Source of the DNA: Anaerolineae bacterium
Lineage (GTDB): Bacteria; Chloroflexota; Anaerolineae; Aggregatilineales; J027
DNA length: 64,000 bases
Reading direction: 5' to 3'
Assembly: GCA_019913005.1 (NCBI GenBank)
Contig: JAIOHL010000124.1
Span: 157,107 to 221,106, forward strand
Shown piece by piece: positions 1 through 64,000 of the stretch. Made by a program: the position numbers and the translations under genes. The stretch's first letter is position 1. The number at the start of each line of letters is the position of its first letter. Under the pieces are notes generated by a model that had not been told where the DNA came from, did no database searches, and saw only the letters and a program-made list of their open reading frames with translations.

Positions 1-672
1 ATAACATTCCTTGTCATCATTAGCCCAATTAATCAGGCCGTGTCCCCCCAAAATGATGCCTTTGATGCCGGGGTGCTGCGCGATGGTCGCCTGCAATTTC
101 AGCCCAAGATCGAAGCCGGGGCGCTGCCAGTCCACCCAAACGACCTCATCCCCATAGATGGCTTTGGTGAGTGCCTTACCATCGCTGCACGCTGCAATCG
201 CTATTACCGCGTCGGGGTGGGTGTGATCCACATGTTTATAAGGGACAAAGGCGTGAAGCGGGGTATCAATCGAAGTCGCCGCCGGGTTGAGATTAAACGT
301 GGTATGTGGATACATGCCGACCATTTGATCTTCAATCGGCGTCTTAGCCCCCTTCACTTCCGCCGCGCCATAGATGCCTTGCAGGGCCATCAACTTCGAC
401 ATATACAGCGAAGCGAAGTTGGCGCGTTTAGCGGTGCGGAGATCACCCCCCGATCCCTTCACCCACATCACCTCAACCTGTTCCCCAGTTAACGGGTCGG
501 TCATCATAATTTTGGAGGACGTGTTGCCGCCTCCTGTGTTGGTGATGCGCTGGTCGCTGCCTAAGATATTGGAGCGATAAACCAGCCGATCAACCGGGTC
601 AAGTTTAGCGGCGTGGGCATCATCCCACAGATAATTCACATGACGGTATTCATCAGGGCGATAAACAGACAT
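1..672 (-). CDS. rhaEW: Bifunctional rhamnulose-1-phosphate aldolase/L-lactaldehyde dehydrogenase, N-terminal part (cut by window edge)
   Basis: The open frame reads from an ATG at 672 to the window edge with no stop, giving 224 residues of a longer protein. It shows the class II aldolase fold of RhaE: GGGNTS at 47-52, a TPLH segment at 137-140, the metal histidines around H147, H150 and H152 (HVDHTHPDA) and H211 in GGHG. In the RhaEW family this domain splits rhamnulose-1-phosphate into dihydroxyacetone phosphate and lactaldehyde, and a C-terminal short-chain dehydrogenase oxidises the lactaldehyde; that second half lies outside the window. An AAGGGAA ribosome site precedes the start. It is the last gene seen of the rhamnose operon. 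A stand-alone aldolase cannot be excluded, but the sequence match is to the fused family. Confidence 0.88.
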   Translation of the reverse strand, partial: MSVYRPDEYRHVNYLWDDAHAAKLDPVDRLVYRSNILGSDQRITNTGGGNTSSKIMMTDPLTGEQVEVMWVKGSGGDLRTAKRANFASLYMSKLMALQGIYGAAEVKGAKTPIEDQMVGMYPHTTFNLNPAATSIDTPLHAFVPYKHVDHTHPDAVIAIAACSDGKALTKAIYGDEVVWVDWQRPGFDLGLKLQATIAQHPGIKGIILGGHGLINWANDDKECY

Positions 673-684
673 AAGATTCCCTTT

Positions 685-1971
685 TTAGCGTTGCAGAAAT
701 TTCTTTTCTAAGGCTTGAATATCGCGTTCCTCAATCGGCACTACACTGCCAATCGGCACAGCATAAATCAATGAACGAGCGGTAAATTCCACCACTTCGA
801 GTCGGTCAAAGGCTTGCAGGATATTTTTGCCCACCGTCAGCACACAGTCATTTTGCAGCAACAGCACCGGATGTTGTTCCGAAATGGCCTCTGCGATGAC
901 CTGCCGATCTGTAAACTGCACTCCATAGGGCAATTTGGGAACATCTTGGAGCAAGATATAACTTTCGGGGATAGTCTTGGTATCAAATGGATGCAGGCCG
1001 ATAGCATAGGCGGTGGCATACGGGGATTGGGCCGTAATAATGCAGTTAACTTCTGGGTGGCATTGATAAATTTTGATGTGGAGTTCAACTGCCCGACTCG
1101 GATTTTTACCCTGTTCGCGCTGCCCATTTTGGATCAATACCACATCTTCATACCCGATGCTGCGCCGATCCATACCCGTCGGGGTAATCAAGAACGTGTT
1201 GCCTTCGACCCGCGCTGACATGACCCCCTCGGTGCTAATCATCAAATGCCGTTCACACGCACGTCCGACTAAATCGGACATCTGATGGCGCAGTTCGCGT
1301 TCGTGGCTGCTGTGATAGGTCGGGGTAAATTCGGGCAAATGGTCAGCCCAATTGTCAAATAAGGCAATCTGCTCATCGGTCAGGGTGGATATATCGCCTA
1401 ATGTTTGGGCATAGAGTTGGGTACGGGCGCAAAAATCGAGCGTTTCAAGACGTTGGAATGCCTCTAATAGAGTGCTGCCGGAGGTCGCCACACCATGATT
1501 TTCGAGCAACACCACATCAAACCCCTGTGCGAACGTACCTGCGATGTTTGCCCCTAATATTTCGCTCCCCGGCAAGGCATAGGGCGCATACCCGACATGC
1601 CCACATACACGACGAGCCTGTGGAATCAAACGAGTGTCGGGAATTTGGCGCACAATGCTAAACGCCACTAACGCAGGAGCATGGGCATGGACGACGGCAC
1701 GTACATCGGGCCGTTGGGCATAGATAGCGCGATGGAAAGGTAGTTCGGAGGAGGGGGGATGTAGGCCAATCGCTGTGCCGTCTGGTTGCACACACACCAT
1801 ATCGGCAGGTGTCAGGTTGCCTTTATCAATGCCAGCAGGCGTAATCCAAATATTGCCCTCGTCATCCAATGTCGAGAGGTTGCCACCAGAAAGCGTGGTT
1901 AAACCCCCATAATAGATGCGGTTGATAATTTGCACCAATTGTTGGCGCGGATGTTGAAGCGTGAAGGTCAT
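685..1971 (-). CDS. Tandem class II aldolase/adducin-domain protein with one intact and one degenerate active site
   Basis: The protein has 428 residues and two class II aldolase domains, about 5-190 and 222-405. The first keeps the expected catalytic Glu76 and zinc ligands His95, His97 (VHAHAP) and His159 (ENHG). In the second, the HxH pair is replaced by TAQS (313-316) and the third histidine by Asp375 (LLQNDC), although Glu296 remains, so it probably binds no metal. Single-domain relatives include L-fuculose-phosphate and rhamnulose-phosphate aldolases. Its place between rhaB and rhaEW suggests a deoxy-sugar phosphate substrate, yet rhaEW already supplies a rhamnulose-1-phosphate aldolase, so the exact reaction is open. 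Start ATG at 1971 has an AGGA site. Confidence 0.8.
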   Translation of the reverse strand: MTFTLQHPRQQLVQIINRIYYGGLTTLSGGNLSTLDDEGNIWITPAGIDKGNLTPADMVCVQPDGTAIGLHPPSSELPFHRAIYAQRPDVRAVVHAHAPALVAFSIVRQIPDTRLIPQARRVCGHVGYAPYALPGSEILGANIAGTFAQGFDVVLLENHGVATSGSTLLEAFQRLETLDFCARTQLYAQTLGDISTLTDEQIALFDNWADHLPEFTPTYHSSHERELRHQMSDLVGRACERHLMISTEGVMSARVEGNTFLITPTGMDRRSIGYEDVVLIQNGQREQGKNPSRAVELHIKIYQCHPEVNCIITAQSPYATAYAIGLHPFDTKTIPESYILLQDVPKLPYGVQFTDRQVIAEAISEQHPVLLLQNDCVLTVGKNILQAFDRLEVVEFTARSLIYAVPIGSVVPIEERDIQALEKKFLQR

Positions 1972-1986
1972 GTAAATCCTGTTCTC

Positions 1987-3402
1987 TTAATTCTTCTCAG
2001 GCCAATCGCCTATATTTTGCGGCACATAAGTCTTGGTGAGGCCCATATTTGCCAATAATTGACGGGCCTCGCGCAGGCTACCGATTTCACCCTGCGCCAT
2101 TAATTGGACAACGGCATTACCCAATACGGTTGCTTCAATTGGCCCGGTTACTACCGGAATTCCAGTAGCATCGGCAGTCAATTGATTAAGCAGTGCGTTT
2201 TGTGTACCCCCCCCTACAATATGAATCACCTCGACGGCCTGCCCTGAAATGGCTTGCAAGCGCTCAATCACAGTGCGATATTTAAGGGCCAAACTTTCCA
2301 ATACACACCGCACCACCGCGCCAATTGAATCCGGTATGGGTTGTTGATGCTCTGTACACCAATCCCGAATATGTTGGGGATGGTCACCGGGGGCCAAAAA
2401 TCGCCCATCGTCTACATCAATAGTTGAACGCAACGGTGCGGCTTGTCTCGCCAGCTCAACCAATTCAGCATAGCTGTACTCTTGACCCTGTGCCGCCCAT
2501 GTCGCCCGACATTGTTGGATAATCCACAGGCCCATCACATTTTTCAGAAGGCGATACGTTCCTGCTACCCCGCCTTCATTCGTGACATTGGCCTCGAACG
2601 ATTCATTCGTAATAACTGCGTGCTCAACTTCTAAACCGACCAAACTCCATGTGCCGCTGCTGATATAGGCGTAGTTCGATTTTTGCGTGGGGACAGCCGC
2701 CACCGCGCTGCCGGTATCATGGGTCGCAGGAGCAATCACCGGAATTCCCTCATACGTCCCCAATTTTGTCCCCGGCGGAACGATTTCCGGCAGTATGGTG
2801 GTTGGAATACCCAAGCGACTGAGCATATCATTGGCCCACTGACCACTGCGGGGATTTAGCATCTGCGTGGTAGTGGCATTGGTAAATTCGCAGACCTTGA
2901 CCCCCGTCAGCCAATAATTTAGCAGGTCAGGGATGGTCAAAAACGTTTGGGCTATATCCAGCAAAGGTGATTGAGCCTCGACCAAACTGAGTAACTGATA
3001 GAGCGTGTTAATCGGCATAAATTGGATGCCCGTCTGCTCAAATATCTCGCGCTGGGGGACTTTGGCAAAGGCTGCTTCCATCATGCCATTGGTACGACTG
3101 TCGCGGTAACATACCGGATTGGCAATCAGGCTACCCTGTTCATCCAACAAGCCAAAATCAATCGCCCATGTATCCACACCGAGACTGGTGGGGTGATGCT
3201 TTTTGCCTAGCTCAATACCCTGCTGAATACTCCGCCACAGGTGTAAAATATCCCAATGCATCGTGCCACGCACAAGCGTTACGGGATTGGTGAAGCGATG
3301 TAATTCCTCTAAATGAAGCTGTGTCCCATCAAAATGTGCCGCCATTATACGGCCCGATTCTGCCCCCAAATCCACTGCCAGCACCGTTTTTCGTGCGGTC
3401 AT
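1987..3402 (-). CDS. rhaB: L-rhamnulokinase
   Basis: FGGY-family sugar kinase of 471 residues, close to the usual 480-490 of RhaB. It phosphorylates L-rhamnulose with ATP to L-rhamnulose-1-phosphate in the cytoplasm. The N-terminal phosphate loop is VDLGAESGR near residue 11. THDTGSAVAAVP and SSGTWSLVG follow in the middle, and the C-terminal ATP site shows GGGTQNALLNQLTADA. The order isomerase-kinase-aldolase matches the pathway. Only 11 bases separate it from rhaA upstream and 15 from the aldolase downstream, so one transcript is likely. Confidence 0.95.
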   Translation of the reverse strand: MTARKTVLAVDLGAESGRIMAAHFDGTQLHLEELHRFTNPVTLVRGTMHWDILHLWRSIQQGIELGKKHHPTSLGVDTWAIDFGLLDEQGSLIANPVCYRDSRTNGMMEAAFAKVPQREIFEQTGIQFMPINTLYQLLSLVEAQSPLLDIAQTFLTIPDLLNYWLTGVKVCEFTNATTTQMLNPRSGQWANDMLSRLGIPTTILPEIVPPGTKLGTYEGIPVIAPATHDTGSAVAAVPTQKSNYAYISSGTWSLVGLEVEHAVITNESFEANVTNEGGVAGTYRLLKNVMGLWIIQQCRATWAAQGQEYSYAELVELARQAAPLRSTIDVDDGRFLAPGDHPQHIRDWCTEHQQPIPDSIGAVVRCVLESLALKYRTVIERLQAISGQAVEVIHIVGGGTQNALLNQLTADATGIPVVTGPIEATVLGNAVVQLMAQGEIGSLREARQLLANMGLTKTYVPQNIGDWPEKN

Positions 3403-3413
3403 GGTTGCTTGCT

Positions 3414-4685
3414 CTATCCTCGCTGTGTCAAAACCTTTTTCTCATACGCAGCGATTTTATCCATAAAGGCCATTCCAACAAGCACATTCTGTTGATAACA
3501 GTAATAATCCCACACCGCTCCAAATGGCAGTCCTTTCAGTTCTTCCATCAATGCCAAGCGTGCCGCGAAATTGCCCTCTTGTTCATATTGGCGGAGGAGG
3601 GATCGAGGTTCTAATAGCGCCGATAAAAGGGCACGTAGCGCATTCCGTGTCCCAATCACCCACGCGGCAATGCGGTTGATACTGGCATCAAAAAAGTCGA
3701 GGCCGATATGCACTCGTTTCAAAAAGTCGCCCCGCACAATTTCTTGCATAATCGCGGCAAGGTCGTCGCTCCAAATTACGACATGATCGCTATCCCACCG
3801 CACTCCACGACTAACATGTAGAAGAATTTCATCCAAATAGAGCAGGGTTGAAGAAATCTTATCCGCGATGCTTTCGGTAGGATGAAAATGGCCCGAATCC
3901 AAGCAGAGCAGCGTCCGATTGGTGACGGCATAGCCTAAATAAAATTCGTGTGAGCCAACCACATAACTTTCCGACCCGATGCCAAATAATTTACTTTCGA
4001 CAGCATCAAGGTTATGCTGTGGATTTAGTTTCTCAGTGAATACCGCATCTAGGGCATTTTTGAGTCGTTCACGCGGGCCGAGGCGGTCAGCAGGCAAATC
4101 TTTATAGCCGTCCGGTATCCAAACATTGGTGACACACGGCGTCCCTAATTCCTGACCAAAATACGCCCCAATGCGACGGGTAGCGATGCAGTGGTCAATC
4201 CAAAATTGACGGATGGTCGGGTCTGGATGCGAGAGTGTCAATCCATCATCTGCCAGCGGGTGCGAAAATAGGGTGGAGTTGAAATCAATTCCGTGCCCAT
4301 TGGCTTTGGCCCAATCCACCCACCCGGCAAAATGTTCTGGCCGAATATCGGTGCGCTCAACTTTTTGGGTTGTTTCCAAATAGATTGCGTGCAGATTGAG
4401 GCGATGTTGACCGGGGATTAAGCTGTAGGCCATGTCCAAATCACGGCGGAGTTCATCGGCGGTGCGAGCCTTGCCGGGATAATTGCCTGTTGTCATCAGG
4501 CCGCCCCCCAACCCGCGATCCGGATCTTCAAAACCGCCAACATCATCGCCTTGCCAGCAGTGTAGGCTAATAGGGACGGTCTTCAACTGGGCCAACGCTG
4601 CGTCGGTATCTACACCAAGCGCAGCATAACGTTCCTTCGCCAACTGATAGGCCTGTTCCAGTCGAGAATCGCTAGGTGTCATCAT
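3414..4685 (-). CDS. rhaA: L-rhamnose isomerase
   Basis: The 423 residues match E. coli-type RhaA nearly end to end in length and in landmark segments: [14 protein letters not shown] near the start, [72 protein letters not shown] and [17 protein letters not shown]. The enzyme interconverts L-rhamnose and L-rhamnulose using divalent metals bound by acidic and histidine residues of a TIM barrel. Two adjacent ATG codons (4685 and 4682) could start it. It follows the mutarotase gene after two bases, so translation is probably coupled. Confidence 0.97.
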
Positions 4686-4687
4686 GA

Positions 4688-5011
4688 TTAATCCAGATGG
4701 AAGACTTCTTCCAGTTCCATAAATAGTTGATCGGGGTGTGCCCCTTCAGGAATTTCAAAATAGGGACTCATCATATCCTGCCAACGTTGGTTGACATCGG
4801 TTTGAGCCATCGCCGCCTGCGCTGCTTGTAAGGAAATTGGCGTCTCAAAATAACCAAATAACAGGCCGTCCGGACGCATAAATAAGGAATAGTTGTGCCA
4901 ACCCGTCGCCCGTAAAGCCGCTTGCATTTCATCCCATACGTGCTGATGGTGTTTTTTATAGTCTTCAATAAGTTCTTGTCGTACTTTTAAGACAAAGCCA
5001 ACCCGTTTCAT
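4688..5011 (-). CDS. rhaM: L-rhamnose mutarotase
   Basis: The start is set at the ATG at 5011, which has AAAGGGG upstream. A longer in-frame reading to 5191 would run into the binding-protein gene and adds basic, non-family sequence. The resulting 107 residues match the RhaM size of about 104. The typical opening [13 protein letters not shown], the H-H-VWDEM segment, [18 protein letters not shown] and the acidic C-terminus are all present. RhaM speeds conversion between alpha and beta anomers of L-rhamnose so that the isomerase gets its preferred form. It sits between transport and catabolic genes of the operon. Confidence 0.95.
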
Positions 5012-5049
5012 CAGAAACCCCTTTGGTGATGTGGCATGTCCCTGATTTC

Positions 5050-5078
5050 CAACCCCTCCCAACACGCGAGAGGGGTTG
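5050..5078 (-). other. Stem-loop after the rhamnose binding-protein gene
   Basis: CAACCCCTC at 5050-5058 pairs perfectly with GAGGGGTTG at 5070-5078 (9-bp GC-rich stem, 11-nt loop). No T-run follows on the minus strand, so it is more likely an mRNA stabiliser or a weak processing signal than a terminator. The position between the binding-protein gene and rhaM fits the usual higher expression of binding proteins than of downstream genes. Confidence 0.55.
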
Positions 5079-5108
5079 AAGATAGATTTATGGTAAAAAG
5101 ATGGTCGG

Positions 5109-6212
5109 TTAGTTCGCTTCTTCGGTGGCTTCGACTTCTGGTTCACCCTCTTCATCGCCACCCGCTGCCCATTCTTCGAGGTTATCGGCATTGTAAACGC
5201 TGAATGGCCCCATCAGAACACGCAGTCCATCTTCACGGTTCGGGTCGGCTTCGATGGTATACGTTCCCATCCGGCCCGCCTCAAACACGACGCCTTCTTC
5301 GGCTTCCATTGCGCCGGAGGCCAACAGATAGGACACATAGTAGGTCAGATAACCCAAATCTTTGAAGCTCCACAGCGCAAATTCTTGGGAACAGCCATTT
5401 TCAACGAATTCTTGCATTTCAGAGGGCAGGCCAAGACCTGATACCGCAACTTCGCCGCACAGTTCTTCGTCTTGCATGGCCTTAGCCGCTGCCGCAATAC
5501 CAACGGTAGTGGGGGCCATAATCAGTTCAAGATCAGGATAGCTGTCTACCAAACCGAGGGCTTCGTTGTAGCTGTCATCGGGGTCGTCATTGCCATACAC
5601 AATGTCTACCAACTCGAGGTTGGCATACTGCTCGTCTTCTTCCAACAGGGTCTGCATGGCTTCAATCCACGCATTTTGGTTGGAGGCATCGGGTGTGGCG
5701 GAGAGGATAGCAAATTGACCACCATCTTCGCCGAGAATACTGAGGGCCATATTTGCCATAACGGACCCAACTTCGGTGAAGTCTACCTGAGCGATGAACA
5801 GGTCTTCGCCCTCAGGTGAAACGGGTGAGTCCCATGTCACAACCGTGATGTCATCTTCCATCGCTTTGGTGGTGGAGGGCAGCAGTTGTTCATAGTCGTT
5901 GGCAGAAATCATAATTGCATCCACTTCTTGGGTAATGGAGGCTTCAATGATTTCGATTTGACCGGGGATGGCATTATCGGGCGTCGGGGCGTTGAAAATC
6001 AATTCGCCGGGATTTTCCAATTCCTCATGAGCTTCGATTGCGCCTTCATGAGCCTCATCAAACACGGCATTTCCCAGCGTTTTGGGCAGCAGCACCATAT
6101 TGAGTTCAACACCGGGTTCTGCTTTGATGGGTTCGGGGTCTTGTGCCCGCACCAATCCACCCGTCAGGGTCAACAGTACGAGGGCAACCAGCAACAATTG
6201 TAATTTTCGCAT
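5109..6212 (-). CDS. rhaS: Rhamnose ABC transporter, substrate-binding protein
   Basis: The 367-residue product opens with a signal peptide ([21 protein letters not shown], cleavage expected after Ala23, mature start QDPEP). A type-1 sugar-binding fold of the RbsB/RhaS class follows. The first lobe contains the typical [20 protein letters not shown] stretch, and later come VTWDSP and QNAWIEAM. The tail after about residue 350 is very acidic ([15 protein letters not shown]). It would capture rhamnose outside the membrane and deliver it to the two permeases encoded upstream. AGGAG precedes the ATG. Sugar assignment rests on the rha operon context, not on binding-site residues. Confidence 0.88.
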
Positions 6213-6241
6213 TCGCTCTACTCCTGTGATTTATGATGTAT

Positions 6242-7282
6242 TTATTGGTGAACACTGACCTGCGATTTTGGCTCTGTCGCACCTCCTTTATTTAAGATTC
6301 TAGATATTGCCGTAAACAGACGAGGTACTAATCGTTGGAGTATTTGAATTAGATTGGGTACCAATACCGATAGGATCAACAACAAGCCAATCACGCTTGT
6401 CTGAGTGTTGCCGTCTACATTGGAAAGTGACATGCCGTTGCGTAAATTCAGCACCACCAGCAGGGACAGGCCCACACCAATCATCGTGCCTGTGCCGCCA
6501 AAGATGCTGGCGCCACCCAATAGCACAATCGTGATGATGTCGAGTTCAAACCCTTCCGCAGCATTGGCCCGAACGTTGCCTAAACGGGCCGCATAAAACG
6601 CGCCAGCGAGGGCTGCTATTAGGCCAGATGCCATAAAAATTGTGACTTTGACCTGCTTGGCATTAATTCCGGCATATTCCGCCGCTGCCCGATTGTTGCC
6701 GATGGCATAGACATACCGTCCAAATACGCTGTACTGCAAAATCACGAACCCCAAAATGAATAGGGCGATAAACACAAATATCGTGATAGGGAACGGCCCG
6801 ATAATGCCATCTTGTCCTAGTGATGTGAACCAACTTGGGAAATCACCGACTGAACGATCTTCCAACAAGATACGTGCCACACCGCGATACCCAATCGAGC
6901 CTGCTAGGGTCACAATTAGGGAGGGAATGCCCATGTAGGCCGCAAAAAGGCCATTCAACAGGCCGCATAGGACGCCTACACAAAGGGCCAGCGCAAAACC
7001 CGCTGCAATCGGCCACCCCGCATCATACCGTTCTGCCAAGACCGTTGCTGAAAGCCCCATAACTGAAGCCACCGAAAGGTCAATTTCGCCGTTGATAATC
7101 ACAAAGGCCATGATCAGGACGACCAGCGACTTTTCAATCGAAAGGTGAAAGATATTGGCAAGGTTATTCAGGTCAAGGTAATGCTCGGATAGGCGCAGAT
7201 TAGCAACCACTACCGTGCACAGGATGATGAACATGAGGGCTTCCCAGCTTTTCAGCCATGCCCATCGTTTAGACTGCTGCAT
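6242..7282 (-). CDS. rhaQ: Rhamnose ABC transporter permease (second)
   Basis: A 346-residue inner-membrane permease of the RbsC/RhaP-RhaQ family (BPD_transp_2), with about nine to ten hydrophobic segments. Landmarks are NGEIDLSVASVMGLSA, the loop GLLNGLFAAYMGIPSLIVTL, NRAAAEYAGIN (the ATPase-contact loop) and IVLLGGASIFGGTGTM. It overlaps the preceding permease gene by 14 bases and has GGAGGAA ahead of its ATG. Which of the two permeases corresponds to RhaP and which to RhaQ is by order only. Confidence 0.88.
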   Translation of the reverse strand: MQQSKRWAWLKSWEALMFIILCTVVVANLRLSEHYLDLNNLANIFHLSIEKSLVVLIMAFVIINGEIDLSVASVMGLSATVLAERYDAGWPIAAGFALALCVGVLCGLLNGLFAAYMGIPSLIVTLAGSIGYRGVARILLEDRSVGDFPSWFTSLGQDGIIGPFPITIFVFIALFILGFVILQYSVFGRYVYAIGNNRAAAEYAGINAKQVKVTIFMASGLIAALAGAFYAARLGNVRANAAEGFELDIITIVLLGGASIFGGTGTMIGVGLSLLVVLNLRNGMSLSNVDGNTQTSVIGLLLILSVLVPNLIQILQRLVPRLFTAISRILNKGGATEPKSQVSVHQ

Positions 7283-8306
7283 GGGGTTCCTCCGGCATCC
7301 GTTGAAGCTCCGTTCTCGACCACCACGGCGTCAGTTGATTAATCAAGATGCGATCTACCGTCACCGCGATAATAATGCACAAGCCCAACAAGGCATCTTT
7401 CCAAAATTCGTTGATATTCATGCGAATCAGGCTTTGCTCAATCGTGCCGATCAGGATCGCGCCGAGCATCGCGCCGAGCACCGTACCAGAGCCACCGAGG
7501 ATATTGACCCCTCCGACCACTACTGCCGCGACCACCTGTAACTCCATGCCGCGTGCCGCATCCACCGTAATCGTGCCAAAACGCGCCAAATAGAGCATTC
7601 CACCCAGTCCGGCCATCGCACCACACATCGTAAAGGCCAGTGTCACCATGCGCGGGGCACGGATACCCGCTAGATTGGCGGCCTCCGGGCTTGACCCAAT
7701 GGCATAGAGGCGGCGGCCAAATGAGCTATAGAGCAGCAAAAAGAAGAACACAATGACCGCCACCAATGCGATGGCTGGCAGTGCCCGCAGTTCGTATTCG
7801 CCGAATTTGAGTATGCTTTCTTGAGGGAGTTCCTTAATCCAATCGGGGAGTTGGCGTGTGGCAACCGATTTAGAGTCGGAATATTCAACCAGTGCCCCAC
7901 GATAAATTGCCATTGTGCCGAGGGTTACAACAATCGCTGGGATACGTCCATAGGCTACCAAAAGGCCGTTAATCAGTCCCATCCCCGCCCCGATACCCAT
8001 TGCCAGCGCCGCCAGCATTAAGGGGGCTATATCTTCATTTTTGCTGACATACCGTCCCACATAATAGGCGGTAAATCCAACCACGGACCCCACCGACAAA
8101 TCCACATTGCGCGTCAGCACAACCATCGTTTGCCCCACAGCAACAAGGGTAATCAGGGCCACCGTCGAAGAGATACGATTAAACGTGCGGGGGGTGTAAT
8201 AATTGTCTATTTGATTGCCAAAAATAAACACCACAATAATGAGAATAATCACAAGGCTGAATTCACGCAGCCGTTGTAAGGGCACCCATCGTCGTATTCT
8301 ACGCAT
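7269..8306 (-). CDS. rhaP: Rhamnose ABC transporter permease (first)
   Basis: A 345-residue membrane permease of the same family as its downstream neighbour. Conserved signatures are [52 protein letters not shown] and [19 protein letters not shown]. The start overlaps the last 8 bases of the ATPase gene, and the end overlaps the next permease gene, so the two are translationally coupled and likely form the heterodimeric channel of the rhamnose importer. Confidence 0.88.
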
Positions 8307-9825
8307 TGGCCGCCGCCCTTTCTGCTGCTACATCTAACGTCTGCCCAATGGCAGCCGCCATAATGATTTCCTGCGTGGCTTCGTGCCGTTCAAAAATGCC
8401 CATCTGTTGACCCTCACGCATCACCAAAATTCGGTCACTCATCGCCAATACTTCCGGCAAATCCGATGAAATCATCAAAATCGCCATGCCCTGTTGCGCC
8501 AGTTGGTTAATGAGGCGATGTACTTCCTGCTTCGCCCCAACATCAATCCCGCGTGTCGGCTCATCGAGAATCAGCAGGCGCGGCTTAGTATTCAGCCACT
8601 TACTCAGCACGACTTTTTGTTGATTGCCTCCCGACAGTTTGCCCGCTGGCATAGATAGAGAGGAGGTGCGAATCGAAAGCTGCTGGCGATACTGTTCGGC
8701 AGTTGTCACTTCTTTGCCGCGCTGTACCATACCCCATTGATTCCGATAATTTTTCACGCTCGGCAGCGAAATATTTGCCATCAGCGACATCGGCAGCACC
8801 AAGCCATGCTGACGCCGATCTTCTGGCACATACACGATGCCCATGCGTGTTGCTTGTTTAGGGGAATGGAGGTGAACTTCTTTGCCAAGATAGGTAATGT
8901 GTCCATGCTGGGCCGGGGCGATGCCAAACAGAGCGAGGGCCACATCGGTGCGACCCGCCCCAACGAGACCTGCCAATCCCAACACTTCACCCGCGTGCAA
9001 ATCAAAATTGATATGGTGGAAACGGGGTTCGCGGGTCAATTCCTTGACGGACAGCACCACGTCGCCGCGTGGACTCGGTTCTTTCACAAAAATATCGCCG
9101 ATTTCGCGCCCGACCATATCTCGAATGGCCTGCTCTGGCATAACCTCAACTACTGGAGCGGTTGAGATAAATTGACCGTCGCGGAACACCGTTACCCGAT
9201 CCGCGATTTCAAATACCTCATCCAAGCGGTGACTGATAAACAAAATCGCCACGCCTGCTTTTCGCAGATTTCGAACGAGGCCGAATAGCTGTTTGACCTC
9301 ATGGATAGACAGTGAGGCGGTAGGTTCATCCATAATCAGCACCCGCACATCCATCGAAATCGCTTTGGCAATCTCGACGGTTTGTTGCGCCGCCAAAGGC
9401 AAACCGCGTGCCAATGCCCGAACATCCAGCGCCACACCCAACTGTGCCAGTACCTTTTCGGCATCACGATAGAGTTTGCCCCATCGCACCAACGGATTAC
9501 GCCGCTGATGGCTGATGAAGATGTTTTCGGCAATGTTTAAATCGGGAAAAACCAGTGGTTCTTGATAGATGGCGGCAATGCCGTGTTTTTGGGCTTGAGC
9601 GGAATTGTGCAGGGAAATCAGGCGGCCTTGCAACAGAATTTCGCCGCTGTCGGGTTGATAAATACCCGTCATGATTTTGATGAGGGTGGATTTGCCCGCA
9701 CCATTTTCGCCGAGCAGAGCGTGGACTTCACCCGGATACAGGCTTAGTGAAACGGAACTGAGCGCCTTTGTTGCGCCGAACTGCTTGGAGACATTCCGAA
9801 TTTCTAATAACGGATCAGCAGTCAT
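8299..9825 (-). CDS. rhaT: Rhamnose ABC transporter, double ATP-binding subunit
   Basis: A 508-residue tandem ABC ATPase of the RbsA/RhaT type. The first half has Walker [10 protein letters not shown] (39-47), a variant signature [12 protein letters not shown] and Walker [13 protein letters not shown]. The second half has the degenerate Walker A typical of this family (GLVGAGRTD, near 290), signature LSGGNQQKV and Walker [17 protein letters not shown]. It energises sugar uptake through the permease pair encoded directly downstream. As the first gene of the operon it lies next to the phased operator array. The region before the ATG has only a weak AAGA ribosome site. Confidence 0.92.
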
Positions 9826-9867
9826 TTCTTAAAAATCCAAAGTGTTTTTTTCCTAAACTCATTTCAC

Positions 9868-9896
9868 ATTCTAATAGTGATTCTCGAAAATTGCAA
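9868..9896 (-). promoter_or_regulatory. Predicted promoter of the rhamnose operon
   Basis: On the minus strand TTGCAA (9891-9896) and TAGAAT (9868-9873) are separated by exactly 17 bases. One copy of the ATTCTCGAA repeat (9880-9888) lies inside the spacer, so a protein bound there would block RNA polymerase. The ATG of the ATPase gene is about 40 bases downstream. Confidence 0.6.
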
Positions 9897-9970
9897 CTTT
9901 TTCGAGAATTTTCTGCAAATTTCGAGAATTATCGAGAATTATCGAGAATAATTTGACCCCGATTCTCGAA
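9879..9970. promoter_or_regulatory. Array of six TTCGAGAAT operator-like repeats in helical phase
   Basis: Copies of TTCGAGAAT or its complement occur at 9880-9888 (reverse), 9901-9909, 9921-9929, 9932-9939 (eight bases), 9942-9949 (eight bases) and 9962-9970 (reverse). The forward copies start in register at 9901, 9921, 9931 and 9941, so all lie on one face of the helix. The outer copies are inverted; 9880-9890 and 9899-9909 form an 11-bp inverted repeat around 8 bases. The array fills the gap between the rhamnose operon and the divergent DeoR-type gene. DeoR-family repressors are known to bind repeated sites, so this is the likely operator region for both directions. Confidence 0.75.
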
Positions 9971-9985
9971 ATCTCGGTGTATACT
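9953..9985 (+). promoter_or_regulatory. Weak promoter candidate for the DeoR-PBP regulator
   Basis: TATACT (9980-9985) is a good -10 element, preceded directly by TG. The only -35-like match is TTGACC at 9953-9958, which gives an over-long 21-base spacer, so activity may depend on the -10 region alone. The reverse repeat copy 9962-9970 lies between them, consistent with autoregulation. Confidence 0.35.
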
Positions 9986-10028
9986 AAAAGAAATTGCGAT
10001 TCCAAATTTTGAATGTTGATGGGCAGAT

Positions 10029-11753
10029 ATGGAAAAATCGGCAAGTGCATACGAACGTCATCAAACGATTTTGCGCTTGGTGCAAGAATATTCGAGTGTG
10101 CGCGTGGCGCAGTTGGCTGAATACTTAGATGTCTCGGAAAGCACCATTCGTAATGATTTGGAGGCATTGGGAGAGCAGGGTCAATTGGTGCGGATACGCG
10201 GTGGGGCAGTTGCCAAAGTTGGTCAACCCCCGACTGGCCTAGTCTCCTCCTATCTGGCCCAGAAAGTGCTTGAAAAAGCCGAAGAAAAAAAGTGGATTGC
10301 GCGTTGGGCCGCGGGGATGATCGAAGACGGCGACGTCATTATGTTCGATGCCAGTTCCACCGTTTTCCATATCGCCTCATTCCTCGCTGACCGCCGCAAT
10401 TTGACCGTCTTTACCAACGGCATTGATGTCGCCCGCCTATTGGCAAAAGAACCCTCCAATACCATTATTATTTTGGGAGGGATTCTGCGCCCCAACGGGA
10501 ATTCCATCACAGGCTCGATTAGTGAGCAGCTGCTACAGGACTATCGTATCCAAACCGCCTTTGTGTCATGTAGCGGCTTTACCCCTGAAATGGGCTTTTT
10601 TGAAATGGATTTGCAAGAAGCCAAAATGAAAAGCCTCATGCTGCAAGCCGCCCAAAAACGCATCGCCCTGCTGGATTCCAGTAAAATCGGACAGGTGGGC
10701 CTAACACGCTTTGCCTCCCTTGATGAAATGCACTACTTCATCACCGACGAACAAATCAGCCGCGAGACGATTGACTATATCCGCTCGACCAACACCCATG
10801 TGGTGATTTGCAGCGAACAAACCACCCGTTCCTATATGTCCACCAATGGCGAACGGCGTTATTTTCGGGTGGGGTTCGGCAATCTTTCGGAAAACACCCC
10901 CTTCAGCCGTGATGTGCGCCGCAGTCTGCAAAAAGCCGCTGAAGAAAGTAAACAGATTGAACTTATCGTCGCCGATAATCAGCTTGACCCGCAGATAGCC
11001 CTTCAAGTTGCCGACGAACTATTGTCCCAAGACCTCGATTTGGCGATTGAATACCAGATTGATGAGAGCATCGGCAACCTAATTGCCCACAAATTTCAAC
11101 AGGCCCATATCCCCGTGATTGCAGTAGATATTCCGATGGTGGGGGCACGGTATTTTGGCGTCAACAATTATGTAGCAGGGCAAATCGCGGGTGTAGAACT
11201 GGCTAAGGCGATTGAAACCCGCTGGCAGGGTCAATTCGATTTGGTGATTGTGGTCGAACAAAAACGGGCAGGCCAGCTTCCAGCCCTACGGATTAAAGGG
11301 CAGATGGATGGTTTGCAGCAGCAATTGAATACCATCCCAGCGGAAAAAATCATCTGGGTGGATTCAGACAACACCAGTGATGGTCTATATCCCAGTATGG
11401 AAAAGACCCTAAACGCCTTGCCGCCCCATTCACGATGCGCGGTGATTTGTTTTAATGATGATGCCGCCATTGGGACATTACGGGTCGCCAGCGATATTGG
11501 CTGCGAGGGTAATTTATTGATTGTAGGGCAAGGCGCTGATCGTCGAATTCGTGCCGAGATGCGAAAGGAACAGTCCAGTATCGTGGGGTCCACCGCCTTC
11601 CGCCCCGAAGATTATGGGCCAGCCCTGACTCGTTTGGCGTTGGATATTCTGGAAGGGATTGAAGCTCCTCTTGCCACCTATACCGAACACTTTTTTGTCA
11701 GCCCTACCAATGTGGATGAATATTACCCGGAGGCGCTTGAAGATAGCGTTTGA
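10029..11753 (+). CDS. DeoR-family repressor fused to a periplasmic-binding-protein-like sensor domain, likely rhamnose regulator
   Basis: The 574 residues hold three parts. Residues 6-62 are a DeoR-type helix-turn-helix (VAQLAEYLDVSESTIRNDLE, then the family mark IRGGAV). Residues 75-262 are the DeoR C-terminal sugar-phosphate-isomerase-like sensor (FDASSTVFHIA, VFTNGIDVA, GGILRPN, LLDSSKIG). Residues 275-574 resemble type-1 sugar-binding/LacI cores (FRVGFGNLSENTPFSRDVRR, IPVIAVDIPMVGARYFGVNN, ICFNDDAAIGTLR, IVGQGADR, GSTAFRPEDYG). No signal peptide is present, so all parts act in the cytoplasm. Ordinary DeoR proteins stop near residue 255. The gene diverges from the rhamnose operon across the repeat array, so it probably controls that operon. 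Two sensor domains suggest it may read both free sugar and a phosphorylated intermediate; this is an inference. Confidence 0.85.
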   Translation: MEKSASAYERHQTILRLVQEYSSVRVAQLAEYLDVSESTIRNDLEALGEQGQLVRIRGGAVAKVGQPPTGLVSSYLAQKVLEKAEEKKWIARWAAGMIEDGDVIMFDASSTVFHIASFLADRRNLTVFTNGIDVARLLAKEPSNTIIILGGILRPNGNSITGSISEQLLQDYRIQTAFVSCSGFTPEMGFFEMDLQEAKMKSLMLQAAQKRIALLDSSKIGQVGLTRFASLDEMHYFITDEQISRETIDYIRSTNTHVVICSEQTTRSYMSTNGERRYFRVGFGNLSENTPFSRDVRRSLQKAAEESKQIELIVADNQLDPQIALQVADELLSQDLDLAIEYQIDESIGNLIAHKFQQAHIPVIAVDIPMVGARYFGVNNYVAGQIAGVELAKAIETRWQGQFDLVIVVEQKRAGQLPALRIKGQMDGLQQQLNTIPAEKIIWVDSDNTSDGLYPSMEKTLNALPPHSRCAVICFNDDAAIGTLRVASDIGCEGNLLIVGQGADRRIRAEMRKEQSSIVGSTAFRPEDYGPALTRLALDILEGIEAPLATYTEHFFVSPTNVDEYYPEALEDSV

Positions 11754-11801
11754 TAAAGCGTGGTAAATAGATGCTAGGTGCTGACAACATATATATCATT
11801 T

Positions 11802-11835
11802 GTCACTGGTGACTTCGCCCTCGGCGCTCTATACT
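11802..11835 (+). promoter_or_regulatory. Candidate promoter and inverted repeat upstream of the hyp operon
   Basis: GTCAC-TG-GTGAC (11802-11813) is an inverted repeat, followed after 17 bases by TATACT (11830-11835). The -35 position, TGGTGA (11807-11812), falls inside the repeat and matches the consensus poorly, which is typical of activator-dependent promoters. The factor is unknown. The remaining bases between 11754 and 11885 show no gene. Confidence 0.35.
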
Positions 11836-11885
11836 CGTTTTCATCTGAAACCATTGGAACCGAGGGGGATTGCCCCTAGTCATTG

Positions 11886-12254
11886 ATGCACGAACTTTCG
11901 ATTGCCCAAAATCTTGTCGAGATTGCCAACACCGCCGCCCAACGAGCTAATGTGCAGCGAGTGACAGCGGTACGATTGCAATTAGGAGCGCTGGCGGGGG
12001 TGGTTAAAGACTCCCTCCTCTTTTGTTATGACATCGCTAGTGCAGGTACGCTCCTTGAAGGCTCTCAACTCCTCATTGAAGAACTGCCTGTTGTGATTTA
12101 TTGCCCACAATGCCAACAAACGGCGACTTTGGACACGGTACAGGCATTTTGCTGCCCCGTCTGTGGGACTTTTAGCAACGATATTCGACAAGGCCGTGAA
12201 CTGGAAATCCTATCATTGGAGGCCGAAGAAGATGAGCACCCCACGCATTCTTGA
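11886..12254 (+). CDS. hypA: Hydrogenase nickel incorporation protein HypA
   Basis: The start is the ATG at 11886, giving MHELSIAQ, the invariant HypA opening whose His2 and N-terminus bind nickel. A TTG one codon earlier is not needed. The 122-residue product carries the zinc site CPQC (73-76) and CPVC (90-93). HypA works with the GTPase HypB to insert nickel into the large subunit of [NiFe] hydrogenases. The 3' end overlaps hypB by 23 bases. The C-terminus is acidic (LEAEEDEHPTHS). Confidence 0.95.
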   Translation: MHELSIAQNLVEIANTAAQRANVQRVTAVRLQLGALAGVVKDSLLFCYDIASAGTLLEGSQLLIEELPVVIYCPQCQQTATLDTVQAFCCPVCGTFSNDIRQGRELEILSLEAEEDEHPTHS

Positions 12255-12921
12255 AATCCGACGCGGTGTTTTGGAAAAAAATGACATTCTCGCTCACACC
12301 CTGCGCGATCAATTTAACGCCGCCCATGTCTTGGTCATCAATCTAGTGTCCAGCCCCGGTGCTGGCAAAACGGCCCTTTTAGAAGATACACTGCGCCGCC
12401 TTATCCAAGCAGGCCACCGACCCGCCGCGCTGGTGGGTGATCTAGCGACGGATAATGATGCCAATCGCTTGGCCCGCAGCGGTGCGCCCGTCCGCCAAAT
12501 CCAGACAGGCGGCAACTGCCATCTCGAAGCCGATATGATTAGCACTCACCTGACCGATTGGGGCTTGGATTTAAGTCAAATCGAATTCCTGTTTATTGAG
12601 AATGTCGGCAATCTTGTCTGCCCGGCCAGCTACGATTTAGGTGAACATGTACGGGCGGTAGTGCTTTCTGTCACCGAGGGCGAAGATAAACCGCTCAAAT
12701 ATCCGACCATGTTTCATTCAGCCGATATAGCCGTCTTGACCAAAATGGACATTGCGGTGGCGGTTGAATTTGACAAGCCAGTCGCCCTTGCCAATATCCA
12801 AGCGGTGCATCCCGGCATGATGGTCATGGAAACCTCCGCCAAGACCGGCGTGGGCATGGAGAATTGGATTCAACATCTCATCACCAGTCGGGAAAACACC
12901 TTTGCGTTAGTCGCCGAATAG
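12232..12921 (+). CDS. hypB: Hydrogenase maturation GTPase HypB
   Basis: The ATG at 12232 follows TTGGAGG and gives a 229-residue protein beginning MSTPRILEIRRGVLEKND, the normal family start; a longer frame to 12163 adds non-family sequence inside hypA. The SIMIBI-class G domain shows P-loop SSPGAGKT (40-47), LVGDLATDNDA, and the metal site Cys96-His97 (GGNCHLEA) with Cys130 (NLVCPASYD). It lacks the N-terminal CxxCGC motif and the histidine-rich tract found in some HypB, so it probably does not store nickel. It supplies nickel through GTP hydrolysis together with HypA. Confidence 0.95.
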   Translation: MSTPRILEIRRGVLEKNDILAHTLRDQFNAAHVLVINLVSSPGAGKTALLEDTLRRLIQAGHRPAALVGDLATDNDANRLARSGAPVRQIQTGGNCHLEADMISTHLTDWGLDLSQIEFLFIENVGNLVCPASYDLGEHVRAVVLSVTEGEDKPLKYPTMFHSADIAVLTKMDIAVAVEFDKPVALANIQAVHPGMMVMETSAKTGVGMENWIQHLITSRENTFALVAE

Positions 12922-12956
12922 GCTCATTGCCAAAAAACCAAGCATCAAGGCTCATC

Positions 12957-15266
12957 ATGTCCACAACATCGCCAGAACGCCAACGCTTACGTCTCACCAT
13001 TCAGGGCATTGTACAAGGCGTCGGTTTTCGCCCCTTTGTCTACGGCTTGGCCCAACAGCATAACCTTGCGGGACACGTCGGCAATAACGGGGAGGGGGTA
13101 TTTATCGAGATTGAAGGCACACCCGAAGATCTTGCCCGATTTCAGACAGCCCTGCTTCATCAACCCCCACCCTTAGCCCGTTTGGATTCGGTGCAGGTGG
13201 AATCCGTTACACCCGCCCATGACCACGATTTTGTGATTGTCGCCAGCCAAGCCAGTGACCAGCTAACAGCCCTCTTGCCACCCGACATTGCCATTTGCGA
13301 CGACTGCCTGCGGGAATTACTTGACCCCACCAACCGCCGCTATCACTATCCCTTTATTAACTGCACCAACTGTGGCCCGCGTTTCACCATCATTCAGGGT
13401 ATTCCGTATGACCGCCCTAAGACCACAATGGCAAGTTTTGAGATGTGCCACGACTGCACCACCGAATATCATGATCCGCTGAATCGGCGTTTTAATGCCC
13501 AACCGAATGCCTGTCCCGTCTGCGGCCCCCATCTTTGGTTTCAGACCCATTCGGGAGAGGTCATCGAAGAAGACGCCGCGATTGCCCTAACCAAACAAGC
13601 CTTTGCCACTAACCAAATTATCGCCGTCAAAGGAATTGGTGGGTTTCATCTAGCCTGTGATGCCCGTTCCGACACCGCCCTGCAAGTGCTGCGCGAGCGT
13701 AAGGGACGTGTGGACAAACCCTTTGCCATCATGGTGCGCGATTTGGAAATGGCCCATCAGCTTGCCGAGATTAATCCCGCCGAGGCCGCCCTGTTGCAGA
13801 GTCCCCAGCGCCCGATTGTGCTGCTCCGAAAACGCCAATCAAACAGCCTGTCGGAACTAGTTGCGCCGGATAATCAATCTGTCGGGGTGATGCTCCCCTA
13901 TGCCCCACTCCATTATTTACTATTGGACGATTACCCGTTGGTCATGACCTCCGGCAATTTCAGCGGCGAACCGATCTGCAAAGACAATGACGAAGCCCTG
14001 CAACATCTCGCGCCGCTGGTAGATGGCTTTATGCTGCATAATCGTCCCATCCATATCGCCTGTGATGATTCGGTGCTGCGGATTCATAATGAAAACGAAC
14101 TACCTATTCGTCGTTCACGCGGTTATACTCCCTTCCCTGTCAAACTGCCCTTTGACGCGGCGACAGTCTTGGCGACAGGCGGCGAACTCAAAAATACCTT
14201 TTGCCTGACCCATCATCGGCACGCCTTTTTGAGCCAACATATCGGCGATATGGAAAATATCGAAACCCTAAATGCCTTCACCGCCTCAATAAATCATTTT
14301 TCGACGCTCTATGGTCTGCAACCGGAAGCGGTGATTTGTGATCTGCATCCCAATTACCTAACGACCACTTGGGCCAATGAATATGCCAGCGCCAATAACC
14401 TACCCTTGATTCAAGTGCAGCACCATCACGCCCATATCGCCGCTGTCCTAGCCGAACATGCCGACACGGGACAATCCCCCATTATTGGTGTTTGTCTGGA
14501 TGGCACAGGCTATGGCACGGACGGAGCGATTTGGGGTGGTGAATTTTTGCTGGCGGATTATGCCCATTTTGAGCGGGTGGCCCATCTCAAATATATTCCG
14601 TTGGCCGGGGGTGATACGGCGGTCAAAAAACCCTATCGTGTGGCGCTGGCCCATCTTTGGTCAGCAGGTATCAAATGGGACGAATGGCTGCCCCCGGTTG
14701 CGGCCTGCCCTAGCGTCGAACAGCGCATTTTGACCCGTCAGTTTGAGAGCGGCTTCAACACTGTCCCCACCAGCAGTATGGGTCGCCTATTTGATGCCGT
14801 TGCCGCGTTGATCGGGATACGCCAAATCGTCTCATATGAAGCCCAAGCTGCCATTGAACTTGAAAGCATGGCTACGCCGACGGATGAGGGTTACTCGTTT
14901 GCCCTAGAAATCCTGCCAGATGAACCGATCCAACTCGATGCTAATCCGGTATTTAGGGCCATAGTGGACGATTTACAGCAGGGGGTCTCCCCTAATCTCA
15001 TCGCGGGCAAATTCCATCGTGGGGTAGCCGATACGATTCTGAAAATTTGTGACTTGTTACGTCAAAAAACAGGCATTCATCGAGTTGCCTTGAGCGGGGG
15101 CGTGTTTCAAAATGTATTGCTATTGAGCCTGACCAACCAAGCCCTTACCCAAAGTGGTTTTGAGGTGCTGGTACATCGGGCTGTGCCGCCGAATGATGGT
15201 GGATTAGCATTAGGGCAGGCCGTCATTGGCGCAAAACAAATTCAATTGAGACACAAGGAGCAGTAA
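12957..15266 (+). CDS. hypF: Carbamoyltransferase HypF
   Basis: Starting at the ATG at 12957 the protein has 769 residues, normal for HypF; the frame extending to 12864 lies within hypB. Domains in order: acylphosphatase-like (GIVQGVGFRPFVYGLA, about 15-95), two zinc fingers (CDDC and CTNC; CHDC and CPVC, about 110-190), a YrdC-like domain (KGIGGFHLACDA, about 205-390) and a Kae1-like C-terminal part with HHHAH (QHHHAHIAAVLAEH) and CLDGTGYGTDG. HypF makes the thiocarboxamide on HypE from carbamoyl phosphate, the first step toward the cyanide ligands of the [NiFe] centre. Confidence 0.96.
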   Translation: MSTTSPERQRLRLTIQGIVQGVGFRPFVYGLAQQHNLAGHVGNNGEGVFIEIEGTPEDLARFQTALLHQPPPLARLDSVQVESVTPAHDHDFVIVASQASDQLTALLPPDIAICDDCLRELLDPTNRRYHYPFINCTNCGPRFTIIQGIPYDRPKTTMASFEMCHDCTTEYHDPLNRRFNAQPNACPVCGPHLWFQTHSGEVIEEDAAIALTKQAFATNQIIAVKGIGGFHLACDARSDTALQVLRERKGRVDKPFAIMVRDLEMAHQLAEINPAEAALLQSPQRPIVLLRKRQSNSLSELVAPDNQSVGVMLPYAPLHYLLLDDYPLVMTSGNFSGEPICKDNDEALQHLAPLVDGFMLHNRPIHIACDDSVLRIHNENELPIRRSRGYTPFPVKLPFDAATVLATGGELKNTFCLTHHRHAFLSQHIGDMENIETLNAFTASINHFSTLYGLQPEAVICDLHPNYLTTTWANEYASANNLPLIQVQHHHAHIAAVLAEHADTGQSPIIGVCLDGTGYGTDGAIWGGEFLLADYAHFERVAHLKYIPLAGGDTAVKKPYRVALAHLWSAGIKWDEWLPPVAACPSVEQRILTRQFESGFNTVPTSSMGRLFDAVAALIGIRQIVSYEAQAAIELESMATPTDEGYSFALEILPDEPIQLDANPVFRAIVDDLQQGVSPNLIAGKFHRGVADTILKICDLLRQKTGIHRVALSGGVFQNVLLLSLTNQALTQSGFEVLVHRAVPPNDGGLALGQAVIGAKQIQLRHKEQ

Positions 15267-15268
15267 CC

Positions 15269-15526
15269 ATGTGCTTAGGGGTTCCCGGTCAAATCAAAGA
15301 AGTGTATGAACTCGATGGGGTTCGTATGGGCAAGGTCAATTTCGGCGGCATCGTCAAAGAGGTCTGCCTTGAATATGTTCCCGAAGCCGTTGTAGGGGAT
15401 TACACCATCGTGCATGTTGGGTTTGCCATCACCCGGCTTGACGAAGAATCTGCCCTAGAAACACTCAAAATGTTTGAGGAACTAGGCGTTCTGGAAGAAG
15501 AATTAAACCCGGAACACCTAGAGTGA
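15269..15526 (+). CDS. hypC: Hydrogenase assembly chaperone HypC
   Basis: An 85-residue HypC/HupF protein beginning MCLGVPGQI, with the essential Cys2, followed by [33 protein letters not shown]. HypC binds the Fe(CN)2CO unit with HypD and carries it to the hydrogenase large-subunit precursor. Two bases separate it from hypF, so the two genes are coupled. Its size and all core motifs are normal. Confidence 0.95.
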
Positions 15527-15548
15527 AATTCTTGAAGGAACACCACCA

Positions 15549-16658
15549 ATGAAGTATCTCACTGAATTCCGCGATAATGACCTCGTGCAGAAACTGCTCT
15601 ACGAAATCCACCAAATCACCACCCGCCCTTGGGCTATGATGGAGGTTTGTGGCGGACAGACCCATTCGATCATCCGCAACGGCATTGACCAACTGCTGCC
15701 GCCTGAAATTGAACTGATTCACGGCCCCGGCTGTCCAGTCTGTGTCACCCCACTGGAAACGATTGACAAAGCCCTTGCCATTGCCGCCCAACCGAATGTC
15801 ATTTTTTGTTCCTTTGGTGATATGCTGCGTGTCCCCGGCAGTGACCATGACCTGTTTGCCGTCAAGAGTCAGGGTGGGGATATACGGATTGTGTACTCTC
15901 CCCTCGATGCGCTCAAAGTGGCTCGTGATAATCCCGATAAGCAGGTAGTCTTTTTCGGCATCGGCTTTGAAACAACCGCCCCCGCCAATGCCCAAGCGCT
16001 AGTGGTAGCCAAAAAGCAGGGACTCAAGAATTTCTCGATGTTGGTTTCACACGTGCTTGTGCCACCTGCCATCGAAGCTCTAATGCAGTCCCCTACCTGT
16101 CGTGTGCAGGCATTTTTGGCAGCGGGGCATGTGTGCAGTGTCATGGGTTATTGGCAGTACGAACCTCTTGCTGAAAAATATCACGTCCCGATTGTGGTTA
16201 CAGGTTTTGAACCGCTGGATGTACTGAACGGCGTTTATCATGCGGTTCTGCAATTAGAAGCGAGTCGGCACGAAGTTGAAAATGCCTATTCACGGGCCGT
16301 GCAGCGCGAAGGCAATCTCCCCGCCCAAAAGGTCATGCAAGATGTGTTTGAAGTATGTGACCGGACGTGGCGCGGCATTGGCATGATTCCACAAAGTGGC
16401 TGGCAGCTAAACGCGGCCTATCGGGATATGGACGCCGCCATCCGTTTCCAAGTAGGTGATATTCATACCCAAGAATCCGCCATCTGCCGCAGTGGGGAAG
16501 TGCTGCAAGGGCTGATCAAACCCCACCTATGCCCTGCCTTTGGTAAAGAATGTACACCGTCCAAACCGCTCGGCGCGACGATGGTTTCCAGCGAAGGGGC
16601 GTGTGCGGCTTATTACAATTATGGTCGTTTCATCGAACACGAACAGGTAGCCCCATGA
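15549..16658 (+). CDS. hypD: Hydrogenase iron-cofactor assembly protein HypD
   Basis: The 369 residues match HypD over the full length: [10 protein letters not shown] near 36, the [10 protein letters not shown] motif near 60, [32 protein letters not shown] and the C-terminal cysteine set of the [4Fe-4S] cluster ([13 protein letters not shown] and [12 protein letters not shown]). HypD forms the Fe(CN)2CO group on a complex with HypC, receiving cyanide from HypE. AAGGA lies upstream of the ATG. The stop overlaps the hypE start (ATGA). Confidence 0.96.
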
Positions 16659-17704
16659 TAGATTTCGATAATTGGGTCTGTCCCCTCCCGCTGCGGGATT
16701 ATCCTCAAATCGTGATGGGGCACGGTGGCGGCGGCAAACTTTCCAACGATTTGGTGGAGCATCTTTTTGTGCCCGCTTTTCATAACCCCATGCTCAGTTC
16801 ACTGGCAGATGGGGCTGCCCTAGCTGTTGGTGGACAGCGGTTGGCATTTTCTACCGACTCCTATGTGGTGCGGCCTCTATTTTTCCCCGGTGGCAGCATC
16901 GCCGACCTAGCCATTAACGGCACGGTCAATGATCTCGCCATGTTGGGGGCGACTCCGCTGTTCCTGAGTGTTGGCATGATTTTGGAAGAAGGCCTGCCGA
17001 TGAATACGTTGGGGAGTTTGGTGGATTTATTGGCTACTGCGGCGCGTATCGCCAATGTACAGGTTGTGACGGGCGATACCAAAGTCGTTGATAAGGGGCA
17101 TGGCGATCAAATTTATATCAATACTAGCGGCGTGGGTTTGATTCCGGCTGGTATTGACATCGCGCCCCAGAATGCCCGCCCCGGTGATCAGATTTTGATT
17201 AGCGGCACGATTGGCGATCACGGTATGGCGATTATGAGCGTGCGTGAGGGTTTGGAATTTGAAAGCCCTATCCGTAGCGATTCCGCGCCGTTAAATGGCC
17301 TTGTCGCAGCGATGCTGCAATGTTCAACGAACATTCATGTCTTGCGTGACCCCACACGCGGCGGGGTGGCCTCATCGCTGAATGAAATTGCGAAATCGGC
17401 GGGTGTCGGCATTGCATTGGATGAGCGCCAATTCCCCGTGCGGCCCGAAGTCGCGGCGGCCTGTGAATTGTTGGGGATGGATCCGCTGTATGTTGCCAAC
17501 GAGGGCAAGCTGTTAGCCATTGTCGCTCCTGAAGATGCTGACGCCATTTTGGAGACCATGCGCCAACATCCATTGGGCCAAGATGCCGCAATCATTGGCG
17601 AGGTGGTGAGTGAACATCGGGGCAAAGTCACATCCCGCACAGGCATTGGCGGCACGCGGGTCGTTGCCATGCAAATTGGTGAACAGTTACCCCGTATCTG
17701 TTAA
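16655..17704 (+). CDS. hypE: Carbamoyl dehydratase HypE
   Basis: The start is the ATG at 16655 that overlaps the hypD stop, giving 349 residues of AIR-synthase-like protein. Markers are [69 protein letters not shown] and the indispensable C-terminal PRIC, whose cysteine carries the thiocyanate. HypE dehydrates the thiocarboxamide made by HypF. It closes the six-gene hyp operon. No hydrogenase subunit or maturation protease follows; the next gene is convergent. Confidence 0.96.
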
Positions 17705-17745
17705 CTCATATTGGGTGAGCCTTAACCTTGCCTCTACATCAAAAT

Positions 17746-18612
17746 TTACTGTTGGGCCAGCGCAATCGCCCCCAACACCCCGGCATGGTCGCCCAGCGCA
17801 GGTGGCACAATATAGTTATCCACATCCTGTAAGATGGCCGGGTGCTGCAAATAGCCATTCAGCAAAGTCTGGAATTTACTGCGGATCATCGGGAAAAGCT
17901 GGGTTTGGCGCATGACTCCGCCCCCCAAAATAATCCGCTTGGGGGAGAGGGTACAAGCAAAATTCACGAGGGCGATAGCGATATATTCCGCTTCCAATGC
18001 CCACGCCGGATGGTCAACAGGCAGGGTCTTGGGGGCGACCTTCCACCGTTTTTGCAGGGCTGGCCCGGTGGTCAACCCCTCCAAGCAATCTTTGTGATAG
18101 GGGCAGTTGCCCTCAAAGGGGTCTTTGGCAGGGTCACGTGGCAGCAGGATATGACCCAATTCGGGATGAATCAAGCCATGCGCCAAACGACCATTGACCA
18201 TCACGCCACCGCCCACACCCGTCCCAATAGTCAGATAGAGAAAATCATCCAGCCCGACTGCCGCACCCCATTTGTGCTCTCCCAGTGCCGCCGTATTGAC
18301 ATCGGTATCAAATTCGACAGGCACACCCAATTCTCGGCTAATCACCCCGGCGAAATCGGTATTGGCCCAACCGGGTTTAGGAGTCGTGGTGATATACCCA
18401 AAGGTGGGAGAATTGCGGTGAATATCCACCGGGCCAAACGACCCAATGCCAATCTTCTTCACCGGGGGGTGTTGACGGAAAAACGCAATGACTTGCTGAA
18501 ACGTTTCGGCAGGGGTTGTCGTAGACATCGGTTCACTAATGACGATATTTTGAGGGTCAGTTCCAACCGCGCAGACAAATTCAGTTCCACCTGCTTCAAT
18601 TCCACCAAACAT
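17746..18612 (-). CDS. ROK-family sugar kinase (fructokinase-like)
   Basis: The ATG at 18612 has GAGGTT six bases upstream; the product has 288 residues. It begins [15 protein letters not shown], the phosphate loop of the fructokinase-like ROK group, followed by [11 protein letters not shown], the [11 protein letters not shown] segment with the catalytic Asp, IGTGVGGGV and a zinc motif (HPELGHILL, then [10 protein letters not shown]). Length and the IEAGGTE start fit bacterial ATP:fructose/mannose kinases such as YdhR/GmuE, but the hexose is not proven. A TAAGCGCTTG operator-like site lies 26 bases upstream, so it may belong to the regulon of the LacI gene at 19590. Confidence 0.85.
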
Positions 18613-18637
18613 AGCCAACCTCGATATAAAATTTAAA

Positions 18638-18647
18638 TAAGCGCTTG
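18638..18647. promoter_or_regulatory. LacI-type operator-like site upstream of the ROK kinase and cupin genes
   Basis: TAAGCGCTTG matches nine of ten core bases of the perfect palindrome found before the LacI gene at 19554-19569. It lies in the 114-base gap between two divergent genes. The flanks (AA and TTT) do not extend the symmetry, so affinity may be lower. Confidence 0.5.
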
Positions 18648-18726
18648 TTTTTATAAGGATGATGAGACAATAGTGCAGTCCAATTTATAGCACATTTTCG
18701 CGGATTTATTATAGGAGTTTTTCACC

Positions 18727-19107
18727 ATGCGTATACCCGAAATCATCTATTTACAGCAGTTGGCATGGACACCTAGCCCAGTGGTAGCCGGGGTCGAGGT
18801 CAAATATTTCGCGAACCGCCCCAATCAGACACCCGATGATATGATGATCCTCAAAATCGAGGTTGGCAATAACATCCGCTGGCATGTGCATGAAATGGCG
18901 ACAGAAGTCAATTATGTGCTACAGGGCCACTCACGGCTGCGTTATGCCGAAAATGAAAACTCGTCATCGATCTATGAACATGACCTTGAACACGGCATGG
19001 CGTTTATCCTCCCAGCGGGGTTATGGCACTCGTTCATCAATCTTGGTGATGAAACTGCCCTTTTCTTTTCCTTGCATGTCTCTCAAGAGGTGCAAAGTGG
19101 AAATTAA
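18727..19107 (+). CDS. Small cupin-domain protein
   Basis: A 126-residue single-domain cupin. The two conserved motifs are visible: HVHEMATEVNYVLQGHSRLR (metal ligand candidates His and Glu, about residues 57-63) and LPAGLWHSFINLGD near 98-111 with the second-motif histidine. AGGAG precedes the ATG. Such proteins range from sugar-binding to dioxygenase or epimerase functions, and none can be assigned here. Its 3' end overlaps the next gene by 11 bases, so the two products are probably made together. Confidence 0.75.
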   Translation: MRIPEIIYLQQLAWTPSPVVAGVEVKYFANRPNQTPDDMMILKIEVGNNIRWHVHEMATEVNYVLQGHSRLRYAENENSSSIYEHDLEHGMAFILPAGLWHSFINLGDETALFFSLHVSQEVQSGN

Positions 19108-19480
19108 AATTAGCCCTGTCGTCACCAATGATGAACTAAATACCTTATTTGCCGATGCATGGAACAATCATTCATCCCGAGATTTTGGCCCGATACTGAC
19201 CCACAGTTTGCTTTATGTCTGCGCTTATATAGAGGGTCAAGTGGTAGGGTTTGTAAATTTTGCATGGGATGGCGGCGTCCACGCTTTTTTGTTAGATACC
19301 ACCGTGCATCCCGTTTTTCAACACCGGGGGATTGGCCTCCAAATGGTTCGCATGGGAATTGATGCAGCCCGTCGTCATGGCATCGAATGGATTCATGTGG
19401 ATTACGAACCACTCCTGCATGAGTTTTATACACAATGTGGTTTTACACCTACCTCCGCCGGATTAGTCAACCTTAAATAA
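19097..19480 (+). CDS. GNAT-family N-acetyltransferase
   Basis: The likely start is a GTG at 19097 with AAGAGG upstream, giving 127 residues (VEIKISPVVTND...). In-frame ATG codons further upstream would read through the cupin gene in another frame with arginine- and methionine-rich sequence. The fold shows the acetyl-CoA loop HPVFQHRGIGLQMVRMGIDAA split as V-x-x-x-x-QHRGIG and the C-terminal HEFYTQCGF motif. The substrate is unknown. The overlap with the cupin gene points to a shared transcript. Confidence 0.78.
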   Translation: MEIKISPVVTNDELNTLFADAWNNHSSRDFGPILTHSLLYVCAYIEGQVVGFVNFAWDGGVHAFLLDTTVHPVFQHRGIGLQMVRMGIDAARRHGIEWIHVDYEPLLHEFYTQCGFTPTSAGLVNLK

Positions 19481-19524
19481 CGGCGACTCAGACACACGTT
19501 ATAGTGAATTTCAAGCTCTTTTCC

Positions 19525-19569
19525 TTGACGAGGGCAGAGTTATTCGCTATGCTATGTAAGCGCTTACAT
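19525..19569 (+). promoter_or_regulatory. Promoter and perfect LacI operator of the regulator gene
   Basis: TTGACG (19525-19530) and TATGCT (19548-19553) are separated by 17 bases. Directly after the -10 element lies ATGTAAGCGCTTACAT (19554-19569), a perfect 16-bp palindrome of the LacI type. Bound repressor would cover the transcription start, indicating autoregulation of the gene that begins at 19590. Confidence 0.8.
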
Positions 19570-19589
19570 CTGGTTACTGAGAGTGGCTC

Positions 19590-20600
19590 ATGCACATGGA
19601 TGATTCAAGCCGCATTACGATTGTAGAAGTCGCCCAATATGCCGGGGTTTCGACGGCGACGGTCAGCCGGGTCATCAATAAAACCGGGCCAGTTTCCCCT
19701 GAGGCAGCGGCGAAAGTCTATGCGGCAATTGAAGCCCTGAATTACAGACCTAATGCGGCGGCACGTGGTCTTGCCAGTCGTCGCACCAATGCCATTGGGC
19801 TGTTGATTGATGAAGTCAACGGCGAGTTTTTCCTGCCAATGTTGAGGGGCGTCGAAAATGCGGTGCGGCAAAGGGGTATGGACTTACTAATTAGCGCGAC
19901 ACATGGCCTAGATAAAACATCCTATCCACTGGGCGAAAACAGTACGGATGGCCTCATTGTCTTCGCAGACAGCCTGCCCAAAGAAGAAATTCTAAGGCTG
20001 CACAAAATTGGCTTCCCAATGGTACTGCTGTATCGCTCCTCACCCCCCAATTTAAGTATCCCATGCGTCACCGTCGAAAACAAAGATGGGGCGCGGCGTA
20101 TGGTGGATTACTTGGTTGAAAAACGCGGCTATCGGAAAATCGCGTTTTTGGAAGGGCCAGACAGTCACGAAGATGCCTATTGGCGCAAAATCGGTTATCA
20201 AGAGAGCCTTGCCGCCCATAACATTCCTTTTGACCCCAAGTTGGTGTCTTTTGGCGGATTTGATGAGGCCCAAGCCCATCTCTCGGTCTCGCGTTGGGTT
20301 GAGCAGGGACTGAAAGCTGAAGTGATTTTTGCCGCAGATGATGATTCGGCGATTGGCGTGATGATAGCACTGAAGGAGGCGGAATTACGCATCCCCGAAG
20401 ATATTGCTCTGGTGGGATTTGATGATATTCGATTGGCGGCCTATCTCGACCCACCCTTGACGACGGTGCGTGCGCCCATCGAACAAGCGGCCCGTATCGC
20501 AGTGGAACAATTGGTGAAAGTGATACGTGGCGAAGAAGTCGGATTGATAACACTCTTGCCGACAGAATTGGTGATTCGGCGCTCGTGTGGATGCTGTTGA
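19590..20600 (+). CDS. LacI-family transcriptional regulator (amino-sugar/beta-glycoside locus)
   Basis: A 336-residue LacI-family protein. The DNA-binding domain (IVEVAQYAGVSTATVSRVIN, hinge RPNAAARGLASRR) is followed by a type-1 sugar-binding core: IGLLIDEVNGEFF, TDGLIVFAD, DSHEDAYWRKIGY, FAADDDSAIGVM, LVGFDDIRLAAYLDPPLTTV. A second ATG two codons later could also serve as start. It is followed by GH4, kinase and GH20 genes on the same strand with short gaps, which it presumably controls, and it carries its own operator. The effector is probably a sugar released by those enzymes. Confidence 0.9.
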   Translation: MHMDDSSRITIVEVAQYAGVSTATVSRVINKTGPVSPEAAAKVYAAIEALNYRPNAAARGLASRRTNAIGLLIDEVNGEFFLPMLRGVENAVRQRGMDLLISATHGLDKTSYPLGENSTDGLIVFADSLPKEEILRLHKIGFPMVLLYRSSPPNLSIPCVTVENKDGARRMVDYLVEKRGYRKIAFLEGPDSHEDAYWRKIGYQESLAAHNIPFDPKLVSFGGFDEAQAHLSVSRWVEQGLKAEVIFAADDDSAIGVMIALKEAELRIPEDIALVGFDDIRLAAYLDPPLTTVRAPIEQAARIAVEQLVKVIRGEEVGLITLLPTELVIRRSCGCC

Positions 20601-20638
20601 CATGCGGTCTATGAAAGCATTGGAAAGGTAATGGAATA

Positions 20639-21928
20639 ATGAAAGTTGCGGTCATTGGCGGGGGTTCATCATACACCCCGGAACTGATTAATGGATTTTT
20701 GGAGCGTGTCGGGAGCTTCCCCATCAAAGAACTCTGGTTGATGGATATTTTGCCAGAACGATTGGAGATTGTCGGCAAGTTCGCTCAACGCATGGTCAAG
20801 GCCGCCGGAGCACCATTTGAGGTACATCTGACCACCGACCAGCGGGAAGCGGTGCGCGGCGCAAATTATGTCACCACCCAACTGCGCGTGGGATGGATGC
20901 AGGCCCGTCGTGAAGATGAATATTTGGGTCGGCGACATGGCCTCATTGGGCAAGAAACCACTGGCATCGGCGGCATGGCAAAAGCATTACGCACCATTCC
21001 GGTCATCCTCAAAATCGCCTACGATATGCGAGAACTCGCCGCGCCGGGGGCCATGCTGGTCAATTTTACAAATCCAGCCGGGTTGGTCACCGAAGCCTTG
21101 TCGCGTTATGCCGCCGATATACCAGCAGTAGGCGTTTGTAATGGGCCAATCACGACCAAGATGTCCATTTTAGAGCAGTTGGCAAAAGCGGGATTAACCG
21201 TCGAGCCAGAACGGGCGGAACTCGATACACTCGGTCTGAACCACCTAACATGGCATCGCGGTTTCCGCATTGACGGTGAGGATGTGTGGCCCCAAGTGAT
21301 GCAAGGCTACATCGAATCTCTGCGGAGTGGCGAAAATGATGCTTGGGATGTTGGTACAATTGAAACCCTGCAAATGATCCCCAATGGCTACCTGCAATAT
21401 TTCTACTACACCGACAAAAAATTGGCCGCACAGGAAAAATGGCCTCCCTCACGAGCCGAGCGGGTCATGGAGATTGAAAAAGGACTGCTCGCGCAATATG
21501 CCGAACCAGATCGGAGTGTCCCACCAGAAGGGTTGATGCAGCGCGGCGGAGCCTATTATTCGACGGTGGCGACGCAACTGCTGAATGCCCACTATAATGA
21601 TTTAGGCGAGACACATATCGTCAACACTCCCCATCGCAGCGCAGTTGAAGGCTGGCCTAGTGATTGGGTACTCGAAATTCCGTGCAAGGTCAATAAATCC
21701 GGCATTACGCCCCTACCTGCCAAACCCCTGCCAATGGCCTGTTTTGGATTGGTGGCGCAGATCAAAGCCTATGAGCTATTGACGGTGGAAGCAGCGGTAC
21801 ATGGGGATCGCAAAGCCGCCTATGAAGCTCTGCTAGTGCATCCATTGGGGCCAACGGCTGACCGAGTTCAGGCGGTGTTAAATGACCTGCTTGCCACCCA
21901 TCGCAGCTATTTACCTCAATTTAACTAA
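20639..21928 (+). CDS. GH4-family NAD-dependent glycosidase (6-phospho-beta-glucosidase-like)
   Basis: A 429-residue GH4 protein. The NAD-binding opening is MKVAVIGGGSSYTPELINGF; the family's metal and catalytic residues are represented by Cys167-Asn168 (GVCNGP) and His202 (LNHLTW). The segments GQETTGIGGMAKALRTIPV and LVNFTNPAGLVTEAL are typical of the 6-phospho-beta-glucosidase branch (LicH/CelF/BglT). These enzymes cleave phosphorylated disaccharides through a 3-keto intermediate with NAD and Mn2+. No PTS gene is in the window, so the phosphate may come from the neighbouring kinase; that is a guess. Confidence 0.87.
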   Translation: MKVAVIGGGSSYTPELINGFLERVGSFPIKELWLMDILPERLEIVGKFAQRMVKAAGAPFEVHLTTDQREAVRGANYVTTQLRVGWMQARREDEYLGRRHGLIGQETTGIGGMAKALRTIPVILKIAYDMRELAAPGAMLVNFTNPAGLVTEALSRYAADIPAVGVCNGPITTKMSILEQLAKAGLTVEPERAELDTLGLNHLTWHRGFRIDGEDVWPQVMQGYIESLRSGENDAWDVGTIETLQMIPNGYLQYFYYTDKKLAAQEKWPPSRAERVMEIEKGLLAQYAEPDRSVPPEGLMQRGGAYYSTVATQLLNAHYNDLGETHIVNTPHRSAVEGWPSDWVLEIPCKVNKSGITPLPAKPLPMACFGLVAQIKAYELLTVEAAVHGDRKAAYEALLVHPLGPTADRVQAVLNDLLATHRSYLPQFN

Positions 21929-21943
21929 GCTGGACAAGTCACT

Positions 21944-22921
21944 ATGCGCTATTTTTTAGGGGTAGATGTCGGTAACACCAAATGCCATGCCCTGATTATT
22001 GATGAATCTGGAACTGCGGTTGGTTTTGGTGCGGGAGGGCCGGGGAATCATGAGGTGCTAGGGCCAGATGGTTTTCGAGATGCTCTGCATGTGGTGGTCA
22101 ACGCGGCCCTGAACCATGCGGCTTTGAAACCGGAACATATCAGCGGGGCGGGCTTTGGCATCGCGGGGTACGATTGGCCCTCGGATGGTGTTCTGATGCA
22201 CCAAGTGATTGATACCCTCGGCATGAACGCGCCTTATCAATTCGTCAACGATGCGATGATTGGCTTGATTGCAGGGGCAAAGCAGGGTTGGGGGGTTTCC
22301 GTTTCGGCGGGGACAAGTTGCAACTGTCGAGGGCGCAATCGGGCCGGAAAAGAAGGTCGGGTGACAGGTAATGGGCAGTGGTTTGGCGAGTACGGCGGCG
22401 GTATTGAACTGGTCTATAAAGCCTATGACGCGATAGCCCGTGAATGGTCACTGCGTGGGCCAAAAACCCTGATTACCCAAATTTTTGTGGAACATTATCA
22501 GGTCAACGGCGTGTTGGATTTGTTGGAAGGCATAGCGCGGGAACGCCTCCGTATGCGGGCCACTGACGCCGAACTGGTTTTTAAAGCCTTTCATCAAGGC
22601 GATGCCGTCGCCGAAAGTATTATTCGCTGGATGAGCCAAGAGTTGGCGGGGTTGGCGATTGGGGTGATCCATCAGATCGAAATAGAATCACTCGAATTTG
22701 AAGTCGTGCTGGCAGGCAGTTTTTATAAAGGCACACCCTTGATTGAAGAGGTGATGCGCGAGACCATACACACCGTTTCCCCCGGCGCGACACTGGTACG
22801 GTTGAATGCCCCGCCTGTTGTTGGAGCAGCGATGCTCGGTATGGAGCAGGTCGGAATTAATTTTACGCAGTACCGTGACCACATTATCGAAACGACCAAC
22901 CGTCAGCTTTATTCGGTTTAG
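21944..22921 (+). CDS. BadF/BcrA-type sugar kinase, N-acetylglucosamine kinase-like
   Basis: A 325-residue ASKHA-fold kinase. The first phosphate loop is VDVGNTKCHALIID near residue 6, the second VSVSAGTSCNCRGRN near 122, followed by GNGQWFGEYGGGIELVYKA and VVLAGSFYKGTPLIEEV. This family includes eukaryotic-type N-acetylglucosamine kinases and glucosamine kinases. It begins 15 bases after the GH4 gene and is followed by a GH20 gene, so an amino sugar or a hexosaminide-derived disaccharide is a fitting substrate. The precise substrate cannot be read from the sequence. Confidence 0.8.
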   Translation: MRYFLGVDVGNTKCHALIIDESGTAVGFGAGGPGNHEVLGPDGFRDALHVVVNAALNHAALKPEHISGAGFGIAGYDWPSDGVLMHQVIDTLGMNAPYQFVNDAMIGLIAGAKQGWGVSVSAGTSCNCRGRNRAGKEGRVTGNGQWFGEYGGGIELVYKAYDAIAREWSLRGPKTLITQIFVEHYQVNGVLDLLEGIARERLRMRATDAELVFKAFHQGDAVAESIIRWMSQELAGLAIGVIHQIEIESLEFEVVLAGSFYKGTPLIEEVMRETIHTVSPGATLVRLNAPPVVGAAMLGMEQVGINFTQYRDHIIETTNRQLYSV

Positions 22922-22942
22922 ATTGCACAGTAGGACACTCAT

Positions 22943-24793
22943 ATGCCTGAAAAATCCTTGATCTTGCTCCCCATGCCGCGCCAGTTGAATTATTTGGGTG
23001 GCACATTCCAATTACCAACGCACGCACTGATCGCCATTGCCTCATCAGAGCTATTATTCGAGGCCCAAACCGCCCAAAAAGCCCTTATCGCTGTGGGGTT
23101 CAATTGGCCTATCGTCGCAGGGGCACACTACGAAAATATCGGTCTGCAACTAGCCATTGACGACACCGTGCCGATTGCGGAAGGCTATGCGTTGTGGGCT
23201 GAAAATGGGCGAATCGTGATTCATGGGGCAGATGCAGCAGGAGTTTATTATGGCGTCTGTACCTTATGCCAATTGTTGCAATTCTACGGCAGCGAATTAC
23301 CCACTCTTGCTATTGAAGATTTCCCCGATTTCCCTGCACGAGGGGTGATGTTGGATGTCAGCCGGGACCGCGTGCCGACAATGGAAACGCTACATGCCTT
23401 GATTGACAAGCTGGCAAGTTGGAAGGTCAATCAACTGCAATTGTATATGGAACACACCTTTGCCTATCAACATCACCGCGAGGTGTGGGCCGAGGCATCC
23501 CCTTTTACTGGACAAGAGATTTTAGAATTGGATGCTTTTTGCCGTCGGCGGCATATCCAACTTGTGCCGAATCAAAACAGTCTTGGACATATGGAACGCT
23601 GGCTTAAATTCCCACGCTATCTGGGATTAGCGGAAAAGCCGGAGGGATTCAGCGTGTCGTGGGATTTACCCGGCAAAATTCGCCCTCCCAGCACCCTTAA
23701 TCCACTTGACCCCGGCAGCCTCGAATTGATCTACGGTCTCTACGATGAGCTATTGCCCCATTTCACCAGCCGCCTGTTTAACGTTGGGGGCGATGAGCCG
23801 TGGGAATTGGGTAAGGGCAAGAGCCAAGCAGTGGTTGAGGCACGCGGTGGGCAGGTTTATCTGGAATATTTGCTGAAGCTGTACGAGAAGGTTACAGCCA
23901 GCGGACATCAAATGCAGTTTTGGGGCGACATCATCGTGAAATATCCTGATTTGGTGCCAGAACTCCCTGCGGATGCCATTCCGATGCTGTGGGGATATGA
24001 GGCCAACAACCCGGCTGAATCCGAATGTAAGCTAATGGCGGCGGCAGGGCTGGAATTTTATGTTTGCCCCGGCACGTCCACATGGAACAGTTTGGCGGGC
24101 CGCACCGATAATGCTATGGGTAATTTACGCACCGCCGCGACCAATGGGCGCAACTATGGGGCAATGGGGTATCTCAACACCGAATGGGGTGATGGGGGAC
24201 ATTGGCAGCCACTTTCACCCGCCTATTTGGGATTTGCCTATGGCGCGGCGATGTCGTGGTGTGTAGTCTCCAATACCAACCTCGATATTGCAACGGCATT
24301 GGATTTATATGCCTTCTGCGACAAGGCCGGGGTCATGGGCAAGCTGGCCTATGATTTGGGCAATGTCTATCAGTTGATTGATCCGCGTCGGCATAATGGC
24401 AATACACTGGTTTACAGTTTGCAGATGCCACGTCAATTTATTTTGGCGGGACTGGATAAGGCCGATCAGCCACTGACAGTTGAAAATTTGCGGAATTTCA
24501 TTCAGCAGGTAGATACAATTATTGGGCGACTGTCCCAAGCCCAATTCGAGACTAATGAAAGCCATCTGGTAAGCGCTGAGTATCAACAAGCCGCGAATCT
24601 GCTGCGCCACTCGGCTAAACGTATCTTATGGGTGCTCGGTGAGCGGGATCAATCCCCTCAAGCATTGGCAGCGGAATTAGGGCAACTGGTAGAGCAGCAA
24701 AAGACCAACTGGCTGGCGCGGTATCGAATCGGCGGTTTGAGTGACAGCATCCGGCGCTTCGATTTGCTATTCGAGGAATATCAGCAGGGTTAA
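22943..24793 (+). CDS. GH20-family beta-N-acetylhexosaminidase-like glycosidase, cytoplasmic
   Basis: The 616 residues begin with the non-catalytic alpha/beta domain usual before GH20 barrels (about 8-125, GYALWAENGRIVIHGADAAG). The barrel starts FPARGVMLDVSRDRVPTME (131-149). The catalytic Asp-Glu pair is Asp284-Glu285 in FNVGGDEPWELG. No signal peptide is present, so it acts inside the cell on imported oligosaccharides. It closes the LacI-GH4-kinase-GH20 set. Some GH20-like proteins act on other exo-beta linkages, so N-acetylglucosaminide is likely but not certain. Confidence 0.82.
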   Translation: MPEKSLILLPMPRQLNYLGGTFQLPTHALIAIASSELLFEAQTAQKALIAVGFNWPIVAGAHYENIGLQLAIDDTVPIAEGYALWAENGRIVIHGADAAGVYYGVCTLCQLLQFYGSELPTLAIEDFPDFPARGVMLDVSRDRVPTMETLHALIDKLASWKVNQLQLYMEHTFAYQHHREVWAEASPFTGQEILELDAFCRRRHIQLVPNQNSLGHMERWLKFPRYLGLAEKPEGFSVSWDLPGKIRPPSTLNPLDPGSLELIYGLYDELLPHFTSRLFNVGGDEPWELGKGKSQAVVEARGGQVYLEYLLKLYEKVTASGHQMQFWGDIIVKYPDLVPELPADAIPMLWGYEANNPAESECKLMAAAGLEFYVCPGTSTWNSLAGRTDNAMGNLRTAATNGRNYGAMGYLNTEWGDGGHWQPLSPAYLGFAYGAAMSWCVVSNTNLDIATALDLYAFCDKAGVMGKLAYDLGNVYQLIDPRRHNGNTLVYSLQMPRQFILAGLDKADQPLTVENLRNFIQQVDTIIGRLSQAQFETNESHLVSAEYQQAANLLRHSAKRILWVLGERDQSPQALAAELGQLVEQQKTNWLARYRIGGLSDSIRRFDLLFEEYQQG

Positions 24794-24838
24794 AACAAAT
24801 CCAAAAAGAGGCGATTTTTGATAGGTCGCCCCTCTAAA

Positions 24839-26542
24839 TTAGTCCACTCGCACAAACAGCGGCAGTACATCCAATGGAGCAGGATAATCGCGCAACCATT
24901 GTCCACCTGTGTGCTGTTCAGATTCCCTCCAATAGCTGGCCCATTTCCCCGGCGGCAAATAGATGTCGCGTTGACGTGCGCCTTCTTGCATGACGGGGGC
25001 AACCAACAATTCCTCACCAATCAGGTATTCATCATCACAAATCAAGGCGGTTTCATCTTGGGGGGCTAACCACCAAATCGGGCGAACAATCGGCACTTGC
25101 TGACGGGCCAGCGACTTATTTAACCCTGCCAAGTCGCCATGTAATTGGGCATAACGGGCACATATCTGGGCACATTCATCACCATATTCCCAAGGGGGAA
25201 TGCTGAATTGAATAATCGGCATGGGCGCGACGGCCTGTGCCCAGCGGATCAGCAATTCGGCAGTTGGTTTATCCTCGCCATACTGATTGCCACCAATCAT
25301 ATCGGGAAAGCTGTAGGGATAGCCCAATAAATGGATGGTCATCGCTTGGGTAATTACACTGGCAAGGCCATTGGCATATCCCCATTGGGTCGCCTTGTCC
25401 CACTGGCGAAACAACATCGGCTGGGATTGGCTAAACCATGCCGAACGACTGTCTGACCATGCGAAACGTTGGGCAGCGTTCTCGATATAGTGACGGGTAG
25501 CATAGTTTGGTGCGCCGGAATGATGCCGCACGGTATTGGGAATGTCATAAAACATCGCCTCCCCCGCGTCGAACTTAAAGCCGTCCAAGTTGATTTCTTT
25601 GGCAAGCCGTTCCAAATTATCCAAGTGCCAGCGCATGGCATCGGGATTGGTGACATCCAAAAAGGCTGCTTTGCCTTCCCACCATGTTCCAATGTAGGGT
25701 GTGCCATCGGGGTTTTTGATGACATACCCCAACTCAAGGGCGGGCTTAAAATGCGCCGATGTCTCCATAAAAAACGGCACACACCATAACGTGACATGTA
25801 AGCCCATTTCATGCAAAGCCGCGATGGTCTGGGCTGGATTAGGAAATTTTGCTAAATCAAAGCGGGTATTGCCGAATTCATCCTGCCATTTGGCGTCAAT
25901 GCCGAGGATGCTGCACGGAAATCCATGCTCCACCATCTTGTGGGCAAAACCAAGCACCTTATCATGCGAAATATGGTTTTTGAAATGTGCCCACGTTGTC
26001 CACAGCGGTTTTTCAATCACGTGATCCGGTGGCGACGGGGTGATTTTCAACAGTGTCCAATAGGCTTCTACGACTTGGCGGGGGTTATCACATTCAAAAA
26101 AACGCAGCGTCAAGTTTTTGCCCTTGATGCGTAGCTGCTGGGTTGTTTCGATACCAGCGGCCAGTTGAGGGCGGATGTCAAAAGGGGCAGCCACAGAAAA
26201 GCTATGATCGGGCGGCTCACCATGCACTGGGGCATTAAAACCAACTTCGACCTCATCCCCTTCGATCAGCACCCCGCCACCTTTGGAATTCCACCAAAAA
26301 GGATGCAAGATACCAAGCAAACCCGTGCGTCCGTTGTCGCTGGTAATAAAGGGCGCTGGATACATGGCGATTTTTTCCAGCGGCCACTGTTGGTGAAGTA
26401 AACCACCCCCACCATACCAATGGTCACTGCCGAGTTCGATGAATATCTCATCTACTCCACGCCAAATAAAGCCATGCTCCCATGATTCCTTTTGCACGTC
26501 ATAAGGGAAGTGATAATCTATTTCGATCTTTGTGTCTTTCAT
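24839..26542 (-). CDS. GH31-family alpha-glycosidase, MYORG-like group
   Basis: A 567-residue GH31 enzyme without signal peptide. The nucleophile motif reads GFKFDAGE with Asp325, unlike the WxDMNE of common alpha-glucosidases; the KFDAGE form is that of the MYORG (KIAA1161) group, whose animal member is an alpha-galactosidase. YPYSFPDMIGGNQYG and KPLWTTWAHFKNHISHDKV support the fold. The gene overlaps the GH42 stop (TGATG) and so is translated with it. With GH42 as partner, cleavage of an alpha-linked galactoside is the best guess. It ends 45 bases from the convergent GH20 gene. Confidence 0.82.
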   Translation of the reverse strand: MKDTKIEIDYHFPYDVQKESWEHGFIWRGVDEIFIELGSDHWYGGGGLLHQQWPLEKIAMYPAPFITSDNGRTGLLGILHPFWWNSKGGGVLIEGDEVEVGFNAPVHGEPPDHSFSVAAPFDIRPQLAAGIETTQQLRIKGKNLTLRFFECDNPRQVVEAYWTLLKITPSPPDHVIEKPLWTTWAHFKNHISHDKVLGFAHKMVEHGFPCSILGIDAKWQDEFGNTRFDLAKFPNPAQTIAALHEMGLHVTLWCVPFFMETSAHFKPALELGYVIKNPDGTPYIGTWWEGKAAFLDVTNPDAMRWHLDNLERLAKEINLDGFKFDAGEAMFYDIPNTVRHHSGAPNYATRHYIENAAQRFAWSDSRSAWFSQSQPMLFRQWDKATQWGYANGLASVITQAMTIHLLGYPYSFPDMIGGNQYGEDKPTAELLIRWAQAVAPMPIIQFSIPPWEYGDECAQICARYAQLHGDLAGLNKSLARQQVPIVRPIWWLAPQDETALICDDEYLIGEELLVAPVMQEGARQRDIYLPPGKWASYWRESEQHTGGQWLRDYPAPLDVLPLFVRVD

Positions 26543-28464
26543 CAGCCATCTATCCTTGTATAACGTGCGTCATATCCTGACAAGCTATCTGTTGGAGTAT
26601 CAGTATGGTTCATTTCGACTTGCCATCTAAAGCCATCATCCCCCAACAAAGCTCCCAATTTTATGGACTCACTTGCATCAGGAATGATTTGGAGGGCCTC
26701 AAGCAAAGCGGCGAAGTCTTCGGGCCAGCAGCCGATATAAAACGCTTCACCTGACCCCACAGTATTCACCGTCGCCCCAACTTGATTGGCAAGGCGGCCA
26801 TCGGAATAGATGAGCAAGGGTCGAGCCGTGCTGGATTCTAACACCTCTACCCAAATTTTATAGGCAAATTGCGATTTTGCACCACTGGTCTGTTGAACGT
26901 GTTTACCGAGGCGATGGCTGGGCCATTCGGTATAACTTTCTGGCGGCACACTGTAATAATCGAGTACCCGTGCCCCAATCAAATCAGCTAGGCCAACAGG
27001 CAGGGTACACGCTGTAGCGATATTGCTGGCATGGCGCACATAGGATCGAAAGGTATAGATCAGCCGTCCGCCTTGCTCGACCCATTTTTGCCATTTTTCG
27101 ACCTCGCCGGGGTGAATCAAAATCGGGGCAGGGACAATCACTGTCTCATAACCCGTTAAATCCGCGCCACGTGGTAAAAAATCTACCGCGATATTGTGTT
27201 TCCAAAAACCCGCATATATTTCATTGACGAGGGTGTAATAGCTGAAATCGCGGTTATAGGGTTCAAGTTCGATTGCCCACAAATCGCTGTAATCGTAGAT
27301 AATGCCGACTTTGGCTTGGGGGCGAGTGAAACTCGGCAGGGGCGAAACTTCGCGGCTGACTTGTTGACTTTCATAATAGCTTTGGTCGGGGCTGTTGTCC
27401 CATTTCAAAAGGCCACGATGATATTGTTCTTGGCCTGTGCGTCCGGCCCGAAAACGGAAATAAATAATCGCTGACGCCCCATGTGCTACTGCTTGATGAC
27501 TCCACAGCCGCACCTGTCCATCTGGCACAGGCGGATTGTAAAGATGCCAATTCACTGGCCCCGGCTGCTGTTCCATTACCCAAAACGTCTGACGTTTGAA
27601 ACTGTGCATTAAATCCAGATTGAGAGCAGTCTCAATTGGCCCCGACATGCCATGCGGATAATTATCGTAAGAAACAAAGTCCAAATCTTCAGCAAGTTTC
27701 CAATAATCCAATGACCAATGCCGAATCATGAAATTATGGGTAATCCAACGTCCGGGCGATAGAGGGCGGAGAATTTCAATTTGCCTACGCTGAAACCGTT
27801 CCCATGTATTGGACGAAAAACGACGATAGTCTAGTAGCATGGAGGGGTTTTGTGGTTCGGTGGTAATACCGGGAATCGGGATATGTGCCCAATCGCGGTA
27901 GGTCATGCCCCAAAACTGCGTGCCCCATGCCGCATTCAAGGTGTCGAGTGTGCCGTATTTCTCGCGCAGCCATTCATGAAATCGGCGACGGCAGTGGTCA
28001 CAATAGCAGCGGGTAGTCTGCCCCACACCAAATTCGTTGTCAATCTGCCAGCCAATGACCGCCGGATGTTGTCCAAATCGCTCAGCGATACGGGCCACGA
28101 TGTTAAAAGCATATTCTTGGAAGGCTGGAACGTTGCCACAGGGTTGACGCCGCGCACCGGGGCTAATGCGAATCCCATGCTCATTGACCCGTAGGATGTC
28201 GGGATACAGATGGGTTAGCCATGGGGGTGGGGTTGGCGTGGGAGTGCAAAGAACAATTTTTAGCCCCTCCGACGCCAAGATTTGGATAGCCTCTTCCAGC
28301 CAATCAAAATCATAAACCCCCGCACTTGGTTCCATCTTATCCCACGCAAACTCGGCAAGGCGCACGACACTGAGGCCGACTTCGCGCATCATACGGGCAT
28401 CGTTGGGCCAATACTCTTTGGGCCATTGTTCGGGGTAGTAGGCACATCCGGTCAAAACGGACAT
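26542..28464 (-). CDS. GH42-family beta-galactosidase
   Basis: A 640-residue cytoplasmic GH42 enzyme. The barrel opens GCAYYPEQWPKEYWPNDARM; the acid/base is Glu144 in WQIDNEFG and the nucleophile about Glu298 in FWVMEQQPG. Four cysteines (C109, C153, C155, C158, in PCG and CYCDHC) reproduce the structural zinc site known in thermophile GH42 enzymes. It hydrolyses beta-linked galactose from oligosaccharides. It lies downstream of an ABC importer and is translationally coupled to the GH31 gene. Confidence 0.93.
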   Translation of the reverse strand: MSVLTGCAYYPEQWPKEYWPNDARMMREVGLSVVRLAEFAWDKMEPSAGVYDFDWLEEAIQILASEGLKIVLCTPTPTPPPWLTHLYPDILRVNEHGIRISPGARRQPCGNVPAFQEYAFNIVARIAERFGQHPAVIGWQIDNEFGVGQTTRCYCDHCRRRFHEWLREKYGTLDTLNAAWGTQFWGMTYRDWAHIPIPGITTEPQNPSMLLDYRRFSSNTWERFQRRQIEILRPLSPGRWITHNFMIRHWSLDYWKLAEDLDFVSYDNYPHGMSGPIETALNLDLMHSFKRQTFWVMEQQPGPVNWHLYNPPVPDGQVRLWSHQAVAHGASAIIYFRFRAGRTGQEQYHRGLLKWDNSPDQSYYESQQVSREVSPLPSFTRPQAKVGIIYDYSDLWAIELEPYNRDFSYYTLVNEIYAGFWKHNIAVDFLPRGADLTGYETVIVPAPILIHPGEVEKWQKWVEQGGRLIYTFRSYVRHASNIATACTLPVGLADLIGARVLDYYSVPPESYTEWPSHRLGKHVQQTSGAKSQFAYKIWVEVLESSTARPLLIYSDGRLANQVGATVNTVGSGEAFYIGCWPEDFAALLEALQIIPDASESIKLGALLGDDGFRWQVEMNHTDTPTDSLSGYDARYTRIDG

Positions 28465-28526
28465 GAGGACACTCCATCTAGTTGAGGGGTTAATTAAAAG
28501 AAGGGCACTTATTCAATGATGAATGA

Positions 28527-28551
28527 GGGACGACCCAATGTGAGCCGTCCC
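28527..28551 (-). other. Stem-loop between permease and GH42 genes
   Basis: GGGACG at 28527-28532 pairs with CGTCCC at 28546-28551 in the 135-base gap between the transporter and the glycosidase genes. No T-run follows on the minus strand. It may be a processing or weak attenuation element separating transporter from enzyme expression. Confidence 0.35.
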
Positions 28552-28599
28552 CCTTAAGTTTCCAGTTTCAAATGTTGATATAGCTTACTCGAAAATAGA

Positions 28600-30129
28600 T
28601 TATCCTTTCAAGCCAGAGGAAGTAATCCCTTCCACAAAATATTTCTGGGCAAGGATAAATACCAAAATTGGCGGCAAGATCATCACGGCGGCCCCGGTCA
28701 GTACCAAGTTGGGTTTATCGGCGTGGATGTTGCTCAAGGTAATCAGCGATAGGGTTAGCACATGATTGTCTTTATTATTGGTACTGATAATCACCAGCGG
28801 CCAGATGAAGCTATTCCACGCATAGAGGAAGGTGAAAATGGCCTGTGTTGCGATGACCGGGGTGCTGAGGGGGACAAAAACGCGCCACAGAATTCGTAAA
28901 CGACTGCATCCATCCAGCAAGGCGGCCTCTTCGATTTCTTTGGGAAAAGTCACAAAGAACTGGCGCATTAGGAACGTGCCATAAGCTGAAAATATCCAAG
29001 GCACGATCAACGAGACAATGCGGTCATTCCATTCAATCGCCACCATGAGCTTGTACATCGGCACAATCAGCACGACAAAGGGGATCATGATGGAACCAAG
29101 ATAGGCAAGGAACAGCGTATCACGCCCTTTAAAATCAATCCGTGAAAAGGCATAACCCCCAAATACCGAGGTGACAATTTGCCCCAACACCACCGAGATT
29201 GTCACAAGGATGGTGTTGACGAGAGGACGGTCCAATTTCAGACTCTGGTCTTCACCTCGCCCCAAAACGGTATCGTAATTTCGCAATTGAAATTCGATCT
29301 TCTCTGCTGCTTTGACTGTCTCAGCCGGGCTGGTATAAACCACAAAATTGATGTCTTCGGGGTCAACGAAGGCTGTCACCGTTGAATTGGAAGCCATTAG
29401 CAATTCTTGGGCAGAATCCCCGCTGCGCAGTTCAAAAACCAGATACCCCCGATCATTACCTTCTTTATCTAAGAGAGTTTCTTCGCGTCCGGTGTTGACC
29501 AGCACCCATTCATCCCCTTTTAGCCGACTACCACTGTAGGCAAACAGGGGAACGGTAATGTCATAAAGGGTCAGGGTAGTGCTTTGGGCTTGTCCATCCA
29601 TCATCAGGTTATAGGCAGTAAATTCATTGGTACGATTGTTGCGGTCAGTTAATTCGACTTTAGTGTCTGCTCGGCTCAGGGTAATTTCAGCATCAGAGGT
29701 TTTATCTAGTTCGACTTCTGTACCATCGCTTGTAACCCAGCCAATCGGCAGGGCCAAAAAAACTTCGGGACGGCGGCGGGCATTGGCGTGGTTGTCTAAT
29801 TTGAGTTCGGCCTCAAGTGCGACACGGGTGGTTAAATACCCAAATTCAACTTTGTCGTCATCTCCACTGGCGATCACTGCATCCCGTTCATCCCCGTTGA
29901 CGTTAAAGGAATACAGTGGGACTTGAGTATCTTGAAAAGCTGTATCGAGTTGGGTAAAAGGCAGCAGGCGGCGTGGATTACTTGCAAAATCCTGATTATT
30001 TTTTAATGAGGCCAGAATCATGTAAATAAAGGGAAACAACATGATAAAGCCAAAAGTCAGCAGAAACAGGTGGATGCAGCCGCGTGACGCCCAAACTTTG
30101 AGTTCGTGGGTTGGTTCTTTTTGCATCAT
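28600..30129 (-). CDS. Carbohydrate ABC transporter permease, MalG type, with about 240-residue extracytoplasmic insert
   Basis: The 509-residue protein is almost twice the usual 275-300. TM1 (about 20-42) ends with SLKNNQDFASNPRRLLPF, the normal MalG start. The next membrane segment (NTILVTISVVLGQIVTSVFG) comes only after about residue 305, and the standard core with the EAA loop EEAALLDGCSRLRILWRVFV follows. The intervening stretch is hydrophilic and beta-rich with units such as VPLYSFNVNGDERDAVIAS and a later LVFELRSGDSAQELLMAS then TAFVDPED, resembling the insert of the second MalG permease in this window. It should project outward to the binding protein. AAGGAG precedes the start; partner permease 9 bases upstream. 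Confidence 0.88.
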   Translation of the reverse strand: MMQKEPTHELKVWASRGCIHLFLLTFGFIMLFPFIYMILASLKNNQDFASNPRRLLPFTQLDTAFQDTQVPLYSFNVNGDERDAVIASGDDDKVEFGYLTTRVALEAELKLDNHANARRRPEVFLALPIGWVTSDGTEVELDKTSDAEITLSRADTKVELTDRNNRTNEFTAYNLMMDGQAQSTTLTLYDITVPLFAYSGSRLKGDEWVLVNTGREETLLDKEGNDRGYLVFELRSGDSAQELLMASNSTVTAFVDPEDINFVVYTSPAETVKAAEKIEFQLRNYDTVLGRGEDQSLKLDRPLVNTILVTISVVLGQIVTSVFGGYAFSRIDFKGRDTLFLAYLGSIMIPFVVLIVPMYKLMVAIEWNDRIVSLIVPWIFSAYGTFLMRQFFVTFPKEIEEAALLDGCSRLRILWRVFVPLSTPVIATQAIFTFLYAWNSFIWPLVIISTNNKDNHVLTLSLITLSNIHADKPNLVLTGAAVMILPPILVFILAQKYFVEGITSSGLKG

Positions 30130-30138
30130 GTGGTCTCC

Positions 30139-31818
30139 TTAGGCTGTCTTCTCGCGGTTGAGCCGGAATTGGATGAGTGTTACCGCAAAAATGATGGCAA
30201 ACAACATCCATGCCAACGCCGAGGAATAGCCGAATAGAATATCTTGGAAACCTCTAAGATAGAGATTCAACACGGCTGTACGCACTTCATCTGGGAAAGC
30301 CGCGCCACGAAACAGCACAAAGGGTTCATTAAAGACCTGCAAGCCGTTGATGATGGTTGTCACAATCACAAAAAAGGTGGTTGGGCGAAGCTGTGGGAGT
30401 GTAATAAACCGGAATTGATTGAGTTGGTTTGCGCCATCCACTTGCGCCGCTTCATAGAGGTCGTTTGGAATCCCCTGAATACCCGCCAAAAACAACACCA
30501 TATTGAACCCCACCACCTGCCACGCCGCCATCAGTACCATCGAAAACATCATATAGCGCGTATCACTTAGCCAGCCGATTTCCGTATCAGCAAAAGATGT
30601 GCCAAAAGTAGCGTTCAAGAATCTCGTAAATTCAGTCAGGGCATAGTTGATAAAGCCGATACTGGAGCTATATAGAGCGATACGCCAAATCAGAGCAATC
30701 CCGACCACCGCCGCGACGGACGGCAAAAAGAATGCCGCGCGGTAAATCTTCATGCCGGGTATCTTGGAATTGAGAACAACCGCCAACACCAGCGCAGGAA
30801 TCGTTGCTAGGGGAATCAACATCAGGCAAAACATAAAGGTATTGCGAAGGCTGATCCAAAAATAGACATCTTTCGCCCCGATAACGGTTGTTTTGTCGCC
30901 GACTGTGACGGTTTCCAAGACTCGATAGCCTGCATCCAGCGCATCCTGAGCATATTGGTCGTCTTCGCCCTGCGTTGTAAATTGAAGCGAAAGGGCTTGG
31001 CTATAATTATCCAGTCCGATGAAATTCGGCTCTTTGACGCCAACGCTATCTGTAAAGCTGAGATAGAGTGACAGTAACAGTGGCCCCGCAAAAAAAATTA
31101 TAAAACCGATAATATTAGGCGACAACATCAACCACCCCTGCCACGCGGTACGCTGGTCGGTGGTTTCGCCAAAATACTCCCCTAACATCAGCATCCCATA
31201 AGCTACAACCCCAAAGACAATCATGAGCGCGGTGGCAACCCATGTCTCCAATTGGTCGTACTTACCCAAGATGTCGGCAGTCGCTTCCAAAATGCCACCA
31301 AAAAATAACAGGCCAATCAGCGCCAACATGCCAATTCCAACCGCTACCATCTCGATACGACTGCTAAGGAGCTTACTATTATTCAGGCGACCTGCAAGCC
31401 AATAGAGGGCATACGCAATGACTAGGCCCCACAACCATGCAGAATTTTCATACAGGGCGCCTGCGATGGCATCAAATCCCGCAAAGATACCCCAGATGTG
31501 CAGCAAATAAATGGACGAAGCAGTCATTCCCAAGAAATGCAGGGTGAGAGACAGAAAACGTCCATTTGGATTTTTCATAATCAGGAGGATAATCGCAGCA
31601 GCGGCGGCAACCGCAGGAACAAGCGCGATGCCCCCTACAAAATATTGAACGGTATCTCCTAAAGCATAAAACTCATCCAAATCAAAAACATTCAACGCCA
31701 GCAAAACACTCATCGCAATCGTTGCAATATTCAAAACAATACTGGCGGGGATTGCCAATGGAAGATTTTTCCGCTCCCTCATTGGGCTGATACTCTCGGT
31801 TTTTGTCAAAGTTGCCAT
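30139..31818 (-). CDS. Carbohydrate ABC transporter permease, MalF type, with extra N-terminal membrane domain
   Basis: The standard MalF/UgpA permease begins near residue 226 (WQGWLMLSPNIIGFIIFFAG, then LYLSFTDSVGVKEPNFIGLD) and contains the EAA loop DLYEAAQVDGANQLNQFRFI. Ahead of it lie about 220 residues with some six further hydrophobic segments (near 25-42, 58-80, 92-112, 127-144, 155-176, 192-214), a domain that ordinary relatives of about 300 residues lack. A modest insert (about 278-318) follows the first core helix. Total length is 559. It works with the MalG-type permease and binding protein of the same operon. No ATPase gene is nearby. Confidence 0.87.
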   Translation of the reverse strand: MATLTKTESISPMRERKNLPLAIPASIVLNIATIAMSVLLALNVFDLDEFYALGDTVQYFVGGIALVPAVAAAAAIILLIMKNPNGRFLSLTLHFLGMTASSIYLLHIWGIFAGFDAIAGALYENSAWLWGLVIAYALYWLAGRLNNSKLLSSRIEMVAVGIGMLALIGLLFFGGILEATADILGKYDQLETWVATALMIVFGVVAYGMLMLGEYFGETTDQRTAWQGWLMLSPNIIGFIIFFAGPLLLSLYLSFTDSVGVKEPNFIGLDNYSQALSLQFTTQGEDDQYAQDALDAGYRVLETVTVGDKTTVIGAKDVYFWISLRNTFMFCLMLIPLATIPALVLAVVLNSKIPGMKIYRAAFFLPSVAAVVGIALIWRIALYSSSIGFINYALTEFTRFLNATFGTSFADTEIGWLSDTRYMMFSMVLMAAWQVVGFNMVLFLAGIQGIPNDLYEAAQVDGANQLNQFRFITLPQLRPTTFFVIVTTIINGLQVFNEPFVLFRGAAFPDEVRTAVLNLYLRGFQDILFGYSSALAWMLFAIIFAVTLIQFRLNREKTA

Positions 31819-31860
31819 ATAATTTTCGCCCCCTTGCCCTAACTCAAATGATGATTGGGG

Positions 31861-31890
31861 AAAAAAAGGGGAGGATAGCCCATCCCCCCA
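31861..31890 (-). terminator. Partial terminator after the galactoside binding-protein gene
   Basis: On the minus strand ATCCCCCC at 31882-31889 pairs with GGGGAGGAT at 31868-31876 (one bulged A), followed at once by seven T residues (31861-31867). It lies between the binding-protein and permease genes of one operon, so it probably reduces rather than ends transcription, giving excess binding protein. Confidence 0.65.
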
Positions 31891-31908
31891 TGAGGTTATA
31901 ACGATGTT

Positions 31909-33174
31909 TTATTCGGTGGCAAAAAATGGATCAACCTGAGCACAGATAGTGTCAGCAAATTCTTGCGGCGATAGATCGCCCCCAACCACCGACGCGACTT
32001 GACTATCGAGAATGGTTACGATACCCGTCCAGTCACCTGTCCACACCGGGTTTTCGGCAACACCGTAGGTCAAGCCATTGATGAATGCTTGGTTGTTAAC
32101 ACCAAGATCAGAGAACGTGGCTAGGAAATCTTCTACACCTGAACCACCTACACGACTGGGGATGTTGGCGCCCAAGCCAGCGATCTTGCCTTGAATTTCT
32201 GGGCTAGTCAGTTTCATGACCAATTCCCATGCTTCCTGTGGGTGTTCGGTATTCGCATTTACCACATACGCACCCCAGAACAGCCAGTTGCTGGGGCCGC
32301 CGGGGCCAACGGGTAGTTCCGCGACATTCCAACCGAATGTGGCATTTGCCACTACGCCGGGAGTCGCCCAACGACCATTCATGAACATGCCCACATTGCC
32401 AGCATGGAAAACAGGTTCAGGGTCTTCGCCATAAGGAACAGCTAGACCATCCTCATAGAGACTCGCCAGTGTTTCCAAACCAACAACGGTGTTTTCATTC
32501 GCCAGACCGCAGCCCGTATAGTCTTCATTAAAAAAGCCGGAGCCAGCGGCATTGATAAAGTAACCATATGGCGCCCACCAGTTGCTCATACCAAAGCCCT
32601 TGATGTCGCCACCCAGCGCCGTGATTTCTTCACCAGCGGCACGGAAGTCTTCCCATGTCCAGCCTTCCGCCGGGTAATCTAGGCCTGCTTCGTCAAAAAG
32701 GTCTTCGTTGTAGTAGATGGCAAATGCCGAGGCATCGCGGGGTAATCCCCACAGGGTATCACTGCCATCTAGTGAGTAGCTAAGGTGTTCCATAATTTGG
32801 GGATAGAAATCGTCCTTGCTGAAACCTTCGGACTGGGCCGCAAGGTCGTTCAGGTTCAGAATCAAGCCCAACTTTGCAAAACGGGCCACATCGGTGCCGG
32901 GAATCCAAAACACGTCGGGGGCAGTACCCCCAGTTAGTTCTGTAACCAGCACGTCCTGATAGCTGGCGGTTTCGGAACCACCGGGTTCATATTGGAGGGT
33001 TACGCCGTCCCAAGCGGCGTCAATTTCGTCACTGGCGGCTTGGTAAACATCAATTTCGGCCTGATTGTCAGGGCGGGTACGCCAACGCAGGGTGATTTCA
33101 TCCTGTGCATTGACCGCAAATATCGGCAACAGCAGCGCCGCCAGAATCACCAATACAAGTAAACGCTTAAACAT
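31909..33174 (-). CDS. Carbohydrate ABC transporter substrate-binding protein (family 1)
   Basis: A 421-residue extracellular solute-binding protein. The signal peptide runs to about Ala23 (LLVLVILAALLLPIFAVNA) with mature start QDEITLRWRTRPDNQ. Family marks are GTAPDVFWIPGTDVARFAKL, TLWGLPRDASAFAIYYNEDL, FHAGNVGMFMNGRWATPG and EAWELVMKLTSPEIQGKIA. It lacks a lipobox cysteine, so anchoring is not evident. AGGAGG lies before the ATG. It opens the transporter part of the operon with GH42 and GH31, suggesting a galactose-containing oligosaccharide. Confidence 0.9.
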   Translation of the reverse strand: MFKRLLVLVILAALLLPIFAVNAQDEITLRWRTRPDNQAEIDVYQAASDEIDAAWDGVTLQYEPGGSETASYQDVLVTELTGGTAPDVFWIPGTDVARFAKLGLILNLNDLAAQSEGFSKDDFYPQIMEHLSYSLDGSDTLWGLPRDASAFAIYYNEDLFDEAGLDYPAEGWTWEDFRAAGEEITALGGDIKGFGMSNWWAPYGYFINAAGSGFFNEDYTGCGLANENTVVGLETLASLYEDGLAVPYGEDPEPVFHAGNVGMFMNGRWATPGVVANATFGWNVAELPVGPGGPSNWLFWGAYVVNANTEHPQEAWELVMKLTSPEIQGKIAGLGANIPSRVGGSGVEDFLATFSDLGVNNQAFINGLTYGVAENPVWTGDWTGIVTILDSQVASVVGGDLSPQEFADTICAQVDPFFATE

Positions 33175-33220
33175 TTTAGAGACCTCCTAAATCACTCGAA
33201 ACGGATTCAAAGAAAACAAG

Positions 33221-33250
33221 GGTATAAAAATCAACTCCCGCTTTTTTCAA
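33221..33250 (-). promoter_or_regulatory. Predicted promoter of the galactoside transporter operon
   Basis: On the minus strand TTGAAA (33245-33250) and TATACC (33221-33226) are separated by 18 bases, 45 bases ahead of the binding-protein ATG. The flanking sequence holds GAAACG-type half sites (around 33198-33206 and 33256-33265) that could be LacI contacts, but they do not match the operator at 34338 well. Confidence 0.5.
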
Positions 33251-33285
33251 TCGCTGAAACGTTCTCCTTTCAATCGAAATTTTGA

Positions 33286-34305
33286 CTAGCGAGATACTTT
33301 CGGTGGAGCCGATGATTCTCGGACACGCAGTTGAGTCGGAATAACCACCGAGTCGGGATTTTCGTTATTGAGAAGTGCAAATAACATTTGGGCTGCCTGA
33401 TGCCCTAGCTCCGGCGCACGCTGGTCAATCGTGGTGAGTGCAGGGGAAAATAGTTGGGCTGAGAGGATGTCGTCATAACCGACGATGGTGATGTCGTCGG
33501 GCACTTTCAGGCCCATTTTTTGAACTTGCTGAATCGCCCCTAATGCCATACGGTCATTGATGCAGACCAGTGCAGTTAGGTCATCATAGTGTTCCAAAAG
33601 CGCTGCTGACCCCTGCATCCCACTGGCGATTGAAAAATCGCCTCGATCATATTTAGGCAGATGGGCATAATTTAACCCGGCTTCCTCCGCCACCTGATCT
33701 AGTCCTACATGGCGCATTTGAATGGAATAGTGCAAGGACTCATCAACGGTCAATATCCCAATGCGCCGATGTCCCAAACTAATGACATGCTCCATTAGAG
33801 TGGTACTGCCCTGTAGATCGTCGCTGCGAACATAATGGGGATGATCGCCATACCCAATAGCGACGGCAGGGGTATTTTTCCGCAAGGAGGGCGATAGAAC
33901 GGAGCCGAGCGGCACGTTATCTAAGGCAACGATACCTTCTAAGTAGTTGCTGCGGAGCAACTGTCGATAGTTTTCGTCTGGGCCATCAGAGCTGAGGCGA
34001 GGCGTGCTGAGAAGAATGTTGTAACCACGCGCGTTACATTCTGCTTCAATGCCTTCCAAGATATATTGCACAAGGGGATCGGTGAAGATGCCTTCATAGA
34101 CGTAGGGAAAGACCACTCCGATGAGATGGGTTTTGCCAGAGGACAGCGCACGAGCCGCCAAATTCGGCAAATACCCTAATTCCTCAACCGCTGACATCAC
34201 TTTGCGGCGAGTTTCCTCAGTGAAATAGGGAGTATTGGATAGCACTTTTGAGACAGTGGCTATCGAAACGCCTGCTTTTTCAGCAACTTCAGCTAAAGTT
34301 GGCAT
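33286..34305 (-). CDS. LacI-family regulator of the galactoside operon
   Basis: A 339-residue LacI protein: helix-turn-helix LAEVAEKAGVSIATVSKVLS, hinge YLPNLAARALSSGKT, then the sugar-binding core (IGVVFPYVYEGIFTDPLVQY, EGIVALDNVP, GHRRIGILTVDES, VCINDRMALGAIQ, IVGYDDILSAQLFSPALTTI). It lies 111 bases upstream of the transporter operon on the same strand. A palindrome with a TATAAT box lies just upstream of it, consistent with autoregulation. The effector is likely a galactoside or its product. Confidence 0.9.
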   Translation of the reverse strand: MPTLAEVAEKAGVSIATVSKVLSNTPYFTEETRRKVMSAVEELGYLPNLAARALSSGKTHLIGVVFPYVYEGIFTDPLVQYILEGIEAECNARGYNILLSTPRLSSDGPDENYRQLLRSNYLEGIVALDNVPLGSVLSPSLRKNTPAVAIGYGDHPHYVRSDDLQGSTTLMEHVISLGHRRIGILTVDESLHYSIQMRHVGLDQVAEEAGLNYAHLPKYDRGDFSIASGMQGSAALLEHYDDLTALVCINDRMALGAIQQVQKMGLKVPDDITIVGYDDILSAQLFSPALTTIDQRAPELGHQAAQMLFALLNNENPDSVVIPTQLRVRESSAPPKVSR

Positions 34306-34337
34306 AAAAAATTCAATCTGATCTTAAAAATAAATAG

Positions 34338-34360
34338 TAGTTAAGCGTTTAACTATTATA
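34338..34360 (-). promoter_or_regulatory. -10 box and LacI-type operator of the regulator at 33286
   Basis: Minus-strand TATAAT (34355-34360) is followed immediately by TAGTTAA-ACGC-TTAACTA (34338-34355 on the plus strand), with perfect 7-bp arms around four central bases. No convincing -35 element was found. The site covers the expected transcription start of the LacI gene. Confidence 0.6.
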
Positions 34361-34509
34361 CTCTATTTTTTTATCGGGGGGGTAGTCTTTTTTTCAGATT
34401 TTTCTAAAGGAGCAGATACGTTAGATGATGGAAATATTAAGAGCCATTTTGGGTGGTCTGTGCTATGCTTATCTATAAGATAGTTTACGATGATTTATAA
34501 CAGTATGAC

Positions 34510-36810
34510 ATGAATCCAACTCAGTATTTTGAGAATCTTTGGCAGCAGCTAACCCGACCACATCCTTCGCTTGAGTGTCCTGATGCGAGACGACAAGCGC
34601 GTCTCTTAACCTCACTGCTCATTCTATTTATAGGACTTACTCTTGTCAGCCTTATTTTAAGCGTTGAAGTAAGCAACCAGCGTCGCATTGTTCAATATAT
34701 TGAACTAGGGCTTATTTTTCTTGTTTTAATAGGACTATCTGTTATCTACCGGCTCAGTGGTTCACTATACTATAAATTGGCGGCACGTCTGGCAGTTGTC
34801 CTTACTTTTTTAGGTATCTATGCCTCCAATATCATTGATTCATCGGTCATAGGCGGGTATGCGATTTATTTGGTGGTGGTCGTGCTGCTAAGTGGTCTAC
34901 TGCTATCCCTGCGTACCACCATCATCATTGCGATACTTTCAATAGTGCCCCTGTTGATCTTATGGGGTTTTCTTCTTCAGGATGAAATCCTTTATTCCAT
35001 CCTGTTCCTAGCCTTCATCAATACGCTGCTCGTCCTCTCCATCCATCATCGTAATCAACTAGAAGCGGATCACCAACAAGAATTACAAAGCCGCATAACC
35101 GACGGGAAAAAGATTCACGATGAACTTCAACGCACCACACAACGCCTAAGTGCCCTGATTGAGAATCTACAAGATGGGATTTTGGTAGAAAATGAACACC
35201 GTAAAATAGTGCTCATCAATGAGGCTTTTTGTAAGCTCTTCAGGATCCCTGTCTCACCACAATTGCTGATTGGGAACGACTGCTGCAAAGTCTCCGAAGC
35301 CTCTCAAGATTTATTTACTGATCCGGATTTCAATGAGCGGGTTGATGCCATTCTGGGCGCAAGAACAATAGTGGTTGCCGAAGAACTGGTGCTTAAAGAT
35401 GGACGGGTATTGGAGCGTGATTATGCGCCCATTACTTTTGCTGGGGAACACTTAGGGAATCTATGGCATTATCGAGATATCACTGATGCGGCCCGCGCCA
35501 AGCAACGTCAGGCGCGATTGTTAGAACTCGAACAAGTCTTGCGGCAAATCACCCATCTGTTTTTACATGATGAAGACGCCGACGCGGCCATGCAAAAGGC
35601 AATGGCAATCACTGGCAAATTTTTTGATGTGACGCGGGCCTTCGTATTTCACTTTAGGGACCATGAACCCCTGATGGATAACGTGTTGGAATGGTGCGCC
35701 CCAGAAATTCAAAGCCAATTCGAGCTTCTTCAAGATATACCTTATGAGGAGCTTTTCCCGTCCCTTGTGCCGCTGCTCACGCACAATGGTGTGATCGCAC
35801 CGACGTATAATTCTGAACTACCTCCCGATATACGCGAAGTTTTGGTACACCAGAAAATTGAGACTGTTTTGGTGCTGCCATTCTATTTTGGGGGTCGGGT
35901 GCAAGGGTTCATTGGGTTTGATGAAAGACGGCGAACCCGTGAATGGCTACCAGAAGAAATTACCACGCTTCGAACGATTGCCGAAAGTTATGCCCGCTTG
36001 TTGGAGCGCCAGCAAAATGCCCACCTGCTCATTCAGGCCCGCGACGAAGAACTTCGCCTAGCAAAAATCAAAAGTGAGTTCATATCAAATATGAGCCATG
36101 AACTGCGCACCCCCATGACGGGCATTATTGGTATGTTGGAACTGCTATTGGAGACGCCTCTCAACCCCGAACAACACGATTTTACGGAAGCCGCCCATGA
36201 AAGCAGCCAAAAACTCCTGTATATCGTGAACAGCGTCTTGGATTTCTCCAAAATTGAAGCCGGACGATTGGTACTCGAAAATGAACTCATTGACCTGAAT
36301 AAATTGGTCGCTGAGGTACAGGCGAATTTGGAACGGCAGTTGCAGGCCAAACACTTGACCTTTGTGGCGGAGATAGAACCAGTAATGCGGGTTATTGGTG
36401 ACAGAAACCGACTGTACCAAGTGCTTTACAATCTTGCCAGCAACGCAGTGAAATTTACACAGGAAGGCAAAATACGAATTGCGGTGCGGCAGGTCTCCGT
36501 TACACCAGCACTGGCCCGGCTGCGTTTCGAGGTACAGGACACGGGTATCGGCATCCCCCCAGAACAAATCGCTCGAATTTTCGATAGTTTTATACAGGGC
36601 GATGGGTCAACCACTCGACGGTATGGCGGAACAGGGCTGGGTTTGGCAGTCGCACAGCAGCTTGTACAACTTATGGGTGGAAAAATCGAAGTGGAAAGCG
36701 AGGTAGGGCACGGCAGTCTCTTTAAATTTACACTGAGTCTACCCACTGAAAGCAAACATGAAACTACCAGACATTTGTATGATGTGGGCAAATTACCCGT
36801 TGGAGATTAA
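34510..36810 (+). CDS. Membrane sensor histidine kinase with PAS and GAF domains
   Basis: The 766-residue protein has, in order: about six membrane helices (45-190), a short coiled stretch, a PAS domain (about 210-325, ENLQDGILVENEHRKIVLIN), a GAF domain (about 345-500), a dimerisation domain with the phosphorylated His530 (NMSHELRTPMTGIIGMLELL) and an ATPase domain with N box NLASNAVKFT, G1 DTGIGIPPEQ and GGTGLGLAV near the end. It lacks a receiver domain. The adjacent convergent gene at 36844 encodes a lone receiver that may accept its phosphate. The 204-base gap before it holds the operator of the divergent LacI gene. Confidence 0.92.
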   Translation: MNPTQYFENLWQQLTRPHPSLECPDARRQARLLTSLLILFIGLTLVSLILSVEVSNQRRIVQYIELGLIFLVLIGLSVIYRLSGSLYYKLAARLAVVLTFLGIYASNIIDSSVIGGYAIYLVVVVLLSGLLLSLRTTIIIAILSIVPLLILWGFLLQDEILYSILFLAFINTLLVLSIHHRNQLEADHQQELQSRITDGKKIHDELQRTTQRLSALIENLQDGILVENEHRKIVLINEAFCKLFRIPVSPQLLIGNDCCKVSEASQDLFTDPDFNERVDAILGARTIVVAEELVLKDGRVLERDYAPITFAGEHLGNLWHYRDITDAARAKQRQARLLELEQVLRQITHLFLHDEDADAAMQKAMAITGKFFDVTRAFVFHFRDHEPLMDNVLEWCAPEIQSQFELLQDIPYEELFPSLVPLLTHNGVIAPTYNSELPPDIREVLVHQKIETVLVLPFYFGGRVQGFIGFDERRRTREWLPEEITTLRTIAESYARLLERQQNAHLLIQARDEELRLAKIKSEFISNMSHELRTPMTGIIGMLELLLETPLNPEQHDFTEAAHESSQKLLYIVNSVLDFSKIEAGRLVLENELIDLNKLVAEVQANLERQLQAKHLTFVAEIEPVMRVIGDRNRLYQVLYNLASNAVKFTQEGKIRIAVRQVSVTPALARLRFEVQDTGIGIPPEQIARIFDSFIQGDGSTTRRYGGTGLGLAVAQQLVQLMGGKIEVESEVGHGSLFKFTLSLPTESKHETTRHLYDVGKLPVGD

Positions 36811-36843
36811 CACTTTCGCCTCAAAAATTCCGGAGCAATAAGG

Positions 36844-37215
36844 CTATTCCATTTGCAGATGACGGGTCACAATCTCACGCAATTCTTGGGTACTAAATGG
36901 TTTATAGAGAAACCCAACTGCGCCTAGTTCAAAAGCCACTGCCTCATCTTGGGGTTCGTTCCGTGCAGTAAAAGTAATAATAGGTATATTGGCGTTTTTA
37001 TCATCAGCTTTAAGATGACGAATCAGTTCAAAACCATCCATATCCGGCAGGCCAATATCCACAATTGCAAGGTTAAAAACCTGCTCTTTGGCGATAGCAA
37101 GTGCCTCATATCCGTCCGCAGCCCCAATAACTTCAATCCCTAACGTCTTAAGGGTGTAAGCAACTAATCGACGTGTCACGCTTTCATCATCTACCACTAA
37201 CACTATGGGGGTCAT
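36844..37215 (-). CDS. Single-domain response regulator (receiver only)
   Basis: The 123 residues are one complete receiver: acidic pair Asp9-Asp10, phosphorylation site Asp53 (VDIGLPDMDG), Thr83 and Lys105 (LYKPF). No output domain follows. It ends the RsbV-RsbU-RsbW gene row, 7 bases after the RsbW-like gene, so it is probably cotranscribed with it. It may act as phosphate relay or bind one of the partner-switching proteins; the opposed histidine kinase gene is 33 bases away. Confidence 0.93.
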   Translation of the reverse strand: MTPIVLVVDDESVTRRLVAYTLKTLGIEVIGAADGYEALAIAKEQVFNLAIVDIGLPDMDGFELIRHLKADDKNANIPIITFTARNEPQDEAVAFELGAVGFLYKPFSTQELREIVTRHLQME

Positions 37216-37222
37216 TACTCGA

Positions 37223-37624
37223 TTACTCCAAATTTTTCAACAGTCGCCATTCATTACCTGCTTCCAGACGCCGATATTTAATATTGTCCATGACTTGATG
37301 CAAGATATACAATCCCCAGCCACCCTCAGGATAATCATTAGGGTCGGGGGGAACAATTTCGGGTGTACCAAAATAAGCGTGTGGGCCATCATCATGGACT
37401 TGCAGTTCAAACTGACCGTCGTCTAAAAAGACTTCTAATTCAATGCTGCCGGGTGCCCCAGCATAGGCATGTTCAACAATATTGAGGCATAATTCGTGGA
37501 TTGCCAAGACCATTTGAGAACGCGCGTGGGAATCCACCCGATTGAGTACACTCTCGATAAACTCCGAAACCTTATGCAGTTCGGCGAAGTCCGCAGCAAT
37601 GATCATTTTGTCATATACCATCAT
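37223..37624 (-). CDS. Anti-sigma factor-like ATP-binding protein (RsbW type)
   Basis: A 133-residue HATPase of the RsbW/SpoIIAB class. The N box is HELCLNIVEHAY and the G boxes are HDDGPHA and GGWGLYILHQVMD. These proteins bind a sigma factor or other target and phosphorylate an RsbV-type antagonist. Two ATG codons (37624, 37621) and a TTG one codon earlier could start it. The genes for antagonist and phosphatase lie directly upstream; no sigma factor gene is in the window. Confidence 0.88.
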   Translation of the reverse strand: MMVYDKMIIAADFAELHKVSEFIESVLNRVDSHARSQMVLAIHELCLNIVEHAYAGAPGSIELEVFLDDGQFELQVHDDGPHAYFGTPEIVPPDPNDYPEGGWGLYILHQVMDNIKYRRLEAGNEWRLLKNLE

Positions 37625-37645
37625 CAATGCCTTACTAGGCCATCT

Positions 37646-38902
37646 CTACAAAAACGACAGGCCCATAATGGTTTGGTCATCAGCAGCAGCGCCATAATTT
37701 GGAAGATTTTCAACCGCCGCCATGATATTTTGAACGGCAAATTCAACATTCGTGGCATGGTCTGGGATAGCATGTAATAGTCCCTGCGTTCCCCAAAGTC
37801 CCTGCGGGGTCTCAATTTCGCTGAAACCGTCACTATAACAAATGAGCAGGTCGCCCGATTGTAGAATTCGATAGTCGCATTGTGGCTGAATATCCGGCAA
37901 AACTCCCAACGGTGGGGCCGAAGCGTTCCAGAGCGACCATTTGTTTCCAGTCCGTACAAGGGTCGGGGTGTGACCAGCGTTGGCATGTTCAACTTCACCA
38001 CTACTGGGATCAATTCTGATGACAGTAGCCGTCGCCAAAAGACCCGCGTTGGTATAGGCTTCATAGACTTCGGTATTCACCGTTGCCAGCGCATCCACTG
38101 GATTTAGGCCGAGATGCAGGGTCATTTTTAGGGCTGTATGCAGCGAAACCGCCCCCAACGCCGCCGGAAGCCCCTTACCCGCCACATCCAAAATGAAGCA
38201 GGCCAATTGACCAGAGGGTTGTAGTACCCAGCCCCATGCGTCACCGCCAACGGTTGAGGCAGGCATCCAATGGGCGGCCATTTCAATTGTGGGTAAGCGT
38301 GGCACAGTCAAGGGTTGGATAGACCGTTGAATAAGGCTGGCGATTTGGACTTCACGGGCAAGTTGGGCTTCGCGGGCTTGGCTTTCGGCCAAATTAGCAG
38401 CAACAATTTGACTGGCCGCACGTTCGGTCATACGGGTCAATACACGCGCATCCAAAGCTGTAAATTCGCGCTCGCCCTCCTCAAGCCCTACACCGATTGC
38501 ACCAACGACCTTGCCATTAATGAGAATGGGCATAAACATCCAATGCGTTGGCCTGCCATGCCATGCCGGGATGTTGTGCATGTGGATGATCTGACCCGAC
38601 TCCAATTGGTCAAGATGTTTGTAGAAATCACGTACATTGACCATTTCAAGCGGAATCGTTAGCCATTCATCATCGTGTTTGAGGTAAACCGCACCCATCC
38701 GGGCATCAATCGCGGCAATGATGGATTCGAGGACAGGCACAATATCGAGGGTCGAGGTGGCTTGGGTAGGGGCGGCTTGTAAAAATGGGACCAATTGATC
38801 CCATGCTTGGGCCAAAGCAATGGTCATTTCGTCAAGTTCAGACTCAAGCTCGGCAATGCGTTTTTTATAGGCGAAAACCTCATTCAGCGTTCGATCAGTC
38901 AT
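37646..38902 (-). CDS. SpoIIE/RsbU-type serine phosphatase with GAF domain
   Basis: The 418 residues start with a predicted coiled coil (KKRIAELESELDEMTIALAQ), then a GAF-like sensor (about 50-165) and a PP2C-type SpoIIE domain (about 185-415). The latter shows ASTVGGDAWGW, FILDVAGKGLPAALGAV, HANAGHTPTLVR, CYSDGFSE and DDQTIMGLSFL, the acidic metal-binding positions of the family. It should dephosphorylate the STAS protein encoded upstream, with which it overlaps by 4 bases (ATGA). No membrane segment is present, so the signal is cytoplasmic. Confidence 0.92.
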   Translation of the reverse strand: MTDRTLNEVFAYKKRIAELESELDEMTIALAQAWDQLVPFLQAAPTQATSTLDIVPVLESIIAAIDARMGAVYLKHDDEWLTIPLEMVNVRDFYKHLDQLESGQIIHMHNIPAWHGRPTHWMFMPILINGKVVGAIGVGLEEGEREFTALDARVLTRMTERAASQIVAANLAESQAREAQLAREVQIASLIQRSIQPLTVPRLPTIEMAAHWMPASTVGGDAWGWVLQPSGQLACFILDVAGKGLPAALGAVSLHTALKMTLHLGLNPVDALATVNTEVYEAYTNAGLLATATVIRIDPSSGEVEHANAGHTPTLVRTGNKWSLWNASAPPLGVLPDIQPQCDYRILQSGDLLICYSDGFSEIETPQGLWGTQGLLHAIPDHATNVEFAVQNIMAAVENLPNYGAAADDQTIMGLSFL

Positions 38903-39237
38903 GATGCTTTTGTGAGGGCTTCCACTTCATCTACGGTTGTCGCTATCTTAAAAACCATGTTCATGCGCGTCAGTTCCAAGATAACTTTGACAGGTTCGGT
39001 GGGTTTTAACAAAATGAGTTCACCACCCCGCTGTCGAGTAGATTTTAGACCGCTGACAAGGGTCGCCAAGCCGATAGAGTCAATAAAGGTAGTTTCTGAA
39101 AGGTCGGCAACGACAAATTGAATCGTCTCGTCTTCAATCCATACCCGTTTGACCAGCTCAACCACTGCCGCATCAAAACGTCCGTTGATGTGTATGAGAA
39201 TTGCTTGGGGATTTAGTTGTTTGGTTTGGAGTTCCAC
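38899..39237 (-). CDS. STAS-domain anti-anti-sigma factor (RsbV/SpoIIAA type)
   Basis: A 112-residue STAS protein that starts with GTG at 39237. The conserved phosphorylated serine is Ser54 in FIDSIGLATLVSGLK. In partner switching the unphosphorylated form captures the RsbW-like kinase and frees its target. It is the first gene of the V-U-W-receiver row and overlaps the phosphatase start. A weak GAGAAG ribosome site precedes the GTG. Confidence 0.9.
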   Translation of the reverse strand: MELQTKQLNPQAILIHINGRFDAAVVELVKRVWIEDETIQFVVADLSETTFIDSIGLATLVSGLKSTRQRGGELILLKPTEPVKVILELTRMNMVFKIATTVDEVEALTKAS

Positions 39238-39797
39238 ACGACTTCTCGTTTCTCGTTATAGTGATCAACGCAGATAGGATTATAGTTCATTTTAGCGTAG
39301 TTCTTGAAATTTCAATCCTTAATAACAGGATATAGCTAAGGTGTATCGTAAAATTATGACAAAAAGCATTGAGGTGTCGCCAAGTTGAAGGCCATCCTAT
39401 TGACCCATAGGTAACTTTCTGGCATACTCATTTTTACCAAAGGCATTGACGGAGACCAGTACGCGGGCTATTGGAAGCACAATTGTCAGAGAGTGGAGGC
39501 CATTGGCTGCAAGCCACCACCGCGCCGCAACCCGCCGAATTCACTCCTGAGCCGACTGCTGAAGGCATCATGACTGCTAAAAACATGATTGCTGTGTAGG
39601 TAGCTCCGCAAAACCCGGCGTTAATGGGTGAAATCAAGTGGCTTGGTCATGCCAAAATCATGACCGGGCAAACAGGGTGGTACCGCGAGTTCGGTGAAAT
39701 ATACGGCGCTCGTCCCTGATAACGGTTTTTCGGAAAAAAATCGTGTCATGGATGGGCGTTTTTGCATTTTCGTGGCCTTAGGTTAAGGAGGTCATTT
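39238..39797. other. 560-base stretch without an intact gene
   Basis: No intact gene of convincing size is seen. It holds an ATTATA (39279-39284, TATAAT on the minus strand) that may serve the RsbV operon, a promoter-like pair TTGACC (39400-39405) and CATACT (39423-39428) with a 17-base spacer on the plus strand, a broken reading frame (39450-39719), and the AAGGAGG ribosome site (39785-39791) of the next gene. Confidence 0.6.
39450..39719 (+). pseudogene. Probable decayed gene with an in-frame TAG
   Basis: The frame reads protein-like sequence (LEAQLSESGGHWLQATTAPQ, then TPEPTAEGIMTAKNMIAV) up to a TAG at 39597-39599. It then continues as VAPQNPALMGEIKWLGHAK and TGWYREFGEIYGARP to a TGA at 39717. 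No start codon suits the frame, because a TGA at 39447 lies just upstream. A second frame upstream (FTKGIDGDQYAGYWK) also looks protein-like, suggesting a frameshift. The promoter-like sequence at 39400-39428 would suit such a gene. I recognise no family. Confidence 0.4.
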
Positions 39798-40232
39798 ATG
39801 CAATCACCCGAAGACGAGCCAGAGGGCAGACGTATTGACAAAACTTTTTACGATGTTGTGTCGCGTGCAATGGGGGCATATGTCAGTGGAGGTCGGACTC
39901 CCCTCCATGAAGCCCAACTCTCTGAAAATACGCTACGAACGACATGGCTGCCCTATTTTGAGCGTTTTCTATTGGTGACTTGGTTGGTATTGTTTACCCT
40001 GATTTTTCAGGAGCAAGTTTTGGATATGCCCGCCAGCCCAATTGAGCGCATCATTATCGTGGTCATCGGGGTATGGTCATCGCTGATTGCAATGGGTATT
40101 GCCCTGCGGCGTTCGGGGTATCATGAGCCAGTGGGTTATCAAGCCCGGATGCGCCGCCGACTTGTGACATTTTTGGCATCAACCCTATGGCTGGTGCTGC
40201 TATCACTCGGTTTCTATTTTATGATGAGGTGA
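39798..40232 (+). CDS. Small membrane protein of unknown function
   Basis: The ATG at 39798 has a perfect AAGGAGG seven bases upstream. The 144 residues begin with a charged soluble part (SPEDEPEGRRIDKTFYDVVS) and contain three hydrophobic segments (near 61-76, 90-108 and 124-141). I recognise no domain. It ends 3 bases before pheS, so the two genes are likely cotranscribed; no functional link to aminoacylation is evident. Confidence 0.75.
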   Translation: MQSPEDEPEGRRIDKTFYDVVSRAMGAYVSGGRTPLHEAQLSENTLRTTWLPYFERFLLVTWLVLFTLIFQEQVLDMPASPIERIIIVVIGVWSSLIAMGIALRRSGYHEPVGYQARMRRRLVTFLASTLWLVLLSLGFYFMMR

Positions 40233-40235
40233 GGA

Positions 40236-41270
40236 ATGCAAGCGGAACTCGAAAAAATCTATCAAGATGCGCTTCAGGAACTAAAGGGCATCAATGATTC
40301 GGATACCCTCGAAGGTTGGGAAATTAAGTTTCTAGGTCGCAAGGGCCAATTAACCCTGATGCTGCGCGAAACGGGCAAACTCGCCGAAGCTCAACGCGCT
40401 GCCTTTGGGAAACGGGCCAATGACATCAAAAATCTATTGATGACGGCCCATGAAGAACGCGCCACTGCCATCCGCCAAATTGAATTGGGGCGGTCATTGG
40501 AAGAAGGGGAATTGGATGTTACTTTGCCGGGGCGCCCACGTCCAACGGGGGGTTTGCATCCCAGCACCCAAATGCTGCGACGGATTCAGGCTATTTGGGG
40601 CGAGATGGGTTTCCAAGTCTATCGTTCACGGGATGTCGAGTCGGATGAGGTCAACTTCACGATGTTGAATATTCCGCCCTACCACCCGGCGCGGGATATG
40701 CAAGACACCTTCTACACTACGCAGGAAGATGTGATTTTGCGTACCCATACCTCCGGTGGGCAGGTTCGCGCGATGTGGGAATATGGCGATAACGGCACAA
40801 AGCCGATTCGCGTGATTTTGCCGGGGATGTGTTATCGCTATGAGCAAATCAGCAACCGCAGCGAAATCCAATTCCATCAGGTGGAGGGCTTGGCGGTGGG
40901 CAAAGGCATTCGCATGTCGGATTTGAAAGGCACCATCGCCGAATTTGCCAAACGCATGTATGGGCAGGACGCACAAGTGCGGTATCGCGCTTCGTACTTC
41001 CCCTTCACCGAGCCGAGCATGGAAGTGGACGTGTCGTGTTCGTTGTGCGGCGGTGAAGGCTGCTCGGTCTGTAAATACAGCGGTTGGATTGAAATTATGG
41101 GCTGCGGAATGGTACATCCCGTTGTGCTGCAAAATGGCGGTTATGACCCGACGGTTTGGAGCGGTTTCGCGTTTGGCATGGGGCCAGAGCGCATCGCCAT
41201 GCGAAAACACAGCATTGATGACATCCGCAATTTCTGGGCCAACGACCTGCGCTTTTTAGAGCAGTTCTAG
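40236..41270 (+). CDS. pheS: Phenylalanyl-tRNA synthetase alpha subunit
   Basis: A 344-residue PheS of normal length. An N-terminal coiled-coil tRNA-binding arm (1-90) precedes the class II catalytic core: HPSTQMLRRIQAIWGEMGF, the motif 2 region PGMCYRYEQISNRSEIQFHQ, the CSLCGGEGCSVCKYSGW cysteine segment seen in many bacterial PheS, and motif 3 GFAFGMGPERIAM. It charges tRNA-Phe as a heterotetramer with PheT. Unusually, pheT is about 4 kb away on the opposite strand. A rho-independent terminator directly follows. Confidence 0.97.
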   Translation: MQAELEKIYQDALQELKGINDSDTLEGWEIKFLGRKGQLTLMLRETGKLAEAQRAAFGKRANDIKNLLMTAHEERATAIRQIELGRSLEEGELDVTLPGRPRPTGGLHPSTQMLRRIQAIWGEMGFQVYRSRDVESDEVNFTMLNIPPYHPARDMQDTFYTTQEDVILRTHTSGGQVRAMWEYGDNGTKPIRVILPGMCYRYEQISNRSEIQFHQVEGLAVGKGIRMSDLKGTIAEFAKRMYGQDAQVRYRASYFPFTEPSMEVDVSCSLCGGEGCSVCKYSGWIEIMGCGMVHPVVLQNGGYDPTVWSGFAFGMGPERIAMRKHSIDDIRNFWANDLRFLEQF

Positions 41271-41282
41271 GTAGTGCTATAA

Positions 41283-41313
41283 TTGGAGAGGTCAAAACCT
41301 CTCCAACTTTTTT
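41283..41313 (+). terminator. Rho-independent terminator after pheS
   Basis: TTGGAGAGG (41283-41291) and CCTCTCCAA (41298-41306) form a perfect 9-bp stem with a 6-base loop, followed by C and six T residues. It lies 12 bases after the pheS stop. Confidence 0.9.
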
Positions 41314-41324
41314 GAGGCGAAAAT

Positions 41325-42149
41325 ATGCTCATTCGACTAAATAACATTCACCACCCGACCACGATTGACGAAGCGATTCATTTGTTAACAGAACGCAATA
41401 CCCGTCCCTTATACGGAGGCGTGGCGCTGCATCGTGAATCGCCAACTCATGTGACAGCAGTGGTTGACCTCTCCAAATTAAAATTAAATCGTCACCGGGT
41501 TTTTGATGCGGGTTTTTCATTGGGCAGTATGATGACATTGGAAAAGGCCCATCAAACCTGCTTGGAATTGGCGGAAAAAATTCCTAATGCCAAATTCCTA
41601 GCGGAAATGTTGAGATTGGAAGCACCCATCAATCAACGCAACACCCTGACCATCGGAGATGTGTTGGTGGAACAGCGGCCTAATTCGATTTTGCTGACCG
41701 CCCTCACCGCGCTGGATGCCCAAGTGGATGCCAATGGGTGGCCGCGCTTTATTCACGATTGGCTAACCGCCCCCAAACCGGAAATCCAGCAGGCCTTGAT
41801 TACTGAAATTGCACTCGAAAAAGGTTCACCTACTGCCCGCCATGCTTTTGAAAAAGTGGCCCGCACCCCTGCCGATGACCCCATTGTTGGTGCAGTGGGG
41901 TATTTGGATCGTGATGCGAATGGTAAATTGCATGATGTCCGGTTGGCGCTGTGTGGTGTGGCCGACCATCCGATACCATTGGGGGCAGTAGACGAAATCC
42001 TCATCGAGACCAACGGTGATGTTGACCGCGCATTAGCCGCCCTCAAACTCGACCCGCCGAGCGACCATTGGGGCAGCCGTGAATATCGGGTAGAAATGGC
42101 GAAGGTACTCATTCAGCGGACATTGAGTTATTGTAAAGATGGATGCTGA
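41325..42149 (+). CDS. FAD-binding protein of the molybdopterin dehydrogenase medium-subunit type, degenerate
   Basis: The 274 residues resemble the FAD subunit (CoxM/XdhB type): TTIDEAIHLLTERNTRPLYG at the start, INQRNTLTIGDVLV in the middle (family form IRNxGTIGGN), LLTALTALDAQVD and a C-terminal CO-dehydrogenase flavoprotein part (FEKVARTPADDPIVGAVGYL). The first FAD loop, normally AGGTDL, reads YGGVAL, and the TIGGN loop reads TIGDV, so cofactor binding may be weakened. Neither the molybdopterin nor the iron-sulfur subunit is nearby. The role is therefore unknown. Its end overlaps the next gene by 11 bases. Confidence 0.7.
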   Translation: MLIRLNNIHHPTTIDEAIHLLTERNTRPLYGGVALHRESPTHVTAVVDLSKLKLNRHRVFDAGFSLGSMMTLEKAHQTCLELAEKIPNAKFLAEMLRLEAPINQRNTLTIGDVLVEQRPNSILLTALTALDAQVDANGWPRFIHDWLTAPKPEIQQALITEIALEKGSPTARHAFEKVARTPADDPIVGAVGYLDRDANGKLHDVRLALCGVADHPIPLGAVDEILIETNGDVDRALAALKLDPPSDHWGSREYRVEMAKVLIQRTLSYCKDGC

Positions 42150-42570
42150 AAGATTTCTCCAATACCTTCGACACTTAGAGGGAATGAAACTGAATGAGAT
42201 TATTCTTAAATGCGACATTCAAGGTATATGGGAGGCATATGGGGTCGAAATTGGACATGGAATCAAATCCGCACACGGCACTCTTGTAGGTACAATCTGG
42301 CGAGATGGAAATATCTCCATCATAACGAGAGAAGGGGCTACATTTATGCAAGACGATAAAGTTATCTACACCTCTGATTTGGGCAGACAAATTAGAATAG
42401 CCTCGTCATACGAAGGTAAAACGCCTGCCGATGCCGAAATGTTTCTGGATGCAGTTTTTACAGAAAAGCGGTTAGGGTTTGAAAACTTGTTTCGTCTGGA
42501 TGAAGTGATTCGAGAAAACGTATTGATAGACTATGACAACGAACAAATTGTCTGCAAATTTATAGGCTAA
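42139..42570 (+). CDS. Hypothetical protein
   Basis: A 143-residue protein, acidic to neutral, with no signal peptide or membrane segment. It starts inside the preceding gene's end (ATG at 42139). The sequence appears AT-richer than its neighbours and shows a beta-rich middle (LVGTIWRDGNISIITREGAT) and an acidic C-terminal part. I recognise no family. The overlap suggests translation with the FAD-binding protein. Confidence 0.6.
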   Translation: MDAERFLQYLRHLEGMKLNEIILKCDIQGIWEAYGVEIGHGIKSAHGTLVGTIWRDGNISIITREGATFMQDDKVIYTSDLGRQIRIASSYEGKTPADAEMFLDAVFTEKRLGFENLFRLDEVIRENVLIDYDNEQIVCKFIG

Positions 42571-42606
42571 GAAATTCCTTTCGGATTCAAAAAAGACTCC
42601 TAAATT

Positions 42607-42637
42607 TTGTGCCACATTTCGGAACTGTGGGTATAAT
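42607..42637 (+). promoter_or_regulatory. Promoter candidate for the FadN-like gene
   Basis: TATAAT (42632-42637) is a perfect -10 box; TTGTGC (42607-42612) lies 19 bases before it, slightly far. The leader of about 100 bases contains an imperfect hairpin (42680-42701, CTGACT pairing with AGTCAG) before the AGGAGAAGAGG ribosome site. Confidence 0.45.
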
Positions 42638-42743
42638 CTTCTCCCGATAATCAAATGACGATTTGAATAATATATCCCCCTGACTGCGAAGCGCGAGTCA
42701 GTCTTTACGCTAGAGTATTCAAAATAGGAGAAGAGGAATCCCC

Positions 42744-45140
42744 ATGAGTTATCAAATTCGCAAGGCGGCAGTCATCGGCTCTGGTACGATGGGTGGTGGG
42801 ATTGCGGCGCTGTTAGCCAGTGTCGGCATCCCAGTGCTGCTGCTCGACATCCCCGCCCCGGATACCAAACCCGGTGATGCTCCCGCGAAACGCAATGCAA
42901 TTGTCAACGGCAATCTCACGAATTTGATTAAAGGCAAACCCGCCCAATTTTTTAAAGCCGCCGACGTGGAATTGGTCACGACAGGCAACACCGAAGACGA
43001 CCTGTCAAAATTAGCCGATGCCGATTGGGTGGTCGAAGTCATCATTGAAAAACTGCCGATTAAACAGGACTTGATGGCGCGGATTGATGCCGTGCGTAAA
43101 CCCGGCTCAATCATCACGACCAACACCTCTGGTTTGAGCATTGCCGCCATTTGTCAGGGCCGCAGCGAGGATTTCCGCCGCCATTTCCTCGGTACACACT
43201 TTTTTAATCCGCCCCGCTACCTAAAACTATTGGAGATCATCCCACATCCCGAAACCGACCCGGCCCTTGTGGATTTCATGTTTAAATTTGGCTCAGAGCG
43301 GCTTGGTAAAGGCTGCGTACTGTGTAAGGACACCCCCAACTTCATCGCCAACCGCTTTATCAGCATCATCGGCAGTGTCGGCATCAATTACGCGCTGGAC
43401 AATGGCTATACGGTGGAAGAAATAGACGCCATCACTGGCCCACTAATCGGACATCCCAAAACCGCCACTTTCCGTCTGCAAGATTTGGTCGGGATTGATG
43501 TCAGTGTGTATGTGGGTCGCAATTTGTACGATGCGGTGGTGGATGACCCTTGGCGCGATGTGCTGCATCACGAAAAGGCCGATCAACTCTTTGACTGGCT
43601 AATGAGCAACAAATTCTTGGGGCGCAAAACCAAACAGGGCTTCTATAAAACCGTCACGGTCAAGGGCGAACGGGTGCATATGCCGCTGAATTTGCAGACA
43701 CTGGAATATGAAGAGCCACAAAAAGTCCGGTTTGAGAGCGTCGGTAAACACCGCAAGATTGAAAATACAGGCGCACGCATCAAGGCCATGATTAATGAAG
43801 AGGATCGTGCCGGGCAATATCTGTGGCATTTGCACGCCGCACTGTTTACCTATGCCTCGCTGAAATTGGGTGAGATTGCCAACACGATTGTGGACATTGA
43901 TAATGCCAACAAATGGGGCTTTGCCCACGAACTAGGGCCATTTGAAATCTGGGATGCTGTCGGTGTGGCAGAAACCTTGCCCCGCCTCGCCACTAGCGGT
44001 TATGAAGTGGCAGGTTGGGTATTTGAGATGGTAGACAGCGGGCACCCAACCTTCTATCAACGCAATGACAAGGGTGTGGTCGTCGGCTACTATGACCCCA
44101 CCAAGAAGGGTTATGTCCCACTTAAGGAAGACAAGCGAACCATCATCATCAATACCCTCCGCGCCGAGGGTAAAGAAGTCGAACGGCTAGAAGGAGCAAG
44201 TTTGCTCGATATGGGTGATGGTGTTGGCCTGTTGGAATTTCACAGCAAGATGAACGCCATTGATGCCGACATCATCGAAATGGCAGATAAAGCTCTGAAG
44301 CGATTAGACGATCATTTTGACGGACTGGTTATCAGCAATCAGGGCGACAACTTTTCCGTCGGTGCGAACCTCATGATGGTCGTGATGGGGGTTCACAGCG
44401 AACAATGGGATCAACTCGATTACGGCGTGCGCTCGGCCCAAACGCTGTATCAAATGCTGCGTTATGCTCCCAAGCCTGTCGTAACTGCTCCCTTTGGCAT
44501 GACATTAGGCGGCGGCGCGGAAATTACAATGGCCGGGGCGCGGATCGTGGCCCACAGCGAATTGTACATGGGTCTGGTCGAATTTGGCGTTGGCCTGATT
44601 CCGGGTTGGGGTGGTTGCAAAGAACTCCTGCGCCGCGTGGTCAATCCGGTCATGGAAGCTACCCCGAATGCTGATGTTCTGCCCCATCTGCAAAAGGTCT
44701 TTGAACAAATCGCATTGGCAAAGGTGTCCGAAAGTGCAATGCAGGCCCGCGAAATGGGCTTCCTGCTCCCCGGTGACCGTATCGTGATGAACCGCGACCA
44801 TCTATTAGCCGAGGCCAAACGCGAAGTGCTGCACCTGATTCCGAATTATGTGCCGCTGCGGTCTGGCAAGATTTGGGCCGCCGGACGGGATGCACTATCG
44901 GCGTTGGAGGTCGGGGCGTGGATGCTGCGCGAGGGCAACTATGCCACTGAATATGACATTGTGGTCGCCAACAAACTGGCCTATATTCTCACGGGTGGCG
45001 GACTCAGCGAACCGCAGTGGGTGGACGAACAGTACATCCTCGATCTGGAGCGTGAAACCATCCTGTCGTTGATGCACGAGGAAAAGACACTGGCCCGTAT
45101 CCAATATATGTTGGAAAACGGCTCCCCTCTACGTAATTAG
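42744..45140 (+). CDS. 3-Hydroxyacyl-CoA dehydrogenase/enoyl-CoA hydratase (FadN-like)
   Basis: The 798 residues place the dehydrogenase first and the crotonase domain last, the order of Bacillus FadN rather than FadB. The NAD site is AVIGSGTMGGGIAALLA near residue 9; THFFNPPRYLKLLEIIPHPE and CVLCKDTPNFIANR follow. The hydratase part (about 495-700) shows GDNFSVGANLMM and GMTLGGGAEITMAG with the oxyanion-hole glycines. It carries out the hydration and 3-hydroxy oxidation steps of fatty-acid beta-oxidation. The usual companions, thiolase and acyl-CoA dehydrogenase, are not next to it. It is monocistronic, ending at a terminator. Confidence 0.92.
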   Translation: MSYQIRKAAVIGSGTMGGGIAALLASVGIPVLLLDIPAPDTKPGDAPAKRNAIVNGNLTNLIKGKPAQFFKAADVELVTTGNTEDDLSKLADADWVVEVIIEKLPIKQDLMARIDAVRKPGSIITTNTSGLSIAAICQGRSEDFRRHFLGTHFFNPPRYLKLLEIIPHPETDPALVDFMFKFGSERLGKGCVLCKDTPNFIANRFISIIGSVGINYALDNGYTVEEIDAITGPLIGHPKTATFRLQDLVGIDVSVYVGRNLYDAVVDDPWRDVLHHEKADQLFDWLMSNKFLGRKTKQGFYKTVTVKGERVHMPLNLQTLEYEEPQKVRFESVGKHRKIENTGARIKAMINEEDRAGQYLWHLHAALFTYASLKLGEIANTIVDIDNANKWGFAHELGPFEIWDAVGVAETLPRLATSGYEVAGWVFEMVDSGHPTFYQRNDKGVVVGYYDPTKKGYVPLKEDKRTIIINTLRAEGKEVERLEGASLLDMGDGVGLLEFHSKMNAIDADIIEMADKALKRLDDHFDGLVISNQGDNFSVGANLMMVVMGVHSEQWDQLDYGVRSAQTLYQMLRYAPKPVVTAPFGMTLGGGAEITMAGARIVAHSELYMGLVEFGVGLIPGWGGCKELLRRVVNPVMEATPNADVLPHLQKVFEQIALAKVSESAMQAREMGFLLPGDRIVMNRDHLLAEAKREVLHLIPNYVPLRSGKIWAAGRDALSALEVGAWMLREGNYATEYDIVVANKLAYILTGGGLSEPQWVDEQYILDLERETILSLMHEEKTLARIQYMLENGSPLRN

Positions 45141-45198
45141 TCGGTAATTTCTCAAAGGGCGGTCTTGAACAAAGACTATCCTTATTTCATTTAAAACA

Positions 45199-45236
45199 AA
45201 AATGCCCTGCGTGACTGATTAGCACAGGGCATTTTT
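45199..45236. terminator. Bidirectional terminator between the FadN-like gene and pheT
   Basis: AATGCCCT (from 45201) pairs with AGGGCATT (to 45232), supported by a second helix GTG/CAC. Six T residues follow on the plus strand and a T-rich run on the minus strand. The two flanking genes converge here. Confidence 0.85.
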
Positions 45237-45247
45237 TGCCGCGTTAT

Positions 45248-47845
45248 TTAGGTGCGTAATTTAGCGCCCGCTTTTTCGAGCGCACGGATAATCTGCTGTT
45301 GGATGCCATTAACGGCCTTATCGGTGAGGGTCTGTGAGTCGGTTTGGAAGGTCAGCGCATAGGCCAGTGATTTTTGTCCGTCGGGAATCGGCTGCCCTCG
45401 ATAAACATCAAACAACTTGACCTCTTTGAGCACCTTACCACCTGACTGCCAGATGATATTTTCCAGATCGGCGGCTTGTGTGTTTTCCGTCACCACCACT
45501 GCGATGTCCCGATAGGCCGGGGGTAGTTGCGGCAGGGCTTGAACGGTGTGATCGGCGGGCACAAACGACAGCAGCACATCCAGATCGAGTTCCGCCGCCA
45601 GAATCGGTTTTCTCAAATCCATGCCCAATCCAAAGGCTTCACGCACCAATGGGTGAACTTCCCCGATAACCCCAACCTCCTTGCCATTGATTTTAAGCAA
45701 GGCCGTCCGTCCGGGGTGGAAGCTGGCATGTTCGGTGGCAGCATACGAAATGGATCGTGCCGGAATTTTAAGGTTAGTGAGCAGCGATTCCAGCACACCC
45801 TTCAAATCATAAAAATCTACGTTATCGAGCGAAGCACCACCCATCCAACCCGACACATCACGTGGGCCAGCCATGAGCAAACCGAGATGTCGGAACTCAT
45901 CGGGCAGGTCATTCGGTTTAGCATAAAACACCGGGCCAATCTCAAACAATTGTTGACGTGGGTGGTGATGAATATTGGTGATGGCATTATCCAACAGTCC
46001 CGTTAGCAAGGTTTGGCGCAAGGCCGTGCGTTCCATACTGATTGGATTAGCAATTTCAACATAATCACGTTTGGGCCACGACTGGGTTGCTCCATCTGGC
46101 GTCAATAGGGATTCATGTTCGGGCGTGGTAAAACGATAATTAATCACTTCGCGCAGTCCGGCTTGAGCCAGCAAATCCCGCACACGCTCCTCTAAATCCA
46201 ACACCGGGTTGCCACGCTGGGGAGGCAGTTCATCAAACATAATCGTATTTGGGATACGGTCATAACCGAAAATTCGGGCAATTTCTTCTGTCAAGTCCGA
46301 GCGACCAATAACCCCTGTGGCAATATCCATGCGGTGATCGGGAACGGTGACAATCAAGGTGTTGGCTTTTTGTTCCACAGTGAATTGCAGACGGCGCAGT
46401 AGGGCAGCCGCTTCCGCAATTGGCACATCAAACCCCAACAAGCGTTCCACATCGGCCATTGGCAGTTCAACAACAACAACTTCGGGTGGGGCAGGATAGT
46501 TGTCCACAATGCCAGGAGCTAATTCTGCACCCGCAACCTCGACCATCAATTGAATACCGCGAATCAAGCCGCGCATTGCCATTGCCGGATGTACCCCACG
46601 TGAGAAACGCGCTCCGGCTTCACTATAGACCTTGAGATTGCTTTGGGTTTTGCGAATGTTGATGAAATTCCAAGACGCTGCTTCAAACAAAATATTTTGT
46701 GAGCCGGGGAAGCCCTTTTCTGGGTCAACATCCTGCACTTCGGATTCGAGACCACCCATCACCCCCGCCAAACTCAATGAACCCGCCGTATCTGCCACTA
46801 ATAAATTGTGTGGGGCGAGTTTGTGGTTTTTGCCATCTAATGTGGTTAATTCCTCGCCATTTTCGGGCAGGCGGGTAATGATGGTGGGTCGCTTACCTTT
46901 GGCACGCCGCGCCAGAATATCATAATCAAAGGCGTGGGTCGGTTGGCCGAGTTCAAACATGACATAATTGCTCACATCCACCACATTGTTGATCGGACGC
47001 TGACCGACCAGTTTCAGGCGGTGCTGCATCCATGCGGGCGACGGCTTGATGGTGATATTCCGCAGCAGGGCAGCCGTGAAACGCGGATTCAGTTCGGGAT
47101 GGGTAATTTCAATGCCAATCGCTTTTTCAACAGGTTCCCCTTTGGCGGGAGGCAGGGTGTAATCCGGCTCGTGCAGGGGTAAATCCAACAATGCAGCGAC
47201 CTCACGCGCCACACCCAACATACTCATGGTACGGGCGATATTCGGCAAAATATCAATTTCAAGGATGGCATCCCCCATCACCTCTACAAAGGGGGTGCCG
47301 GGAGCAAAGCGGCTGTAGGTGGCATATTCCAACAGCATGATGCCTTCGTGTTCGCTGGAAATACCAAGTTCCATTTCCGAACAGACCATACAGCGATTCG
47401 GAATCCCGCGCAGGGCCTTTTCTTTGAGGATCATGCGCTGCACGCCGTCGCCATGCCCGTCAATGACTTCCGCGCCTTCAAGAGCAAACGGTGTTAGCAA
47501 AGGTGGATTCAGTTGGCCCTGACCTTTATATTCAAACAAATTGGGAGCACCGGTTACAACGGTTTCGCGTTGAGCGCCGCCATAATCCACTTCGGCTAAT
47601 ACCAACTTGTCGGCGTTGGGGTGGGCGGTCACTTCATAAATATAGCCCAACAGGATTTTTTCCCGATTCCATACCAAGTGGTCACTCGGCGGGACGCCAA
47701 ATCGCTCGGCACTTTGGGGAATCCCCCGATATTCAATCCCTTTCACTTCCAATCCGGCCAGCGTCAAACGCTCGGCAAGGTATTCCACCGACACATCTGC
47801 CGGAATATCTATAAAATCACGCAACCATGAGATAGGTACACGCAT
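45248..47845 (-). CDS. pheT: Phenylalanyl-tRNA synthetase beta subunit
   Basis: The 865 residues contain, in order, the N-terminal helix MRVPISWLRDFIDIP, an EMAP-type tRNA-binding domain (about 45-160, VTAHPNADKLVLAEVDYG), the B3/B4 editing region (about 210-400, VVDVSNYVMFELGQPTHAFD), B5 (about 415-500), the catalytic-like core (GRSDLTEEIARIFGYDRIPN onward) and the C-terminal ferredoxin-fold anticodon-binding domain (PQLPPAYRDIAVVV). It forms an (alpha beta)2 enzyme with PheS. Separation from pheS by about 4 kb and opposite orientation is unusual, as the two are commonly adjacent. Confidence 0.97.
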   Translation of the reverse strand: MRVPISWLRDFIDIPADVSVEYLAERLTLAGLEVKGIEYRGIPQSAERFGVPPSDHLVWNREKILLGYIYEVTAHPNADKLVLAEVDYGGAQRETVVTGAPNLFEYKGQGQLNPPLLTPFALEGAEVIDGHGDGVQRMILKEKALRGIPNRCMVCSEMELGISSEHEGIMLLEYATYSRFAPGTPFVEVMGDAILEIDILPNIARTMSMLGVAREVAALLDLPLHEPDYTLPPAKGEPVEKAIGIEITHPELNPRFTAALLRNITIKPSPAWMQHRLKLVGQRPINNVVDVSNYVMFELGQPTHAFDYDILARRAKGKRPTIITRLPENGEELTTLDGKNHKLAPHNLLVADTAGSLSLAGVMGGLESEVQDVDPEKGFPGSQNILFEAASWNFINIRKTQSNLKVYSEAGARFSRGVHPAMAMRGLIRGIQLMVEVAGAELAPGIVDNYPAPPEVVVVELPMADVERLLGFDVPIAEAAALLRRLQFTVEQKANTLIVTVPDHRMDIATGVIGRSDLTEEIARIFGYDRIPNTIMFDELPPQRGNPVLDLEERVRDLLAQAGLREVINYRFTTPEHESLLTPDGATQSWPKRDYVEIANPISMERTALRQTLLTGLLDNAITNIHHHPRQQLFEIGPVFYAKPNDLPDEFRHLGLLMAGPRDVSGWMGGASLDNVDFYDLKGVLESLLTNLKIPARSISYAATEHASFHPGRTALLKINGKEVGVIGEVHPLVREAFGLGMDLRKPILAAELDLDVLLSFVPADHTVQALPQLPPAYRDIAVVVTENTQAADLENIIWQSGGKVLKEVKLFDVYRGQPIPDGQKSLAYALTFQTDSQTLTDKAVNGIQQQIIRALEKAGAKLRT

Positions 47846-48045
47846 CGCCGTTCCAAACTCCTGCTAATTATTTTCTTTACACGGCATCCAAGGTATTTAA
47901 TAGTAAAGCCAAGTGGTCATTTCGACAATGTAGAGGTTGACAGAAAGGGGATGAATTGTTAGCAAATTGCAAGGCTAACGTCAGGATACTAGCGTATAAT
48001 CAAGTTAAAGGTTTTTAGCCATGCTAGTGGTCATCATAAAAAATA

Positions 48046-48639
48046 ATGAGGCCTAGAAAACAACCAAAGCATCCTATTGCTTGTGTGAGTGTAGCAATTT
48101 TAGCGGGGATTGTACTTGGAATTAGTTTTATGCTATGGCGTTTTGCTGCCACAGCGTCCCAACCGAGCAACCCAACCGACACCCCCCTACGTATAGAATT
48201 GCAGACACCCACGCAAGCTCAAGGGCCTGTTTTGCTGATTCCAGCGGCGCAGGTTTATGCAGACGTGACCGAAATATATCTGACCCAAGATGGCTGGGAT
48301 GTTACCAATCTCGGCCACAAAGTAGGCTATTTGGAAGGCACTGCAAGGCCGGGCAGCGAACAACATGTCATCTTGGTGGGCCATATCGAATTACGGGATG
48401 GTACACCGGGGGTTTTTGCAAAATTGGATGAACTGACATTGGGTGATATAGTAATTTTGTATACGGGAGAGCGCGAAATCCGGTATACTGTGACTCAAGT
48501 TTTTGAGACAGACGCAAATGATTTAAATATTATTGCAGAAATAAACAACGACCTACTTACGCTCATTACTTGTGCCGATTATAGTTTTTTGTCCAATACG
48601 TATCGAACGAGGTTGATCGTTCAAGCCAAGAAGATTTAA
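48046..48639 (+). CDS. Sortase-family transpeptidase
   Basis: A 197-residue membrane-anchored sortase. One N-terminal helix (about 12-31, ACVSVAILAGIVLGISFMLW) precedes the beta-barrel with the triad His113 (LVGHIELRDG), Cys176 (LTLITCADYS) and Arg189 (YRTRLIV). It cleaves a sorting motif in secreted proteins and links them to the cell surface or to each other. No protein with a clear sorting signal is encoded nearby. The 200-base gap upstream contains a TATAAT (47995-48000) without a good -35 element. Confidence 0.85.
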   Translation: MRPRKQPKHPIACVSVAILAGIVLGISFMLWRFAATASQPSNPTDTPLRIELQTPTQAQGPVLLIPAAQVYADVTEIYLTQDGWDVTNLGHKVGYLEGTARPGSEQHVILVGHIELRDGTPGVFAKLDELTLGDIVILYTGEREIRYTVTQVFETDANDLNIIAEINNDLLTLITCADYSFLSNTYRTRLIVQAKKI

Positions 48640-48776
48640 CCTTGAAGATTGTCCAATGATTTTTCAAGGGAATGGTTAAGCAGTTTTATCAGATCAAATA
48701 CAAGTTTATTCCTTTTATGAATTCGTGTGTACTGCGAATGGAAAGACCAGTACAACCTAGTAGGGAAACTGAACTT

Positions 48777-49874
48777 ATGCAAAAAGACGTGATCGTATGC
48801 CCTAGCTGTGGGTATGAGAATTCGACTGAACAAACCCAGTGTCTCCAATGTAAACGACCACTGCCGACTGGTGCGCCACGTGGCGTCACGAAAAGCCTCA
48901 AAGGGGACGAAGTAACTACAGTCCCAGTCCCTGATCAGCCTGCCAGACTAGCCCGGATTGAACATGCAGCCCAACTGACCCGCACCCATCGTGATGCCAT
49001 TGCGTTGTTTGTGATGGGCGAAAGTGAACCCATGCTGGTCAAAGGACGTGGCAAAATTATTTTGGGTCGCCATATTCCCGGTGAACGCCCCCCCACCGTA
49101 GACCTCAATAATTATGGAGCACATTTATTAGGTGTATCTCGCCAGCACGCCCTCATCAGTTTCATCAACAAACGCTATACCATTGAAGACCTTGCCAGCA
49201 CCAATGGTACATGGCTTAATGAAAACAAATTGACCCCCTTTAAAGCTTATGTTCTACGCAATGGCGATCAAGTCCGTTTGGGCCAGCTTACCATTTATGC
49301 CTATTTCAATTCGGCGGTCTACAATGAGCAGACCATTTTTTTGGTAGAAACCGAAGACGGCGAAGAAACCACCAGCAAATTGACCCCCGACCATCTAGTG
49401 ACAACAATTGGGCCATATCTCAACGCGATTGCCCAAATTCAATTTGTGATAGATGAAGCCGCCGAACGCAGCCATTCCGAAGTCCATATCAACACTATCA
49501 GCGCCAGCGTCCAACATTCTCATATTCGGGTGGCAATTGATGGCGTACCGGATGCCATTAGCCTTGTCAAAGCCGTAATCTTGCCCTGGCGCAAACAACA
49601 AGTGAAATCGTTGGAAGTCTATCGCAAGGTCGAGAAACTCAGTGAGACCGAAATGGACGCACCGGGAGGCGAATCGGAAGCCAAGCGTCAGCGCCAAGAA
49701 TTAGCCCGTAATCTATTCCAGTTAGCGAACGATATGCTGGCCCAATCTGCCCCAACGCTCTCCGCCGACGATAAAAAGGGGGTCATCAAGAAGTTGTTCC
49801 CTCCCTTGCAAATCGTCAGCCTGAGCACGATAGAACTTGCCAGCGAGGAGACCGCCCCCGCCGCCACATCGTAA
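48777..49874 (+). CDS. Zinc-ribbon and FHA-domain protein
   Basis: The start is taken at the ATG at 48777, giving MQKDVIVCPSCGYENS, the common opening of zinc-ribbon proteins; in-frame ATGs at 48672, 48717 and 48738 would add a non-conserved leader. The 365-residue protein has CPSC and CLQC (zinc ribbon, 8-30), an FHA domain (about 90-180: KIILGRHIPGE, GVSRQHALISF, DLASTNGTWLN, LRNGDQVRLGQ) and a C-terminal helical region without a known family. FHA domains bind phosphothreonine, so it likely takes part in Ser/Thr kinase signalling. No kinase is encoded beside it. Confidence 0.83.
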   Translation: MQKDVIVCPSCGYENSTEQTQCLQCKRPLPTGAPRGVTKSLKGDEVTTVPVPDQPARLARIEHAAQLTRTHRDAIALFVMGESEPMLVKGRGKIILGRHIPGERPPTVDLNNYGAHLLGVSRQHALISFINKRYTIEDLASTNGTWLNENKLTPFKAYVLRNGDQVRLGQLTIYAYFNSAVYNEQTIFLVETEDGEETTSKLTPDHLVTTIGPYLNAIAQIQFVIDEAAERSHSEVHINTISASVQHSHIRVAIDGVPDAISLVKAVILPWRKQQVKSLEVYRKVEKLSETEMDAPGGESEAKRQRQELARNLFQLANDMLAQSAPTLSADDKKGVIKKLFPPLQIVSLSTIELASEETAPAATS

Positions 49875-49898
49875 ATTGGATTTTTCAGCTTGGATAAC

Positions 49899-49936
49899 AA
49901 AAAGGGCGGTGACTCATTTAATCATCGCCCTTTCTA
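49899..49936. terminator. Bidirectional terminator between the FHA and beta-propeller genes
   Basis: AAAGGGCGGTGA (49901-49912) pairs with TCATCGCCCTTT (49922-49933) with a single mismatch. T-rich sequence follows on both strands. The flanking genes converge. Confidence 0.85.
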
Positions 49937-49955
49937 ATTTTCTTGTTAAGTAGCG

Positions 49956-52052
49956 TTATTGAGTCGGACGGATACGATAGGTGGCGTATCCCCATGCTAC
50001 AAATGGTTGTTCACCTGAATATTCTGTGCCAGTTGCTGGAACCACCATTGCCTCGCCGTTATGCCACACAATCACCTGCCCATAGCGACTGAAGGCAAAT
50101 GAACGACCATCCGGCGCAATTGAAATCATGTTCAAGGCCGAATAATGGGCAAAGCCCAACCTATCAATGCTCTGACCGTCGGCATTAAAAACCTGCCAGT
50201 TGCCGTGATCATCACTAAAGGCTGTAAATGCTCCATCGGTGGTCGCAGGGCTGACCATTTCTAGTGCAGCAGCGGCGGTGGTTGTACCAGTGACTGGGTC
50301 AATCAAAGTCAGTCCTTCGCTGTCAATCCCGCTGTTAAAGAGTGCGACTTTATCTTGTCCGGCGTCATTGACCCAAATGACATTATAAGGACTCCCGATG
50401 TCGCCCAGATTCATATTGAGCAGCAACGTACCGTCAGGGCTATAGACGCGCACTTCAGTCTCATAGTTAAGCAGGTCATAGACAACTGCGATGCCAGAAT
50501 TGCCCCAAACCGCCCATGTCGAAAATACGCCGTTAGGGTAAGATAAATCAGACGCCAAAACGCTAAACGTGCCTTCGCTCACATCATAGATCACCAATTG
50601 ATGGGTAAATCCGGGGTCGGTCATTTCCAGCCATGCCACCCGTGTGCCATCTGGTGACCATGTTGGCGACAGGCGTACAATATCGTTACCGGGAGCAGTG
50701 GCGTCACCTTGCATCAAAGGGCGGGTTTCATAAGTGGTCAAATCGAGCAGCCAAATATCCCGGTAGGTCGAAAAGCCACCCCCAAAGCGACCCGTAGTGG
50801 TGCGGAAAATCGCCTGTGTGCCATCCGGTGAAATCACAGCAGGGCTGACATCCCCGGTGCTGGTAATGCGGGTTGGAGCAGCATCTGTATTGCGCCACGC
50901 CCACAAATCACTACTCATGGTCATTAGCAGTGGGGTATTGGACATATCGGCTTGGGTTTCAGGAGACATGCTGGCAAATCCATTCGGGGCGCCTTCACGG
51001 AGGCGCCATGCCTGCGGCCCCCAAATTAAGCTCCCGGTTGCCAGCGCAGGGTCATCCACTTCGGTGACGGTATCAGCAGTTTGAATAATCACCTTACCAC
51101 CCATGCGATAGGCGATACTCGATCCATCCGGTGAAATCACGGGCAAATTAGCGGTATTGAGGTGTTCACTACTGCCATCAGGATAGCCTACATAAATTTG
51201 GGCAATCGTGTCCACGCGGATTTGCTGGAAAACGCTCAGGGTTTGGAAATCGGAGGAAGGGCTGAATAATTCAGGCACACCACTCGCATCGGCAACTACA
51301 CCCGTTTGCAAATCAGCCAACAACCACACTTGTTGAAAATTCTGCATGGCGATGTGAGTACCGTTGTCTGTGATGACCGGCAAAAATTGCGCCATCGGTT
51401 CGGGCAGGTCTATGGTTGAAATCAACTGACCATCGGGTTGATAAGTCACGATTTGGAAGTGGAAGTCGTTATTATAGAGCACCGAAATCCCCGCCTCTGT
51501 CCAGATGAGTTCAGGGCCGACAACTTGAGTCATGCCATCCTGTGACAGGCCACCAACCACAATGGATTCTGCGGCAGTGGCAAGGTCATAAATGACTAAT
51601 TGGAATGCACCACCATAAACGGAGCTATTTTCATTGACCGTCCATGCCAATTGGGTGCTATCGGGCGACCATGTGGGGTTAGAGCGCACGTTATAACGGT
51701 CTTCTTGCCCCTCCACAAAATAGGACGCATCGGCGGGTTGACCTGCGATAGTCGTCCTTTCGCCTGTGGCAATGTCATAGACCGCAATATCGTAAGCATC
51801 GGTGACACCACCAACACCGCCCTCGCGCTCCGCCATTGCATTATAGCCATCCCTAAACTCGGTGGGTACATACCGTGTGGCGATTTTGGTGGCGTCCGGT
51901 GAAACCCTGCCACTGGGGAAGGAGACCGCGACCAAGCCATGAAGATCGGTCTGGCGGGATGGATTTGCATAAACAGAGGACATTGGAACAACAGCGACCA
52001 GTACAATCATCAATATTAAGATCGTAGACAGGACCCGGTTGGAAAATTTCAT
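49956..52052 (-). CDS. Secreted beta-propeller protein (TolB/PD40-like repeats)
   Basis: The ATG at 52052 follows AGGAGG and gives a signal peptide (KFSNRVLSTILILMIVLVAV, cleavage near Ala29); the longer frame to 52154 adds charged residues before it. The 698-residue protein has many repeats of the form xWSPDGTxVAW: PTWSPDSTQLAWTV, PVISPDGSSIAYRM, PAVISPDGTQAIFR, PTWSPDGTRVAWLE, SIAPDGRSFAFSRYG. These are WD40-like/TolB propeller blades. No catalytic domain is seen. Such proteins often bind other proteins or sugars at the cell surface. A terminator of the cellobiose operon separates it from the upstream genes. Confidence 0.82.
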   Translation of the reverse strand: MKFSNRVLSTILILMIVLVAVVPMSSVYANPSRQTDLHGLVAVSFPSGRVSPDATKIATRYVPTEFRDGYNAMAEREGGVGGVTDAYDIAVYDIATGERTTIAGQPADASYFVEGQEDRYNVRSNPTWSPDSTQLAWTVNENSSVYGGAFQLVIYDLATAAESIVVGGLSQDGMTQVVGPELIWTEAGISVLYNNDFHFQIVTYQPDGQLISTIDLPEPMAQFLPVITDNGTHIAMQNFQQVWLLADLQTGVVADASGVPELFSPSSDFQTLSVFQQIRVDTIAQIYVGYPDGSSEHLNTANLPVISPDGSSIAYRMGGKVIIQTADTVTEVDDPALATGSLIWGPQAWRLREGAPNGFASMSPETQADMSNTPLLMTMSSDLWAWRNTDAAPTRITSTGDVSPAVISPDGTQAIFRTTTGRFGGGFSTYRDIWLLDLTTYETRPLMQGDATAPGNDIVRLSPTWSPDGTRVAWLEMTDPGFTHQLVIYDVSEGTFSVLASDLSYPNGVFSTWAVWGNSGIAVVYDLLNYETEVRVYSPDGTLLLNMNLGDIGSPYNVIWVNDAGQDKVALFNSGIDSEGLTLIDPVTGTTTAAAALEMVSPATTDGAFTAFSDDHGNWQVFNADGQSIDRLGFAHYSALNMISIAPDGRSFAFSRYGQVIVWHNGEAMVVPATGTEYSGEQPFVAWGYATYRIRPTQ

Positions 52053-52191
52053 CAAGAATTTGCCTCCTGTGGAGAATGAGGGGATAGATTCAATTATGGG
52101 ACGAATGGTCTTCCTGATATGTTCCCGCAAGTAGCTCATTTGATATTCATCCAATCGGTGGGTTTTTGCTCGGTCTTTGGACGGAAGTGGG

Positions 52192-52226
52192 AAAAAAGAC
52201 CCCCCAACTTTGGTCGAGTTGAGGGG
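52192..52226 (-). terminator. Terminator of the cello-oligosaccharide operon
   Basis: On the minus strand CCCCTCAACT (52217-52226) pairs with AGTTGGGGG (52201-52209) with one bulge, and six T residues (52192-52197) follow after GTC. It lies 35 bases after the GH94 stop. Confidence 0.85.
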
Positions 52227-52261
52227 CTAGAGCTAGGAGATTTAGGAGTGTTTAGGACATC

Positions 52262-54694
52262 TTACGCACCGATACTCACCTTGACGTGAACCTCGGGGCG
52301 ATCTAAATTGAAGGGGACAACCATTCCCTCTAACGGTTGGCCTTCAACGGAAAGCTGCAATTGATTACCCGGTCCAACGCGCACTACTTCAATATGGTAG
52401 TTAACACCGCGATATTGCCGGATGGCAGTAAAGCCCTGCCAATCATCGGGGATGACGGGGGCAACTTGGAGTCCGGCAAAAGTGGGCCGGATACCCAAAA
52501 TCCATTGGGTGATAGCGACATAATTCCACGCCGCCGTCCCAGAAAGCCACGAATTTTTCGCTTCCCCATGCGTTGGAGCATCTTTACCCGCGATCATCTG
52601 GGCATAGACATACGGCTCACAGCGATGTACTTCGCTGATTTCTTCGCGGGCCGATGGATTGAGACGTGCGTAGTAATCAAACGCACGGTTGCCGTCGCCA
52701 GCCACCACCTCGGCAATCATGATCCAAGGGTTGGTGTGACAGAAAATCCCCGCGTTTTCTTTGTAGCCGGGGGGATAGGACGAAATCTCGCCCAAATGGA
52801 TATAGTAGCGCGAATAGGGTGGCTGCTGTAATACTATCCCATGTGGGGTCGCCAGATGCGCTTCCACAGAATCGAGGGCTTTACGCGCAAACCCATTTTG
52901 CAAGCCGACACCCGCCATGACGCATATACCCTGCGGTTCGATAAAAATCTGTCCCTCAGCACATTCAGTCGAACCAACTTTGTCACCGAAGTTATCATAG
53001 GCTCGCAAAAACCAATTGCCATCCCAACCCTGTTCATAAATGGTGGTTTCCATCTTGGCGGCGGCATCTTGATAACACTGGACGTCCACGCCACGCTGCT
53101 GGGCCATTTCAACCATTTCTTGGGCAGCAAGGATAAACAACCCTGCGATAAAGATAGATTCGGCAACCTTGCCATCTTTGTTGGTGGTTGTTTGGAACGA
53201 CTCACCGGGTTCTTCGGAGAAGGTATTGAGGTTCAGGCAGTCATTCCAATCCGCCCGTCCAATCAGTGGCAACTCATGTGGGCCAAGCCGATCCAGCGTA
53301 TATTGGATGCTGCGTTCTAGGTGTTCATAAAGTGGGGTTTCGCTGCCGGGTCGGTTATCATACGGCACAGATTCATCCAAGATAGCCCAATCGCCTGTCT
53401 CTTTGATATATGCCGCAACCCCCAGCACCAACCACAAAGGGTCATCATTGAAGTTGCCGCCAACCGCATCATTGCCACGTTTGGTGAGTGGCTGATATTG
53501 ATGATATGCCCCACCCGTAGGTAGTTGCGTAGCAGCAGTATCGAGAATGCGTTCCCGCGCACGGGCAGGCACCATATGAACAAAACCCAACAGGTCTTGG
53601 TTGGAATCGCGGAAGCCCATCCCTCGGCCAATCCCTGATTCATAGAAGGAGGCCGAGCGCGACATATTAAATGTCACCATACATTGATAGGCATTCCACA
53701 CATTGACCATGCGGTTGGTGTGAATATCGGGCGTATTGACTTGCAGCACTCCCGCTGTTTTCTCCCAATATAGCTGCAAATCGGTAAATGAACGCTCGAC
53801 CTGCACCGGATTGAGATATTTTTGGATGATGGGGCGAACAGTGGTTTTGTTAATCAGTCCCTGCCCATCAAATTTTTGATCTTTTGGATTCTCGTGATAA
53901 CCCAAGACAAAAATAATCTGGTGCGTTTCATAGGGTGCGAGGCTTACTTTGATATGATGTGACCCCAATGGCGCCCATCCATGCGCGATGGAATTAAACG
54001 ACTCGCCGCGTTCGACAGCCAGCGGAGTATCCCAATTGCGATAGGCCCCCAAAAAGGTGTCACGCCATGTATCAAAACCCGCCAACGACTCGGAACAGGC
54101 GAAGTAGGCAAAATGATTGCGCCGCTCTCGATACTCGGTCTTATGATAAATCGTACTGTCTTCGACCTCGACCTCGCCGATATTAAAATTGCGCTGGAAG
54201 TTGGTCATGTCGTCGTTGGCATCCCATAGGCAGAATTCCACCGACGAAAATACCGATATATCCGCCGGGGTACTACGATGGTTGGTCAATGTTAGCTGCC
54301 AAATTTCGAGGTTTTCACCCAATGGCACAAAATAGCGGGTGGAAGCCTCAATTCCATAATTCTTTGAGGCGATTCGCGTATAACCTAATCCATGATAACA
54401 GGCGTATTCATCCAGTGGAGTGCGGGTTGGTTGCCATGAGGGCGACCAATATTCCCCGGAGGTGTTATCCCGCAAATAGAGATAACGTCCACCCGTATCA
54501 AACGGCACATTGTTATAACGATAGCGGGTCAGACGCCGCAGTCGGGCATCCCGATAAAACGAATAACCACCCGCTGTATTCGAGATAATGCCAAAATAGG
54601 CTTCGTTCCCCAGATAATTAATCCATGGCAGGGGGGTATCGGGCCGAGTAATCACATATTCACAGGCGTCGTCATCAAAATAACCGTAGCGCAT
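52262..54694 (-). CDS. Cellobiose phosphorylase-like enzyme (GH94)
   Basis: The 810-residue protein matches cellobiose phosphorylase from its first residues (MRYGYFDDDACEYVITRPDT, TPLPWINYLGNEAYFGIIS) to the C-terminus, including GMGFRDSNQDLLGFVHM and the catalytic-acid segment RADWNDCLNLN near residue 480. It splits cellobiose with phosphate into glucose and glucose-1-phosphate, saving one ATP over hydrolysis. There is no signal peptide, so it works on imported sugar. It is the last gene of the operon and follows the GH1 gene after 9 bases. Confidence 0.93.
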   Translation of the reverse strand: MRYGYFDDDACEYVITRPDTPLPWINYLGNEAYFGIISNTAGGYSFYRDARLRRLTRYRYNNVPFDTGGRYLYLRDNTSGEYWSPSWQPTRTPLDEYACYHGLGYTRIASKNYGIEASTRYFVPLGENLEIWQLTLTNHRSTPADISVFSSVEFCLWDANDDMTNFQRNFNIGEVEVEDSTIYHKTEYRERRNHFAYFACSESLAGFDTWRDTFLGAYRNWDTPLAVERGESFNSIAHGWAPLGSHHIKVSLAPYETHQIIFVLGYHENPKDQKFDGQGLINKTTVRPIIQKYLNPVQVERSFTDLQLYWEKTAGVLQVNTPDIHTNRMVNVWNAYQCMVTFNMSRSASFYESGIGRGMGFRDSNQDLLGFVHMVPARARERILDTAATQLPTGGAYHQYQPLTKRGNDAVGGNFNDDPLWLVLGVAAYIKETGDWAILDESVPYDNRPGSETPLYEHLERSIQYTLDRLGPHELPLIGRADWNDCLNLNTFSEEPGESFQTTTNKDGKVAESIFIAGLFILAAQEMVEMAQQRGVDVQCYQDAAAKMETTIYEQGWDGNWFLRAYDNFGDKVGSTECAEGQIFIEPQGICVMAGVGLQNGFARKALDSVEAHLATPHGIVLQQPPYSRYYIHLGEISSYPPGYKENAGIFCHTNPWIMIAEVVAGDGNRAFDYYARLNPSAREEISEVHRCEPYVYAQMIAGKDAPTHGEAKNSWLSGTAAWNYVAITQWILGIRPTFAGLQVAPVIPDDWQGFTAIRQYRGVNYHIEVVRVGPGNQLQLSVEGQPLEGMVVPFNLDRPEVHVKVSIGA

Positions 54695-54703
54695 CCTGTC
54701 CCC

Positions 54704-56035
54704 CTAACCTGCTGTGACTTTTGCTATATAGTCTCGATACCATAAACCGCTTCGTTTCATCGTGCGTTTTAAGGTTTTGAAATCCACATGGATGATGCCG
54801 AAACGCCGATCATAGCCATAGGCCCATTCAAAATTGTCGAGCAGACTCCACACAAAATAGGCCGTCACTGGCGACCCTTGTTGGATGGCAACTTCAACAG
54901 CGGCGATATGGGTTTTGAAGTAATCGGTGCGTTCAGGGTCAGCAACCATGCCGTTTACCGGGTCAGGGTCGGGATAGGCCGCGCCATTTTCGGTTATCCA
55001 CAAGGCTTTTGGTGCATATTCCTGATGCAACCGCACCAACAGTTGAGTTAGGCTCCCCGGTGCAAGCTCCCAGCCCATTTGGGTGTAACCAGCACCCTCC
55101 GGCTTAATCTCATGGGTTTTGAGATAATGCCCGTTCGGATCATCTTTAATCACGTTGCGGGTATAGTAATTGATGCCGAGGAAATCTTGGGGCACAGCGG
55201 CCTGCTTGATCTCGGTTACATCAATGTCGTCCAACGCGCTACCATAAAGTTGGAGCATATCAGCAGGATATTCACCCTTAAAAACGGGGTCAATAAACCA
55301 GCGGTTCACAAAGCCATCATGCCGCCGGGCCGCTTGAACATCCGCCTCAGAGGACGTGGCTGGGTCAACCCAACTCACATTGAGTGTAATACCAGCAACA
55401 GAATTCGCTACATTTTGGCGAATAACCTGCATTGCAGCGCCATGCGCCAACAACATGTGGTGTGCAGCCAGCAGTCCCGCACGCGGATCGCTGTAGCCGG
55501 GGGCATGGGCAGCAAACGTATACCCAACAAACGCCGCTACAAATGGCTCGTTAATTGTGATCCAGTTTTTGACACGATCCCCCAAGCGGCGGGTCATTTG
55601 ATCGGTGTAATCGGAGAACCATCCCACAATTTCCCGATTGAGCCAACCCCCTCGGTTTTGCAGCGCTTGGGGTAAATCCCAGTGATAAAGGGTCGCGGCT
55701 GGAATAATCCCCGCGCTCAGAAGTTCATCCACCAACCGATCATAAAAATCAAGTCCGGCGGGGTTGGTTGTTCCTGTCCCGTTGGGGATGACACGCGGCC
55801 ACGAAACCGAGAAGCGATAGGCCTGTAGCCCCAGTTCCTTCATCAACGCGACATCTTCAACATAACGATGATAGTGATCGGTGGCAACATCCCCTGTGTC
55901 ACCGTTCATAACTTTGCCGGGAGTGTGCGAAAAACGAGTCCAGATACACTCGCCACGACCATCTTGGCGACTGGCTCCTTCAATCTGGTAACTCGCTGTC
56001 GCAGCACCCCACAGGAAATTCTTTGGAAATGCCAT
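54704..56035 (-). CDS. Beta-glucosidase (GH1)
   Basis: The ATG at 56035 is favoured because AGGAG lies five bases upstream; the ATG immediately before it (56038) is also possible. The 443-residue GH1 enzyme starts MAFPKNFLWGAATASYQIEG, with acid/base Glu163 (TINEPF), LGINYYTRN, nucleophile Glu349 (ITENGAAY) and the C-terminal DNFEWAYGYDRRFGI. It hydrolyses beta-1,4-linked glucose oligomers in the cytoplasm. Together with the GH94 phosphorylase it gives two intracellular routes for cello-oligosaccharides. Confidence 0.94.
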   Translation of the reverse strand: MAFPKNFLWGAATASYQIEGASRQDGRGECIWTRFSHTPGKVMNGDTGDVATDHYHRYVEDVALMKELGLQAYRFSVSWPRVIPNGTGTTNPAGLDFYDRLVDELLSAGIIPAATLYHWDLPQALQNRGGWLNREIVGWFSDYTDQMTRRLGDRVKNWITINEPFVAAFVGYTFAAHAPGYSDPRAGLLAAHHMLLAHGAAMQVIRQNVANSVAGITLNVSWVDPATSSEADVQAARRHDGFVNRWFIDPVFKGEYPADMLQLYGSALDDIDVTEIKQAAVPQDFLGINYYTRNVIKDDPNGHYLKTHEIKPEGAGYTQMGWELAPGSLTQLLVRLHQEYAPKALWITENGAAYPDPDPVNGMVADPERTDYFKTHIAAVEVAIQQGSPVTAYFVWSLLDNFEWAYGYDRRFGIIHVDFKTLKRTMKRSGLWYRDYIAKVTAG

Positions 56036-56066
56036 CATGGCTCCTGTAGGTGTAATCATCTAAAAA

Positions 56067-57950
56067 TCAGGGTTCGGCATACAGATTGCGGAAGTCATCC
56101 GATACAACCGCTGCCCCGAACCAAGCCAAACTTTGACCGAAATAGAATTGAGATGTACCGCTCCAATAACCCGATCCTAGTACGCTACCTGCATAACCAT
56201 ACAGCAGTTCACCCAAGCGATTTTCGAGGGCTGTATCCTCGGCAGCATGAGCAGCCACCAGCCACATAGCGACCATCAACTCATTTTGATAGTCCACGAC
56301 GGAGACGCCGTTCATGTCATACATTCGGGCGAACTGATCCGGGGGTAGGGTATTCAGAAATCGAGCGCTGCGTTTTGACCAATCACACGCCCGCGAATCG
56401 CCAAACCAGATGCAGTCCAAACCAATGCGCCAAGGCACACGGATGGCGTCGTAAGTCATCTCATATTTACATGTATCGAGGGGACGGCCTGTCGCATTGC
56501 AATAATCATAGGCCGGGCCACCTTCCGAAGTTGACCAGTCAGGAGCTAGACCCAAACGCGCACCATCCGTGACATAGAGTGTGCGATAGCCGTAGGTAAT
56601 CACAGGCTGCCAGCGGGTCGTACCCTGAAAATCGTCAAAAATGCGATACCACGCGGGCGAGAAATAGGAGAGATTTAGGATTTCTTGGCCTTCACCTGCC
56701 CAATCATCACCGGGGGTAAGATAACGACCATCGCCAACTTCATTTTCATAAATGGCATCAATCCAGCGGTTGGCATATTCACCGTAGGCCCGTTCAGGAT
56801 GCTGTGTCCATTCCGAACGCTCGACGCGCTTTTCCGCGAAGATCAAGGCAAGGGCAATATCTTCTTCTGCGTCAGTCGCAGAGCCGAAGCCAGTGATAGT
56901 ACCCGTGTTATCTATGCGCCAATTCAATAAGCCCGTCTCTGGATCGAGCATCATTTGATAGGCTGCGTCATAGATAGTATTGAAGGTGAGTGGGTCGTTC
57001 ATGAGCACGGCCATTAACATTCCATAGCCGATACCCTCACTGACAGATTGATAGCCCATGTTGGGGTCGAAAACGAGGCCCATGTTATTGCCACAGTTCT
57101 CGCCACAGAAGATGTAATTCTGCTTATAGCCTTCCCAACTGGCGCGTACCAATGCCGACCAATCAGCATCGTCCATTTCAAAACCGGCGGGTTCTTCTGG
57201 TAGGGCGGGTACAGGAATATCGGTGCGACCCACTTCAAAAAAGATGCCGCGTCCGAACACACTGGGATTTTGATAAGAGCTATCGCCCATATCCGCATTT
57301 GACCAGATTAGTTTCACATCGCGGTCTGCCGAACTTGCACCGTTTGCATGGGCCTGAAAGCCAATTTCTAAACCATGTGTCGGAGTAACGACGCCATTCA
57401 GGGCAACTTGGGCTTCAAACCCCCACCCATCATCGGTCTTAAATACGAAGGCTTGCACAGGCGCTCTGGAACCGTTGACTCCAGTCACGGTAATCGCCGC
57501 CGGGTCGGTATTGCCAATGTCGCCAGCATTGATGTTGACTTGAAAAATCGTATCGCTGTAGGTACGAGTGGCGAGTTCACCGGACAGATTGAGATAGAAT
57601 TCCAGTGAGTCTTCATTCCAATACTCACTGCCATGCTGACCTGTGATGATATTCTGGTCAGGCATGGTCATGGAAATATACAAATTGTCAGTGTCCGCTG
57701 CCACCGCTACGGTGAATGACCCGTTTTCAGCCGGGTTTGCCGAAGGACTTGGTCCGCGATCAACAACAGAAACGGGCACCCCCGCCCAATCTGATAGATC
57801 ACCATCCAACGTGATAGCAACCGGGAAGGGGATATAGAGAGCCTCACCGGGGATTTCAGCGGGCGCGAGGGGAGAACCCCCATCCTGCGCCCAACTGACA
57901 CCACCCACCATTAATCCAAGAAGTAAAAGAGCCGAAACCAGACGTTTCAT
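56067..57950 (-). CDS. Secreted GH8 endoglucanase with N-terminal CBM9-like domain
   Basis: The 627-residue product has a signal peptide (cleavage near Ala21, GVSWA then QDGG). Residues about 40-240 resemble a CBM9-type beta-sandwich (ITLDGDLSDWAGVPVSV, VAADTDNLYISMTM, WNEDSLEFYLNL, GWGFEAQVAL). Residues about 260-620 form the GH8 (alpha/alpha)6 barrel: QSVSEGIGYGMLMAVLMNDP with the general-acid Glu near 305, and ATDAEEDIALALIF near 358 with the acidic substrate-binding residues. It cuts cellulose or related beta-glucans outside the cell. The start overlaps the permease stop (TAATG), so enzyme and transporter are coupled. Confidence 0.87.
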   Translation of the reverse strand: MKRLVSALLLLGLMVGGVSWAQDGGSPLAPAEIPGEALYIPFPVAITLDGDLSDWAGVPVSVVDRGPSPSANPAENGSFTVAVAADTDNLYISMTMPDQNIITGQHGSEYWNEDSLEFYLNLSGELATRTYSDTIFQVNINAGDIGNTDPAAITVTGVNGSRAPVQAFVFKTDDGWGFEAQVALNGVVTPTHGLEIGFQAHANGASSADRDVKLIWSNADMGDSSYQNPSVFGRGIFFEVGRTDIPVPALPEEPAGFEMDDADWSALVRASWEGYKQNYIFCGENCGNNMGLVFDPNMGYQSVSEGIGYGMLMAVLMNDPLTFNTIYDAAYQMMLDPETGLLNWRIDNTGTITGFGSATDAEEDIALALIFAEKRVERSEWTQHPERAYGEYANRWIDAIYENEVGDGRYLTPGDDWAGEGQEILNLSYFSPAWYRIFDDFQGTTRWQPVITYGYRTLYVTDGARLGLAPDWSTSEGGPAYDYCNATGRPLDTCKYEMTYDAIRVPWRIGLDCIWFGDSRACDWSKRSARFLNTLPPDQFARMYDMNGVSVVDYQNELMVAMWLVAAHAAEDTALENRLGELLYGYAGSVLGSGYWSGTSQFYFGQSLAWFGAAVVSDDFRNLYAEP

Positions 57951-59434
57951 TATTTTTCGACCCCCGTAATTACCACACCTTGCATGAAGATGCGTTGCGC
58001 GAAGAAGAAGACCGCCAATGGAACGAGCATGGTCAATATCCCCGCCGCCATCATCAGATTTTGCTGCGAGGAGTAGATACGGGTGAAGTTTGCCAAGCCA
58101 ACCGCCAACACACTATTTTCCGAACCACCCCCCAAGTAGATCAGGGGTTGTTGGAAGTCATTCCACGAGAACAAGAAGTGGAACAGATAGACCGCGACGA
58201 GGGCTGGACGTGCCGCTGGAACAATGACGTACCACAAAATTTGGAAGGGGTTCGCCCCGTCCACACGGGCTGCCTCATCCATATCGAGTGGGATACCCAT
58301 CATATATTGGCGCAGCAAAAAGACATTGTAGGCATTGCTGAAGAAATGCGGCACGATGAGCGGGAAGAACGTCCCGATCCAGCCGAGTTTGTTGTACACA
58401 ATATAGGTTGGGATTTGCGTGACCTGTGGTGGCAGTACAATGGTCGAAAGCAAAATGATAAACAGAATATTGGCATAGGGGATGTTGAAGCGGGTAAACC
58501 CATAGGCCACCAATGTTGCCGAAACCATCGCCCCAAGCCCACTGACGAGGGCGATAAACAGAGTGTTGCCGAACAGCTTGAAATAATCAATGGCATCCAT
58601 CGCGTCGGTAAAGTTTTCGGGGTGGGGGTCGAGGTCCCACACTTTATCCAACCCGCGTACCCGCACATCCAATTCGAGGGGTTCAGCATCCGGATTTTCG
58701 GGGTCAATGAACTTTGCGCCGCGCCGTCCGGTTTCGAGTAAGGCCAGTTCACGGATTTCGCCATCTACTGGGACTTCATATAGAATGAGGTCTTGCTCTA
58801 AACGGATAATCTCGGCATCTGAGGTGGCAATGGGTAGTTCAAAAGGCGGCTCGCTAATTTCTTCGGGATTCATCCACAGTGTTCGATTGCCTTCTAATTC
58901 TTCGACTAACCCAAATTGGCCCCGCACATCTTCATAGGCAACGTTATAGAGGTTGACTTCTAGCCGTTCATTGACAAGGGCTGGTTTGAGGTCTTCGACA
59001 GCGATTTCAAGTTCAATAGGGGCTGCTTCAGGATTTTCGCTGTCAATAAACACGCTCACATTATCGCGGGTTTCGAGGAAGGCATATTTGTAAATTTTGC
59101 CTTGCTGAATGACTTCATAGACCGTCAGTTGCTGACCCTGATAGTCAAGCGTCTGCGGATGGCGATAGGTGTAGCGGAAAGTTTCAACTTCAGGACTTAC
59201 ATAATGATAGGTCTGGGGAGACATCGGAACAATGGGGTCATCAGGATCAGACAATTGCCCTTCGGTTTTGAGGGCGGTGCTGCCCATATAGACGAGCGGA
59301 CTGAGATAGACGGTTGCGATCCCAATCATAATCATCAGCAGCGTACCTGCGCCGATGACCTTATACACTTCGCGCTTCATATAGTTGCGCTGGTTGGCAT
59401 TATCGTTGCTTATAAATCCGCGTATACGTTCCAT
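57950..59434 (-). CDS. Cello-oligosaccharide ABC transporter permease, MalG type, with repeat-containing extracytoplasmic insert
   Basis: Of 494 residues, TM1 (about 28-50) and STALKTEGQLSDPDDPIVP are the normal MalG beginning. The next helix (NTLFIALVSGLGAMVSATLV) starts only near 290. The EAA loop is DMDEAARVDGANPFQILWYV. The 225-residue insert (about 60-285) contains a repeated unit: VYEVIQQGKIYKYAFLET then VFIDSENPEAAPIELE (about 105-143), and LYEVPVDGEIRELALLET then KFIDPENPDAEPLELD (about 218-256), with a weaker middle copy (LVEELEGN, LWMNPEEISEPPFELP, 176-201). It faces the outside where the binding protein docks. Partner permease lies 3 bases upstream. Confidence 0.88.
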   Translation of the reverse strand: MERIRGFISNDNANQRNYMKREVYKVIGAGTLLMIMIGIATVYLSPLVYMGSTALKTEGQLSDPDDPIVPMSPQTYHYVSPEVETFRYTYRHPQTLDYQGQQLTVYEVIQQGKIYKYAFLETRDNVSVFIDSENPEAAPIELEIAVEDLKPALVNERLEVNLYNVAYEDVRGQFGLVEELEGNRTLWMNPEEISEPPFELPIATSDAEIIRLEQDLILYEVPVDGEIRELALLETGRRGAKFIDPENPDAEPLELDVRVRGLDKVWDLDPHPENFTDAMDAIDYFKLFGNTLFIALVSGLGAMVSATLVAYGFTRFNIPYANILFIILLSTIVLPPQVTQIPTYIVYNKLGWIGTFFPLIVPHFFSNAYNVFLLRQYMMGIPLDMDEAARVDGANPFQILWYVIVPAARPALVAVYLFHFLFSWNDFQQPLIYLGGGSENSVLAVGLANFTRIYSSQQNLMMAAGILTMLVPLAVFFFAQRIFMQGVVITGVEK

Positions 59435-59437
59435 TAC

Positions 59438-60499
59438 CTATTTACCTCCCGCATAGAAGACCCAGCGGCTTGAACTACGGAAGACCAAAATCGTGACAAT
59501 CAACACCACAATAAACAGAATCCAAGCCAATGCGGAGGCATAGCCCATATCAAAAAACACATAGGCTTCTCGATAGAGATGGAGATTATAGAAATACATC
59601 GAAAGATCGTTGCCGCCAGCACCACGCGGGGTCAAGACATAGGCGACCACGAAATATTGGAAGGTGCCGATTAAGCCAATCACCAGATTATAGAGAATGA
59701 CAGGTGAGATCATCGGCAGGGTCACATTGCGGAAACGTGACCAATAGTTGGCTCCGTCTACTTGAGAGGCCTCATACAACTCGGTAGGCACATTTTGCAA
59801 CCCAGCAAGGAACATCAGCATCGTTGTCCCAATGCCCCATGTCCCAATAATCGTCAGGGCGGGCACGGCGAGGCTTGGTTCCTGTAACCACTCTGGACTC
59901 CCCAAGCCCAATGGGCTGAGTAGATAGACATTTAGCCAACCGTCTTGCCCCCGCAAAAATTGCTGGAACACCGTAGCAGCCACAACAGATGGGATAACAC
60001 TGGGTAGGTAATAAATGGTGCGGAACAACCTGACCCCCGGCACCTTAGTATTGGTGAGCAGGGCGAAAAACAACGCTAGACCCAGATTGACCGGCAGTGA
60101 GATCACCGCAAAAGTGAGGGTGACTTGGATCGCCTTCCAAACTTCATGATCGCGTGATCCAAAATGGAGTGAAGCAATCCTAAAAGCCTCGGTATAGCCC
60201 GATTTAAAGGTCACTTCGTCCGCATCAGACCGAATAACCTGTAATGAAAATATTTTTTCATAGTTATCCGTGTCAATAAATTTGGTCTCGCCGGGTCGTT
60301 GGATGTTGTAGTCCGTCATAGAAAGATAGAGCGAGGCGATCATTGGCCCAAGCAGGAACAGAAAAAAGCCAATAATCCATGGGATTAAGAAAAAATATCC
60401 CCAAAGAATCTGCGCACGGCGCGGTGTAAGTTTGATACGTTTTTCTTCTACAGCGGGTGCTTGCACTTGAGTGGTAGGGGCAGATTGCACGGTTGCCAT
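59438..60499 (-). CDS. Cello-oligosaccharide ABC transporter permease, MalF type
   Basis: The ATG at 60499 has AAAGGA upstream and yields 353 residues; a longer frame to 60526 is unlikely. Six membrane segments of a MalF/UgpA permease are seen, beginning ILWGYFFLIPWIIGFFLFLL, with the EAA loop ELYEASQVDGANYWSRFRNV. A short insert (about 95-130) with FSLQVIRSDADEVTFKSGY follows the first core helix, comparable to the FSLQ/LSLQ insert of the other MalF protein here. It corresponds in operon position to CebF of Streptomyces. Confidence 0.9.
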   Translation of the reverse strand: MATVQSAPTTQVQAPAVEEKRIKLTPRRAQILWGYFFLIPWIIGFFLFLLGPMIASLYLSMTDYNIQRPGETKFIDTDNYEKIFSLQVIRSDADEVTFKSGYTEAFRIASLHFGSRDHEVWKAIQVTLTFAVISLPVNLGLALFFALLTNTKVPGVRLFRTIYYLPSVIPSVVAATVFQQFLRGQDGWLNVYLLSPLGLGSPEWLQEPSLAVPALTIIGTWGIGTTMLMFLAGLQNVPTELYEASQVDGANYWSRFRNVTLPMISPVILYNLVIGLIGTFQYFVVAYVLTPRGAGGNDLSMYFYNLHLYREAYVFFDMGYASALAWILFIVVLIVTILVFRSSSRWVFYAGGK

Positions 60500-60540
60500 T
60501 GGAAAATCCTTTATCCTCCTAAACAATGATTGGGTTGACC

Positions 60541-60567
60541 CCTTCTCCAGTTTAACACTGAAGAAGG
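60541..60567 (-). other. Stem-loop after the cello-oligosaccharide binding-protein gene
   Basis: On the minus strand CCTTCT-T-CAGT pairs with ACTG-G-AGAAGG around GTTAA (60541-60567). No T-run follows. As in the other two transporter operons it lies directly behind the binding-protein gene and may stabilise that part of the mRNA. Confidence 0.5.
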
Positions 60568-60596
60568 AGTCAGAGTGAGAGGAGGTACTCTTCTTA

Positions 60597-62000
60597 TTAT
60601 TCGGCAGCGGCAGCTTCGTCGAAGATGCCTTGAACTTCGGCGTTAAGCGCGTCTAAACCAGCATCCGTATCTACCGCTGGATCGGAACGAACGACCTGCC
60701 AAAAGGCTTCAAGGGCGTCCCAAGCGCGAGCAAAATTGGGCATATACCCTTCGTGATTGGGGGCATCGAGATATTCCAACGCGCCATAAACCACGTCGAG
60801 GTTCAGGAAGGGGAAGGCTTCTAGCCAGTAGGATTCCCAATCGCTGCGACCAGACAAACGAGCGGGCATACAACCGTAAACTTGGCACAGTTTGAGGGAC
60901 TGTTCAGGAGCGGTGAGCCACTTCAGAACTTCCCAAGCCGCATCTTTGTTTTCAAAACCTTCCATCATGGCGAAGGTGTCAGCATGAACAGCCGCTGTAA
61001 TCTTGCCATTGGGGGCGACTGGCACAGGATAGACATTCCAGCTAGCAGTGAAGTTGCCATCATCCATCGCGGACTTGATGCCACCAAACAGCCATGTGTG
61101 GCTGCGGCCCATCGCAATACGGTTGGAGGTGAAGGGGTTGGTTACGCCTTCGCCAATCGCGCCTTCAGCGTCGGCATTGGGGATGAAGTTGTCAACAAAG
61201 ATACCGTCATGGAAGAACTTGACGGCCTGACGGAAAGCATCTTGATTGAACGTAGCGGTGACGGTGCCGTCTTCACCAATTTGAACACCGGCGTCATCGG
61301 GGCTGAAGCCGATGGTGCTGGCGCGGAAGTTGGTCCAGAACGGATAGTAGCCATAAACTTCGATAGCGGCTGGATCAAAGCCTTCTTCACCATTGTAGAC
61401 ACCATTGGCGTCCTGAGTGACGGCCATCGCGGTGGCTTTTAGGTCTTCATAGGTCCAAGCACCGTATTCGGTGGGGGGCAGCTCGACTTCAGCTTCTTCA
61501 AATATCGTTTCGTTCACATAAATGAACGAGGGATAGAACCCTAATGGCATGGCAATTTGACGACCACTTAGTTCAAACAGGCCAAAAGTTGCAGCGTCAA
61601 AGTCATCCAGATTCAGTTCTTCAGCATCCTGTTCAATATAGGCAGAAATGTCGGCCCACAGGTCACTAACTTCATACACGGTACGGACACCGGCTGGCCC
61701 CACGATAGCGGGGACATCACCACCGGAGACCTGCGTCAGCAGTTCGTCGCGGGCGGTTTCGTTGTCATGGAATTCGAATTCGATCTTGATGTCTTCGTGC
61801 GCGGCATTCCATTCATCAGCCAACGCAACCTGAGCGGCCTGTTGTTCGGGCAGATAGCCAGTACCAACGCCGACGAAAATCCGGATGGTCACCGGGTCTT
61901 GAGCTTTGGCAGGCTTGGCATCGTTACTGGGCAGCAACGCCACAACCAGCAGGGCAACAATTACTAATACGGGGAGGCCCCTCTTCAAAAACTTGGACAT
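60597..62000 (-). CDS. Cello-oligosaccharide ABC transporter substrate-binding protein
   Basis: The ATG at 62000 follows AAGGAGCT and gives 467 residues with a signal peptide (LPVLVIVALLVVALL, cleavage near Ala33, KPAKA then QDPVTI). The longer frame to 62129 would begin inside the operator palindrome. Family-1 features are QAAQVALADEWNAAHEDIKI, GPAGVRTVYEVSDLWADI, SFIYVNETIFEEAEVELPP, MGRSHTWLFGG and AAWEVLKWLTAPEQSLKL. A CebR-type operator lies 112 bases upstream. By context it binds cellobiose or longer cello-oligosaccharides, like CebE; the residues for sugar binding cannot be assigned here. Confidence 0.88.
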   Translation of the reverse strand: MSKFLKRGLPVLVIVALLVVALLPSNDAKPAKAQDPVTIRIFVGVGTGYLPEQQAAQVALADEWNAAHEDIKIEFEFHDNETARDELLTQVSGGDVPAIVGPAGVRTVYEVSDLWADISAYIEQDAEELNLDDFDAATFGLFELSGRQIAMPLGFYPSFIYVNETIFEEAEVELPPTEYGAWTYEDLKATAMAVTQDANGVYNGEEGFDPAAIEVYGYYPFWTNFRASTIGFSPDDAGVQIGEDGTVTATFNQDAFRQAVKFFHDGIFVDNFIPNADAEGAIGEGVTNPFTSNRIAMGRSHTWLFGGIKSAMDDGNFTASWNVYPVPVAPNGKITAAVHADTFAMMEGFENKDAAWEVLKWLTAPEQSLKLCQVYGCMPARLSGRSDWESYWLEAFPFLNLDVVYGALEYLDAPNHEGYMPNFARAWDALEAFWQVVRSDPAVDTDAGLDALNAEVQGIFDEAAAAE

Positions 62001-62107
62001 GACATTTAGCTCCTTATAGGCTCTAGCGAAATTTTTAAGGCCAAATACGAACTGATTAGGTTTCATTTCTGATTCTGCGGAATACCCTCCTTTAAAAATT
62101 CTCCTAA

Positions 62108-62129
62108 ATGTTGGGAGCGCTCCCAACAT
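62108..62129. promoter_or_regulatory. CebR-type operator upstream of the cello-oligosaccharide operon
   Basis: ATGTTGGGAGCGCTCCCAAC-AT is a perfect 22-bp palindrome containing TGGGAGCGCTCCCA (62112-62125), the 14-bp site known for the Streptomyces cellobiose repressor CebR. It sits between the LacI gene and the binding-protein gene. Confidence 0.88.
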
Positions 62130-62141
62130 CGCCTAACAAAA

Positions 62142-63176
62142 TTAGGTCGACTGACGGACGATCAATTTCACCGGGAGCATTTGCTGAAATGGCGGCTCAA
62201 CTCTGCCCTCTAGCAGGTCAATCAAGCCACGCACCGCATAATCTCCTAGTTGGGTTATTGGCTGTTGAACAGTAGTTAACTGGGGTTCAGTGGTACGGGA
62301 AATCCCCATATCATCAAAACCACCGATGGCAATATCTTCTGGAATACGCAGGCCCGCTTCTTTAATGGCCCGCATCGCGCTGGCAGCCATTACATCATTG
62401 GCGGCAAACACCGCGTCTATCCGGTGATGCAGCAGCAGTTTCATACCTGTATAGCCGCTCGCATCCGAATAATCCCCAGCCGGGGTAATGAGGCGCATAT
62501 CTATAGGAATATCGGCATGTTGCAGGGCGCTAATATATCCTTGCAAACGATCATGGCTCGATGTCAGACCTGACCGACCTGTGATCATCCCGATACGCCG
62601 CCGACCCTGTTTGATAAGATGCTCAACCATCATACGAGCACCCTGCTCATTCTCCGAATCCACATAGCTACTTTGTTCATAAGCGGTAAAAGGCCGGCCT
62701 ATGATGATGTAGGGTTTGCCCCTTTGATCAAGGCGTTTGATGAATGAGGCATTTACGGTAGCGGATGCAACAATCATGCCATCCGCAAGACGGTCATTGA
62801 ACACCTGATCGTAGAAAGCACTCTCATCTACATTGGCACTCGTCAGCCATAGGATGGGGCTGTAATTCACAGAATTGGCGGCGGTAGTAATGCCTTGCAA
62901 CAGGATGGAAAAAAATGGGTCTGTAAACAGGTCGCTGACAATGTGAGGAATGAGAATTCCAATGATGTTGGCACGTTGGGAGGCTAGGGCGCGTGCGGCG
63001 GGATGGGGTTTGAAATTATAGCGTTCAATAATTTCCAACACCTTGCGGCGAGTGATTTCACTGACATTGGGATGGTGATTGACCACCCTTGAAACGGTTG
63101 AACGGGAAACACCACTGAGGCGTGCAATGTCCTCTAGGTTTAAATCGGTGATTCCGTTGTCAAAATCAGTGCCCAT
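62142..63176 (-). CDS. LacI-family repressor, CebR-like
   Basis: The start is the ATG at 63176 (an upstream TTG in frame is not needed), giving 344 residues. The DNA-binding domain is LEDIARLSGVSRSTVSRVVN with hinge KPHPAARALASQRAN; the effector core shows IIGILIPHIVSDLFTDPFFS, GRRRIGMITGRSG, VFAANDVMAASAMRA and IGGFDDMGISRTTEPQLTTV. Two TGGGAGCGCTCCCA sites flank the gene, one over its own promoter and one before the downstream operon, so it likely represses both. In Streptomyces CebR is released by cellobiose or cello-oligosaccharides; the same effector is inferred here. Confidence 0.9.
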   Translation of the reverse strand: MGTDFDNGITDLNLEDIARLSGVSRSTVSRVVNHHPNVSEITRRKVLEIIERYNFKPHPAARALASQRANIIGILIPHIVSDLFTDPFFSILLQGITTAANSVNYSPILWLTSANVDESAFYDQVFNDRLADGMIVASATVNASFIKRLDQRGKPYIIIGRPFTAYEQSSYVDSENEQGARMMVEHLIKQGRRRIGMITGRSGLTSSHDRLQGYISALQHADIPIDMRLITPAGDYSDASGYTGMKLLLHHRIDAVFAANDVMAASAMRAIKEAGLRIPEDIAIGGFDDMGISRTTEPQLTTVQQPITQLGDYAVRGLIDLLEGRVEPPFQQMLPVKLIVRQST

Positions 63177-63233
63177 AACAGTTCGCGCCAAGAAAAATTA
63201 GTTAAATGCCGCTCCCAAATTGAATAAATATTG

Positions 63234-63247
63234 TGGGAGCGCTCCCA
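63234..63247. promoter_or_regulatory. CebR-type operator over the regulator's own promoter
   Basis: TGGGAGCGCTCCCA is identical to the core of the site at 62112-62125. It lies 11 bases downstream of the -10 box of the regulator promoter. A half site, CGCTCCCAAA (63210-63219), lies further toward the gene. Confidence 0.88.
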
Positions 63248-63258
63248 AACTTGTTTTA

Positions 63259-63286
63259 ATCATATCCCGATTTTTTAGGTTGTCAA
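63259..63286 (-). promoter_or_regulatory. Promoter of the CebR-like regulator gene
   Basis: On the minus strand TTGACA (63281-63286), a perfect -35 element, and TATGAT (63259-63264) are separated by 16 bases. The operator at 63234-63247 follows immediately and covers the expected start, which indicates autorepression. Confidence 0.8.
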
Positions 63287-63323
63287 ATTTGTGATTTTCA
63301 GAACGAGCCAATGGTGACAGATG

Positions 63324-63364
63324 GCATAAAAAACAGAGTAGAATGTCACACTCTACCCTGTTTT
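63324..63364 (-). terminator. Terminator of the response regulator gene
   Basis: On the minus strand AAAACAG-G-GTAGA pairs with TCTAC-T-CTGTTTT (arms 63352-63364 and 63330-63342), extended by further T residues. It lies about 25 bases after the stop codon at 63389. Confidence 0.85.
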
Positions 63365-63388
63365 GGAAGGTTCGTAAAAAAGCGGGAT

Positions 63389-64000
63389 TTAGCGGTTAGC
63401 AAAACGATAACCCACCCCACGTGAGGTAAGAATGTAAATTGGGTTCATCGCATCTGGCTCGATTTTTTGGCGGAGATAATGAATATACAATTTCAGACTA
63501 TCCGTAGCGTCGGCATATTCTGGCCCCCACGCCTCCTTAACCAGATCGGTACGTGAAATGACCCGGCCTGCGTTGCGTACCAAAACTCCCAAAAGTTTGA
63601 ATTCTTTGGGAGTCAAGTGTACCAATTTCTCGTTAACCTTGACCTCGCGGTTAAGGAAATTGATGCGAAAATTGCCCCCATCAAATACCAGTTCTTCAGA
63701 AACCGTCGGCGTTGGTGTACGGCGTAGATGCGCTTTCACTCTCGCAACTAATTCATCATTGTCATAGGGTTTGACAATGTAATCGTCGGCTCCCATTTCC
63801 AAACCTTTGACCACATCTTTGATTTCGCTGCGTGCCGTGAGGAAAATGATCGGCACGTCGGAAAGCTCCCGTAGCCGCCGACAAACCTCCCACCCGTCCA
63901 TATTGGGCATCATAATGTCTAATAAAACAAGATCAGGATGATTGCGATAGGCTTTGCGTAAGCCATCTTCTGCCCGATACGCCTTAATGACTTCATACCC
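63389..64000 (-). CDS. OmpR/PhoB-type response regulator (5' end cut by window edge)
   Basis: The frame is open to the window edge, giving 203 residues of the C-terminal part; the internal ATG at 63913 is not the start because GYEVIKAYRAEDGLRKAY and DLVLLDI precede it in frame. The receiver shows the phosphorylation site in LLDIMMPNMDGWEV, the Thr in FLTARSE and Lys in IVKPYDN. The winged-helix output domain (about 100-200 of this fragment) has LTPKEFKLLGVLVRNAGRVI and the C-terminal YILTSRGVGYRF. The N-terminal acidic pair is outside the window. It is followed by a terminator, so it is not part of the CebR-like gene's transcript. Confidence 0.93.
   Translation of the reverse strand, partial: GYEVIKAYRAEDGLRKAYRNHPDLVLLDIMMPNMDGWEVCRRLRELSDVPIIFLTARSEIKDVVKGLEMGADDYIVKPYDNDELVARVKAHLRRTPTPTVSEELVFDGGNFRINFLNREVKVNEKLVHLTPKEFKLLGVLVRNAGRVISRTDLVKEAWGPEYADATDSLKLYIHYLRQKIEPDAMNPIYILTSRGVGYRFANR

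Follow-up and report, generated by a model that had tools for sequence, protein, structure and literature searches.

The locus and its MalG-type permease

The window, by which we mean the whole 64,000-nucleotide stretch that was analysed, contains an operon in the order LacI regulator, binding protein, MalF-type permease, MalG-type permease, CBM9-GH8 enzyme, GH1 enzyme and GH94 phosphorylase (Table 1). The MalG-type permease is, its repeat insert aside, the ordinary MalG-type half of a CUT1 importer. PF00528 (BPD_transp_1) covers residues 309-486 only and passes with 53.5 bits against a curated cut-off of 26.4, and structural superposition shows a MalG-like core fold, both on AlgM2 (4tqv_B; Z 22.1, rmsd 2.9 over 270) and on MalG itself (3puv_G; Z 21.8, rmsd 3.0 over 266); the MalF-type partner and binding protein genes in the same operon speak for CUT1 membership. 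No gene for a MalK-type ATPase was found within the permease's gene run, and a shared ATPase of this type encoded elsewhere is common in such bacteria. The GH8-GH1-GH94 enzyme set, which we take to suit uptake of beta-1,4-gluco-oligosaccharides, suggests that these are probably the importer's substrate.

Table 1. Features of the window, with coordinates in the window and the evidence or remark for each
Feature	Coordinates	Strand	Evidence or remark
LacI-type regulator	62142..63191	(-)	neighbourhood reading
Binding protein, FVGxGxG N-terminal motif subfamily, no lipobox	60597..62129	(-)	likely start near 62000
MalF-type partner permease	59438..60526	(-)	P2-equivalent loop ~30 residues longer than in ordinary partners
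MalG-type permease with insert	57950..59434	(-)	494 aa, ATG start; PF00528 and MalG-like core fold
TM1, residues ~26-50	59285..59359	(-)	hydropathy; AF2 helix 12-54
Extracytoplasmic insert, residues ~71-270	58625..59224	(-)	hydropathy, AF2, loop measurement
Unit copy 1, residues 105-152	58979..59122	(-)	58.7 bits, unit profile A3 (copy included in A3); shuffle test
Unit copy 2 (divergent), residues ~162-208	58811..58951	(-)	8.8 bits, profile lacking copy 2
Unit copy 3, residues 218-275, adjoins TM2	58610..58783	(-)	92.1 bits (copy included in profile A3); AF2
TM2-TM6 core and EAA motif, residues ~284-493	57956..58585	(-)	Pfam, AF2, superposition
Secreted CBM9-GH8 enzyme	56067..57950	(-)	domain search
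GH1 enzyme	54704..56059	(-)	neighbourhood reading
GH94 phosphorylase	52262..54694	(-)	neighbourhood reading
Second MalG-type permease, related multi-unit insert (family B)	28600..30129	(-)	loop measurement, profile comparison

Permeases of the MalG, AlgM2 and SugB type have the whole transmembrane core, PF00528 and the EAA motif in common with this protein but a short first outer loop, where the window permease carries repeated modules that add some 200 residues. With the conserved core as reference, its TM1-TM2 loop is 238 residues long, with TM2 starting at about 284, whereas the loop is 32-54 residues in most measured permeases of the same genome; the insert of 225 residues claimed in an earlier note made from the sequence alone is therefore real and large, but its net size is closer to 200. 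The insert lies outside the cytoplasm, as that note had also held, since the bias of charges, the position of the EAA motif, three helices further on, and the superposition on solved permeases including MalG all agree, and a cytoplasmic placement was not borne out. A matched cysteine pair (CxG ... GEFxC) occurs within the single unit of four relatives (L077, L078, L081 and L084) and suggests an intramodule disulfide; the pair also suits an outer location of the module. The dN/dS of the insert is 0.04-0.12 across all copies, with 0.02-0.03 for TM2-6, and indicates purifying selection on the insert.

The obvious comparison is with MalF of the enteric maltose importer. In E. coli the P2 region of MalF runs from residue 91 to 271, and a periplasmic stretch of MalG, residues 70-72, makes contact with MalE (PMC3150292). 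MalF aligns to the permease model from residue 56 on (superposition on 9nxc_H), and the insert indeed lies at the MalG counterpart of the P2 position: each is a large extracytoplasmic addition after the pseudo-equivalent helix. The location is not that of P2 itself, as P2 belongs to the MalF-type subunit and the insert to the MalG-type subunit. Moreover, P2 is described as a single Ig-like domain, whereas the insert is made of repeated small units that are predicted to be SH3-like, and no sequence relation between the two was seen.

Repeat units and their predicted fold

Read from its sequence, the insert is three tandem copies of one small unit, of which the middle one is weak. Copies 1 and 3 give an ungapped alignment of 49 columns, with a BLOSUM62 score of 106 against a mean of 23.5 and a maximum of 52 in 5,000 shuffles, which bears out the alignment from which the repeats had originally been proposed. 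Copy 2 compared with copy 1 alone is marginal (score 40, equalled by 29 of 5,000 shuffles); the same copy in the orthologues L036-L038 reaches 19.2, 25.8 and 25.3 bits with a unit profile from which the copy-2 sequence had been left out, and the weaker third copy proposed to lie between the other two is thus upheld. The top score among 3,247 reversed ORFs was 3.7 bits, obtained with an iterated profile that is closely related to the unit profile and that, as it contains copy-2 rows, is not independent proof of copy 2. Copy 3 is the counterpart of the single unit present in most relatives. Every one of the five genomes of the genus has the three-copy form, as do three other genera, and its presence in eight genomes rules out an assembly artefact.

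Neither Pfam nor NCBIfam gave a match above the curated cut-off over the insert, and a PDB profile search with the unit returned nothing significant, the best match being a carbohydrate-binding module (2w3j, E 0.61). In these searches the insert matched no described domain; when the units were compared with domain libraries the single match was to TRAM, with an E-value of 0.0019, in one of 18 members. The open-access literature that we searched yielded no description of a related insert in a MalG-type permease.

The full-length AF2 model has a mean pLDDT of 86, with copies 1 and 3 mostly at about 90 or better and copy 2 below 50, so that no structural reading is offered for copy 2. According to the predicted secondary structure, copies 1 and 3 form small five-stranded barrels on the outer face, in which a turn precedes the final strand, and copy 3 modelled alone (mean pLDDT 75) likewise has five strands, the fifth following a short helical turn. 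This is the arrangement of SH3-like barrels such as Tudor domains, the C-terminal domain of retroviral integrases and the N-terminal SH3 of myosin, although no E-value was significant and neither a sequence relation nor a common function has been shown. Among the folds listed by searches with the units, most were SH3-like barrels, all of them weak matches (Z up to 5.2, Foldseek E no lower than 0.25), values which support a fold class and not a relationship. The unit, a module of about 60-70 residues, is accordingly predicted to be a small SH3-like barrel.

Spread and amplification of the module

The idea that the insert is peculiar to this permease has to be given up: permeases with a single copy are found widely, and the repeats arose by later amplification. 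The survey of Chloroflexota that the earlier note had called for found matches to the insert in 98 of the 154 genomes of the order and, with the unit profile, in at least 36 of a phylum-wide sample of 400 genomes. Truepera, Glycomyces and Spirochaetaceae came to light as further carriers when named genomes were scanned. In the phylum to which Glycomyces belongs (Actinomycetota) the unit profile matched at least 4 of 246 genomes, and in that of a Spirochaetaceae genome at least 5 of 198; no relative was found in the viral contigs searched. The module is a family trait, commonly present as one copy in a permease clade that is centred on Chloroflexota and scattered over other phyla.

A quick tree was built from the transmembrane core without the insert, with no-module rows chosen by similarity to the family of the 57950-59434 permease (family A), a biased sampling; in it all 87 of the module-bearing rows fall in one clade (SH-aLRT 98). 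The window permease belongs to a multi-unit clade of eight rows (support 99) whose sister is the single-unit permease L061 (91). Multi-unit forms also occur elsewhere in the tree, outside this clade: L065 has three regular units, L048 and L051 have two. Amplification has therefore occurred at least twice. The ancestral form has one module adjoining TM2, and sequence and tree together show that in the window lineage this single module was duplicated to three. The longest form is in the genome G013, whose permease of ~784 residues has five units by profile and about seven by eye. The MalF-type partner in G013 also seems to carry units, as its loop is ~210 residues longer than those of close relatives and contains a unit-like stretch that scores 11.5 bits.

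The second permease of the window has a TM1-TM2 loop of ~260 residues, and its relatives, family B, are present in 39 of 151 genomes, mostly as proteins of ~415 residues with two units. The profile built from the TM2-proximal unit of these relatives matches that of the family A unit (55 columns, hhalign probability 97.7%, E 2e-12), a match to which a short linker before TM2, present in both profiles, contributes. A quick tree places families A and B apart, but their union in a single clade is compatible with an AU test (p 0.465).

A proposed docking role and its alternatives

At 18 of 20 module loci, vs none of 30 no-module loci, the binding protein bears FVGLGxG or a near variant of this motif; the motif was picked for this comparison after these binding proteins had been inspected. 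As co-inheritance alone could yield such numbers, a physical pairing is supported and not proven. Within the window the neighbours of the family A permease are GH8-GH1-GH94 and those of the family B permease are GH42-GH31, and one enzyme is consequently not the common partner. Docking is the best of the roles proposed, given that the module keeps company with one binding-protein subfamily but with varying enzymes, and we give roughly an even chance to the module being a binding-protein docking module, the MalG-side counterpart of MalF P2. It would then contribute to the surface on which the cognate binding protein docks and, much like P2 but from the other subunit, would cap or steer that protein on the membrane complex; extra copies might extend the surface outward. 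The equivalence of the outer loop to that of P2, the purifying selection and the unit-like stretch in the G013 MalF-type partner tell in favour of docking. Against it, plain co-inheritance with the binding-protein subfamily may suffice, family B modules pair with a binding protein that does not have the motif, and most CUT1 systems need no such module. Nor is there any visible increase in binding-protein size where the permease has several units.

A clear lipobox was seen in none of the 30 binding-protein frames of the window's genome (L222-L251), so the organism seems not to lipid-anchor these proteins. Retention of unanchored binding proteins by the module was ruled out as a specific explanation, as the lipobox is missing with or without an adjoining module permease; among relatives, unit copy number does not track the lipobox.

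The freedom with which copy number varies (1, 2, 3 and about 7) would be expected if the units were a spacer or stalk that holds something off the membrane or shields the permease, with only their number mattering, and the enlargement of both module families in the window's genus and the greater divergence of the units far from TM2 could be read in the same way. We nevertheless think a spacer unlikely, as the low dN/dS in all copies and the strong conservation of the TM2-proximal unit in single-copy forms both suggest that more than length is being maintained.

Another possibility is a tether: the extra units would hold the secreted CBM9-GH8 enzyme close to the importer, and oligosaccharides would thereby be set free next to the binding protein. 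Indeed, the gene for this enzyme directly follows the permease gene in every member of the multi-unit clade that was examined (window, L141-L147), and the single-unit sister has none within ~6 kb. However, the association is that of one clade and hence one event, a GH8-like gene is also near the single-unit permease L079, and the multi-unit permeases L065, L048 and L051 gave no GH8 match, all of which makes tethering quite improbable. A carbohydrate-binding array, in which the units would bind glucan chains, is brought to mind by an insert that belongs to a sugar importer, that has a CBM9 enzyme for a neighbour and whose top, non-significant PDB profile match is to a carbohydrate-binding module. 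Yet there is no significant match to CBM families, and the WEGNWR motif of the single units is missing from the window permease's copies; we regard glucan binding as very unlikely.

Returning to docking, the way in which type I importers recognise their binding protein at the membrane has been detailed for few systems. What is described here is not a new kind of system; it is a real module, in none of the libraries searched, that occurs fairly widely in transporters of a known kind and has been amplified at this locus. For annotators it is a domain missing from Pfam and NCBIfam. As it is on the MalG side, pseudo-symmetric to P2, occurs in several phyla and has been amplified in tandem, it provides natural length variants for direct tests of docking, spacing and enzyme tethering. 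It is tempting to speculate, though we are doubtful, that outer loops of both permease subunits may bear a barrel array of variable number in which copy number tunes capture of the binding protein or of a partner enzyme, a docking array of a kind not described for ABC importers.

The MalF-type partners of the window's two module permeases, at 59438-60526 and 30139-31818 (-), have enlarged P2-equivalent loops of similar build (SLQF...GY...GxxDxxFW), and a loop of this type is present in L061 too. The P2-equivalent segment of the G013 partner (L147, ORF start near 1668 (+)) is 287 residues long as compared with ~77, and includes a low-complexity acidic tract.
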